Below are positions 1 through 64,000 of a DNA stretch of 64,000 bases, one piece after another. How positions within the stretch are numbered: position 1 is the first letter of the stretch; each line of letters begins with the position of its first letter. The translations under genes and the position numbers were made by a program. A model generated the notes under the pieces. It did no database searches, had not been told where the DNA came from, and saw only the letters and a list, made by a program, of their open reading frames with translations. The stretch comes from Halichondria panicea (lineage: Eukaryota; Porifera; Demospongiae; Suberitida; Halichondriidae): assembly GCF_963675165.1 (NCBI RefSeq), contig NC_087389.1, forward strand, positions 6,468,621 through 6,532,620, read 5' to 3'.

Positions 1-98
1 ATTGCATTTAGCTAGAAACTGTAGCAAGTTGGGCAACAAGAGGCTGCTTTGCATAACTATCTTTCTTTCTTTTTGCCTCCAGTTGACCGCAGCGGTTA

Positions 99-122
99 AC
101 ACGCCGAGAAATCTTCGGCGTG
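99..122. repeat. Short inverted repeat (hairpin)
   Basis: Perfect 8-9-bp GC-rich arms (CACGCCGA / TCGGCGTG type) separated by a 6-base loop. It could form a stem-loop. No associated gene is visible, and the sequence is not a histone 3'-end stem-loop. Confidence 0.5.
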
Positions 123-477
123 TCGACACAACTTGTACATAGGAAGTTCACTAGACCCATGTTATCGACCTAGCGTTCAAATAGAAAACATCCGGGGCTG
201 GCTGTGCGAGACTAGGATAAAATGGCAAAATTTACCGGAATTTATGTCTATTTTTCTGTACCTCTCTTTGGCTTATAATTTGTCTTGTATTGTAGTGAGT
301 ACTGTATATTGTGGAATGGGCACCCTTATTTGACTGAACAAAGCCTTATTTTGGCAGTAGCTGTGATGTTTAGTCTATGTATTTACAAATTGACATTCGT
401 ACATGTATATACTGGTCATACGTTATTATGTTACTACCGTCTTGTTTACTTACCCATGGGTGATATATACTATAGGG

Positions 478-746
478 TTGGAGAATGAATACCTGGACGA
501 CTGGGACACTGGGAAAAATCGGTTTCTAGCCGTAAGGAGCTTGAGTGCACTGGCTGCAACAAGATGCTGTAGTGATGCCACAAGGACTGAAGTTCACAGT
601 CAGGTATGTATAATATTATATACAATGTGTATTGTAAACCTAAAACTCCCCTCGTCCCTTTGCAGTCAAATCATTCATTGACATGGTAGGGGACCTGTTC
701 ATCCTCCCTGACGCAAGTGCCTTTCTGAGTGAGCGAATCGGCTAGA
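478..746 (+). CDS. Possible last two exons of an unrecognised gene
   Basis: Two stretches look weakly coding. The first, about 478-600, is open and reads NEYLDDWDTGKNRFLAVRSL and onward, ending near a good donor (CAG|gtatgt at 603). The second follows a TTTGCAG acceptor at about 665 and reads KSFIDMVGDLFILPDASAF, ending in a TAG at 744-746. The strongest donor does not keep the second frame open; a weaker GT at about 599 does. I do not recognise the protein. If real, it is the 3' end of a gene entering from the left edge. It could equally be chance open frame. Confidence 0.22.
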
Positions 747-1218
747 ACCCTCTCGAAGTGTTTAACTACATTTCTATTTGATGCACATAATTATTTTTTT
801 ACGTGTGATCAAACAACCATAATTATAATTATGAATCGAATCAACTATAATACTAAGAAGTATAACAGTGTGAATACACAATACGCTAAAGTGATCAAGC
901 TATTAATTAAATTGTTAATTTCCCTCGTAAATCATCCATTCATAGCTACAACTTTGTTGCTCAAAGTCAGTGCAGTTACATGATGCTGGCACTGCTAAAT
1001 ATCTTGAATCCTTCGTCTTCACAAACAGAGGCTTAGTGGCTTCTCTCGATCTCAGTAGAGTGTTTCTCTGATTAATATTAAAAGGGACAAATATTAAAAT
1101 GGACAAGCAAGCTATACAAATGTAGACTGGTATTTTGGACTTATACCTTCGATGCTCATCACTGCTCTTTAGCTCTAGCTCTTCTCAAGTCTCATGTGCT
1201 TAGCTGTCTGTCTGCTCT
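747..1218. other. AT-rich intergenic stretch, nothing recognised
   Basis: No splice-consistent open frame or clear repeat is seen here. The few short open frames have no coding character. Confidence 0.5.
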
Positions 1219-1276
1219 TAGCCTCGAGACCAGGCCGATTAAAATACGTATTTTAATCGGCCTGGTCTCGAGGCTA
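1219..1276. repeat. 58-bp perfect palindrome
   Basis: The sequence is identical to its own reverse complement over 58 bp with no spacer, centred at 1247/1248 (core TACGTA, outer part with CTCGAG). The flanking motif 'agcctcgagac' recurs elsewhere in the window (for example near 6,050, 6,500 and 51,530), so it is probably a foldback miniature element. Confidence 0.85.
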
Positions 1277-2600
1277 GTCTGCTCTGTAATCTGTGCCTAG
1301 ACTGGGACTATATCTACCACAATAGCACTATAGACCCATTGCAGTGACGTAATTAATAATGATGTCATTGGAATGTCAGCCATTTTGAGGTACAGACCTT
1401 TGCAGAGCAGAGGAGGCGCGAAGCACTTAATTAACCTTTGCTAATCAGGTCTCTAATTGTTTTTACACTGCAGTTTTACATGTGTAGCATAAATCAGACA
1501 TAAAGTCTTCTATCTCTGCATGCAATAGAGCGGTTGCATCGCGCGTCATCCACCCACACACAAAAGTTTTTGGAGGACAACCTCCAAAAACACAGGTGTA
1601 AACAATGTAAAAGTACACGAAGAACTCGACACCATTTGGCACAGTAGAACTATGATCCAGGATACAGAGTGCTCTAGTATTGTAACTGTAAGTTTACCTT
1701 AGCTTACAGAGAAGGCTGAGGTGAGAAACTTGCATGCATCATGATGTACAAACTATGGAAATCCATTGAAATTCACTAGCTTTTATTCTCACACATTTAT
1801 ATATATCTCAGTACAAAAATAAATTGTCAGGTTTTCCTTTGCTTGGTTCTTGACAGTGTACTAGCTGAACAAGCTGAGCTCTGTGTGAAGATGGTTACCA
1901 TAATTATGTTCAAGTCAAGAGGATGTAGGAGTGCCCGATCATGCCAGGCATCGATCATTGCTGGCTGGGAGGATTGTGTGGGACACAATCACCACAATAT
2001 TAAATTAATGTAAGTGCTCTTTGTGTACTATGCTGTAATTACAGTGCCAACTCTGACTGAATGCCATTATTTAAGTCCTCCAACGGTTGCTGTAATTAAA
2101 AGATGTGATGTCAGGCCCAAGGCAGTAGGTTTTTCTTTTATTATGTACATGCATTTGACTCGTACCGTAGAGCTGCTGTAAAATACAGAGACAAAAAATC
2201 AAACCGTATATACAGTATAGATCCACTGCATACTACTAAAAGATTGCACTCAACACTATAATATAACATTTTTGGGAAGTTTGTAAGCTGTAAACTACAC
2301 TTAACTGCACACTCAGTTTGAGGTGGTAAATTCAAAAAAATAAGTGTAACAGTTTCCTTTGATAGAGTGGTGCGGGGGCCATTGTTTACCTGTTACACTT
2401 AGCTATACATGTATCTCAAGTATTATTCTATCTCAAGTACTTTTTTGTCTAAGTATAATATACACAGTTGAGTTCAAGTAGATGTTCAAGTTAGTAGATG
2501 TGACCTTTGCTTGTTCATCATTCGTTCGTGGTTAATTCTAAAGTATTATTATGTCTGGCTAAATTATGTGTGTTGTGCAAGGCGCTGACTATGGTATTCA

Positions 2601-2651
2601 ATAGAGGAGATAGGGCATGCACATGCAATGTGCATGCCCTATCTCCTCTAT
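2601..2651. repeat. Near-perfect palindrome, 24-bp arms
   Basis: Arms of 24 bp (starting ATAGAGGAGATAGGGCATGC) surround a 3-base loop. It is a hairpin-type repeat with no coding content. Confidence 0.8.
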
Positions 2652-3540
2652 TTATAGCTTAGGTTTGCAGGGGTGGCAAAATAACAGCTGAAAATTTTTA
2701 CAAAAAAAAGGTCAACTGTTATTTCATATCCGTGATCTCGTATAATTATACAGTATATACCTCCTTTGAGTGCTCATGATTACATAATTTCTCCCACACA
2801 GAGAATGATGGAGACAAGAGTCAAGATAAAATTGACATTGATGTATTATTATCATGTGTCAGTACATGTATTAGTTATGTGCTCAGTGTACATACCTTTA
2901 CCGACATCGTCTCTGGTCTCTGAAACATTAAATTATGGGTTGAGCAATTAATGAATGTTGGTTGACTCAAGATTGACAAAAAAAAGAGTAAATAACAACA
3001 AAAAACACTGCATCTCTTATTAATTATTGAGCTTAGAAGATGACAGAAGCAAGCATCCAAATCTTTGTATATACCATATCATCGAGAGGAGCACACCCTG
3101 TTATGTGTTGTATGTGCATACATCAGAAGGTAATCAGAGTACAAAAGTACGCTATATGCTCCCCTGCCATTATGATCATTTAGATGTACTGTGTATGTAC
3201 TTCATATAAAGCTGCTGCTGACTAGATCTAAAAGGCAGCTAGCAGATTTTGCCAGATATAGACATTGATCTATTCATGCACTCCTGATCCATAATTTTAA
3301 TATGATAATTTATAAGCATGAGAGCTTACATTAAACTCATTTCCTCTGCAGCAGTTCAGGTAGGGGTCCTTTGATCGTCTATAGCTATTAATGTTGCTTA
3401 ATTCGCTTTCTCTGCTAAGAGAGCAAAGCTATAAACTGAGAGTTCTGTGCAGCCGTATGGCGCGCCGTGTGTTTCAATAACAATGTCTGCATATACATAA
3501 GAGTGTCCTGGTGTGAATATACCGACATAGCATGCACGTG

Positions 3541-5853
3541 CAATGATCGCCTTATGCAGTGATCATGTCTGCACATGCAACTATTAGTCTCTGCACATGC
3601 AGTGATCATGTCTGCACATGCAACCATTAGTCTCTGCACATGCAGTGATCATGTCTGCACATGCAACCATTAGTCTCTGCACATGCAGTGATCATGTCTG
3701 CACATGCAAAATGTGTTCCAGCCGAGTACTTCAATGGCAGATTCGTCTTCATCCATGTCCATATCATCTATTATATCCATCATTAATTTTTAATACATCT
3801 TTGATACACGTGCTTTAAATAGAGCTGCTGCATCAGGTCAAAGTATATGTTTCTCAATGGGACTCAGGTACACCTATACTGTACTGCATGTGCAGAGATT
3901 AATGGTTGCATGTGCAGACATGATCACTGCATGTGCAGAGACTAATGGTTGCATGTGCAGACATGATCACTGCATGTGCAGAGATTAATGGTTGCATGTG
4001 CAGACATGATCACTGCATGTGCAGAGACTAATGGTTGCATGTGCAGACATGATCACTGCATGTGCAGACATGATCACTGCATGTGCAGAGACTAATGGTT
4101 GCATGTGCAGACATGATCACTGCACACGCAGAGATTAATGGTTGCATGTGCAGACATGATCACTGCACGTGCAGAGATTAATGGTTGCATGTGCAGACAT
4201 GATCACTGCATGTGCAGAGATTAATGGTTGCATGTGCAGACATGATCGCTGCACACGCAGAGATTAATGGTTGCATGTGCAGACATGATCGCTGCACACG
4301 CAGAGATTAATGGTTGCATGTGCAGACATGATCGCTGCACACGCAGAGATTAATGGTTGCATGTGCAGACATGATCGCTGCACACGCAGAGATTAATGGT
4401 TGCATGTGCAGACATGATCACTGCACACGCAGAGATTAATGGTTGCATGTGCAGACATGATCACTGCATGTGCAGAGACTAATGGTTGCATGTGCAGACA
4501 TGATCACTGCACACGCAGAGATTAATGGTTGCATGTGCAGACATGATCACTGCATGTGCAGAGATTAATGGTTGCATGTGCAGACATGATCACTGCATGT
4601 GCAGAGATTAATGGTTGCATGTGCAGACATGATCGCTGCACACGCAGAGATTAATGGTTGCATGTGCAGACATGATCACTGCATGTGCAGAGATTAATGG
4701 TTGCATGTGCAGACATGATCACTGCATGCATGTGCAGAGACTAATGGTTGCATGTGCAGACATGATCACTGCATGTGCAGAGACTAATGGTTGCATGTGC
4801 AGACATGATCGCTGCACACGCAGAGATTAATGGTTGCATGTGCAGACATGATCACTGCATGTGCAGAGACTAATGGTTGCATGTGCAGACATGATCACTG
4901 CACACGCAGAGACTAATGGTTGCATGTGCAGACATGATCACTGCATGTGCAGAGACTAATGGTTGCATGTGCAGACATGATCGCTGCACACGCAGAGATT
5001 AATGGTTGCATGTGCAGACATGATCACTGCATGTGCAGAGACTAATGGTTGCATGTGCAGACATGATCACTGCACACGCAGAGACTAATGGTTGCATGTG
5101 CAGACATGATCACTGCATGTGCAGAGACTAATGGTTGCATGTGCAGACATGATCACTGCATGTGCAGAGACTAATGGTTGCATGTGCAGACATGATCACT
5201 GCATGTGCAGAGACTAATGGTTGCATGTGCAGACATGATCACTGCACACGCAGAGACTAATGGTTGCATGTGCAGACATGATCACTGCACGTGCAGAGAC
5301 TAATGGTTGCATGTGCAGACATGATCACTGCACGTGCAGAGACTAATGGTTGCATGTGCAGACATGATCACTGCACGTGCAGAGACTAATGGTTGCATGT
5401 GCAGACATGATCACTGCACGTGCAGAGACTAATGGTTGCATGTGCAGACATGATCACTGCACGTGCAGAGACTAATGGTTGCATGTGCAGACATGATCAC
5501 TGCACGTGCAGAGATTAATGGTTGCATGTGCAGACATAATCACTGCACACGCAGAGACTAATGGTTGCATGTGCAGACATGATCACTGCATGTGCAGAGA
5601 CTAATGGTTGCATGTGCAGACATCATCACTGCATGTGCAGAGATTAATGGTTGCATGTGCAGACATGATCACTGCATGTGCAGAGACTAATGGTTGCATG
5701 TGCAGACATAATCACTGCATGTGCAGAGATTAATGGTTGCATGTGCAGACATGATCACTGCACACGCAGAGACTAATGGTTGCATGTGCAGACATGATCA
5801 CTGCATGTGCAGAGACTAATAGTTGCATGTGCAGACATGATCACTGCATAGGG
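3541..5853. repeat. 43-bp minisatellite in two opposing blocks
   Basis: A 43-bp unit (TGCATGTGCAGACATGATCA, then a variant half ending TTAATGGT) is tandemly repeated from about 3890 to 5850, roughly 45 copies. The units carry recurring variants: CATGTGCAG versus CACACGCAG or CACGTGCAG, and GAGATT versus GAGACT. A few copies in the opposite orientation occupy about 3560-3715. The half-unit is itself internally repetitive. Open frames through it are repeat artefacts. Confidence 0.92.
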
Positions 5854-6046
5854 CGATCATTGCATGTGCATGCTATGTTGGTATATTCACACCAGGACAC
5901 TCCTATGTACATGTATATGCAGACATTGTTATTGAAACACACGGCGCGCCATACAGCCGCCATGTAAATTTTCGGGAGGTTGTCCTCCAAAAACTTTTTA
6001 TGACGTAATGCGATGACGTCGATGCAACCGCTCTATAGATGTAGTC

Positions 6047-6475
6047 TCGAGGCCAGACTCCTCCCGGGGAGAGAGTCTAGTCACTTTTCTTGGTTTTCAG
6101 ACAGTCAAAAGTGGGCGTGTCGGAAATGGGCGTGGTGACGATGCTAAAACTGGCTGGCTATTATCTCTACTCCTATACAGATTTAGTGAGATTTGAAAGA
6201 TTCTCTGTACTTGAAATAACATTTTTAGTTGATGTATACAGGAATTTAAGTTAGCCATTGCCTACTGGCATAGTTTTAAAAATGACAAAGGTCAAGTACT
6301 ATCAACCTCCTCTGTGAAGTGGAATCATGTGACAGTTTAATTGCATTCTTGCTAATCTGATTGGAGATGTCAAATTTTGACATCTGAACCAAGAAAAGTG
6401 ACTCTAAATGCCAGACCCTCTCCCTGGCACATGTCAGATCACGTGCAAGGGAGTGGTCTGGGGCCAGACTACTGT
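6047..6475. mobile_element. Foldback miniature element
   Basis: The two ends are imperfect inverted copies: GTCTCGAGGCCAGACTCCTC at 6053 versus a GGAGTGGTCTGGGGCCAGAC-type end at about 6450-6472. A second inverted pair lies inside (AGTCACTTTTCTTGGTTTTCA and AACCAAGAAAAGTGACT). No coding sequence is seen. Confidence 0.6.
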
Positions 6476-6695
6476 AGATGTAAGTTTACACGTACTTAGC
6501 CTCGAGACTGTCGTTGTCTGAACTTTGACCTCATTCCACGTGTGTTTGGTTGACGATTTTTACCAAACGCAATAAACAGCTAGCTATAATCATAGATAGT
6601 AACTTTACTATCTATGCTATAATTATGATCTGAACCAGGAACGTAACTATCCTCCACTCTTTTTATCTATACACGCAATGAGAGTATCTTGAAGA

Positions 6696-9600
6696 ATGGA
6701 AAAGAAAAAGAAAGGTATAATAATAATATTATGCTAGGAATAATTATTATTGTACACTTTTAGATCAAGTCAACTGTTTCTGCGTCCAGTACGTACGTAC
6801 GTACAGTACATATATGTTGACCTTTGACCCCCCACACACAGATGAGGAGGACTATGGTGACTATGTAACGAGGTGTATATGTGAGCTGGAGCATGACGAT
6901 GGCTACATGATAGCGTGTGATGAGTGCGGTGTGTGGCAGCATATAGAGTGCATGCAGGTTGACCCCAAGCACCTCCCTGACAACTACCTCTGTGAGCGAT
7001 GTGAGCCGAGGTGAGCAAGCCGTAACCATGGTTATACAGTGACCTTTTAACCTTTCAAACTGTATTCATTTTTCGACCTTGAAGACTATTAGGTGTTTAG
7101 TCAAAATTGGCAAATATTTTTTCTTCTAAATATGAACTTTGATGGTACCATCACTTCTAAGCTTTCAGAAAATTTGGCCGAAATTAGTTTATCGAACTTT
7201 GATGGTACTATCTCCTTTCAAGCTTTCGAAAAATCGTTAAAATTATAATTCAAGTTATGTCTATCACTGCACTATAACCCTAACCCCTCAGGAGTATTGA
7301 TCGGCGCAGGGCTCGACAGATACAGCTCAAGAAACGTGGTGCTCTCTCTGAGATGGAGAACTCAAGAAGGAGGCGTGACATTGAGGGACGATCCTCCTCC
7401 AGCTCTTTGTTGTCTCCAATACCACTCAGCAGCAGAAAAAAACGAAAGAAGGGAAAAGTATGTCCACCCACTGGGACTAAATACTGTCATCCAATGGATG
7501 GTAGCATCTTTGAACGCTCATAACTTCACTTAAAATGGTCCAATTTCAATGAATTAGTGATTTCTGAAAGCTTAAGAGGAGCTCTTTAAGCATGGGCTAG
7601 GTTACATGAAGGTTGGGGGAAATGTGCAAAATTGAGTCCGATCAAAATGTTAAGCATGTAAGCGCTTAGAAAATCATAAAACGATTGAGATTGGACAACA
7701 GAACTAATGTTATTAATAGCTGATGACATTGATTGTGCTTGTATGCACAGATCCCTGAGCCTGTCAAGATGGACTCATTGAAGCGCACACGTAAGGACAC
7801 GCCCTCCACTCCCGCTACCACCAAGAAGCCAAAGAAGCGTATCGGCAGTAAGCCTCAGCCACGGTCTCGTCTCAACAGCTCTACTGGTAGTATACAAAGC
7901 CTCCTCAATGCTGCTACACTGTTGGAGCAGGGTGATGGGAGAGAGGGAAAACCATCGGGACTCTGGAACACCAACTATAGGTGGGAGCTGGTACAACCAC
8001 TGTATAGCTGGTATATTTAAATGTTTGCAGTTTTAGCATGTATCGCGAACATTTATACCCACGGATTTTTAATATCACATGCATGCTGCAGGGCTGCTAT
8101 TCGGCGAAAATTATATCCTCGAATTTTATTAAACTGTGTACATTTGTTCCCAGAGTGTTCCAAGTGATGACTATTTTTAATCCACACACACATTTACCTC
8201 TTTATAGCCTATTATAGTAAACTTGAAGGCCTAAACTGTTTGTTGACCAGTGTGGGCACTTCCCTGCTAGTGTACCAATATTAAATATTAACTGCCAGTG
8301 TACTTGCAGCCCATGGAGTGATGAGTATGAGACCCTGGCTGAGAACACAGTGAGTGATAGTCTGGGGAGACTGCTGTCTAGTGGAGACCAACTCTCTCAG
8401 CTCAAGTCAGAGGCTGTTGTCTACAGCAGCGTACAGTATCAGGAAGGTATGCTCTCTGTCAGTGTGTGCTAGTAGCGTACAGTATATCGGGTTTTGAATG
8501 CGACGTTCTTTCGATTGCAAATTGCGAGTTTGTTCATAAATCGCAATCGAAAGACACACAATAGAAACGCAATCAATGCTTTGTGTGTGTGTGTGTGTGA
8601 GTGTGTGTGTGTGTGTGTGTGACGTGTGTGTGTAGTGTGTAGGAGTGTGGACGCTGAGTCAGCATTTTCCCTGGTGGAGGTGGCCAGACGGAGGAAAGGT
8701 GTCGTTGCTGACGTCAGCATTCCTGAGGACGAGTTGGTCACAGAGTACAAGGTACACAGTCAGTATATACAGGGATAGCTAAGTTACTTTCAGAGCCTGT
8801 AATTTGTGTTCATATTGTCCAATTTCAAAACTAATTGATGCATTCAATAGCTCTCAGAATTACCTTTCCAATGGTGTGCTTAGATACAAGTTCTGTGATT
8901 GTTCAAAATAAATAGCCTTCAAATTCTGGTGGTGATGTTCGTATTTGTTTGATTATCTGACAGGGGTTAGTGACACTCAAGGCAGATGTGCTGTCAGAGC
9001 TGTCAGTCAAGTCCTTGTGGAGGGAAAGTCCCTGTCCTTTTGTATACCAGTACGACAAGATGGCTGACCTTGAGGTGGTACTAGATGCTCGGGAGGGAGG
9101 CAGCATTGCTCGTTTTATACGCCGATCTTGTTCCCCTAACACAGAGGTAAGGTATCCCTCTCACTCTATTAGTCTCTCCCCCACACTCTAAAGGTATACC
9201 CTCACCCATTAGTCCCCCCACACACCGTAAACGTTCCTGTAATGCTCTCACTATGTTAGTCTCCCCTCCACACTCTAAAGGTTCGGCACTTCTTTGTTGA
9301 GGACAGCCTCCACTTTGGTGTGTACGCCCTCGGTGACCTTTCACCCCAGGAGGAGATCACGCTAGCCTTCGACTTCCAACACGACAAATGGTACACAAGT
9401 GCGAGTCTCCACACGTACACTCATCTGTTTTGTTCTTTATCTCCTCCAGTGATTACCCTATAGAGTGTGCATGTGGACAGGTCAAGAGCGCTTGTCTGAT
9501 CGCCACGACAACACCGTTAAAAGGAGTGGGCGTACCCAAGTCATGTGACATAGAGGAACCAAGGTTCGTTACGATAATATCATCATGTGATCAGTATATA

Positions 9601-12142
9601 ACTTGTTGCCGTGCTCTGATTGGTCAGTTCTGTACGTGTTCGGCAGCGTTCCTACTCCCACCTGTTGGACGAGGACAGTAACTCTAGTTGGACTAGTACG
9701 GCTTCTCAAAGTCGTAAGAGGCGCTCCACACGAGTCACGCCCCTTTCTCCCAAGGCCACACCCCTTTCCCCAAAGCTGAGCAGACCGGTAAGTGTGTGTG
9801 TGTTGTGTGCCGCCCCTCATGTGTGTGCAGGCGAGTCGTGAGGAGAGTAGTGACTCAGAGGGTGAGGGAGGAAAAAGACGAAAGGTCAGAGTTCAATAAA
9901 ATTATGTCTGTACATACAGTAGTAGCTTTGTTGAGCTAACTTTGGTAGATTATTCAATAACCACCGTGTAGCTGGTATATTTCATGGGTAGCAACTTTCA
10001 TGGAATGATTGTTCGATTTAATTTTCGCTGAATACAGCCTTTGCAACATGCTTGGATGCGATATTAAATTCGTGATACATGCTTAATCAGCGAAAACCGC
10101 TAACACATTTATACCCTCGAAAATATACAAGCTATACTATATATTAGGTGTGCTAGATCACATTACATGTGTATCATGTGACCTCTGCATCATGTGACCT
10201 CTGTATCATGTGACCTCTGCATCATGTGACCTCTGTATCATGTGACCTCTGCATCATGTGACCTCTGCATCATGTGACCTCTGTATTAGTCGCTGACTCG
10301 CGAGGAACGCAAAACAGAACAAGTTTGGAAAATGTTTGAGAAGATGGAGGCCAGCGCTCAACGTAAGAGACAGCACTTGGTGTCTGAGGGAAGTGCTGAC
10401 TCAGCGGAGCTTCTCACGTCTCCACTCCTCACACGTCACGCCCACACAGGACGTGATCGCCGCACACCCAGCACAGGGTCACGAAGGGCACACCTACTCA
10501 CCTCGTCAGGAAAACTGTAAATTCATTAACTTAAAATAATTATAAATAGTAAATAAGTTCCCTCAGACGCTTATCAAGTGTGTCGTCATCTGGTGATCCA
10601 TTGTCCCCGACCTTTGACCTCCCCGAGCTGTTCTCCCCACCCACTACCCCTGCACACACCGCCCACATGTTCACGCCCCCACTCCCCACACATTACACAC
10701 CCTCTGTGAACGTCACTCCATACCTTAATCCAAAGTATCTACTTCAAGATCTCGTACTGCCATGGAAAAAAGTGAGTATCATTTATAGCCCTCGTTAATT
10801 AATTAATTTGTCAAAATATCCATTGGATTCCTTGTTAAAAAGCGCTTCTATCTATATGCTGTAGAGCTGTAAGCTAAAAGTTAGCATTTTCCATGTAGAA
10901 GTCTAAGCATAATTTGGCATATTGGGGCAACTTTGGTCGGTTGTGACAATCCTCTGCTGCTTCTGAACATGTTTTATGTTATTGGCCCAACTCAACTAAT
11001 CATGCATCTATACGTGTGTGTACATGTAACTGTCTCCCATGGCAACCATCTGTAGGCATTCCTGCGTAAGTGGGAGTGTGAAAAGTTGGGGGAGGGGGAA
11101 TTCCCTGATCGTTACTCGTACTGGGCGGGATCTGACACGCCCACTCATTATGGTGACATAATGAGGGAGAGAGTGAGAGGATCTCTAAAACACGTGAGAA
11201 ATATAATAAAGTATTCGTATTCTCAATCTGAGACCCACCCCAATGTTAGCTCCACACACATAAAGACGTGATACCTGCTAGTGCATGGCTTATCTCCTAT
11301 GAGACCCCAATGTTAGCTCCACACACATAAAGACGTGATACCTGCTAGTGCATGGCTTATCTCCTATGAGACCCCAGTGTTAGCTCCACACACATAAAGA
11401 CGTGATACCTGCTAGTGCATGGCTTATCTCCTATGAGACCCCAGTGTTAGCTCCACACACATAAAGACGTGATACCTGCTAGTGCATGGCTTATCTCCTA
11501 TAGAGAATGCAGCCCAAAATATCATACATAGATTTAGATTGTACATCCTTAGTGCCCGACTTGTCCTGTTAGCTTCCACCCACTCATGTCCCCCCCCCCC
11601 CCCCCCAGCGATGGCTGATGCAGTACAGTGAAGGCCCTGACAAGGAGAACATGATGATACCATTACTCTCATGTGAGCACTGCTCTGCTCATACACTGAG
11701 GGTCTAGTTTGTGTTCAGAATATTGTTCCACAGAATTCAAGTTTATGGCTGAAAAAATCCTCGAATCCTTAATTAACAGAACATCTTTCAACAGCCATAA
11801 CTTTAGTACCGTTGATTTAATGTCAACGATTTTCTCCGGAAGAGACCTTTCAAATGATGTGTTTCAATCTAAAATTTTGTTGAGGCCATAATTTGTCATT
11901 TTCGTCCTTGGACGATGTGCTAAGTAAGATACAAGTTCTCTAGTTGAATTTCTAACAAAAGCAACGGCTATTTAGCGACCACCTCTACATGTACTGAGTT
12001 CATGTGTGGTGTTTGTTCATCTGTGTTCGTGTGTGTGTTTGTGTAGTACCAGGTAAGAAACAGTTTCTACGGCGATGGGAAGAGGAGACCGTTCCCATGG
12101 CAACCAGTATTGCGGACAACCTGGACACACAGCAAGACGACA

Positions 12143-12192
<50 letters not shown>

Positions 12193-13591
12193 TGATAGCT
12201 TTTTGTAATTATAATTTTTCAATATTAATTTTATTTTAAGCCCCTTGTCTATACAACTCGTCTATACAATATTATTTGCATTTGTGAATAATGAATATCC
12301 CCATGTGCAGGTATGGAGGGTGTGGCCAGTGGGCGTGGCTCTCCATTATTTGATGAGTTCTCTGATGGGGAGGAATTTGAATTACCAACAGGAGAACGAA
12401 GGAGACGAACCAGCCACACCAGGGTCAAAGGTTAGTACTAATTAACGCTAGAATAGTTAGGGTCAAAGGTCAGTAAAAGCCGTGCTGTACTGTATGTATG
12501 ATTTATGTTATATTTTGTGCAGACATGGAACTCAAGGAACGATCGATTTCCCCGCCCACACCCTCACACAGTCCTCACACTCCGCCCACTCACGAATCAC
12601 CACCCACACAGAGCCCACTAGAAGAAATGGAGGCAATAGACGACGAAGAGACAACCTCTCCACTACTTCCACAAGATCACGTTTCACTTTGCAGCGATAT
12701 TTCAGAAGATTCGATTTCTCAAACAGGCCCCAAAACGCCACAAGAAACCACACCCACTTCACCTATGTCACCTGTGGGACCGCTGACTCCGCCCACTTTA
12801 CAACAGTCGACCCCTGACCTTTTATCACCAGCCATTCAACATGTGAATATCAGCGATATATCTAGTGATATGGATGGTTCAATAGGTCAAAGTGCAGAGT
12901 TTGAGGTCACCAAGTCACGTCCACAGACCCCACCCCCTCACACAAGCACAGAGGCACAGCCTGAGAGACAGACGTCAGAGAGCTCTGATGTTGAGTGGGC
13001 GAGAGGGGAAGTGGAGGGGGCGAAGGAGACGTTGGCACACACTCCAATCAAAAGAAAGGTTTGTCTTGCGTTATTTTCTGATTTTGTTAGCTATCTTTGA
13101 GAGACGTAATTTGTGTTCAGATTGTCCAATTTCAAAACTGCTTGGCACTCAATAGCTCTCAGAATTACCGATTTACTACAACTTTTTGTCAATAATGTCT
13201 GCAGATCAACTTGTCTGAGTATCGCAATCGAATCAGAAAGCCGGCAGATAAGAAGTCGTCACTTGAGGCCACGCCCACACCACCCTCACACATCACACCC
13301 TCCACTCACTACCCAACACAACCTGTCGCCATGGTGACAGCGCTACCACATGGCGTCGCTATGGATACAGGGATGAATCTGTCACCAATTGCCATGACAA
13401 CTTGTGTACCAATGACAACTATGGCTCCCGGTATCGCCATGCCAACAGTGAGTGGTCTGCCACAGTTTGAGCCAGTGAGTCCTGATGATAGTGACCACAC
13501 CCCTCCACTAGGAACTATGGAAGGTTCGTTATATGGCCACTGTGTGTGTGGTGTGTGTGTGTGTGTGTGCGTGCGTGTGTGTGCGTGCGTG

Positions 13592-13623
<32 letters not shown>

Positions 13624-13626
13624 CCA

Positions 13627-13714
<88 letters not shown>

Positions 13715-15297
13715 CAGTGTGCGTGCCAGTACTGTACCACGACTCTAATACATTGTAATAATAAGTTATCAAAATGCCATTCCTTGGAGAAATTGAAAGT
13801 TGTGTTTCAGTGTCCTCAATAATTATCTCCCACTTACACTCTCCCGCCCACACACTCTCCACCCACCCGTCCACACTCCCCCTCCCACTTTTTACCCACC
13901 CATACACTTTCCCGCCCACTCACTCTTCCCTGTAGGTCCTGGTAGTGGTGGTGGTCAGCCCTCACAGATGATGATGGTTGGACCACTGATGGGTGGTCAC
14001 CTGATGCCCCCCATCACCACACAACCAACCAGGTACTCTCTCACTAGTACATGTATGAGTGTTATGATGATGACATTGTACAGTCTAGTGGAGGTGGGTG
14101 GTCCACTGCTCATGTCAGGTTATAATCAACAACCTCTTCACGCTCAGCCTCAAGTAGTGTGGCCAGTGGAGGCTTGCAACGACCCTCGTAGAGGTACAGT
14201 GTGTAGTGTGTGATGTGTGTGATGTGTGTGGCCAGTGGAGGGAGGCTTGCAACGACCCTCGTAGAGGTACAGTGTGTAGTGTGTGATGTGTGTGTGTGTG
14301 TGGCCAGTGGAGGGAGGCTTGCAACGACCCTCGTAGAGGTACAGTGTGTAGTGTGTGATGTGTGTGATGTGTGTAGCAGTTGAAGGTAGTTGAACTGTGT
14401 ACTAAACAGTGTCACTTCGTCTCTTGTTTACGTCAACTTAATCATTGTTTTGGCCTACTACTACCGTATAGCACGAAATTTTCGAGGGGCTTAATTTTCG
14501 CGAATTAGAATCCTACACGAAAATTATTCTTTAATTAGAATTACCTGCTATAACACAGAGGAGGCTGGAACCACTTGACCTTAGCCAATTAAGGTCACTA
14601 ATTGGATTTATCCAAACTTCTCTTGCAGACTACTTCAAGCCTAGTTTTTAGTGTCTGTCAGTTTAAAACGTTATTTTTCAAGGGGGGTCAAATTTTATTT
14701 TCGCCAATTTTGCTCAGAAGCAGAGATACAAGTCTCAAAGCCAGCTATGCAGTGACCTCGAGAACAAGCCGCTCATGATATCGAGGCTAGTACAAGAGCA
14801 AGACTTTTGATTGTATCTCTGCTTCTGAGCAAAATTGGCGAAAATAAATTTTGACCCCCCCCCTGAAAAATAACGTTTTAAACTGATAGACACTAAAAAC
14901 TAGGCTTGAGGATAAATCCAATTAGTGACCTTAATTAGCTAAGGTCAAGTGGTTCCAGCCTCCTCTGGCTATAACATGCAAAGATTTAAAGGCGTGGCTT
15001 CTGGTAAGCAGTCATTCCACGAACATTGTGCAACGAAATACTTTTAGAGGCCAATCCACGAAATAATAAGTGCCTTGAAAATTTCGCGCTATACGGTATA
15101 TATATATAATTTTTTATTTCCTCCATTATGCAGTGTCCCTTGGAGAGCGTGGTTTTGTGGAGCCCTACCCACCCTCACATATGACACACCCTCACTATGG
15201 GATGGGGGGAATGGGCTTCCCTCGCCCACCCCACCCCCCTCACGGACAGTACATGCCACGCCCCCCCAGACCACCTGGTGGAGGAGGATATTACTAG
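6696..15297 (+). CDS. PHD-finger and SET-domain chromatin protein, KMT2E (MLL5)/SETD5-like
   Basis: Exons: 6696-6714, 6842-7010, 7292-7457, 7751-7980, 8310-8446, 8636-8751, 8964-9146, 9281-9390, 9450-9563, 9628-9787, 9831-9884, 10290-10516, 10567-10771, 11056-11193, 11609-11672, 12047-12142, 12311-12430, 12523-13058, 13205-13523, 13936-14032, 14084-14193 and 15134-15297. Phases agree throughout, giving 1,177 codons. The PHD finger at residues ~15-60 has the C4HC3 pattern ([31 protein letters not shown]). The SET domain (~270-400) contains the KMT2E/SETD5 signature [14 protein letters not shown] and ITLAFDF. A basic LTREERK helix follows, as in KMT2E, then a long Ser/Pro-rich tail ending in Pro/Gly/His-rich sequence. 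By family, it is a nuclear protein whose PHD finger reads H3K4me3. The catalytic NHS-type motif is replaced by RRSC, so methyltransferase activity is doubtful. The N terminus is short compared with vertebrate KMT2E, so an upstream exon may be missing. Confidence 0.9.
8581..8634. repeat. (GT)n tract abutting a 3' splice site
   Basis: A GT microsatellite runs up to the acceptor used at 8635/8636. Two further AG dinucleotides follow within 8 bases; only the first keeps the frame open from the preceding exon. Confidence 0.7.
10160..10284. repeat. 16-bp tandem repeat in an intron
   Basis: About seven copies of ATCATGTGACCTCTGC/T lie just upstream of the acceptor at 10289. Each unit has a CATGTG E-box-like core, probably incidental. 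Confidence 0.85.
11231..11503. repeat. 67-bp tandem repeat, four copies
   Basis: Four nearly identical units begin with GAGACCC near 11231, 11301, 11368 and 11435. They lie in an intron of the KMT2E-like gene. No coding content. Confidence 0.88.
12144..12191. repeat. (GT)n microsatellite beginning at a donor site
   Basis: The donor gtgagt at 12143 runs directly into about 23 GT units. Confidence 0.85.
13540..13732. repeat. Long (GT)n microsatellite
   Basis: Roughly 190 bp of GT repeats, interrupted by GTGC and GCCAGT variants, follow the donor at 13524. Open frames on both strands here (poly-Cys-Val or poly-Thr-His) are artefacts. Confidence 0.95.
14157..14375. repeat. Tandem duplication of an exon end and its splice donor, three copies
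   Basis: The segment from GTGGCCAGTGGAGG through the exon end and donor AGAG|gtacag plus GT-rich sequence is repeated near 14157, 14229 and 14302, about 70 bp apart. The first copy joins the upstream exon in frame. The others offer alternative donors; copies two and three carry an extra GGAG. Confidence 0.8.
14463..15100. mobile_element. Nested miniature inverted-repeat elements in the last intron
   Basis: The outer ends are inverted copies (ACCGTATAGCACGAAATTTT at 14464, its complement at ~15079-15098) flanked by TA. Inside, 14556-14967 is a second foldback with ~180-bp arms (starting CAGAGGAGGCTGGAACCACT) around a short spacer at ~14740-14790. The simplest reading is insertion of one element into another. 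Confidence 0.75.
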
Positions 15298-15957
15298 TCA
15301 CTGACTTTATTAGTTTAAATGTTACAATTTCTGTGTGTACTATAAATAATCATGTGCTGTTTTCGATATAAAAATTCAATATTATTATAACAATCAATTC
15401 ATGCATGTGTCATGCAGTTGATAATATTAATAGCTATCGTACAGCGGGTAATTTTCGTGGTGTATATTTCGTGGGCAAGCTGACCTCCACGAAATTTTAA
15501 CGTAGGCGTGGCTTACCGGAACATAGGAATGCATGCAGTGCAGGCAACAAGACTAAACAAAATTTTTATTCACGAAAACCACCGTTTCTCTCGAGTTGAA
15601 CGAATTTTTTACCCCACAAAAATTACCCGCTATAATTATGGTATAGAATAATGTATTTTTGTGGTTATTATGTCGATGACGAATTCAAACATTAATAATA
15701 TTATTATTATAGATTATTGAGGTCAGCTAAATATTATACCGTGTGAGAGCCGCAAATAATTATTAGGCGTGAATGCTAATTACCATTAAGGTATAATCAT
15801 AGCCATTATTAAAGAATTATAGCTGCATGCATGGTATATAAAAAGATTGGCAATAATTTAATTTGCAGTATACAGTAAATGCAAAGTTATTTTGCTCTGT
15901 AGTTATTATACAAAAGTTCAGATGTGCTGACTGTGCTATTCAGATGTGCTGACGGTC
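15298..15957. other. Convergent 3' intergenic region with a miniature element
   Basis: 660 bp between the stop codons of two convergent genes. It holds a miniature element at about 15444-15634 with inverted ends (AGCGGGTAATTTT / AAAATTACCCGCT) and the arms' CACGAAATTTTAACGTAGGC sequence. A related copy in the other orientation lies at about 51715-51855. The rest is AT-rich. Confidence 0.7.
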
Positions 15958-17860
15958 CTATCCTGTTACGTCAGCTCTGTGGTCTAGTCTGTGAGTCTTC
16001 CAGTGTTTCACTTGGCACTCTTTGCTGCAATAATAGCAAGGATTGGGGCAACCACGACACCTGTGTGTGGGTGTGTGGTGTGGGTGTGGGTGTGGGGAGG
16101 GAGGGAGGGTTAACACAAGGCTACATGTATATACCGTATTACTAGAATGTTTTGTGAGAATCAAACATTTGCGAATTTTGATCAATTCGCAACAATAAAA
16201 TCCGCAAACCTAAATTATTACTAGTAAATACACACGATCCTTGCCAAAACACAATAGTTAGATCGCAAAGGGTCAAATTTTCTGCTGATTTGGCTCATTT
16301 GCAAAGGTTTTTCACCCGCAAAATATTCTAGTAATACGGTAGATGCTTTCTTAAATTACGACAATCACATAAACTTGTATCTAAGCACACTATTGGAAAG
16401 GTAATTCTGAATTAGTTTTGAAATTGAACACAAATTACAGGCTCTCAAAGATAGCTATCCGATACTTTATCATAGTCGTAACTCACTTGACACATCTCTT
16501 GTAGCTCTTGGCCACGGTCTCCTCCACTCCACAATAGTGGCACATGTGTAACCTCTTACGCCCACCCCCCTCTATATCACCTTTGACCTCTAGTAGCGGA
16601 GACACATCTGTAGATATGATTGTGTCGTTCTTTGCTATCTCTGCACCACCACCCTTGTCAATGTTCAGTGTATCTGTGTGTGACGTAGCATCAGGAGGGA
16701 TCACATGATCCAACACTTCTAATTTCTTAGTAGTCACATGACCAATGTCATTATCCTGTACTAATAGTCTGTGCAATATATCGTCATGACGACGATTGAT
16801 CGAGTCTAACATTTTCTGATCCACTGATTCAGAATGTGTTTGTGTGACTGGTGAGTCTTTATTAGCATCTTTTAGCGGCTTTTCTTCCGCTTTTCTCTTT
16901 ATTGCCTCCAGTAGTTCCTTTTTAGTCTTTATTGCCTCCAGTAGTTCTTTTTTAGTCATTATTACCTCCACTGGTTCCGTTTTAGTCTTTATTGCCTCCA
17001 CTGGTTCCTTTTTAGTCTTTATTGCCTCCACCGGTTCTTTGTTAGTCTTTATTGCCTCCACTAGTTTAGGAATTTGGTATGGAGTAGAATCATTAGTCGA
17101 CAGTTTATTAACAGCTTCCTTGTAAGTGGGTGGGGTCTCTGTGTGAGTGGGTGTGGTCTCTTTGTGAATAGGTGTGGTCTCTGTATGAATGGGCGTTATT
17201 TCCACTAGTTCAGTTTTGCTTCCAGACGGAGATTTAGTTTTCTTCTTCTTCTTCCTTTTCTTTCCTCCGTCATCGTAATGGCCAATAATTTTATCATGAG
17301 CCAGTTTGCTCAAAGCTTTGTCATCTACAGCAGCAAAGACAGTGACTGTATTACACACAGAGAGTGGTGGATATTGAACAATCACAGAACTTGTATCTAA
17401 GCACATCATTGGAAAGGTAATTCTGATTGCATCAATTAGTTTTGAAATTGGACAATCTGAACACAAATTAATTACGAGCTCTCAAAGATAGCTACCAAAA
17501 TGGCGGAAATTTGCCTTAGAAATTGCTAAGCACACTCAAGGCACATGTGTTTGCACTAGCTACACTGTACTGTAACAGATTAAACTCATGGCAATAATCA
17601 ACTTCATCAGATACTGTTACCTGATATCCCTGATTGTTGGGGTTCCCCCATCATCTTCTTGACCTCCTTCTCCCCCCACCTGCGCTCGGCCACGCCCCCT
17701 CGAGGCTCCACCCTCCTACGCAAGATGACAGAGAGATAGTCTGCCTGACCTTGATCATCGTCTGAGTCTATCTCATCAGCTTCTAGCCATCGTCGTAACA
17801 TCATGACCACTGACCCGGCGAACTTTATATATACTTGCAGACCACATAATAGCTACGGAT

Positions 17861-17901
<41 letters not shown>

Positions 17902-18904
17902 CGGGTGTGTGTGTGTGGTGGATGGTGACAGTAATGCTGTGTATATAAGTACACACATAATTATAAGTACACACATACTAAGTATAAATTGTAAAATTAC
18001 GTTTATTACCTTTAAATAAGTTTTTTGGTCGTCGGGTTCTCCAAACAGTTTTCTGAATATCTCCCTACAGAGGATAAGTGTGTGGGTGTGTGTGGGTATG
18101 TGTGTGTGGGTGTGTGTGTGTGTGGGTGTGTGTGTGGGTGTGTGTACAGTGATGTGCCCACTCACCTTGTCTCCTTCATGTAGAACGGGTTTTGTGCTGC
18201 ATGGAAAAACAACAATTCAAAAATCAAAGGTTCTGATATATACACACACGCCCACACTCTCAAAATGATCCGCCCACACACACACACTCACAGAAGGATC
18301 CTTTGTCCAATAGAATAATACAGTTTCTGTTCTGAGCGACCACTACACAGTCGAGGATGAGAGCCTTGGCAGTCGATGCTTTGCCCTCAACAAAGTTGTG
18401 TCGTAAATATGATACAATCCCATCAATATGCGAACCAGTCTCCTCCATCTGTAGGTCACATGATAGGTCACATGACACAGGAAGGGGGTGTGGCTTACCG
18501 TCATGGGGAAGTCCCTCATTATCCCGTATTGCCATAGAAAGTGATCGAATAGTTTCACAAAAACGTCCCAGAAATCACGAGTCTGTGATAATGATATTCC
18601 ATACACATACGTAGTCTTGCAGGCCAGACCCCCAAAAAGAATATCCCTATCCCTTCCCAGATGAAAGGTCTGGCCTGCTAGACTAATTAACACATTTAAT
18701 ATGCAATGATCTCATACATATACGGTCAAGGCTTTGGATAATTACTACATCATAACAATCGACTTTAGTAGTGTTCTATTTTACCTGTTCTTGCCACATT
18801 CGCTTAAACGTGCCGACGTGGGTTCTGAAGAAGTCATACTCTACTGGGTTAATGTCCTGATGGTAGAGCTCGAAGTCTCCACTGCTCAGCCAAACCTTCC
18901 TCAT
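15958..18904 (-). CDS. MYND-type zinc-finger protein, function unknown
   Basis: Exons in transcription order: 18904-18785, 18582-18499, 18448-18292, 18196-18166, 18064-18010, 17822-17621, 17324-16487 and 16060-15958. They sum to 1,590 bases with consistent phases (529 aa). The N-terminal half (~1-215) is a helical region I do not recognise (TRDFWDVFVKLFDHFLWQYG; NPFYMKETREIFRKLFGEPD). A Lys-rich patch (KKRKKKKK) follows, then about six copies of a ten-residue unit like EAIKTKKEPV at ~300-360, then a C-terminal MYND finger split by the last intron (CHYCG ... CRGC ... CYYCSKECQVKHWKTHR). MYND fingers bind Pro-rich partner peptides. The residue where the last Cys is usual is His (HRLDH). The acceptor at 17823 is the least certain junction. 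Confidence 0.75.
16133..16341. mobile_element. Miniature inverted-repeat element in the last intron of the MYND gene
   Basis: The ends are inverted copies (CCGTATTACTAGAAT / ATTCTAGTAATACGG), each flanked by TA, about 205 bp overall. A dinucleotide TA target duplication would fit the Tc1/mariner type. No coding sequence. Confidence 0.75.
16362..16470. repeat. Dispersed intronic repeat (example copy)
   Basis: This ~110-bp sequence (ACTTGTATCTAAGCACA ... GGAAAGGTAATTCTGA ... AACACAAATTA ... CTCTCAAAGATAGCTA) recurs in either orientation at about 8795-8910, 13090-13165, 17385-17500, 31590-31715, 34455-34510, 36150-36200, 54925-55105 and 56345-56400, always in introns. In places it supplies spurious open frame next to true exons. 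Confidence 0.8.
17860..18150. repeat. GT-rich intronic microsatellites
   Basis: Two GT/GGGTGT-type tracts, about 17861-17920 and 18075-18150, flank the exon at 18010-18064. Confidence 0.85.
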
Positions 18905-19226
18905 CTTTCTCTTTATTTGTAGATAACCTAACCAGTTGCAGTATATGATCAGTAGGAAGCAAGGTACAATCTCATCATTGACATGACATGATGGAGAAGA
19001 AGCTTAGCATTATGAATTTACGTACTAGTTCGGTTAATTGGAACCAGATAGTCTCAATATTTAACCGCGGCCTCCTTAGGGACTTTAATTGAGACAGCAC
19101 TGCGCATGCGCTAAGTATCAAAGGGGAGGACCTGCTAACCCCTCCCTCTCCTTTGACTTTCTTGTTTACTTCATACTTATCACTTAGCGCTACAGGTATT
19201 AAACTGCTAGCATCAAAGGGAGTGCA
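18905..19226. promoter_or_regulatory. Putative bidirectional promoter between MYND and 2A-GTPase genes
   Basis: Only 322 bp separate the two divergent start codons (18904 on -, 19227 on +), so both 5' UTRs and promoters must lie here or upstream. The interval includes a GC-richer segment with an ACTGCGCATGCGC-type palindrome at about 19098, resembling an NRF1-type site. No clear TATA box was seen. Regulation is inferred. Confidence 0.5.
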
Positions 19227-22200
19227 ATGGATTCAGACTCACCAAACAGTAGTTTTGACAGATCTACTGTGACTGCTATTAAAAGGTCAAGAAACAGAGT
19301 CAAGAACATCCACTGGAACTCACTGCTTCATGAACCTTGGTGCTGTGTTCCTATCAGAAGGTATTAGAACCACATGCATAAATGATGTAGTTGTGCATAC
19401 ACAATCATGCATTTCTAGTTTATCTTAAGTATACGCTGTGATAGAGTTACAGTATTGCTTTCCCTGGTATTAGGATTGGACCTGAACCCACCACTGACCG
19501 CTTCATGGCCATCATGCACGGGCCTAATGAGCAAGCCACTCCTGGAAATGCTTTAGCTGTCGACCCAACACGACAGTTTGGTGCCTTTCAGTCGTTTGGA
19601 AACGCTTTCTTGAGCCGATTTGAGGCTTCATTTTTGCCTGCATGGTCCAGTCCAACGCTCATTGAAACTCCGGGAATATTATCTGGAGAGAAGCAACGCT
19701 TACATCGTGGGTACTTTAAATTTTTAGTTTTTAAGGGTCAAGAAAAGACGACCAAGTTCCAAGTGAGAGTTCAGAGCACTAATCGACTGATGTTGTCCCC
19801 CATTCTCAGTCTGTGTATACTGATACTGATATTCCGCTTACTGTTACAGTCAGGAGACGTTGAAGCAAACCCTGGACCAACACTTGGTAAGCAGTGTCTC
19901 CTTATACATGTATGCAATTGCTCATCAGCTATTCATAGAACATGCACACGTAACCATGTGTGTGCCATTATCATTTGCTTGTAATTTGTAGCCGAAATTC
20001 TGACTCTCGATGATTTGAAGTTTGTTTACAATAACTTGATAAAAGCCGCTGGAAACTGGTACAACCTGGGACTTAATCTGGGATTAGGCTATGAAACTCT
20101 CCAGAATATCAGAGATAAGCCTCAAGACAATCAAGCCAGTCTACGTGACATGATAGCTGCTTGCTTTAAGACTGGCCGTCTCACCTATTCTAAAATATGT
20201 GAGAGTCTCAGAGCACCATCAGTTGATCGGAATGATGTCGCTGCGACTATAGAGGGGACATGTACAGGTACCGTGATTATATGATATAAGGCTACTTCAA
20301 CCACATGCTATAAGATTAGTTATGAGTAGTCAACATGCAGTACTTAAGGTTACAGTATAGTGTTCCTACCCACGCATCAAACGCTCTATGAATATCATTA
20401 TTTTTTACTACAGTGGAGAATCACAAAGTGAGTCTCAGTCGGTAAATTTTAGCCTCGGTAGGCCAGGAAATATTGAATTGAAGCTTCTATCTATTTATAC
20501 GAAAATGAATGGGCAGGGCGACACGAAGAGAAATGTTGAATACAGTCAAGTGAGTTGCAGCTAGCCGTCAGTTTGTAGAGAGATCGAGCGGTACTTACCG
20601 TCTAGTTTTAGCTTTAGCCCTTCCGTATGAAGTTTTACAAGCTGTATCTCTTCGTGTCGCCCTCTGGAAGGTATTTATTTATATCAACAAGTCTTGAATG
20701 AGAGCTGCAAGTTCGTGCATCTTCATAATCATTCTTAAACAAAATAATAGCTGATCTTCATACAGATATATACAGTAGACTTCTTTTGTCCTGGAAGGAG
20801 AGAAAAAACTCACCCAAAAAACCCATGAACACTCATGATCAATCACTATACCGTAACCTTAAAATAACACATCCTGATTAGGAATGTAACATACATGTAC
20901 CAAGAGCAGAGACTGTTGAACTGCTAGTAACAGCAATTGCCTGCTCCTGCGTCATTACTTGATAGTAATCAGTACTAATTTGTTATGTTAGCAACACTTC
21001 CCAGAAACCGCACATGCTGTGATTGCGCAGTTCATACAAACCACAGACCACAGTTTACTTAACAGCACTCATTAATTAAATAGTGACGACAGTGATGACG
21101 CATGTCAAGGCAAATGCGGTTCCACGATTACTACAGCAGTTCAACACTCTTACTCTTATCTACTCTTGCATGTACTTAAATAGGTTAGTATTAGATGGAC
21201 GTGGGCCTATGGGCCTACTCGAGCTGGCTGATTTCACTTCGTTCAAATGATTGTCATCCACTGTTGCAGGCTGTGTGAGTTTTTTATTAGCATAGCAGAC
21301 TGAGAGAGTAGCTAATCAGCTAACCTTCAATCGAACTTCCTTTAATCTATGCACTTCTGTTCGTTGTGACATCATTCTGGAGACAACTCGATTGGCCTAA
21401 CATACTACCCACTCCCAAATACATTGCGAGTTGCAGTATAGTTGTTAATTAATGTATAATTATAATTATACATGTATAGAGTCCATGCATGCAGGCACAT
21501 CTTCACAAATAGTCTCATGAATCAGTCGCCCTTCTTTTGGGAAAACCGTCTGAGCACTCTTGTCTTGAGGTCAAAACCAATGGAATGTAATTAAATTCAT
21601 CACCTGTGTCAAATGCGTTGAGTAACGTGCAGTTTTTTGCCGGCTGCCTCCAAGTTCATCACCTGACTGCAATCCAGATTAGGAATTCTGTCTTGGTAAA
21701 TAAAACTGGAAAAGAGTGCTCAGGAAGGGCGGCTGATTCATAACTCGCAGGACTAGATGTTGACCCCTGTTCTAGTTGGCTATAGTAATGATCATAACAG
21801 TATTAACAAACCTCAGCCTCGGGCTACATTGGTAGATAGCTAGGGGCGGATCTAGTCGAGCACCGCCGCCCTCCTTGAAGGAGGTCGGGAATCAAGCCTA
21901 TCCACAGTTTTGTTCTGGCCTGTTACCAATAGTATCATGAATATCATTCATTCTATGTGGGTGCTAACCAATAGTGATGATTTTATTAAAGTGGGTGTTG
22001 GCCTCGCCTCTCAGTCAATCCAACGTGTGCAAAATTCACACGTGGTACAGTTGAGTGGGTGTGATCAATCCCCTTGAGATACTGCAATCTGATTGGAGCT
22101 GGTGGAATTGTTGGAATTCCAACAACAGAACAAAACTGTGGATAGGGCCCGACCTCCTTCCGGGCAGCGGTAGAGGGCGGCGGCGCCCAACTAGGGCGGA

Positions 22201-25200
22201 TCCAGGATTTGGCATGTTGGCTTTAGGGGGGTTCTTATAGTACTTCTTGTCCGCACAAAGCGCGGGCAAGAAGTTCACCTGGTACGCAGCGCCAACAATT
22301 TTGAAAACCACGCCACCATTAACATACCACGCCCATTAATTAACCACGTTCTCCCATTGATTTATAAACACAGGAGATATGGTTTTGTGACTAGAGGAGA
22401 GATAGTGGTGGCCCCCAGTGGAAAGACAGACAGTGGTGGCTGGTGAAGGAGACTTGGCTGTAGACTTGTAGAACTTGATAATCAATTTATTAATGATTAT
22501 ACATGTAAATATGCAGTGTCATTCAATATGCAGTGCCATGCACTCTCCCTTACCTGAAACTTTCCTCTTCTCTTAAACCAGAAGTCAAGGATTCATGGCT
22601 ATAGATATAATAATATTATCACTTGACCACCCTGCAAATCAATGTGGCTGTAATGCAGCCAGTAGCCAGCCCCACCCTCTTGCTATGTAGAGAGAACCAG
22701 CCCCACCCTTTTATTATGCAGAGAGAACTTTCTAGACTTTGTCACGACAGTACAGTTAGCTAGCTAGCTAGTATAAATACTAGCTGGAAGGGTAGTTTGT
22801 ACGAACCCAACGAAGTACCTCTGGATCCGCCCCTGATAGCCATTAACATAGGAAGAGTATACCTTAAGGTGACATATTTTCGCGTGTATTAATTTCTGCT
22901 ATTTCTGCGAATGAGAGTAAATCGCAAAAATTAGTACTCGCAAATAATTGGCCGCCCCCTTGTTTAATGTATCCAGATCGACATTTCGCAAAAAATTATA
23001 CCGCAAAATGTACAAAACTGTAAAAACGCAAACAAATCTACCTGTGAAAATATGTCACCTTAAGGTATACGCAAATCCAATACTGTACACGGGACGCATT
23101 CTGTCTGACCTATGTCACAAATACTTACTGTATTGTAACCAAAACCACGCCAGGTACAAGGCGCCAACAATAACAACGCTGATAATAGAAAAAGCTATCA
23201 GTGATACAGTATAGACTCTCGTTAATCCGGTCACCCTTGGGACCATGCAGCTTGGCCAGAGTAGCGAGGTGGCTGTATTTCAGAAAACAGATACCGGCTA
23301 ACGCAGGATAACAACGTGTATGCTCAGTAAAACAACGACGTCACAACCAACGGAAGTGGATTGAAGGAAGTAGATAGAAGGTGTTCGATTGAAGGTTTCT
23401 AAGAAAGAGCTTATAGCTACCCTTAGCCTGCTATGCTGACAAAAGACCCACAGCCTGCAACAGTGTGGATGACAATCGTCTAAACGGAGTGAAAGCTGAC
23501 AAGATTATTAGATGTAGTATTAGATGGCCATGCCCATCTAATACTACCTTTGGTGAAAGTCTGCTATACTACTGCTGCTGACTCTATCAGAAAGAAAATA
23601 GCTGTACATAGCTGCACAACAAAACTACAGCTCTGTCTCTAGCTAGCTAGCTAGCTCTGTGTATGACGTTCAATACTTTGTCAGGATATTTTCGTGATAA
23701 ATTCAGTATTATAGGACATTTTACGGGAACAAATATCCAATAATGTTGCGCATACGCAAGCAGTCAGTAGCAGGCCTTCTCTTCAGGGGAGGCCAGTGAA
23801 GGAGGCTAAGTTATACCATGAGTTCATTAGGAAGAGCGGTACGCATATCCAATAGACTGTATATACACGTGATGCATTCTGTCTGACCATAGATAGTAGA
23901 GGAAGGGGATTGGAAACTAGATCACGTGAACACAATTTCATGGGACTGTCCGTGTTAGACGGAAGCATTAGCAGAATGGCCGGAAGTAGACAGGAAGTAT
24001 ATAGATCTGTGTTGCGTATGGTTGCAGCCTCCTCTGTGGGCCCGGCCTCCTGCTAGTGAAGACATATCAAGGAAGTAGGACTCTGAGCTATGTGTGTATG
24101 CAAGCTTTTAGTTTTGAAATTCTTTTTTTTGTAGGTTCTTTCTACTCTGGAAATGTGTCCATGCTCTACAATTATACAATATAAAATATCCATGACAACT
24201 CATCATCTATATAACATTATTATGAACTGCAGACAAGCCATGACATTGTAAAGATACACGTACATTATGAACGATATGAGTCAGAATGTGTTATCAGAGT
24301 CCGGTCTTCTGCGTTTGGGTAACGGTTTGTGAAAAATTTTTTTACAGAACTTACCTGATCAACTATAATATATAGTGTAGAAGAGTGATGCTTTCACAAA
24401 TCTAATTAAACATTTAAGGCCAGGATTTTCATCACAAAAGTTCAGGGAATCGATGGATCTCAATCAAAATAGCACAGCACGCTGGTGAAGGTAACTTAGG
24501 TTGAAAGAACTGGAGTGATGAGTTGAGAGAGGGGGTGTAAGGGTATATTCAGAACGTACTGACAAGTTCCAAATGAGCTGGCACTGAACACACGAGGTGA
24601 CGATGACATCAACTCTTGGCAGCTTGACAATGGTGAGCACGTTCTTGATGGCAATTAGTTCAACACTGACTTGGCAACCAAGAAGTGGAGAGATTCAAGA
24701 GTTGCTGGTCAACTCAGGTAAAGGCTGATGAGAACAGACGGGGGATGTCTGCTGCTTCTTGCTTTTCTTTCGCTGAAAAAAAACGCAATTTCTGACTTCC
24801 CATGCCCATTGTACAATCACACCTGTGTGGGAAAAAGAGCAACATGTCATTTTCACACTTTTTCATTGAGGCAAAATTCTTCTTTCGAGTTAGTACAGCT
24901 ACTATGTAATAGCTATTCTCATAGAGTAAAGCTAAAAGAATCAGAAAATTCACACTAAAACTCAATTGTGAACGGTTAGATCAGGACACCCCACACAAAG
25001 AAGGCACCCCATTCGACCTATTTCACAACACTGGAGAACAACAAAAAGCTTACATATCAAAAAAAGGGGCTATCCTGTTAAAGCTCAAGTCAAGGAAACA
25101 GCCAATGTGCTTACTAGCTTCTAAAAGCGTATCAGAAACTAGATTCTCCCCAAACAGTGCTAAAAACAGGTAAATGGTGAGTCATAGCTAACTTGTAGCT

Positions 25201-28200
25201 CAACAGGTATATCTTTTTACTTAAAACGCTCAAAATATTGTTAGTATAGATTACTACTGACATTAAAGCTCTTAGATAGTCGTTTCTTACCTTTAGAACC
25301 GAGTAAAACTCTGAAAAGTCTTTAGCCCACTCAAAATTAGTCAATTCGCGGTCTAACGCGGATAGACCTCAGCTCTCAATGTATGATCTATAGCGCACGT
25401 GATCTAGTTTCCAATCCCCTTCCTCTACTATCTATGGTCTGACCTATGTCACAAATACTCACTGTATTGTAACCGAAACCACTTCTAGTACAAGGCGCAA
25501 ACAATAACAACGCAGGAAAAGTCATGAAAACATCAGTGATAATCATCACTAGTGTTACTTTGCACATTTATGACTTCATGTTTATACAACAGCGTGTGGT
25601 TGTGAGGTAGTTGGACAACAGAATGCTGACTATGGAGTTGCGTACTCTTCCTAATGAACTCTATAGACTTGATAATACTGATTCTGTTATATAAGCCTTG
25701 TGTAATATCTGTTCTATAGACATGTCCACATCCTCAACGAGTCCTTCAATTGGCGACCATTCTTTCTCTCCTGTAAGTTTTGTTATGCACTGCCCTCATA
25801 GTGATATGATAGGCATGACGTTTGTATATTGTAGATTTAAATTATAGGTTCATTGTCATCTAAATACACAATGATAAGAGGCAGTGCAACTCATGCTACA
25901 TTTTTTGCTCAACAGGCTAGCAATCCAGAAACTTCGAATTCAATCGGTAGTGAAGTAATATTAAGACAAAAAAAAGCTGACTACCACCCAACAGTAGGAT
26001 CAGGGTTTCTAAGGGGACCTGATTTTCCTGTTGCACAGGTTGGGATCAGGAATACTAGCCAAGGTATATCTTGTACTGTATTAAAACATTTATTCGGCCT
26101 GGAATCGAGGCTAGTAAGAACATTACTGTCACTACACTATATACACATTCATTATATGCATGTGCAGGCGGCAATGAGGCAGTAAAAGAGAAAATCAAGA
26201 ATACCAACGAAGTAATTCAAAAGGTTATATCAATAGCTAAGAAGCTTAAATTGCCCACTCATCAATCAGAGCTCGAAAGAATCTCTTCAGCGTTACTATC
26301 TGGCAAAGTCCAAATAGGATTTGTTGGCTTAACTAATGCTGGCAAAAGCGCAACTGTTAGTTCCTTTATAGGCTCACCTTTTCTCCCATCAACGCTTCAA
26401 AGGCAGACGGTCGGCTCAATCCGTGTTGTACATGATCCAACATGTACGCATGGAGAACTTTTTGGCACAAGAGATGGCTTGACGGTTTCTCTTGCATCTG
26501 GTATTTATTCTGTTCACTCCCGTATTGAGGAATTGAATACCAATGACCGCATTAACGATATTCGCTACTCTGAACTCGTTCTTTATGCGCCAGTCACACT
26601 TTTTTCAGAGCTTGAAGAGAATTTTGCTCCAGAATTTCTAGATATGGGTGGCAGCTGTGAGAACATTCCTAGCCAGCAAGCAATTATTGCACAAAAAACA
26701 GCTTTAAAAAGCCTAGCAGCCATCGTGCTTGTTGTCAGTGCTGATGACGTATCTAAGACAACAGTGACTGACCTTGTTGAAAATCTAAAACAAGTACATC
26801 CTGGCCTAATGGAGAAACAAAGCAGAGTGCTAGTGCTCATTAACAAATATGATATGTGCTACGACGATGAGAATAAAGGATCATGGGGGCCTGACAGAAT
26901 TCAAAAGGAAATGGCAAATCACATTGGAGTGCCAATAGAGCAGACAGTGTGCTTCAGTGCCAAATATGCACTACTTGCACAAAAATGGCTACGAGATCCT
27001 TCTGCTGTAACCCAACGCAAATTTTTTGAAGAATATTTTTTTTTACAATCCACACCCGAAAAAGATTCCATTGCAATTTGCTCTTTGGAAAAGCCCACGC
27101 AAGAGAATGTGAAGAAACTAGCTGAAGGTCTTGAGAAATTTAGCCGGTTCCAAGAAGTTAAAACAAAGCTTCAGTGGGCACTCTGTGTTAATGGTCGTGA
27201 AGTTCTTTTGGATAGTGCTGTGGACAATGGTTGTGCGGAAGTGTCAAAGATGGAAGAAGCCATTAGTCATAGAATACAAGAAATTGACATTCGAGGGAAG
27301 GAAAATAAATTAGAGCAGCAAAAAGCTCAGACAGAAAAGGTTGAACAATTCTTTCAAAGTCAGACATTATTCCCAAAAACTCTTACCCAATTTTTTGAAA
27401 TTCAACTAAACGCACTTGTTGCAACATTAGAGAATGACATCAACATACAATCTTCTTTCAAAGTATCACATCTCAAAAAAAATTATGATAGCCAGCAGCA
27501 AGCATTGAAGCATGTACTGGATGCCCGCAAAGACATGCTTCAAGAAGGAAAAGAACAAATCTTCAAAGCTTGGAAGTACGGTATCTTACAAATGAAACAA
27601 ACCTTGTTGGCAAATCTGAAACAGTTACTACAACACTTAAAGGAAAAAGTTGCCTCAGAGAATATCACTGATATCTTCAACCTCAATGGTGTGGAACCGC
27701 TTAAATTGCTAGAAACCATTTCTGAATCGTTTGAATCTGTTGAGCAGCAACCAGACTTTTCACAGTGCACAGCTATAGGTGATGATGCTCTTAAAGCTGC
27801 TATTCAACCTTGCACGGAGACTAGGCAGAGAAGAAACGAGCAAAAGACAACAACGCAGCGGTTTTTGATATTCCCCACTGACCTCGGATACAATGAGGTG
27901 ATTAATTACCAGGTTACTGTGTTCGAAATAAACGCTGAGAACCTTCTTAGAGCACTTCACCAATTTGCTTCATTCTGTTCAGATCATGTTCGTAACTCTC
28001 TGTTGAAGGTTTTGAATGATGTAGCTAACAAGTTATCTCAAGCTCTTTGGGATGAACTGAAGCAGTTATCAGAAGAGCCGATTACATTGAAAGAGAAAGT
28101 TCTTCAAAAATCCAAAAAAGAAGTCGCAGAATTAGAAACTGAAAACAAATTGCTTGGAGAAGCGAAAAAAACACTATGTGAGCCACCGTCTCCTACCGGT

Positions 28201-28418
28201 AAAAAGAGGGAATTCGAAGAAGAGGATGATGATGTCATAACACCAGTTAAGAAGCTTAAGAAGCCTGGTGAGTGCGTAATAATTATTATAGGTATGTATG
28301 CACGAGACTGCATGCAACAACACCACATATATAATTATCATATTATCATGTCACTGTTGCTGTTGTTTCCTTAATAATAGCTCCTAAAAAAGCAAAGCGG
28401 TCCAAACGCCGACACTAA
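19227..28418 (+). CDS. Chimeric EHD fragment - 2A - death domain - dynamin-like GTPase
   Basis: Exons: 19227-19360, 19474-19886, 19992-20267, 25720-25772, 25916-26063, 26168-28267 and 28381-28418. Lengths and phases agree over 3,162 bases (1,053 aa). Residues ~45-125 resemble an EHD ATPase fragment (RIGPEPTTD, MHGP, FGNAFLSRF, ETPGILSGEKQR) without its P-loop. Residues ~168-180 are a 2A motif (GDVEANPGP); ribosome skipping there would release a 179-aa and an 874-aa product. Residues ~184-268 form a death domain. The large exon encodes a GTPase: P-loop GLTNAGKS (~395-402), DMGG as G3, NKYD as G4, then coiled coil and a basic C-terminal NLS (KKAKRSKRRH). The GTPase resembles nuclear SLIP-GC/NUGGC-like large GTPases, by motif only. 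The fourth exon is small and follows a 5.45-kb intron; if that junction is wrong this is two genes. Confidence 0.72.
19790..19879 (+). other. 2A ribosome-skipping motif with hydrophobic leader
   Basis: The reading frame contains an internal Met (19790) followed by a strongly hydrophobic stretch (LSLCILILIFRLLLQ) and then SGDVEANPGP, matching the D-V/I-E-x-N-P-G-P consensus exactly. Skipping would occur between Gly (19874-19876) and Pro (19877-19879). The hydrophobic part resembles a signal sequence. In sea urchins, 2A motifs at the N termini of NLR proteins have been shown to act as signal sequences when skipping fails. Use of the internal Met is inference. Confidence 0.88.
20515..20663. mobile_element. 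Miniature inverted-repeat element
   Basis: Perfect 17-bp ends (AGGGCGACACGAAGAGA and its complement) bound 149 bp in the long intron of the 2A-GTPase gene. No coding content. Confidence 0.7.
21518..21740. mobile_element. Miniature inverted-repeat element
   Basis: The ends are inverted copies (TGAATCAGTCGCCCTTC and GAAGGGCGGCTGATTCA, then AGAGTGCTCA). A partial related end (GGGCGGCTGATTCACGAG) lies at about 53200, so it is a family. Confidence 0.65.
21842..22834. mobile_element. Non-autonomous element with AGGGGCGGATC ends
   Basis: The 11-bp ends AGGGGCGGATC and GATCCGCCCCT are inverted; a similar GGGCGGATCC occurs internally at 22194. Inside, a 20-bp pair (CTATCCACAGTTTTGTTCTG at 21898, complement at 22126-22145) makes a further foldback. 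No coding sequence. Confidence 0.6.
22857..23070. mobile_element. TA-flanked miniature element
   Basis: The ends are inverted copies (TACCTTAAGGTGACATATTT and complement) over ~210 bp. The flanking host DNA (AGGAAGAG ... CGCA ... CCAATA) has an empty relative near 23826-23850, consistent with insertion at a TA. The content is AT-rich and non-coding. Confidence 0.7.
23071..25560. repeat. Duplicated intronic segment, interrupted in one copy
   Basis: The segment 23071-23215 (GCATTCTGTCTGACC, TATGTCACAAATACT, CTGTATTGTAACC, CAAGGCGC, AACAATAACAACGC) has a second copy split in two: 23845-23887 and 25437-25560. The second copy is broken by the element at 23888-25436. Confidence 0.75.
23888..25436. 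mobile_element. Non-autonomous DNA transposon with 7-bp target duplication
   Basis: Ends of about 42 bp are inverted copies (CATAGATAGTAGAGGAAGGG ... GATCACGTG). GTCTGAC flanks both sides (23881-23887 and 25437-25443), and the uninterrupted paralogous site at ~23103 has it once. Total 1,549 bp. A 7-8-bp duplication fits hAT-type elements. No transposase is seen inside, only short open frames. Confidence 0.85.
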
Positions 28419-29352
28419 CACATCAACTAAACAGTATTTCCGAAGTGACTTGTTATAGAATTAGACAAATGCATGCATGTACACAGTATATAGTATATAA
28501 TTATAGTTGTATTCTTTTGTTAGTAGTATGTATCCACTACATGGAGCTATCTAGAAGTTGTTGAAATGTATCTGTAATGATCTAGCTAGAATTGGAACTG
28601 TACTTAGTGGTAACATCTAGAAGTTATTTAGCTTTGTATAATAGGAAGGTTCTGTACTGTGCTCTGTGTGTGTTCTATTTTACTCTTGCTGCAAACAATG
28701 ATTGTTAAAGTTAACAGATATAACAAGTAATACTATAATAATGTAGACGTAGATTCATCTCTTCTAATAATTATGTCTTTAGAACATTTTATGCATTAAT
28801 TTTATACGATGGTATTAAAATGACACCACCGCGGGTGCTGATGCACTATACGACATGAAGCTACGAGTGCTACATTGGTGCAAAAGGGAAATTATTGACC
28901 ATGATTGCTAAAAAGGATACTTGTAGTGGTTGCTTCAAACAAGACTATTTATCAGTAATAAAGTAGAGACAATTAACAGATGCAACACTATAATATATAA
29001 TAATGTAGACGTAGATTTTGTCTCTTCTAATAATTATGTTTTTAATTACAACATTTATTATATGCATTTTATACAAGGGTAATTAAAATGAAACGGGTGC
29101 TGATGCACTATACGACATGAAGCTATACGTATGCTATTAATTTATATTGATGCAAAAGGGAAATTATTGTCATTGCTAAAAAGGATACCAAAAGTTCTAT
29201 AGTGGCTTAATGAAACAACCAAGATTAAATTCGAATCCAATTATATCTTGAGACACCACCACTGCACATACAATCAATGTTGTGAGTTAAAAAAACCATA
29301 TCACACACAGAGAATGGATAAAGAAGTACAAAAAGCGATTAAAAAATATACA
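28419..29352. other. Convergent 3' intergenic region with a partial duplication
   Basis: Two related ~200-bp copies lie at about 28700-28935 and 28970-29195 (shared: AATAATGTAGACGTAGATT, CTCTTCTAATAATTATGT, GGGTGCTGATGCACTATACG, GCAAAAGGGAAATTATTG). The region is AT-rich with several AATAAA-like strings and no coding sequence; it probably holds both 3' UTRs. Confidence 0.7.
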
Positions 29353-32300
29353 TTACACATGAGATGACTTGAGGCTAGTATTGTCATCAGCCTCCACTAC
29401 GGTGTCTGCTATGCTAAAATCTGAATCTGAATCACATTCTGAATCACTGGAGCTTTCGATGACTCTGTTCATTGATCTTGGTTGCCACACTGTACCACGC
29501 ACTTTGCCTTGCAGCTTCTTAGGTTTGCGTGGGTCTATTTGCTTGAGGTCAGGCACACTAGGTCGCTGCTTGTTCAGAGCTAATGAGCTATTTCCAATAG
29601 AGTTCTGTCTATTGTCCGCCATCATCAGAGGAGGGGGATTAATGCGGAGATCAGTGGCAGACTTGGCCTGTGATTTAGGAGCGACTGGTGGTTTGGGAGG
29701 AGCTACTAGCTTAGACTGAACACCAGGGGCAGATTGGTTTCTACTCATTTGTTGGTTATTCATGAACACAGGTCCACCGTCATTCATAGCCACCGCTTGC
29801 ACTTGATCTTGGAACACCTCAAAGGTTAGATGATTATCAGTAGCTGCTGGTGTCAGCATATTCTGTAGTGCCTCTAAATCTTGAATATCAGTCTCAAACT
29901 GTCTCTGCAGGTCATCTAATGGCCAACTTTCTGATGAGACTGTTCCATCATAAGAATGACTAGACCCACTGTTCTCTACGGGATGCTGTAGTGGTAGCAA
30001 GTGATGGTTGGGCAAAGCTTGTGGCATGTGTGTAGCAGCAGCTTGTTGTTGTTGTTGTTGTTGCTGTTGTGTGGGCTTAATCTGAGACATTGGGATTCGC
30101 TCAAATTTCCCCTGAGCTGGAATTGTTCCATTGTCGTTAAACCCATTCTGTAGGTTCCTCCGAGCTGTTGGTTTAGGCTTCACTACAGGTGCACTATATA
30201 CGGGGGAGGGGGAGCGGGTCATGTGATGTGGGGAGCTGGTCATGTGACGTGGAGAGCGGGTCATGTGATGTGCCTCCGTTTCAACTTGTGTAGGAGATCG
30301 AATCTCAATTGGTGGATAGTTCATACGTGAAGGGTTGCTATGGTGACGGCTAGACGGTTGATTATATAGAGGTTGATTTGATATCGGCTCTTGAGTGTAT
30401 TCAGGTGAGTGTCTGAACTCAGGAGGGGGTGGGAGGTGGTTGCCATGGGGAACGGGACTACTCATGGGCGGGGGGTAATGGTTGACTGGTCCCCTACTCA
30501 CATGTACGGGTGGTATGGAACTGTATTCAACAGCATGAGGATCGTCAATCGAACTTGAAGATTGTGTATCGTCTAATCGTCGATGTGGTATTTGAGGTAG
30601 TTGTCTGCTCTGTATTTCATTAGGAGTCATTGTGCCCAGTTCCCTGCCAACCGGGGCCTGTCTAACATTGTGAGTGTTGGCAGCGGAATGGGACCTGGGT
30701 CGCATGGAATGGGGATCCTCAATATGCGGTTGTATATGTCCAGTGGAATGAGACTGATGACCGTGGGCTGAATTAGAACGCGGAGGAAAATCTTGCAAGC
30801 TCATTCCGTTCATCATGTGATGCTCTTGTGACTGGAATAGCTGTTCTCGTACAGGGGAGAGGGGGCCGTTACGCTTCCTGCCCCCCAGATCCACCTTCTG
30901 GGGGGTGGGCACACCAGCCGAGGTGTGGGAACTTCTGTTGGAGCTAGATCTGCTGACTGGGTTGTTAGTCATGTGACCTCGAGTGTTCAAATGATCGGCC
31001 GGGGTCCACGAATCGTTTGTCTCTTGTGATAGGCCGTAGGATTGTGGAGTGGGCGTTTGTGGAGTGTAGCGATCAGGGGATTGTGAGGAGAGTGGAGGGG
31101 GCGTGTGCACACGGTTGAGGGTATCGAAAAACTGCTGACTCACTCCTCCGCTAAAATGACGAACGTGTTGTTCTTGTAGGTCAAATTTTGAATTACCTCT
31201 GAACTCTCCCCTTTGACCTCTAAACTCTCCATTGGTGCTCCCTAATTCACTGATTGGATAGTCAGGTTCATCCGGCGGGTACATGTGCGTGGGGTCATTG
31301 GGGTCATCGATAAAACTGTTTTGTAGTCCGTTAGCTGTCATATGAGCTCCATCTGGTGTCATTAGTGCTCTTGGTGGGTAGTGCCCGTCATTGTGGGTGG
31401 AGTCAGTGTACGTGAGTGAGGGGGCGGTGACTGAGTGGGCGGGTCGTAATGAGTTCATATCAGCATAATCTGTAGTCCGTCTGCTAGGAGTCGGTGAACT
31501 ATGAACCTTGATAGACTTGTTCCTGCAGGTTGGGGGAAATAGTGTGAAGCAATTTTGTGTACTTGCAAAAAAGCTCTTATTAACTTGAAAATCTGAACAC
31601 AAATTACGGGCTCTCAACAGTTGTACCAAAACGGCTGAATTCGAAAAGCTATAGCCTAGGATTTTGACTAAACAGAGAACTTATAAGCGCACGATTGCTG
31701 AGAGCTATTGAATGCATCATTGGATAATCTATTACATGTACAATCATAGTGTAGTAGCGTGTAGACGGGTGGCTTACAGAGCGTTGATCTTCTGGCGATG
31801 TTGGTACTCACTGAACCCGCTGGACCCCCCACTGAGACTGGAGGCACTGCGACGACTTGTTACTATGTGGGGGGTAATGATAATTATTAATCCACCTCAC
31901 TTAATTGAATATTAGTCCACCACTAGCTACCACTATATATAGGCTTGTACACTAGTCTACACACTGCAGGTCAATTAGAGTAGCATTTCAGCTTTTACAT
32001 TTATTTTTCATTTCAAGTGAGGTAGGCCGGGTTGCAGAGCATCACCTGACGTGCCATGATAATCACACTGACATGATTGACTCACTGTATATCTTGCCCT
32101 TGTCAGAGCCACATTTCCAGCAGTACTTGCAACACACGAAGGTGATAGTGATCATGAGGCAGGACATGACCAACACCGTCCCCACTGCCACCACCGCTAT
32201 AAACCACACCTCCTCATAGATGGGCTTCACATCTGTAGGAGAGAGTGGGTGTATAGTACATACAATAGTGGTGAGTGAGAAGCCTTGCAGTATTGTTAGC

Positions 32301-35300
32301 TATAATAATAATTTAAGCATTGAGAAATGATACAACCTTGTCATTAGAGCTAGCTACTATAGACTCACTTGTTAGTCCTTGAGGGAGGGTAATGGTGATC
32401 ACTGCGGGGGGGCTCTCATCACCCCCCACCACTACACGAGTCAGGCTGAACATGTACATACTTCCCGGGAACAGCCCGGTTATCACCAGACTAGTGACAA
32501 CTCCACTCTCCACTCGTCCCAGTGTGTGGTCAGGATGTATGTATGTCACTATATAACCCGTTGCCCCCGGCGATGCTTCCCAGAATAGACTAACGGATGT
32601 GGAGTTAATTGATTGGCCGCTTAAACCTGTCGGAGGAGTGAGGGGAACTTGTACCATCACCATGGTAACAGCAGACCATACACCACGGCCAACAGATGTG
32701 TGTGCTGCTACACGGAGCTCATAGGTCGAAGTACGAAGGTCGGAGAGGGTGTGCTGAGTGACTTCCCCCACATTAATACTTAACCACATCCCTTCCGATT
32801 GAACTCTGTACTCTAGCGTATATGTAGTTAGAGGGCCTCCATATGCTGTACAAGGAGTGGGCGGCTGCACGGAAATAATTACATCAAAAATCCTTTTTTG
32901 GTGTTTATAATTATAACAGCTTACCCCCCAGGTTGCTGTGATTGTACCTTCACCTCTGTCGGCAGTAGCTCGTAGGTTAGTGGGCGGGGCCAGTGGAGCT
33001 GTGGGGGGTACATCACCATGGTAAAACACACAAACAAACGAACAACAACAACCCCTTTTACCAGACATCTTTATAGAGCGGTAATGATATTCATGCACTG
33101 TGTTCCATGCAGGGGACGTGAATACACACGCACTGCACACATTCAATACTTAGATCATGGACAAATGAGGTGTCGATGGACATGAGGTGTCGATGGACAT
33201 GAGGTGTCTGTGTCCAACGCACACTAAATCGAAACCCACTTGTCATTGGCTAACTAGAGCTAGCTAGCAATAATGACATCATTTGTATCCTCAGCAATCT
33301 ATATAGTTACCGGGACTATAGCTCACTAAGTGGGATCTAATAATTATAATGAAAGCCTAGATAGTCTATAGCTAGTCTACACACTGCATGTCAATTAGCT
33401 TTGCTTTTAATACAATGCAAGTGAAGTGAAAGGGTTGCACGTGCATGTACATGTGCATGTACATGTACATGTACATGTACATGTACATGTATGCACGACC
33501 ATGCAGTGTGTGTAGAGGTCTAGATCACCTGATGGTTGTGTGCGCACCATCCCCACACTGGAGGACACGCTCTGGTGCTCGTAGTTGAAGGCTATCACAC
33601 GAAACTGGTAATCATACGACGGCACTAGGCCTGTCACCATAGCAACAGTTGCCGTGGGATCAACGCCGGAAACAGCAACGCTCCAAATAAAGGAACCGGG
33701 GCAGAAAGAATTTCCACGATCGAGAATTTCGATAGAGTAGTTACGCAATGGTAGTCCTCCGTCAGAAGTGGGCGTGTCCCAAACAGCAGCGAAGGAAGTA
33801 GTTGTGAGGGTTGTGTGGAGGGGATTAAGTGGAGGGGAGGGGGGGGAGGGGGGACCTATGTGGGGGGTAATAATAAACACTGTGTGGGGGTATCACATGA
33901 TATAGTCTCACCCCCCACAGTGATGACGGATGATCCAACGGTGTACCGGATATCACCCACACCAGCGACACGCAACAGAGCCACACACGTGTACACTCCG
34001 TTATTACTCGACTGGAAGTTGGGGATAGACAGAGAACCTGTAATGATAGGAAGGGGTAGTGAGTGTCCATATCATGGTGGAGGGAGCGCTATCCATATCA
34101 TGGTGGCCATGGCTAGACTCTGGGCCCAAGATCAAGTAATCATATTTAAGCATGCCATTTTACAGAGCTATCCAAGAGCCACAAAATGTATGCTTTACTA
34201 TTGAAATCTGACAATTCAAACTAGAGTTACAGCCAATCAAAGTTAGCTATAGCTATATAGCAGTACCTGTGCTCGTTGGTTGTGTGAGAGGACTGTCCTC
34301 TAGTAACCACTGATAGGCCACTGAGTCCGCTGAGGTAGACACTATAGAGCACTCGAGTGGGACTTCTGTGCCTTGTGGAGGTGTGAGGCTGCCAGCAGGG
34401 GACTCTGTCACCATGGGAACACCTAGGGGGGTGGTGTAATAGTATTATTAGATAATCGATCAGAACGCAAATTAAAGGATCTCAAAGGTAGCTACCAAAA
34501 ACGCCTGAATTTTAAAGAAAAATGCAACGCTATAGCCTTAATTGTTTTTGTCGAAATTACTGAATTTCATGATTATACATACATTGAAGTATGGTAATGA
34601 GGAATGAGTTATAGTAGCTGTGAAAATGCCTCCTACAATATTCAGTGTCTCTTACCAATCACTGTGAGTTGCTTGGGCGGAGTGTCTAGCTGTCCCCCGA
34701 GGTTGGCTGCCCTGCATGAGAGGAGAGAGGTGTCCGCCACAACAGCAGAGGAGATAGTCAGTGAACCATCACCAGGGAGAGGGGACACACTGTACTGACC
34801 TGCAGCCACAAGGGAGGGCATAATGGTGTGCATGAGCATATACCTAGCTTGCTTCTGTGCAATTGTATGATGTAGTGCAGTATATTTGACTGCCCATAAC
34901 AGAATTGTCCAATTTCACAACTAAAATGTATTTAGTAGCTAGAGCTATACAAGATGATAATAAGCACATAAAGAGCTATAATTCCTACGTACTGTAAGAC
35001 CAGGAGTGGACTCACCAGTGATGGAGATGGGAGTGACGGATCCAAAACGATACCAGGAGAAGGTGGGTGGGGGAAATCCCTCCGCCTCACATGACAGTGT
35101 CACAGACGCCCCCTCAAACACCAACAGTGCCTCAGGCATCACTGTAAACACTGGACCAACACCTACACACACACAGTTGTGTATAGTGGGTAATTTTCTC
35201 GTTGATGTACATTTTAATATGAACTACCCAGTTAAAAATGTTATATTCTAAGTCGTAGAGCTCAGAATAGTGACCTAATACTTTTAGATTAATGTTCTGA

Positions 35301-37366
35301 ATACGAAAATACAACTTGTCCCCCATCATACGAACATAACCTGCTATACTGTACAAGGACTAGTACTTACTGACTGGAACGATGAGTTCGTTGTCACTGT
35401 CACAGCGACCAATCAGACGCTGGCACACCTCACACTGGTACACGCCCCCATTCCCCTCACCCACACCACTGATACTCAACACTCCCTCTGTCACCGTTAG
35501 CCCTGTTGTCGTTGTAACAGACTCTCCATTCACTCGCCAGATCCACTCTAGTGGAGGTGTGCCGTCTGCTGAGCAGCTGAGGGTCAAAGGTTGAGTCAAA
35601 TTAGCCGCAGTCTCTGGGAAGGAGGATGTAATCTGTGTGGGGTCTGTGTGTGTGGGCGTGTGGTGTGGGAGGGAATAATTTTATTGCTTGTTCCATTTGA
35701 AAGGTCTCTTTCTAAGCAAAATCATAAAATCGTTGAAATTGATCTACGGAATTCAAAGTTATATGGCAGCTGAGAAAGAGCCCCTCTAATTATTGTGATG
35801 CATGTGGGGGGGGGGGGGTTGGTGTGATTGGGTTGTTAGCTGTACACAGAGGTGTGTGTGTGTGGATATGACCTCAGGGGATTATGTTTCAAAGTGTGTG
35901 TGGTTCTATAATGATGTCACATTAGATGCTGTAGGCAACACACCGTCTTCTGGTGAACTGACTGAGATTACAGCCTCAGCTCTATAATCAACTAGTGTGA
36001 ACATTCCTGAGAAGCTATGTAAGCCAGCTACCCAAACTTGCCCATCCCCAGGGACTGCTGTCATGGCGCCAGTCAACTAGCTATACTGGTTTAGGCCTGT
36101 CACAAGTTGATCTAGCTGATACAGATATGGGAATAATGAGAGCTATTACATCAATTAGAACATAAATTATGAGCTCTCAAAGATTGCTACCAAACGGCTG
36201 AAATTTGTAGAAAGCGCACACAAGACCTAGCCTTTGCTGTTGCTGCATACCACACTCAACCCACGACTATTTGTACATGAGGTCTAGTTTCGTATCGCAC
36301 TCCTACACAACATTTAGGCTGCCCTAGTTGCATACCACACTCAACCCACGACTATTTGTACATGAGGTCTAGTTTCGTATCACTCCTACACAACATTCAG
36401 ACTGCCCTAGTTGCATACCACACTCACCCACGACAATGAGACTGCCAGAGGAGGTAGCAGTGATGGGTCCAGTGTTGCTGGTCTGCACTGCTCTACACGT
36501 ATACTCTCCACTGTCTGTACTGCGGACATCAATGAGAGTGATGCTCCACCCATTAGCGCTGATTGTGACACGCCCACTCGATGATACCTGAGTGCCATCC
36601 TTGAGCCAGGTCATGACTGGAGCAGGTCTATATATAGTGGGTGGACAGTATTCAACAATTGTAAAGGCATAATTAATATGTACATAGAAATAGTGGGAGA
36701 TATTAGAACTGAAGAAGAGAGTATAACTGGCTGGATGAGATGAGCTATAAAATTGTACAAACAGTCTCATTTCATAAAGGCCATAATAATCATTATAACT
36801 ATTCCACAATGCACACAGACAGAGAGAGTGGAGGATGACACACCACCACCCACCTTCCAGTGGGTAGACACTCGAGGCTGACAGTCTCACCACCTGACAC
36901 AGTTTGTACTGCCACAGGACCCTCAGCAATGGACACCTCACGAAACAAAGCACCTGTATGTAAGCAGTTATTATATAATTATACAGACAAAACACCTGTA
37001 GGTATAGGTATATAACTAGTAAGCAGTTATATATATATATATATGTACAGACGTGATTCACAGACCTGATCCTGATCTGGTGAGTAGGTACTGAGCTGCC
37101 ATAGCTTGTGTACTACCAGTGATGCTATTGGTCACACTGCACGTGTACAGTGTGTTGGAATCACTCAAACTGTTAAAGTTAGCAAACCACAGCCGGCCCG
37201 TTTCTAGGGACACGCCCACTCTGTTGTTAGGAATTTGTCCGGGGGTGAAGGAGGTCCAACTGATTTGTAGGTACGAAGGAGGGTCAAAGTTCAAACAAGG
37301 GAGAGATATGTGGTCAAAATCAACCACTGAAACAGATTGTAAAGAAGTACTGGGAATAGTGGTGAC

Positions 37367-37405
<39 letters not shown>

Positions 37406-39593
37406 CGTACATTCAATAAGGATTATCCCACATATGCAAAGTAGAGCTTGTATTCATTTCAATGGTGTAGGGTTACACACTACCTGTTTATGGCCATTAG
37501 CCATGGAGGAACATATGATATCAGCTAACACATGATGATTGCCACACAAATGGAAGTATTAGCATAATTACTGCCTATTAATGCTGCTATAGTTACCTCC
37601 AGTGAAGTAGGGCACTTGAGATAGCCCACAACACACAACCCAGTGTTGTTGTTGTCAGTACTTGTGGGTAGCTAATCAACCACAATTAAGCTAATGAATG
37701 TACTGCTAGTAGTTGAGTGGGTGGAGATAGAGGCGCAATATAAGAGACCCTACACAACTAGTGTGTCTGATCTGGGGGGTGCTGAGTACCCACACAACTA
37801 GTGTGTCTGATCTGGGGGGTGCTGAGTACCCACACAACTAGTGTGTCTGATCTGGGGGGTGCTGAGTACCCACACAACTAGTGTGTCTGATCTAGGGGGT
37901 GCTGAGACCCTACACAACTAGTGTGTCTGATCTGGGGGTGCTGAGTACCCACACAACTAGTGTGTCTGATCTGGGGGGTGCTGAGTACCCACACAACTAG
38001 TGTGTCTGATCTGGGGGGTGCTGAGTACCCACACAACTAGTGTGTCTGATCTGGGGGGTGCTGAGTACCCACACAACTAGTGTGTCTGATCTAGGGGGTG
38101 CTGAGACCCTACACAACTAGTGTGTCTGATCTGGGGGGTGCTGAGACCCTACACAACTAGTGTGTCTGATCTGGGGGGTGCTGAGACCCTACACAACTAG
38201 TGTGTCTGATCTGGGGGGTGCTGAGTACCCACACAACTAGTGTGTCTGATCTAGGGGGTGCTGAGACCCTACACAACTAGTGTGTCTGATCTAGGGGGTG
38301 CTGAGTACCCACACAAAGGCTTTCGTGAAGCTAACCTATAAATCTAAAGTCTTTCTAGAAAGCTTTCTATACGCATAGTACTGAGTTATTGTTAAACACT
38401 TACAAGTGGCAATATTAGGTTATCATTAATCACCCACTAAAGGAGCTATTAAAACACACACACAGTATAATTATAGAGGTACTAACTGCATGTCCTGTGC
38501 AGCATAGTATACACAGACGGACAAGGACAGGCTTATTGATATATACACAGTAACTTGACTGTTAGTCTATGCTCAGTTGATGCTACATTTAGCAGCTATT
38601 GTGTCCACAGAGATGGAGGGTGTTGCATGCATGGTCTGTATTACACAACCTAGGCTCCAGACATCATCATAATTATATACATAGTTAACCACAGTGGTGT
38701 ACTGTGAGCCACTGAGACCCTCCCCTGTCACATGCTGCAGACCCAGACCCTCCCCCCCTCACAGGCAGTGGTTGCAGGCCCAGACCCCCCCCCCACACAC
38801 ACACTATAATTATATATACAACCCCCGTATAGTGAGGTCAGCTCTCAGTGGTGACAAGCACCTACTAAAGTTGTACCAATAACTTTGAGACGAGTTTCAT
38901 TATTAAGGAATGACAAACAAAAAGAGACTATTTCCCCTCTCGCTATGGTTGTTAGTAAACACAGAGACAGTTTCTAGTCTAGCGTAATACGTTCAAAGTC
39001 TGCAACCAAAGCTCACTATGTATTTCTAAGAATACAGATCATATTGCATCAACAAATGATTATCTTACTATGCTATACACAGGCAACAAACACTGGTTGG
39101 TTTGCAGCACTCCCCCCCCCCCCCCACCACTCACCTGCTAGTGTCAGATGCCCTGTCAGGCTCTGCACTAGACCTAGTGAGTTCTGAGCGACACAATAAT
39201 AAGCTCCAGCATCAGAGGTCTGCAGTGAAGTAATGACTAGATTCCCTCCATCTTGGGACACTCTAGTGCTGAGCTGCACTGCAAGGTTGTCTTTGTACCA
39301 GCTAATAGTTGGTTGGGGGCTGCCAGCTGCACTGCAGTCCAGGGTTGCCATTAAGTAGGCAGTCTGATTGGCCGGCTGTTTAATGAACTGTGGAGATGTG
39401 CCTTGTGCTGTGTGTGTGGTGTGGTGGGCGGGCATACACTATAGGCTTGTACACTAAGTGGATACAACAATACCACAACAAAGCTTGTACAAACACAACT
39501 ACCACAATGATACAATGACTCACCAGCACCGCAGGCCACTCTCAATAGGTGGGCGACCACTAGTGTCAGGAACAAGCTGCTTTTCTCTCTCAT
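29353..39593 (-). CDS. Single-pass receptor: 6 Ig + 3 FN3 domains, long Pro-rich tail
   Basis: Exons in order: 39593-39524, 39407-39135, (microexon ~37615-37598), 37326-37066, 36953-36854, 36627-36428, 35643-35371, 35162-35016, 34799-34656, 34422-34267, 34037-33912, 33855-33529, 32998-32925, 32864-32369, 32232-32086, 31862-31778 and 31522-29353. Phases agree (about 1,688 aa). It begins with a signal peptide (LFLTLVVAHLL). Ig domains show the Cys-Trp-YxC pattern (ISWYKDN ... DAGAYYCVAQN; VMTWLKDG ... SGEYTCRA). FN3 domains follow, then one TM helix (WFIAVVAVGTVLVMSCLMIT) and a ~750-residue tail rich in Pro, Ser and His with a polyQ tract. The order resembles Robo/DCC/sidekick-type adhesion and guidance receptors, but no family-specific motif settles it. 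The tail ends SSHV, a class I PDZ ligand. The 18-bp microexon is optional to the frame. Confidence 0.85.
30034..30069. repeat. CAA/CAG codon tract (polyQ) in the receptor tail
   Basis: A run of TTG/CTG on the + strand encodes about nine Gln on the - strand, next to an Ala-rich patch. It is a coding microsatellite likely to vary in length. Confidence 0.85.
33425..33492. repeat. (ATGTAC)n intronic repeat
   Basis: About eight ATGTAC/GTGCATGTAC units follow the FN3-1 exon donor in the transcription direction. The string is self-complementary in part. Confidence 0.85.
37372..37402. repeat. (GT)n microsatellite in a receptor intron
   Basis: A 31-bp run of GT repeats lies between the candidate microexon and the second Ig exon. 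Confidence 0.85.
37753..38318. repeat. 40-bp minisatellite, about 14 copies
   Basis: The unit is ACACAACTAGTGTGTCTGAT followed by CTGGGGGGTGCTGAGTACCC. It varies mainly in the G-run (GGGGGG or TAGGGGG) and in AGTACCC versus AGACCCT. ACACAACTAGTGTGT is nearly palindromic. It sits in the intron between the first and second Ig exons. Confidence 0.92.
38319..39134. other. Rest of the large receptor intron
   Basis: No exon is visible. The stretch has an A/T-rich part, a C-run at 38785 and a C-run at 39112-39126 just beside the Ig1 exon donor. Confidence 0.5.
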
Positions 39594-40000
39594 GATTCTT
39601 ACTTACCTAGCTATTATTGGCTACTGTCTCTACAGACTCTACAATATCCACTCGACTGTTTGCATTGGAATTCAAAACATGCTTGGAATCTTCACAAGCC
39701 GTCACGCCCCCACTCCTCCAGCCACGTGTGGTGAACTTTGAACCGTAGCCATACGGCCACGGCTATGCGGGGGAGCTGGGGGATAGGGGGAAATCCCTGT
39801 AATATTACTGTAATGGGCGTGGTAACTACATTCTTCACTAATAATTGATTTACACAGCAAACAAACAAAGAGACGTTAGCTTTATAGTAGACGCAGCCAC
39901 TGACGTACACTGCCTATACTTGCAAGAGCTACTATACCTGCTACCTACCTGTATCATCAGAGCGCTGCCCGGTGGTGTCACTAGTGATCCGTTGGTTGCA
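39594..40000. promoter_or_regulatory. Putative bidirectional promoter between receptor and PH genes
   Basis: The divergent start codons are 407 bp apart. The interval contains GC-richer DNA near 39700-39790 (GCCACGTGTGG, TACGGCCACGGC). No obvious TATA. Shared regulation is inferred from spacing alone. Confidence 0.5.
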
Positions 40001-40489
40001 ATGGCCCCCTATAAGATACTCAAGCAAGGCTACATGGAGAAAGAGCCTCCACTCTCAAAGAGAGGACTCCGCAAGGTGCCAGCCTGCACAGTCGCACTAT
40101 TAACAGCTAATATAAACCTGACAGTTGCACTAGCAGCCTATAAGATACCTTACAAGCAAGGCATCCTGTAGCTAGAGCTCTGAGCCTCCATGCATGAATA
40201 GTGTATCTACAAAGCTTTGAATAGCATCATCACATACAGTCAATGATTGTGCCTCTCTCACAGAAACTGCTGCGGTATTGGTTTGTGCTTGTGGAGGATA
40301 AGAAACAAGTGGCGCTGGTCTACTTTAGGAACGAGGACCAGTACATCGCACGTCAGCGTAATGATGGGTTCATTCGTGTGGACGAGAGTGAGTCTATCAG
40401 TGTGGTGGGGGACTACATGGGCCGCAAGCATGCGTTCGTCATCAAGACCAGCAAGGGAGAATATACTCTGGCCCCAGAGAGCAGGTGAG

Positions 40490-40531
<42 letters not shown>

Positions 40532-40606
40532 CTGTCTAGCCTCGTGTGTGTAGGGAGGGTGTGTGAGTGGGTGTGGGTGTGTGTGTGTGGGTGTACGTAT
40601 GGATGT

Positions 40607-40648
<42 letters not shown>

Positions 40649-40658
40649 AGGGGGGTTG

Positions 40659-40722
<64 letters not shown>

Positions 40723-41622
40723 GGTGTGTGGTTCATGTTGATAGAATTAATGTGACAAATTAGTGATTGTTTGCCAGCACTGTGGTTGGTTGTGTGGGAG
40801 GACAGGGGACAAGTGGTTCTGCTGTAATAGCATAATCAATAAAGCCGTGGTACACACTCAGTCATTGTAATCATAATAGCTGGTGTAGCCAGTAACTCTG
40901 ATGTGTAGTGTATCTAGTGTTTGCTGAATTGTCTGATCCTCATCTCAACCATTCTCATAGTTGTCCTTTAGCAAGGCCATTATCTTGAGAGAAGACTGAA
41001 ACAATCAGTATATTGTGTGTAGGTCATGATGGTCTGTTGTAGCTAACTATACTTGTTGACACATAGCCAGGCTCCCCTGACATTTGCCACTTGTTTATTT
41101 TCATTTGCTGCTTGTGTTGTGAGATTCTTTACTTTGAACATTAGATGTAAATTAATGGCATACAAATTGCTCTCCTCTATGACTGATGAATGGCCTGTGC
41201 TGTGTTTGAATCATCACGCTATTATTCTAGAGTATTGTACAAACTGTCAACATGTTGTATCATAAAGAGAAAAGGTTTGGCAGGTTTAAAAGCATCAGTA
41301 AGTGGTGACTCTGTGTGTTTGGGTGTGGCAGACATAACCCTGGCTAGCTAGCTAGGTAGTGGCCGTCTTAACTTGATTACACGCAGTACTGGAGGTCGCA
41401 GTGTTGGCATGGAAACGGTGTGGTGTATTTGTTAAACTGTTGTAGAAAATGTATTCCAAGTCATGCCACATTCTTGTGTTAATGAGGACAGTTTCAGGAA
41501 AGCCTCTGATCTCATGTTATTATATTAATTAGGCTGGCTTCTACAGTGAGCCTCTGGTATGCACTAGCCGGATGTTTGACACTGTATGTGGCTGGTACGG
41601 TTTTATAGTACCAGTGTGTGTG

Positions 41623-41705
<83 letters not shown>

Positions 41706-44573
41706 TGTGTGTGTGTAGGGTCAGTGATGTGTTAGCACTCCACTTTGCCTCGTAGCTATCACTGTGATAATTAACATGTACAGTATTGTGTTACCTACCG
41801 TTGTCAAGGGCGACCATTTGCTCCTGTAGCTATGTGCACTGATGAAATGGTCAATTAAACAAATTAAATGCTCACAATTAAATGCACATAATGTACGTGC
41901 CAATATTAAGCCACGCCCCTCTCAGGTACGACCTGCACGAGTGGTTGTTCACACTGCACAATTCTCTGGAGGTGTTCAAAAAGAGGCAGGAAAAGACGAG
42001 ACAACGACAAGCGATGCGACCACGCTCAAACACTGTCGATAGCAGCAACTCACGAGCGCAGCAAGGTGGGTGTGGCTAGTGGGCGGAGTCTGATGGGTGG
42101 GTGTGGTTAGTGGGAGGAGTCTGAGGAGCCGTAACTTGATGTATTTTGTAGTTACAGGAAATGATGTGACTATTTTTTTTTATTTGGGATTTTAGCAAAT
42201 TGTTGCATTTTGCAGGTGCCTCAGGTGGAGGTCAGCGTACTCCCCCACACACACCCATTAGACGTGCCCCACCCCCTCCTGTACAGAGGAGACGCCCACA
42301 CAGACCTGCCCCTGAACCACCCTCCTCCACAGGAGAGCCTGCAGCTGGTATGAAGAGTCACTACATAGCCTATGATCTTTATTATAATAACTTGATTTAT
42401 TGCTGTCTATCTATAATTACACAGAGTACCCTCTTGTGGAGGACGAGACTCCGCCCCCTGGTTACAGTGTGTCTGATAGCGTTGCTATGTCACATGACCT
42501 TACTGACCTGGATATATCACTGGTAGATCACGATGTACAGGAGAATGGTAACGAGGAGGGGAGGTACCCACTAAATGAACCCAACGACCTCGTCCTTGAA
42601 ACAAGGTATATACACACACATGGAGCAGAATTAAAGTTACAGAATGCATCTGATTTTTACTTGCTGAGTTGTTTGTCTTTTCAGAAATAATTATTCGCGT
42701 ACATTCTTCATAGGTCTAATCTGATGCACCAGACGTCAAGTTCTATGCCTGACCTTTTGACCCACGATGGCGAGGACACGCCCACCACCAGCCCAGAGGA
42801 GGAGCGGACTAACGAGCTGGGGCATGAGGGAAATTCCCCTCAAGAAAACCAGTAAGTAACCTAGCTCTGATTTCAAAGCTAAAATACCCATTTATAATTA
42901 TTATGGTTAAGTGTAGTTTGTACGTGTAACCATGGTGACTGCCCGCCCCCTCACAGCCTCCACACACGTCACACACGTCATCACAGTCTAACTATAACAG
43001 AGATCAAAGCTAAGAAGAAACGATCGTCACGACGACAAGGAAGCCTCAAAGTACGCAGTCGGTCCCCCCCTGAGATGCCACCACCGCCCCCTCCTGAGGG
43101 GGGAATCCCTACCAGCCCCACCCTCCTTGAGGAACCGACCAATGGGCTTGCAGCCGAGGGGCTAGATGTAATGGATGTACTGGACGATATTGAACACCAA
43201 ATCGATGAAATATCAGATGAATTCAGTCCCAAACCCAGTGTCCCTGCGCCAGTCCGTGGGTGTACATTCACCCCTGAGCGTAGTACTAGTCCAGGTCATG
43301 ATACTACTGATGGCTTTGATGAGAATGAGTGGCTGTGTGATGTCCCTTTAAACCACACCCCCTTTAGCCACGCCCCCCTCCGTACTGAGGTACGACAAGG
43401 CATACTAGCATCTCCTGAGAATGCAGAGACTGAGACTATTCCTCCAACACTCCACCATGGAGGTCAGCATCGCAAGGGAAAGCAGGTCAGCTAGTATTAT
43501 AGTATACTAGGCCCTCTCTGTGTGTGGGTGTGTGCGTGTGTATGGGGTGTGGGGGGTGTACTGTGTGTGTGTCTACATATTGTGTAGTCAAGGTTACGCT
43601 AGCATTATTTTGAGACCAACAGGAGTAGCTAGGTGAATATTCATCAACTATCCTGTTGTCATGTGAGCATTGAGAAGCATAACACTCGCTATAAAATTTA
43701 CTGCATTCGATTTACAGGGAGTCCATGAAATGAGTCAGACATTTTCATGGACATACTTGGGTCCATGAAATGTGTCCATGAAACCATTTCAGTGCGTACT
43801 GCATGACACAATCACGTGTTTATCACGAGGTTTTATAATTATATTATTATTATACTTGTAGTGATCGTTTGTACATTTGGTAGAACTTTTGTCTAGTCTC
43901 AACTATATTGATGTGCGTCACTGTATTGCACACGTTCACTGTATTTCTCAACTTCAGGTAATGTTCAAAGAGCAGGTGGAGGATATTATCCCCATTACGT
44001 ACGAACCTGTTGCCGATGGTAACTACGATTCTGCTGACTCATCAGATAATGATCAAATAATTCCATCAAGTGTGGCAGAGCTCAAGAAGAGGTTGTTTGG
44101 TGACAGGGAGGGGGAGGCGGCTCGTTACAAGAGGGAGGGGCCACTCAGCCCAAGCCACACCCACCCACTTAACGCCAACTTTGACGTGGGATACAGCTTT
44201 GAGGGTCAAAGTTCAGCAGAGAACCCTCCAAACATCAACAACAACAATAGCGGTATGCGTTCATTAGTCATAATAATATACGAACTAGGCAGAATGAGGT
44301 CTGTTTAGCTAACTTTGATAAATTGTCCTATTGCTAATGTCGTATTTCAAAGCTGAAAGATGCGTTTAGTACTAATTACATACGTAGTGTGCTCAGATCA
44401 GTGATTGTTTTTGGGGCCATAATTATTTTAACTCAAGATTGTGTACATGTGTGTGTGCACTAGCTGACCATAGCTGGCATTGTGAGCATTCTAAGAATAG
44501 TAGCTCTCCAAGAGCATTCACACACATGGCAGTGCATGTACGCATAATAATAATAATAATAATGATAATAATG

Positions 44574-44613
<40 letters not shown>

Positions 44614-45436
44614 TAATAATAATAATAATAATAATGATAATAATAATAATAATAATAATGATAATGGTTGGTTGTGTCCATGTAGTCAGTAGCTCACAGG
44701 AAGGCAGGATTATTGTGTGTGGCAGTTAGATTACTGGATTACTGTGTGTGGCAGTTAGATTACTGGATTACTGTGTGTGGCAGTTAGTTTGCATTGTGAT
44801 GATGTCTCAATTTGTGCAGGTGGGGACGCTAGTAACCACAACAACGAGACAAACTTGTACGACCATCCTTGGGAGTCTAAGTCTATCACCACATTCAAAC
44901 CGCCCCCTAAGACCACACCCCTTCCTCAAGTGACCACACCTATTCATCATGAGACTACACCCCCTCCGCCAGTGGCCCCTAAGCCTGTATCTCCGCCCAC
45001 GGTCACGGAGGACAGTGTGGCAAGTGCTTGGAGTCAGCGATCGCCCCTAGCGATAGACAACGATTCGTTGCTAAGCAGCATCAGTTGTACGCTACAGGAG
45101 ACGTCCAAATATGGAAGTGACTCGCTCCTTAACAGCAGCAGCTATGAGGCTATAAAGAAGAAGAATGAAGTTCGATTCTCGTCAAAAGGAGAACTGGAGA
45201 AGATCCGCGCTGAGCATCGTAGGGACCCGCCCCCTCCTCCACAGACAGGGGATTCTCCATCTCCACAGGGGAATTCCCCTCAAGCCATGAAGAGGAAGTG
45301 GCCGAACGGACAGCGACCATTTGCTGGCCCTCCCAAGACAGCTGCATCATTGGACACTCTGAGTGAGCCTAAGCCCAACACTAGAGTCACGTACGATGCT
45401 AATACCAACTCTCACATCTATCGCTCACTAGTATAG
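40001..45436 (+). CDS. PH-domain protein with long Pro-rich tail (adaptor-like)
   Basis: Exons: 40001-40075, 40264-40484, 41926-42065, 42216-42347, 42425-42605, 42714-42851, 42957-43485, 43958-44252 and 44820-45436, phases consistent, 775 aa. Residues ~8-125 form a PH domain: KQGYMEKEPP start, basic beta1-beta2 loop (KRGLRKKLLRYWFVL), and the C-terminal helix with the invariant Trp (YDLHEWLFTLHNSLEVF). The tail is low complexity, with Pro-rich stretches (RAPPPPVQRR, PPPPPPEGG) that could bind SH3 domains, several Tyr motifs, and a helix-like ELKKRLFG. The C terminus RSLV fits a class I PDZ ligand. The layout recalls GAB/DOK-type membrane adaptors, but no defining motif beyond PH is seen. It probably binds phosphoinositides at the membrane. 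Confidence 0.82.
40494..40733. repeat. (CA)n and (GT)n microsatellites after exon 2
   Basis: An AC run (40494-40529) and two GT runs (about 40611-40646 and 40663-40714) can pair with each other as inverted repeats in the intron. Open frames here are artefacts. Confidence 0.9.
40740..41925. other. Intron 2 of the PH gene; includes a ~90-bp (GT)n run
   Basis: The GT run spans about 41623-41717. Nothing else with coding or element character was found. Confidence 0.6.
44547..44665. repeat. (ATA)n microsatellite
   Basis: About 39 ATA units, with occasional ATG interruptions, in the last intron of the PH gene. Confidence 0.95.
44705..44790. repeat. 33-bp tandem repeat, about 2.5 copies
   Basis: GTGTGTGGCAGTTAGATTAC plus GGATTACT is repeated upstream of the last acceptor of the PH gene. 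Confidence 0.8.
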
Positions 45437-45755
45437 AGACTGGCCGACCAATCAGAACAACTGTGTTTATCGAGTAGCCATGGCAACAATGTGTGTACAA
45501 TCATTCCCTTTTTGATTTATACACAACCTCAAAATCAGTTTTATATCAACTAATTAATTGCACTAACATGCACAGTGATGTCTCCATTCTGTATATTGAT
45601 AGTTTCATTTGCTCTGAGTGTATTTTGACTGTGATAAACATTTAATTTCAACAATTATTCAGAACATTGTGTAACAAGACAATAATAGCAACAGATCGAA
45701 GATAAGAAAATACATTAATAGAAGCCATAGTCATAGCTATAGCTTGTGTCGTTGT
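45437..45755. other. Convergent 3' region (PH gene / POLR2K)
   Basis: 319 bp between the two stop codons. Both 3' UTRs must share or overlap this AT-rich interval. No other feature seen. Confidence 0.6.
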
Positions 45756-47020
45756 TCATCGTGCGTCAAATACAATAACTAGTTCACTGTCAAGGAATAA
45801 TAATAATAACAACACGAGTGTACCAATACTGACATTGCTAACACGCACACACACGAGTGTACCAATACTGACATTGCTAACACACGAGTGTACCAATACT
45901 GACATTGCTAACACACAAGTGTACCAATACTGACACTGCTAACACACGAGTGTACCAATACTGACACTGCTAACACACGAGTGTACCAATACTGACACTG
46001 CTAACACACAAGTGTACCAATACTGACACTGCTAACACACAAGTGTACCAATACTGACACTGCTGACACACGAGTGTACCAATACTGACATTGCTGACAC
46101 ACGAGTGTACCAATACTGACACTGCTAACACACAAGTGTACCAATACTGACACTGCTAACACACAAGTGTACCAATACTGACACTGCTGACACACGAGTG
46201 TACCAATACTGACATTGCTAACACACGAGTGTACCAATACTGACACTGCTAACACACAAGTGTACCAATACTGACATTGCTAACACACGAGTGTACCAAT
46301 ACTGACACTGCTAACACACAAGTGTACCAATACTGACATTGCTAACACACGAGTGTACCAATACTGACATTGCTAACACACGAGCGAGTGTACCAATACT
46401 GACATTGCTAACACACGAGTGTACCAATACTGACATTGCTAACACACGAGTGTACCAATACTGACACTGCTAACACACATGCAAGCTCCAACAATTCCAA
46501 TACTGCCACCATGCATGCACACAACTAATTGAAGTACCATAATTATAGCGGGAAATTTTCGAGGCACTTAAAATGTCATGAATGGCCTATCAAAGCATTT
46601 TGTTGAGTTAAATGATGTTGTGTCTTCCGTTAGCATTCCGTGAACCAGAGGATTGTGGCAACTCACGATAACAGTAAAGGTCAAAGGTGTGTCCCTCCAA
46701 AATTTCGCGCTACGGTATTAAGAGTACAAGTAGCTATAATTATATACTGGTACGGTATACACATGATTATTTTGAGGATACTTCTTTTGGTTCGTTTCTT
46801 GTACATGATTCTGTAGCCACACTCTTGACAACGAATCGGATCCCTCGGCTTCACCTCATTCTCACTGTGACATTCTGTGTGTGTGGGTGGTGTGGGTGGC
46901 GTGGGTGTGTGTGTGCTGCATACCTCCACAGATATATGTCATAGGTTGCTTGGATTGGTTGGGGGGAGCATTGGGGTTAGGTGTAGCTCCTCCTGATGCC
47001 GCTGGTGTGCCAGGATCCAT
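45756..47020 (-). CDS. POLR2K: RNA polymerases I/II/III subunit RPABC4
   Basis: Three exons: 47020-46924, 46874-46782 and 45778-45756 (71 codons including stop). The product is the small zinc-binding subunit shared by the three nuclear RNA polymerases. The zinc ribbon is clear: YICGECHSENE, then [18 protein letters not shown], i.e. two CxxC pairs. The C terminus IIVFDAR matches the family's conserved VVFDAR. It is encoded by a final exon of only 23 bases, reached by the acceptor TAG at 45779. The N-terminal ~26 residues are a Pro/Asn-rich extension, making it longer than the ~58-aa human protein. The last intron (~1 kb) contains a minisatellite and a miniature element. Confidence 0.93.
45845..46480. 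repeat. 31-bp minisatellite, about 20 copies, inside a POLR2K intron
   Basis: The unit ACACGAGTGTACCAATACTG plus ACACTGCTAAC varies at ACGAG/ACAAG and CACTG/CATTG, in a patchy, higher-order-like order. Open frames across it are artefacts. Confidence 0.93.
46541..46718. mobile_element. Miniature element with TAGCG(C)GAAATTTTCGAG ends
   Basis: Left end ATTATAGCGGGAAATTTTCG and right end AAAATTTCGCGCTACGGTA are imperfect inverted copies and related to the outer element at 14463-15100. It lies in the last POLR2K intron. Confidence 0.6.
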
Positions 47021-47064
47021 CCTTATTTACTAGCTGAAAAGGTCGTCAAGCTTCTGCACGATGA

Positions 47065-47073
47065 TATATAAAA
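47065..47073 (+). promoter_or_regulatory. TATA-like box (TATATAAAA) reading rightward
   Basis: TATATAAAAGGGGCGGGGC lies 45 bp beyond the POLR2K start codon and points away from it. It is followed by a (CTT)n pyrimidine tract. It suggests a + strand transcription unit starting near 47095. Confidence 0.45.
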
Positions 47074-47499
47074 GGGGCGGGGCTGGTCTTTCTTCTTCTT
47101 CTTCTTCTTTGTAGCCTCCAAATAATGAAGAGTAGCCCATTGGGCAGACGAAAAAGAATATTGAAAATGGGTATTATTATAACACGCAGTAAGAGGGTGG
47201 AGCTTTAAACCAATGTGCTTGTGAGAAGGAGATCAGCGCGGGTTTGCCTTAGATCTTTGATGAAGAGCAAGAGCCACTCTTGCGCATGGGCAGCTTTCAG
47301 CCAGACAAGGCCTTGCAGGAGATTGTAGAGGGTGTCATGTAGTGCCCTTGGGTCGTGGGGGAGGTGAACACTGGTCTTTCACGTGTGGGGACACTGCGCA
47401 TGCGTATAAGTTACTCTCCGTGTCTGGACAGATTTCGCAATCTACCCGCAATACTCGCAACACCTTGTACTTGTAGCTAGTACTCCTGCGGTCTCCTCC

Positions 47500-47607
47500 A
47501 TGGGTGGGAACTGTCGGTCTCCATGGCATCTCCTTGGAGACTCTGACGTCAATGGCCTGGAATATTCCCAGATCCAGTTCCAGAAGCTCAGTTCCTTTGA
47601 AGATTGA
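47500..47607 (+). CDS. Possible small open frame, 35 aa
   Basis: ATG at 47500 (CTCC-ATG-GGT) opens a short frame (MGGNCRSPWHLL ... VNGLEYSQIQFQKLSSFED) ending in TGA. It lies 430 bp after the TATA-like box and 30 bases before a strong donor (GAG|gtgagt at 47637). No homology is recognised. It may be a upstream frame of an unnamed transcript or chance. Confidence 0.2.
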   Translation: MGGNCRSPWHLLGDSDVNGLEYSQIQFQKLSSFED

Positions 47608-47772
47608 ATGAGAAGCAAAGTATCTTGCTGGAAGAGGTGAGTTTCTTTGCTTGTAGCTCGCATGTTTGCAGGAATGTTAGGCTAGGAAGCCTTGTGGAGC
47701 ATTGTAGCATTGTTTGCTGTCTATTTCAGTATTTGGACATGTTTTTCTGATTACTATCGACTTGATTTTTTG

Positions 47773-48405
47773 CAGAACCATCGCGAGCCTTCCACTGTGT
47801 TGCAGAACCATCGCGAGCCTTCCACTGTGTTGCAGAACCATCGCGAGCCTTCCACTGTGTTGCAGAACCATCGCAAGCCTTTCACTGTGTTGCAGAACCA
47901 TCGCGAGCCTTCCACCGTGTTGCAGAACCATCGCGAGCCTTCCACCGTGTTGCAGAACCATCGAGAGCCTTCCACCGTGTTGCAGAACCATCGAGAGCCT
48001 TCCACCGTGTTGCAGAACCATCGAGAGCCTCCTTCTACCGTGTTGCAGAACCATCGCGAGCCTTCCACCGTGTTGCAGAACCATCGCGAGCCTTCCACTG
48101 TGTTGCAGAACCATCACCAGCCTTCCACTGTGTTGCAGAACCATCGAGAGCCTTCCACCGTGTTGCAGAACCATCGCCAGCCTTCCACCGTGTTGCAGAA
48201 CCATCGCCAGCCTTCCACCCGTGTTGCAGAACCATCGCCAGCCTTTCACTGTGTTGCAGAACCATCACCAGCCTTCCACTGTGTTGCAGAACCATCGAGA
48301 GCCTTCCACCGTGTTGCAGAACCATCACCAGCCTTCCACTGTGTTGCAGAACCATCGAGAGCCTTCCACCGTGTTGCAGAACCAGCGCGAGCCTTCCAGC
48401 GGACT
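47773..48405. repeat. 30-bp minisatellite, about 21 copies
   Basis: The unit is AACCATCGCGAGCCTTCCAC plus TGTGTTGCAG. Because 30 is a multiple of three, nearly every frame is open on both strands, yielding long but meaningless repeats. Each unit ends in a plausible 3' splice site (pyrimidine-leaning CCTTCCACTGTGTTGCAG). Confidence 0.93.
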
Positions 48406-49898
48406 ATTGTAAGTTGAAACTGTACCCCTATGCATTCATCTTGTCTGTCGCTTGTTGCATGTGTATGCGTGTATGTTGTTGCAGCTATTAGATTGGTTGT
48501 TCACTCTCTGGCCTTTGAGTGTATCGGTGTTGCATTGTTTGTTGAGAGTGGAAGGTTTCTGCTCTTGTATTTAAGCAAGTGTGGCCCCTTCTTGACTGTG
48601 AGGTGTGTAGGTCATGCAGCTTAATAGATACATACTTGCCAGCAAGCACACGTTGAATGCATGTATGCATGGCTAAACTCGTGTCGACAACGCTTTTTAT
48701 GTACTGTTATATACGCGTGGCTAAGAGTCTATTACCTGCATGGCCTTGAACCCTTTGGTGGGTGGGGGGGGGGGTGTCCATAGCACTCAAGTAACCAATC
48801 AGAATGTGTGTGGAAGGTTCTTCAACAGTCGGGTCGCAGAACAGCATCTTCTTGTTCTTGGAACCCTTGTTGAACCAGCCTTCGGGGTGCAACGATGGAT
48901 TACTCATGGCATTCCAGTCTATTGAGGGAGCACTCTGCTGTTAGTACCTGCCTAAGGGGAAAGCAGCACAGGATCCTGCCATAATTGGGAGTGCTAAGAT
49001 CTCGTTATCAGTTCCAATAGTTAGTTAGCTAGGATCATTAGAATAGCTAGCTATAATAATTATAGTTAGACAACTGCTGCTTCTTGGCTTATGCTAATCT
49101 GTTATGGCAGCTTTTTTTAGGATCTTAACTCTGTGCCTACTGCACATGGAATTGGTAAGTTCAGGCTTTAACTAAACCCTAGGTGTGCCAAGGGAACTGT
49201 AGCCTTTGACTGGATTAGTGAAGAGTATTCCTGAGCACTTGTGCAAGCCTTGCATGCCAGGTTTGTTGCAACTGGAGTCAACAAGGGCTTCAAAAGCAAG
49301 GAGGTGTTGTCTCTGTGAGTCTACTGTTGTTGAACCATCCCACACATTCTGGTTGATTACTTCTGTGCTCAGTTAATGGTACTCACAGTCACAGGGTCCC
49401 TTTAGTTTATTATTGTATTAGTCCCTTGGGCAAGGAAACTACTAGTGGTGGTCCTCCTTGATTTGATTGGTTGGTTTATTATGGGAAGTTCCGTCTCTTC
49501 TCTGCACAGTTGGTTTGACATGATGTTTGTTTGTCTGGTATTGTGTTGATAATGATTATCTGGTGGTCTTGTGGTGTAGTCTTGCTGTTGAATTGGTTGT
49601 TGTCATCTCTTCTCTGCACAACACACTGCTGATTGGTGTGTGGGAGTATTGATAATGCAGTGTACTGATGGTGCGGTGATGATGTTGTCAGCTGTGGTGA
49701 TAATGTTGTCAGCTGTGGTGGTGATTGGCTGGTAGTGTATTGTGTGGAGATGTGTTGAGTGGATGGTTTTGCTGCGCTCAATGTAATCATGCATTTGCTT
49801 GTTCTCTTGCAGCCACAATGCACACACACAGCTCCTCTTACTAGCTACTGTACTAGTGTTCCATTCTCTCACTGTTTTTGTCTCCTCTCTCCCCCAGG
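48406..49898. other. Intergenic or intronic DNA, no confident feature
   Basis: Contains a G-run at 48762-48774, a low-complexity GTTGTCAGCTGTGGTGATAA repeat near 49680-49730 and a pyrimidine-rich tract before 49898. No convincing exon was found. Confidence 0.5.
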
Positions 49899-50079
49899 TA
49901 CAGACAAGCCATGCTGCTCTGGGACCCAGGTAGGATTACTGACGTGATCAATGACAGTCGCATGTTCTGTAATAATTATATTGCAGGTTTTGAAGGGGCG
50001 GGGCTTGACTCTACGCCCCCACACCTCTCTTTAGTGGGAGGGGCTCAGATGTTGACACCCACTACTATCATTGTATAAT
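49899..50079 (+). CDS. Possible terminal exons of an unnamed + strand gene
   Basis: Exon-like pieces: 49899-49931 (after TCTCCCCCAG; YRQAMLLWDP) and 49987-50079 (after TATTGCAG; FEGAGLDSTPPHLSLVGGAQ ... TTIIV, stop). Both have good splice signals and a compositionally normal frame. I do not recognise the product, and no upstream coding exon was found, so the 5' part is unknown. Confidence 0.3.
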
Positions 50080-50184
50080 AATTATAGATAGCCTATATGG
50101 GAGGTGTAGGTGGGTTGTCTCTGCATGTATGTGTGCAGCCATGGATACATTAAAGATAAGTATGGAAAGATAAGTATGGATGTT

Positions 50185-50690
50185 GTGTGGTTTGAGATCC
50201 CTGTGTAGATTGTGTGTGAGGAACCAGTCTTTCATGCTCTGTGCAGGTTGATTGTGTGTGAGGAGCCACTGTAACAGCATACACACAGATAAGTAGCTGT
50301 GTTGTGTGGCAAGTCTCGTGCTCTCTGTGTAGGTTAATGTGTGTGGAGGAGCCACTGTAACAGCTTCACACAGATAAGTAGCTAGCTATGTTGTGTGGCA
50401 AGTCTTTCATGCTCTCTGTGCAGGTTGATTGCGTGTGAGGAGCCACTGTAACAGCATACACACGATGAGTAGCTAGCTATGTTGTGTGGCAAGTCTTTCA
50501 TGCTCTCTGTGCAGGTTGATTGCGTGTGGAGGAGCCACTGTAACGGCATACACACAGATGAGTAGCTAGCTATGTTGTGTGGCAAGTCTTTCATGCTCTG
50601 TGCAGGTTGATTGTGTGTGGAGGAGCCACTGTAACAGCATACACACAGATGAGTAGCTAGCTAGCTATGTTGTGTGACAAGTCTTTACGA
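50185..50690. repeat. Tandem repeat of about 85-90 bp, five to six copies
   Basis: The unit includes GTGTGAGGAGCCACTGTAAC, AGCATACACACAGAT, AGTAGCTAGCTATGTTGTGT and GGCAAGTCTTTCATGCTCTC, with small indels between copies. Non-coding. Confidence 0.88.
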
Positions 50691-52215
50691 TTCCTATACT
50701 TCAGGTTGATTGCTTGGGGATGGCAGTAACCAACACTACAAGCAGCTGAACTCTTATTCTGATTGGCTGCTGCAAACAATAATTGTTGTAGTTAGTTGTT
50801 CCTTGGCTTATTATTTATATAATTTATTATGTATTTTGTGACACAGTTATTAATAGTTCAAAATAAATTGGCAATGGAATAATTATCTAATTCCAGTACA
50901 TATCAAAATCCCATTAGAAATCCTTTCATTGATGAGAGGTAGATTGACTCAGAAATTCGGACGTTCAGCCAACACCTCTGTACAGCGTCCCTCGTGATGA
51001 TGATATAGGGGGCTGGTGGTCAGTCCTGCACACACAGAATCATCATAATTATAATAATTATGCATTATACGCGGTCAATGATCATTATGTTACACAAATT
51101 ATCACCCCAAAATGCTAGTCTCTGCATACTTGATTTAAAGTAAACTTTTGTGCAGGGTGTGTGGCTTAATCCTAAAACGATGCGTGTTGCCCCCCGCCGT
51201 AACGCCGCGAAACACATTTTTTATGTTTGAGGCCTTACACAGAGCTTTCTAATACCCCCCAAAACTTCATTTCCATGCTTCTTGATGATGTTGTATTAAT
51301 GTGGAAATTCCCAAAAATTTTCTAGAGAAAGAGCTAGCGGTACATAGTGCCTCTTTTCACCGTTTTTTGATGGCTATGTGTACCATTAGCATCTATAATA
51401 ATTATAGCTAAGACTGTCTAACTAAGTAGTGTCCTGGGTCACATATTATAACCTCAGTCTAAGTTCAGCAGCAAGATTGTTAGACAATCATTTGTCTCCT
51501 CAACCGTTCCCAGCCTGGACTTTACTCGAGGCTGTCTTCCTATGTTGAAGTAGACAGCCTCGAGTAAAGCCGGGGCAACACGGATGGTTATTCGAGGTTG
51601 ATTTTGTTGCCAATCCCTCTTTGCTCTATCTATGTATGGTGCTATAATTATGGGCGAAATGTCAAAGTGTCGCTTATTTAGAGAGTCGCCTTAAATAGAG
51701 GTTTTACAGTACCATGATTATAGCGGGTAATTCGTTCAACTTGAGAAACGGTGGTAATCGTGAGTACAAATTTCGTTTAGTCTCGTGGCTGCACTGCATT
51801 CCTAACGTTCTGGTAAGCCACGCCTACGTTAAAATTTCGTGGAGGTCAGCTTGCCCAGGCCAGGCATCAATGTCCATTTTTGGTAAAGATCATTAGATCA
51901 AGTTTTGCATAAGGATGTTGACTAATGGCAAAAATGGGTAAATGAATAGTTCAAGCGAGAATCATGACAATTATATTAGTCACATTTTTGGGGAATAATC
52001 GGATGAGAATAATAGGCAGATTTCCAAGAATTAAAGAATAGAATAATGGGCGAAAAAAACGTAAGGCTCTGTAGTGACTGTATGCACGTAGAGAACACTA
52101 CCTGGACCACCACACAATAATAATGTGGAGAGCTAGTAATTAGGAGGGGAGGACAGAGCATGAAAAGCCGTAATATTCCACACAAAGCATCCATCACATG
52201 ATATGATCAAAGTTC
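50691..52215. other. Intergenic DNA with two inverted-repeat elements
   Basis: A palindrome lies at about 51521-51574 (CTTTACTCGAGGCTGTC and complement around CTTCCTATGTTGAAGTA), and a partial copy of the 15444-15634 element family lies at 51715-51860. A - strand stretch at ~50963-51025 looks weakly exon-like but has no partners. Otherwise nothing recognised. Confidence 0.55.
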
Positions 52216-53110
52216 AGGTAAGGGTAGAGTCACATGCACACAATCTGCATGCGGCAGTACTCACTGTTTCTTAAATCGATTGTGTTCTTATCTGCTGTAC
52301 AAGTTGTCCTCAGTGTGTCACCTTGTAACTTGCTGGGAACAAGTCCAACTGACCCCCACGAACCTAACGAGCGAGAGAACGATTAGACCACTCACTAGTA
52401 GTAATCATAATAACTTCCCTCACAGAAAATGTATAAGTCAAGCAACTTTCGGGAGGTCATAATTTCACTAAAAAGCAATGAATATCAAAACTAAGAGATG
52501 CATTCTGTAGCTCTAGACAAGGCCTATCACATGATATGCTCAGATCACAGTTCTGGTGGGGGAAAGAGTCACACTCTGCACGCGGCAGTACTCACTATTT
52601 CTTAATTGTGTTCCTTTATCTGCAGTGAAAGACGTCCAATGGGTATTCCACAAACTCCACAGTGTCACCTTGTAACTCCTCCATCATCTGTTGTCATAGC
52701 AACCTGTCACTGACTCCGCCCCTCTCGTACTCTCCATCACTGTACGCAATGAAGTAACGGGTCAACAAATGTGTAGCAATGGATAAATTTGTCACAGAGG
52801 CTGTATAGTTTGATCACTAGTAATGATATCTATTAGCAGACATTGAATGCCAGTCATCTAAAGCAGCCTATACACTATACTAGGTGGTCCACTTTTGATC
52901 ATGACTAGCCACTCACTTGTACTCCCTGCGATGCTCTTTGCCTTGTGATCCATTGCTGCTGGCCTTTTGGGTGAGTATCCACCCAATATCCAGCCTTGTA
53001 GAAGCTCGTAGAGGGAAGGACAAGTGAACGCTTTTCCTCACCAGCAGTCTCCATTGTGTGTGAGCGTGTCTGGTAAAGAGTCATCAAATCTACACATGAG
53101 GGCAATTTTG
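52215..53110 (-). pseudogene. Duplicated exon-like fragments, partly related to the IP3-receptor gene
   Basis: Positions 52343-52370 match the boundary of the channel gene's penultimate exon at 53766-53793 in about 25 of 28 bases. Segments 52225-52335 and 52545-52680 are diverged copies of each other (GCGGCAGTACTCACT ... GTGTCACCTTGTAACT). Minus-strand pieces read plausibly (YFIAYSDGEYERGGVSD; ELQGDTVEFVEYPLDVFHC; SSNGSQGKEHRREYK before a good donor at ~52917) but do not join into one frame. I read this as decayed duplicated material; an undetected small gene is possible. Confidence 0.35.
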
Positions 53111-53321
53111 TTAGTATTAGATGTTTTGTTAACGATCTTTAACATTAATTTTATTAGTATATATCTCGAGGTAAAGCCCTAGCAACACACATTCTTAGGA
53201 GGGCGGCTGATTCACGAGATTTAATATTAAATTCTTGTCAACTAATATTCACAGCAAAAAAACTAGCAACTAATAGCAACTAAAAATAATCATTGATTCA
53301 AACTAAAATAGTTCATTGTCT

Positions 53322-56300
53322 CTATTGTCCGTCCTCCCCAATAGAGGCCTCGGACAAGAGTGGGCGGGCAGATGGGCGTCGGCTTGAGTCATCAAATGAT
53401 GGATCCTTCCTCAAGTGCATTTCCTCCCACTGTCTCTGATCAGCTAGCTTGCTGCTTCGTGACTTATCATGGTCCTATAGTGTGTATGAGGGGGCGGGTC
53501 ATCACATTACACACACATACAGTGTAGGAGGGGACGGGTCATCACATCACACACACACACAGTGTATGAGGGGGCGGGTCATCACACACACACAGTGTAT
53601 GAGGGGGCAGGTCATTACACACACACACATGCACACTCATAGTGTGGTCTACCTCTTTCTTGAATCTCTTGAGGACACTGTTGACCATTTCCCTCAGCTC
53701 CTCCAGTTGAGCGGATGTTTGATCATCCTCCGTCTCTAGAGCCAGAGCATCCAACAGAGGGAAGAAGTCCAACTGACCCTCACGAATCTAACAAGGGAGG
53801 GAGACATAAGAACAAGCTGTAATAATAGCACTACTCATTGATCTAAGGGTTAGGGTTAGGGTACACACTATCAAGGGCGTATAAAAGAAGAGAGGGCATG
53901 CAACTCCACTATCAGTACACGTAGCTAGCAGAGTTCAAACGTGGGCGGAGGAATGTGTGCATTTGCATGAAGTGCTAAAAATAGAAATGTATATTTTTAG
54001 CATTTCATGCACAGTCATGCACATTCATCCGCCCACGTTTGAACTCCGCTCATATGGAGTTGCATGCCCTCTCTTCTTTTATACGCCCTTGACACTATCT
54101 TGTAGCTCTATCAACTATTAAAATAGAAATTTTTTTTTTAGAATGTGAAAAATGGACGATCCTAACTCAAGTTATGGGCAGTCAAAGATGTATAATATTA
54201 TGTGCAGCTACTAGTTACCTTGCTGTATACAAAGCTCTGAATAGCGTTGTGGTCACTCGTGTTGATCTGGTCCAGATACAGAGAGTAATAGATATAGGTC
54301 CACATGTTGTGGTCATGCTTGACGTGATGATCAAAGCCTTGGGCACGTCGCTCAAACTCATGACTAGGCAGACCACAAATAAAGCACACCGCTTTCTTGT
54401 CTTGCTCAGTGCGGAACTAAAGGGGGGTGGGTTGTAAGTACAATGGGTACATTGCTATGGCAACCACTTACCCGCTCATCTCGGAGCTCAGAGAAAGTAT
54501 CCACGATGATACCAAACACAATATTGAGACCAATCGTCGTAATGATAATAAAGAACGACACGTCGTACAATAGTCGGAGAGCTGACACCTCGAATATAGT
54601 GGGCACTAATGGCACAATCTGTAGGGGGGATTAATGACAGGGGCTAACTCAATATCCCCTTACTAGGCCCAGATTCTCCAGGAGACCATAGCGTATGGTG
54701 GAGACAAAGCACTCGTACAGTGTGTCACAGAAGAGGTCTCCATCGCTGTTGTTCTGAGCGCGGAAAGCCTCGGACAGGAAAGCAAAGGAGACCACAGCGT
54801 ATATGAAGAGTATGATCAACCCCAATATAGCCACCCAGATAAGAGCAGCACCTGATGTGTAAGATGAGCAACACTATAGGTCATCCTAGCAGCTACATGT
54901 ACAACCCTGAAATTGATCACAAATACAGGCTCTCAAACAAACTATCAAAACAGCTGAAATTTGGGGAAAAACACAAGGCCTTGCTTGTTGGATATTGAAC
55001 CATCACGGAACTTGTATCTAAGCACATCATTGGAATGGTAATTCTGAGAGCTATCAATTAGATCTAAAATTGGACAATCTGAACACAAATTACGAGCTAC
55101 CAAAACAGTGTGAATGTGTACGTTGCTTGACTCACCATTCTTGGTGATGGATTTAAGCACTCTCTGGAGGATGTCATTATTGACAATGACGTGGAGTAGA
55201 CAGATACAGTAAAAGTATCCATGGAAGGCGAGGGAGAGGACCGAGCACAGCAGGAATATCACCACATACACCGTCATCAAGCCAAGCACTGGTACATCGG
55301 AATACAGCTCCTCAGGGGGTGGGCGCCAACTGTAACCATGGAAACAATACACTAATGCAACAAGTGTGTCTTAAATACTTACTGTTCAAGTATTCGATAA
55401 TAGAGTTTTGGTAGTTTAAAGTTTGGCCAGTTTGTGACGAAATACTCGAGCACAAACCAGAGTGTCATGACGAGGTGTATTCCCCCGCCCACGTATAACA
55501 GGATCTTAAACACATTCACACCATTCACCATCATATAGTCCAGGGTCAAAGGTTCCATAGCCCCAGCCGTGTTGGCAAAGGAGTAGATAGTGTTGTTGGG
55601 GGCGTCCAAGTCGCTATGTGTGGAGGTGGAGTGGGCGTGTGTGTGTGGTGTGTGTGTACAAGGTCATGAACTTACTAGGGATCCGGGCCGTCCTTGGGGA
55701 GTGCAAAGGACATGAGGAGTAGAATATTCATCAGAACAGACCACACGATAAGCAGGTAGTGACGTGCCTCACTGCAGGGGGTAGCAATGTGGGGGGTTAT
55801 GAGGAGGCAGCAATGTGGGGGGTCATGGGATGTGTGGGAGGGTATAGTGGTAACAGACTCACGGATAGGAGGTCAGTATCCTGGTTGGTATGAACCTGTG
55901 CAAGCGTTTCTGCAGAGAGAGAGTGTGATTAGTGTGGGGAGGGGAGTGGGCGTGAGGTGGAGGGAGTGGGAGAGATAGTGTGATTAGTGTGGGGAGAGGA
56001 GTGGGCGTGAGGTCACCTGGTGTCTAGTGTCACGCTTGACTGCCTTCATCCACTCCAGGAAGTCCCTCAGTTTGTCCTCGGGAGAGTCGCGATTCACATT
56101 CCATTTCACATTCTCAATCACCTCGTCTCGTAGCTCATGCTGTACAGAGGCACACACTCACACACGCCCACACACACATGCCCACACACTCACAGCAGGG
56201 TCAAAGGGAAAGTGGACTCTTGTAAGAATCTTGTCTCCGTCCATATTCTTGTAGAATAGCTCCACAGATTTGGACTGCCTTTTGCAGTAGCTCCACGCGT

Positions 56301-56985
56301 CTCCCAGTGGACCATCCACACTGTCTGGCTCTGTGGGACATCATTGTGAGAGCTTGAACAAGTTACGGGCTCAGTAGCTACCAAAACAGCTGAAATTAGG
56401 AACAAAATGCACGGCCCGGCCTATACAATGGCATTAGTGCCCACACCACCCACCCACACACACTACACCCACACACTACACCTACACACCCACACACACA
56501 CTACACCCACCCACACACTAATAGCTAATTAACTCACCCACGGCTTTAGTGCCCACACCACCCACCCACACACACTACACCCACACACACACACACACAC
56601 ACACATGCTAATTAACTCACCCACGGCTTTAGTGTCAACACCGTAATGTGTGAAGTGAACCAGAACATGGTATGTCCTAAAGAGACCAGCCTCAGCGTCA
56701 TCATCAAACTGTGCCTCCTTGACTATGGGGTTGTCCATGAGGGTCCTGAAGTCACATAGTGTGTCGTGTAGAGCACCAATGTCCAGGTTGCCATGTACTT
56801 CCGTCACCAACTCCTTGGTCTTAGTGTTGGTCTCCTCAAGCATGGTCTCAAGTAGCTCTATAGCTGAACCCTTCAACTTGATACCCTAAGAGTGGGGCCG
56901 GGGGGTACATAAGATACACACACAGGGGGGCGGGGGTACATAAGATACACACACACACACACACAGGGGGGCGGGGGTACATAAG

Positions 56986-57034
<49 letters not shown>

Positions 57035-60000
57035 GGGCGGGGGCACATAAGATACACACACACACACACACAGGGGGCGGGGGTACACACACACAGGGGG
57101 GGCCGGGGGGCACACACACACACAGGGGGGTACACTAGTTCACGTACATCGATAATCCTGTTGTCTGACCTCTGGGGGTCAGCAATGTCAATGGCCAGTA
57201 TATGATTGAGTGCCTCCACTATTTGCCTGTTGTGCAGAACCACTTGATTGGGGTAGTTGCCAACACACATCTCAATGAGTGTCTGGAGGATGAGGTGCAC
57301 AAGGTCCATGGTCTCAGCTGTGATGTCAGAGTAGAAGTGCTGGAGGAACAGAGCCACTTCCCCGACCACATTAATGGTCACTATATTATCCTTCTGTTCT
57401 CTGAGATAGTTCTGCATGAGACGATATTGTCCATCGCACATAAGCCCCAGGACTTTCAAGGCTAGCTTCACGTGATGTGTGTCTCTGAATACTAACAGAT
57501 CAACAGTGTCCTGGTCAACAGGGCCCTATGTACGGAGGTTATATAGTGACAGTTACTATGGTTACTAATGATGTCATACCTGTGTGGCCTGTATTGTCCC
57601 ATCCTTAAGAGTGGACAGAGCCTATAAATATAATAATATTACTTATACGTGGGCGGGACTGTACCTTGAGCTCAAACACTTCACTGACTGCTTTTGAGGA
57701 GCTCCGAGCACGTTTGGGGGCGTGGTCTTCATGTTTGGGGGTGTGGTCTGCAGTTCTGACTATCAAGGGTTCGTCGGGTTCATCTGGTAAGAAGGGGGTG
57801 GGACGGGCGAGGGGCTAGGGGAGGGTCAAGCAGTAATATCACATGTAAGTTAGTTATTATTATACCTTGAATGCCACTATGGAGTCGAACGCATCATCGT
57901 CCATCTCTATGGTAACGGCAGTCGTCAGCTTGCGTGGGCGGAGGCCCTGATAAGTGGGCGTGACAGCGGACGAGATCAATAGAGAACTAGCGTCAGTTTG
58001 CAGGAACTGGTTTTCCATAATCCGATTATCCATTTGGGTCACTAAAGCCCTCCGCTCATTGAAGGTGATGGCAGCGTTTTGTAGCAAGCTCTGGATGGTT
58101 GAGAACAACCTCTCCTCTCGTGTGTCCAACAGGTGCTTCATACCCTTCTGTACATGAGGGTTGCCTGAGAAGAAGATTGTCTTGAGGAAGGCGAGTACTT
58201 CACGGACAATGGCGTCATTCGGATGGGATAGCATGGGAACAACACGCGACACAGCGTTGTCCATGTTCTGTATAGCATTCTGTAAGGGGTGAACTCTGAC
58301 CCCACACCTCTTGTGGTAATCAGGGGGAGAATCTTCCATTAGCTGAGAGTCTATATGAACCACTTCGTTGTGTATGATGGCTCTCATGATCTGGAGACAC
58401 TTGATGTCCAGTTGGTCCTGTCTCTCTCGTTCCTTCTCACTCAGACTGCCTAGCCCGTTGAAGGAGATCTCTAGTTGCCGTAGCAACCGCTCTACGCTGG
58501 GAGATACCTCACCATTGGATCTAGTCAAGAAATAACAAGTTCAAATATATAAGCACTATACACAAGTCAAGTCAATACAAGCACAGGGGCTTTAAATTGC
58601 CTATTTTCGTGGAAAACTAAAAATGTCCATTATTAATAACTGTTTGATTATTATGCCACACTTATCAGTAAAACAATAATTGTATGTAAACTACATGAAG
58701 TGGGTGTGGCAAGTGGTTGCCTAGGTTTAGGGTTAGGGTGGGTGTGGCTTATGGGTGCCTAGAGTGGGTGTGGCTTACCCGACGAACAGAGCAACGTGTG
58801 CTTGGAAGGATGGTCCGAGGGGTAACCACTCGTCACCTGGCAACTGGTGCTCTTTGTCGAGGTAATCGCTATATGGACCCTCGTACTTTGACCCCACTTG
58901 AACCCTAGCGTCATTTTGACCTTCATACGAGAGCTGATAGTTGCTCACAAAGCTATTGAACGATTTGTTTAGTTCCAACTCGACTGCGTATATGTCCTTA
59001 TAAGTACTCATAGCTGGTGTTTCAAACGCCTTGCAAGGCTTCGTGCGGAGGTCAAAGGTCGCAATGGCGGCCTCAGAGGGTGTAATTGGTAGGAGGCCAT
59101 TAGTACGAGCCAATATCGTGAGCACAGTGCGACGGTAGAGTTTCATGTGAGCATCTGTTGATATGTGGAGGGTGATGGGGTCACATAAGGTCTGTGGAGG
59201 TCAAGGGATCAAAGGTTAAAGGTCATAACAAGGTGACACCCTCACCAGTAGAGCTGTGAGGACCTTGCTAGTCACAACCAGTTGCCGGGGACGATTGTGC
59301 GGCTCAAAGAAGTCGTTGTAGAAACACTTGACAAGAGGTAGCATTCCGTCAGTCAAGTACAAGAGCACGTCTAACAGGGGTCATAGTACACTAGGGTCAA
59401 GGGTCAACCCACCTCCTCTTACCTGGTAGTAACCTCCCATCTTCACCAGTGACATTAGCAAGGTTGCGTAACTCTGTGCGTGCATGACGTGTGCCTTTAG
59501 GGCTCTTCCCAGCAGAGTAACGTCGTGAGGAAGAGCTCATACTCTGGCGCACGAGGGCCACTTCTGATGCTGGCAGTGTTTTCAAGGCCACTCCAATATT
59601 GTTGAGCATGTCCCCAACAGTATCCAAGTAACCCCAAAACTCTCTGCAAGAATGAACCAAAGGAGGAGCTAATGTAACAGCCTATAATACATTGAGGCAA
59701 ATACTTGTATCTCTCAAATGTGAACTTTGATGATACCATTTGAAAGGTATATCTTTCTAAGCTTTCAGAAAATCAGAAAATCGTTGCTATTGGGTTCACG
59801 GGATTCAAGTTAAAGCATGCAGTTGAAAGAGTCCCCGAACCATTGATTAAAGGTACATGTACAGAGGCTTCACTTACTCTGAGTGTGTGAGCAGAGCAGC
59901 ACCACTCGAATGCTTGTCCCCTCCAGTGCTCATGTACACAGACACTAGGAATCGTGCAAATGGTCTCTTCCTTTCATTAGTGAGGTCTTGAGAGTTGAGG

Positions 60001-63000
60001 ATGGACAGCAGTTCTTCCACTGTAAACACTTTCTGACACACACTCTCAATGAAGAGATTCTCTCCCTCTGAGCATGACGCTAGGAGGTCTGTCATGGCCA
60101 GCAGCAAAGCTAGGTCATAATCACTGTCCTCAGCCTACACAAAGGAAGGTCATAAGCTATCACTGTGAGCACTCAAAGTTAGTGCTTGCAACAGCACAGC
60201 AAAACCATAATTGAGATTGCCAGATATTCATTGCCTTTACAGACTTGCAGTGAGCAAACTTGATTGCCATCATCATCATTACATTGCTCCACACCCCCTT
60301 GCCCAGCAGCAATAACCACATCCCATTGGCTACACCCCATTGGCGTACCTTGGCCAGCAGCCTCCTCCTCTCCTCCACGCGGTCATCATCCTCTCCTAGA
60401 ATATGGTCACAGAACTTGTCTCGTGTTTTGCTAAAGTACTTGATAATAAACGCTTGGTTACGTTTCACTGGCAGGTCCAGGCTCTCCACCTACACATAGG
60501 GGTTAAACTCGGGGGTTAAACACACGCCGTGGCTTGAGGGTTAATCCCTACGTACCTTGGCCATGGCCTGCAGTGTGAGTATGAGCTCAGCTCTGCCCTC
60601 TTCTCCCTGGTGAGCTATCAGGCCAAACAAACGCTCTACTTGTGCTTCAGTGACTTTGAGGCATATCTCAGTCCCTCCAGTGAAGACCTGTGTGAGCAGC
60701 TCTCCTATAGCCGGCACTGCGATCCCTATCTCCAGCAGGTCACCCATACGATCATAGATCCTGTGTGGGGGGATAGGGGGTCAGAGTACAGCACCGAGGC
60801 ATAGCTTGCTTACATTACTCATACTCCAAAAGTACATGAAAAAATAAAGAGATTCATAATTGCGTTTTATTATTAGTGCGTATTTAATTTAGCGTTAATT
60901 ACAAATTCGCTAAAATTCACTAAAATTAGTACCAGTTTATAATAGTAACAATAGTAATAGAGCGCACGCTTTTCTGGACCTGGAATAAACCATGGAGCTA
61001 CCAAACAGCTACCAAACACTACATTACATATGTTACTACCTTCTCTGGACGATGATATTGTCCCTAGTGAGAGCCTTGAGGAATCTGAAGCACTCCACAA
61101 ACACACTAGGAATGTCTGCCCCACCCGGTGTGCCCACAAACCCTCGCATTGTGCGTCTGTTGCTCCGCAGTGACGTATTATGTTTAGGGCTGTCAGATGA
61201 CTCTACCATCTCCATGGAGACCGTCTTGCTTGTGTGGATGACATAATTGATGACGTCCGACATGACACCTAATAATAGGAGATCACATGACATGTTAGCA
61301 TCATCACCATGGTTACCATAGTTATAGAGGATCTTTTGGTTCTGAGCATGAGAGAGTGTTTCATCCTCCCCCAGTGTGCACATCAGAGTGAAGCGACGGA
61401 GGGTTCGAATAATGGACGCCCTCTCAGTACTGCCAGCATCAATACTCATGTTCCTGTGAAGGCAATGGAATAACTCAGTCACACACTACACACTCCACAC
61501 ACCGCCCACACCACACTCCACACACACCTCCTCAGATTGGGTAGCTCCATGCGTATCTCCTCACACACACGCAGTGACTCTGGGGTCACTAATAGTTCGG
61601 TCTGAATAGCTTTCTGGAATAATGTGATCTCAGCAGAATAGCAACGATTCAGTAGCGCCAGACTCTCCTGTATCAGGTCGTCATGACGATACTCTGCCAG
61701 GTCTAGCAACAGCATCGGGAAGGTACGACCGATGTCACCATGGCAACCATCCTCTATGTAGTACTCACTCAGAGAGAACAGATAAGTCAGTCGATCACGT
61801 GCCAATTGAACGAGGCTGCAGCACAGGGGACAAAGGTCACGTACGTGATTAGCACAGGGGACAAAGGTTACATTACCACACAGTTCTGATAGTCTAAATT
61901 AAACGATTTTCTGAAGCTTAATAAGAAGGAGCTCATGATTATGCTCAAATCCCAAATTTGAAAATGGGTTCGACAAAATACTGGTATTTTGCAAAACAAG
62001 ATTTAACATTATCATCTGAAAGGCCTCTTTCTAAGCTTTCAGCATAAACAGACGTTATTGGACCAACGGAACTAAAGATGCAATATATAAGCAGACACTT
62101 ACATAGCGTTGTCATTGTCTAGTATCTCTTTAGCTGAGAGCCTCAAGAGACGCTCTAGTCCAAGAGATGGTGCATCAGTCTCGTCACTATTAGGGACACG
62201 TGCTAACAGGTTCACCACAGAGCCAACATCGTTCCTCCCCTCCACAACGGAATCTTGGAGCACTCGGAAGTCATAGATGAAGCGTTGGAGTCGGATATAG
62301 AAGCGGAAGTTGAGGAACAAGTCCACCACTTCCATACCCCTGTAACCATGGAAACACGTAGCTAATAGTTATATACTGACTACACAAACACACTTTTTCT
62401 TAATCTCAAAGATTGGTTTGTTCTGTTCTGTTTCCTGATATCGGCCGGTGCTGGCGAACGCCTTCTCTGCTTCCAGTACAACTACACACAGAGGAGATAG
62501 TTACATAATGACAGTAGTTACATAGTGACAGGACAGCTAGTGACATAGCGACATGACAGCTAGTGACATAACGACATGACAGCTAGTGACATAGTGACAC
62601 TTACCGAGTGTTTTCTTACTGTTGGTTGTGAAGGGTTTGTCTCTGAAACCATCGAGTACTTTAGTGAGAGGGACTAATATTTCATTGACGTCATCAGCAT
62701 CGTCATAGTAACCATACTGTACAAGCTGCTTGAGGACAGTCAGTATATCTGCTACTAGTCTGTTCTCAGCCGACTCCTCTGCCACAACCCTACAAGCAGT
62801 TCATATCATCTGTCAGTTAACACAAATGCCCACACACCCCCACCACACACACACACACACACGCCCACATACCCCCACCACACACACACACGCCCACATA
62901 CCCCCTATCTGCTACGCCCCCCAGATGCTGCAGTATCCATCCTCTCATATCCGGGAAGTGTATATTCTCCTCGCCAGTGAAGGCAATCGTGTCAGCCGTG

Positions 63001-63350
63001 CCCGTGTCCTTATAAGGATCCTCCACAATGCTCTCGTACACCTGTGAGGGTAAAGGTCAGAGTTCAAATACATAATAAAGGTCAGAGGACAAGGCTTAAC
63101 TCACGAAAGAGAGGGAGAGGTTCTCAAGGACATTCCTGTTGTTACCAATGTCCACGTACAACACTGTGGGGGGTGGGGTAATCATGGTGGGGGGTATACA
63201 TGTCATGTGACTTACCTATCATGAGCTCAACAAACTTTGATCTCAGACTAGGTCGGAGATCGTCATTTCTAGCACAGTTGAGAACAAGGTCAAAGTTCAT
63301 CCACCCTAGTTCGTCTTCTCCCAGTGAGCGAATGGCGTGGGCATTGTTCC

Positions 63351-63384
<34 letters not shown>

Positions 63385-64000
63385 GTGGGTGGGTGGGTGG
63401 GTGTACCTTGCAGAGCCTTGCAAACAGACTGAGTTGACTCTCAAGTAGTTCACATTCGTCCGTTGGCTCTCCCACCTATAGGGTCAAAGGTCAGGATAGG
63501 TGTACGCATTTTGACCCCCACCTTGCCGGCCACTAGTGTGAGGTCGCTCCATTCTTTTTGACCTGGTACTTGGAGATATATCCCAGTGGGCGTGGCATCT
63601 GGTCGTTCACTGGACACGCCCACTTCCAGTCTATAGAAGACCTCTCTTCCGTACGCCACTACCAGGTTATCCAGTATGACCCCTGTGAGCGTGTGGAGTG
63701 GGCGTGTGTGTGTGTGTGTGGTGGGTAGGGGACTTACTCTGAGTGGCTGGTATAGGTCTCCCGGCACACACACACAAGTTGCCAAGGAACTCCATGAACC
63801 GAGGGTCCTGTGTGGGCGTGTGTGTGTGTGGTGTAGTGTGGGCGTGTGCGGTGTGGGTGGTTGCTCACCTTCTTTGATATGAGTTGGTCTATCATGTAGT
63901 CGAGCTCTGATGCCGCTACTCTGGACACTATAGCCCTGTACATGCACACAAGTCACAACACACACTAGTCACACACACACACTAACTTACGCATTATCCT
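53322..64000 (-). CDS. Inositol 1,4,5-trisphosphate receptor-type calcium-release channel, C-terminal part
   Basis: Partial: the 5' end lies beyond the right edge. I placed about 31 exons, including 63807-63738 (DPRFMEFLGNLCVCAG), 61815-61528 (GRTFPMLLLDLAEYRHDDLI), 61453-61040, 58520-57866, 57525-57148 (LQNFLR-like MQNYLREQKDN), 55613-55383, 55329-55136 (ILQRVLKSITKNG), 54851-54664, 54618-54472 (LNIVFGIIVDTFSELRDE), 54416-54219, 53787-53653 and ~53474-53322. It covers the armadillo/RIH-like helical region, six TM segments, the pore region and the C-terminal zinc motif (CFICG ... HHVKHDHNMW) with a coiled coil. The IP3-binding core and MIR domains are not in the window. The ER channel would release calcium on IP3 binding. 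The selectivity-filter GGGVGD is not found (see findings). Exon 57866-58520 and neighbours have conserved phases. Confidence 0.9.
53480..53650. repeat. Tandem repeat of 30-55 bp in the last channel intron
   Basis: Three to four units of GTGTATGAGGGGGCGGGTCA followed by (AC)n lie between the last two channel exons. Confidence 0.8.
53843..54092. mobile_element. Foldback miniature element beside a short TTAGGG run
   Basis: Ends 53871-53905 (TCAAGGGCGTATAAAAGAAG) and 54058-54092 are inverted copies, with a second inner pair (GTTCAAACGTGGGCGGA and complement). At 53847-53862 there are about 2.5 TTAGGG units, telomere-like but too short to infer more. In a channel intron. Confidence 0.8.
56436..56640. 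repeat. ~85-bp tandem duplication including a splice donor
   Basis: GCTAATTAACTCACCCACGG plus CTTTAGTG occurs at 56524 and again at 56608; on the - strand each copy contains an exon end (CACTAAAGCCGTG) and donor gtgagt. The intervening (AC)n/CCCACAC spacer is also duplicated. Confidence 0.8.
56893..57130. repeat. Minisatellite with (CA)n and G-runs in a channel intron
   Basis: Around six units of GGGGG(C)GGGGGTACATAAGATA plus a variable (CA)n. G-runs alternate with CA runs. Open frames here are artefacts. Confidence 0.88.
59705..59830. repeat. Second dispersed intronic repeat family (example copy)
   Basis: Sequences like GAACTTTGATGATACCATTT ... TTTCTAAGCTTTCAGAAAATCG ... ATTCAAGTTA recur at about 7080-7255, 7490-7700, 11735-11900, 35690-35780 and 61925-62080, in introns on both strands. 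AT-rich and non-coding. Confidence 0.65.
62810..62901. repeat. (CA)n-rich intron with duplicated CACGCCCACATACCCCC unit
   Basis: Two copies of a CACGCCCACATACCCCCACC-type unit separated by AC runs; each carries a potential donor (gtatgtggg on the - strand). Confidence 0.75.
63352..63400. repeat. (GT)n/(GGGT)n tract in a channel intron
   Basis: GT repeat of about 30 bp followed by four GGGT units, beside the donor at 63406. Confidence 0.85.

Follow-up and report, generated by a model that had tools for sequence, protein, structure and literature searches.

Of 241 NLRs of sea urchins, 85 have a 2A-like sequence at the N-terminus or close to it (PMC4981915); in 14 NLRs, a 2A of 26 aa stands at the N-terminus, and some 2As are placed within the N-terminal region rather than at its extreme end. 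The one Strongylocentrotus purpuratus NLR 2A that was tested skips at about 80% in vitro and acts both as a skipping element and as a signal sequence: the downstream protein stays cytosolic when skipping occurs and takes the exocytic route when it does not (Roulston, 2016; PMC4981915). In cellular coding sequences, 2A motifs have been described as very rare (PMC12846837). From sponges, 20 bona fide NLRs plus another 181 genes with NACHT are recorded in the transcriptome of Halichondria panicea (PMC8242945), and 25 Death-NLRs in Dysidea avara (PMC12909245); the term '2A-like' is absent from both papers.

A gene that resembles the sea-urchin NLRs in part of its layout was found in H. panicea, in a stretch of 64,000 nucleotides (the window; C13:6468621-6532620) of the 131-Mb, 39-contig assembly in which the genome searches were made. 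Like the S. purpuratus NLRs, the predicted protein shows, in its N-terminal region, D(V/I)ExNPGP at the end of a hydrophobic stretch, and the sea-urchin-type succession of 2A and death domain is present (PMC4981915). It differs in the position of the 2A, since the core ends only at residue 180, behind a fragment of an EHD gene, rather than forming a 26-aa N-terminus, and in what follows the death domain, a dynamin-type GTPase instead of NACHT-LRR; Pfam scans found neither NACHT nor LRR in the window protein. Relatives on contig C14 differ from the sea-urchin proteins in their longer upstream membrane modules and resemble them in continuing to NACHT; the dual targeting described for sea urchins offers the natural model (PMC4981915). 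The in-frame model joins seven exons into 1,053 codons, as the earlier note had claimed, followed by one terminal stop, and the domain order proposed there also holds: EHD fragment, 2A, death domain, and dynamin-type GTPase, with a hydrophobic stretch that ends in the canonical 2A (Table 1). All introns are GT-AG, intron 5 with a length of only 104 nt; an in-frame stop at 19200 lies 27 nt upstream of the start ATG, and two alternative donors of exon 3 likewise keep the frame. The basic tail encoded by the last exon resembles a nuclear localisation signal and is regarded as a putative one.

Table 1. Features of the seven-exon gene of Halichondria panicea; positions are counted from the first nucleotide of the window.
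Feature	Position	Strand	Remarks
Exon 1	19227..19360	+	N-terminal 44 aa; ATG common to C14 copies A and B
Exon 2	19474..19886	+	EHD fragment, linker, hydrophobic stretch and 2A, all in one exon
EHD fragment (IGPEPTT..HRGY)	19475..19714	+	From switch I to just beyond the G3 motif
Hydrophobic stretch, 19 residues	19787..19843	+	Mean Kyte-Doolittle 2.52; a little before the 2A core
2A/StopGo core DVEANPGP	19856..19879	+	Predicted break G179/P180
Exon 3, death domain	19992..20267	+	By fold and profile similarity
Intron 3, 5,452 nt	20268..25719	+	Several inverted repeats, DNA-transposon-like
Exon 4, short linker	25720..25772	+	In-frame ATG at 25722, possible start of the GTPase part alone
Exon 5, linker	25916..26063	+	End GPDFPVAQVGI common to paralogue P0005
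Exon 6, dynamin-type GTPase and helical region	26168..28267	+	G1/G3/G4 motifs
G1 GLTNAGKS	26326-26349	+	Exon 6
G3 DMGG	26641-26652	+	Exon 6
G4 NKYD	26842-26853	+	Exon 6
Exon 7, basic tail APKKAKRSKRRH	28381..28418	+	Last exon

The 2A core occupies residues 173-180 and matches D(V/I)ExNPGP; the residues directly before it (RLLLQSG) agree with the L-rich, (A/S/C)G-ending upstream context formulated for viral motifs 2 and 6 (PMC12846837). Skipping at this site would yield products of 179 and 874 aa, the lengths given in the earlier note; the equal amounts that it expected are not assured, as shown by the incomplete skipping of about 80% in the tested sea-urchin NLR 2A (PMC4981915). Since the window 2A is made up like that of sea urchins (hydrophobic, L-rich, SGDVEANPGP), most chains would be expected to split and a minority to remain membrane-bound. 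A hydrophobic stretch precedes the 2A in the window protein and in all eight RefSeq proteins measured; the seven C14 RefSeq genes examined have three such stretches each, P0005 and the window protein one.

We favor, as the probable if by no means certain explanation, a two-product gene that belongs to a family combining a hydrophobic stretch and 2A with a death domain, in which one message supplies a leader and a Death-GTPase effector, and the EHD fragment is carried along. In this scheme, a single spliced message would be translated across all seven exons; the ribosome would mostly skip one peptide bond at NPG/P, release the 179-aa leader (EHD fragment and hydrophobic stretch), and continue into the 874-aa product of death domain and dynamin-like GTPase with its basic tail. 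Where skipping fails, the hydrophobic stretch would still be attached and could tether the Death-GTPase to the secretory membrane or direct it into this compartment. GTP-dependent oligomerisation of the effector might then cluster its death domains and enable FADD- or PIDD-like contacts as part of a response in innate immunity or cell death. In this view, the EHD fragment would be mainly a passenger, in the place that a two-transmembrane module occupies in the relatives.

The EHD-derived residues correspond to residues 71-151 of EHD4 (E 5.5e-24) and to intact EHD genes of the C14 cluster. Compared with the EHD1-4 ATPases, the piece starts after the P-loop and ends after G3; it lacks EHD_N, P-loop, G4, helical and EH domains, and is not a functional EHD. 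The EHD_N label of the earlier note was not recovered in Pfam scans of the window protein, and its suggestion of a membrane-remodelling fragment finds no support: such activity is unlikely for a piece that has no P-loop, no G4 and no EH domain, and relatives carry the two-transmembrane module at this position. The breakpoints can be read against an intact EHD gene within the C14 cluster (C14:1222838 to 1221309, minus strand). The segment 19326-19402 of the window, which runs from the last part of exon 1 into intron 1, aligns with sequence 104-180 nt upstream of the start codon of this gene (87% identity, E 1.4e-19), and the first 99 nt of exon 1 have no match in the region 5' of it; the matched segment may once have been a 5' exon of the EHD gene. 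The coding sequence for the EHD N-terminus and P-loop is missing from the window copy, the acceptor of exon 2 is a cryptic AG inside former EHD codons, and EHD and 2A sequence meet at ..HRGY without an intron; beyond this point, the window copy continues with the sequence found in the 2A exon of NLR-type relatives.

This layout is common to C14 copies A-D; copy E has kept EHD residues 1-70, including EHD_N sequence, and passes into the 2A exon at the P-loop. Judged by query coordinates, shorter EHD remnants occur at C14:1225835, 1013728, and 1453388, one of them with stops. The copies and remnants show that the fragment was not always trimmed alike, yet all five full-length copies have an intact frame leading into 2A, and all four indels in them are multiples of three. 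A second kind of EHD/GTPase recombinant was noted on the same contig: the EHD open frame L028 (G000:C14:1282309-1283694, minus strand), with EHD_N and Dynamin_N by Pfam, has, in place of its C-terminus, a tail resembling the one in the GTPase genes (GKKRTHEETSSGECR).

The exon 3 domain has the death fold and death-domain profile similarity, with about 20% identity to the adaptors FADD and PIDD; Pfam PF00531 reaches 12.4 bits in the window protein, under the cut-off of 22.6, and across the family 8 of 18 members have a PF00531 match at an E of 1 or lower (6.9e-5 for the best one). For the GTPase, likeness to the dynamin superfamily consists of the Dynamin_N match (E 1.4e-5, 25.6 bits at a cut-off of 27; 30.5 bits in the paralogue P0005), the G1, G3, and G4 motifs, and the succession of GTPase and long helical region; a death domain and a basic tail are additions relative to that superfamily. 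The predicted structure shows this same succession in a dynamin fold, and the best structural matches of the GTPase are mitofusin 1, bacterial dynamin-like proteins, and dynamin-1. Counting against the preferred explanation, the model of the GTPase has only moderate confidence (pLDDT 67), and the 35 Foldseek matches at E up to 0.001 have low TM-scores (0.16-0.29 of the query) and about 9-14% identity. The single GTPase sequence had no sequence match in the PDB at E up to 1, and the best sequence match of the GTPase profile was GIMAP5 (E 0.009), over 36 positions only; GBP is not among the 50 matches listed for the GTPase, an absence that does not exclude GBP.

The pairing of 2A and death domain extends far beyond the window. 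The EHD-2A exon used as query has 55 matches in the genome, 45 on C14 and 44 of these at 0.50-1.63 Mb; five of the 55 (the window and C14 copies A-D) cover the whole query, four cover EHD only, and the rest mainly cover the 2A end. With a degenerate 2A pattern, 116 sites were found genome-wide. Because 150 of 540 candidates for the death-domain query were scored, counts of Death matches are lower bounds: at least 50 of the 100 listed 2A sites are followed within 1.5 kb on the same strand by a Death match, 46 of them at a distance of 84-185 nt, and the controls among the same 100 sites (same strand, the 1.5 kb upstream of each site; opposite strand) gave zero in both cases. On C14 lie 32 of these 2A-Death sites, and 18, the window included, are spread over ten other contigs. 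The arrangement that the earlier note called unusual is thus unusual in its EHD part, and the 2A before the death domain is a recurrent front end in the H. panicea genome. Chance occurrence of the 2A motif was rejected, as the reversed-pattern control returned no site against 116.

Seven RefSeq genes on C14 were examined (P0011, P0013, P0014, P0016, P0017, P0018, P0020; isoforms P0012 and P0015 were excluded), and in all of them a two-transmembrane module is followed by 2A, death domain, and a variable domain. The last is NACHT, above the Pfam cut-off, in four (P0013, P0016, P0017, P0020), whose C-terminal repeats look LRR-like with no Pfam LRR above cut-off; below the cut-off, it is a Roc-like P-loop domain in two (P0011, P0018) and a ZU5-like region in one (P0014). 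P0011, P0013, and P0014 have a second Death-like region at the C-terminus. The leader was also read in ten small stretches away from C14: it starts with MGI.VELW.A.(I/V)G at two places on C5 and on C10, C11, and C3; other hydrophobic leaders occur on C1 and C4 (the latter partly masked upstream), the two-transmembrane module on C7 and C16, and just a short stretch before 2A on C2. In our reading of this single C2 locus, the 2A appears to lead into an open frame resembling the extra helical domain of P0005, not a death domain, with no Pfam support. Used as a query, the MGI leader matched at 34 places, at 19 of them over its full length; 17 of these 19 are stop-free.

By association with the NACHT-bearing relatives, an immune or cell-death role of the window gene is a reasonable suggestion. 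More tentatively, and at present short of an even chance in our judgment, the sponge 2A-Death unit could be a chassis for innate-immune genes, with a swappable leader on one side, a sensor or GTPase on the other, and a skipping efficiency that sets the ratio of tethered to free receptor; the leader would be an EHD fragment or one of two modules (two-transmembrane Cys, MGIxVELWRARIG), and the downstream part NACHT, Roc-like, ZU5-like/Death, or dynamin-like. Dozens of sponge 2A-Death genes with both halves variable would turn the sea-urchin observation into a broader animal device; they provide many natural constructs for probing the part that upstream product and unskipped fraction play in innate immunity. 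The EHD fusion also reveals, base by base, how a piece of an unrelated gene came to encode the predicted first product of a message for two proteins. The leader-2A-Death region of P0017, searched by shared 5-residue words among proteins of about 746-2,373 aa, retrieved 11 proteins, all from H. panicea and none from other sponges. Among the papers listed by the literature searches, none on 2A in sponge Death or NLR genes was found; prior mention is possible in Odon 2013 and in Rao 2025 (Cell Rep 44:115822), which reportedly surveyed 2As of viruses and cells by HMM.

The two halves of the window gene could instead form separate transcripts, with the GTPase starting at the ATG of exon 4 and exons 1-3 left over as a 2A-Death front end; we regard this as unlikely, while giving it more weight than the other alternatives. 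The repeat-rich intron of 5.45 kb between the halves and the in-frame position of that ATG would suit such a split, no RefSeq protein for the window copy was found in the length ranges searched, and the C14 paralogue P0004 (LOC135347355) consists of helical domain and GTPase, with no 2A and no death domain; all four findings also count against the preferred explanation. Yet the frame is unbroken at every exon junction, and RefSeq LOC135347354 isoform X2 (P0005; 1,123 aa), which is C14 copy A, unites the parts in the same order as the window copy (exon 1, EHD fragment, 2A, death domain, linker, GTPase), including the GPDFPVAQVGI linker of exon 5, and differs by an additional helical domain, absent from the window copy, ahead of the GTPase. 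In copies A and B, order and strand of the parts are those of the window. P0010 (34% identity) likewise has helical domain and GTPase without 2A-Death; together with P0004, it suggests a GTPase gene that existed before it acquired the 2A-Death front.

A second and less probable alternative concerns the start of translation, which might lie at the methionine before the hydrophobic stretch (MLSPILS..) and produce a sea-urchin-like signal-2A, with the EHD part as 5' untranslated sequence. The methionine is present in the window and in all five C14 EHD copies (A-E), and the 14 sea-urchin NLRs with a 26-aa N-terminal 2A would be precedents (PMC4981915); on the other hand, several relatives lack it (STNRPPTLSLY), the exon 1 ATG is common to copies A, B, and the window, and the EHD fragment has maintained an open frame with in-frame indels in five of five full-length copies. 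Substitution patterns are consistent with a translated leader under loose constraint: for derived changes pooled over the EHD fragments since their split from intact EHD genes, omega is 0.47-0.54 (P 0.015-0.039), against 0.07 for the pair of intact EHD genes. Taken singly, the window copy has an omega of 0.39-0.45 (P 0.05-0.08), an indication of weak purifying selection that detracts from the preferred explanation, and gene conversion from the intact EHD genes could also keep the copies alike. That the released EHD fragment is itself functional, as a dominant-negative EHD partner or membrane-binding peptide that couples EHD membrane traffic to the Death-GTPase, is very doubtful: the 87-89% protein identity that it shares with both intact EHD genes on the C14 stretch and some purifying selection among the copies are outweighed by the missing P-loop, G4, helical, and EH parts, by the unrelated upstream modules of other family members, and by copies that are remnants only, one with stops.

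In a tree-based count over 19 copies, the Death exon has an omega of 0.83-1.06, indicating little constraint. The GTPase evolves fast, with an omega of 0.69 and 0.71 for the window copy against copies A and B and 1.10 between A and B; both results count against the preferred explanation. In pairwise comparisons, dN/dS of the Death exon is often above 1, but in the tree-based counts only the six EHD-fusion copies reach such values, with an omega of 1.41-1.77 and P from 0.064 to 0.004 depending on kappa; diversifying selection on the death domain is possible and is kept as a hint. The 2A segment (19754-19879 and its counterparts in C14 copies A-E) has near-zero synonymous divergence, with 0-1 synonymous change in about 31 sites, next to a dS of 0.09-0.31 in the adjoining EHD part of the same exon among fusion copies, which points to gene conversion or constraint on the nucleotide sequence.

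The surroundings of the gene include open frames with Pfam matches to a PHD finger (6727-7014, plus strand), a MYND finger (15958-16209, minus strand), and fibronectin type III domains (32313-33149, minus strand), which place it among ordinary genes, away from the C14 cluster; the open frame at 57860-58540 (minus strand) had no Pfam match. Intron 3 contains 48-nt inverted repeats at 23881-23928 and 25396-25443, 98% complementary and about 1.56 kb from end to end, and further inverted repeats that were read as DNA-transposon-like insertions. Inside the C14 cluster, at L018 (G000:C14:1182483-1183583 and 1188174-1189391, plus strand), open frames carry the P-loop GTPase motif TGKTGSGKSTL and by eye are unlike the dynamin-like GTPases. 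P0123 (LOC135348600; 1,923 aa), one of the proteins retrieved with P0017, ends in a death domain of the same type and lacks a 2A; its precomputed Pfam accessions are presumably those of Ig and COR domains. Finally, a separate family of 106-aa leaders ending in 2A (MGITVELWRARIGLFSGGRG..), to which the 34 matches with 19 at full length refer, occurs at G000:C5:2.73-3.09 Mb, C10:6.45-6.86 Mb, C6:4772517, and C13:4030740.
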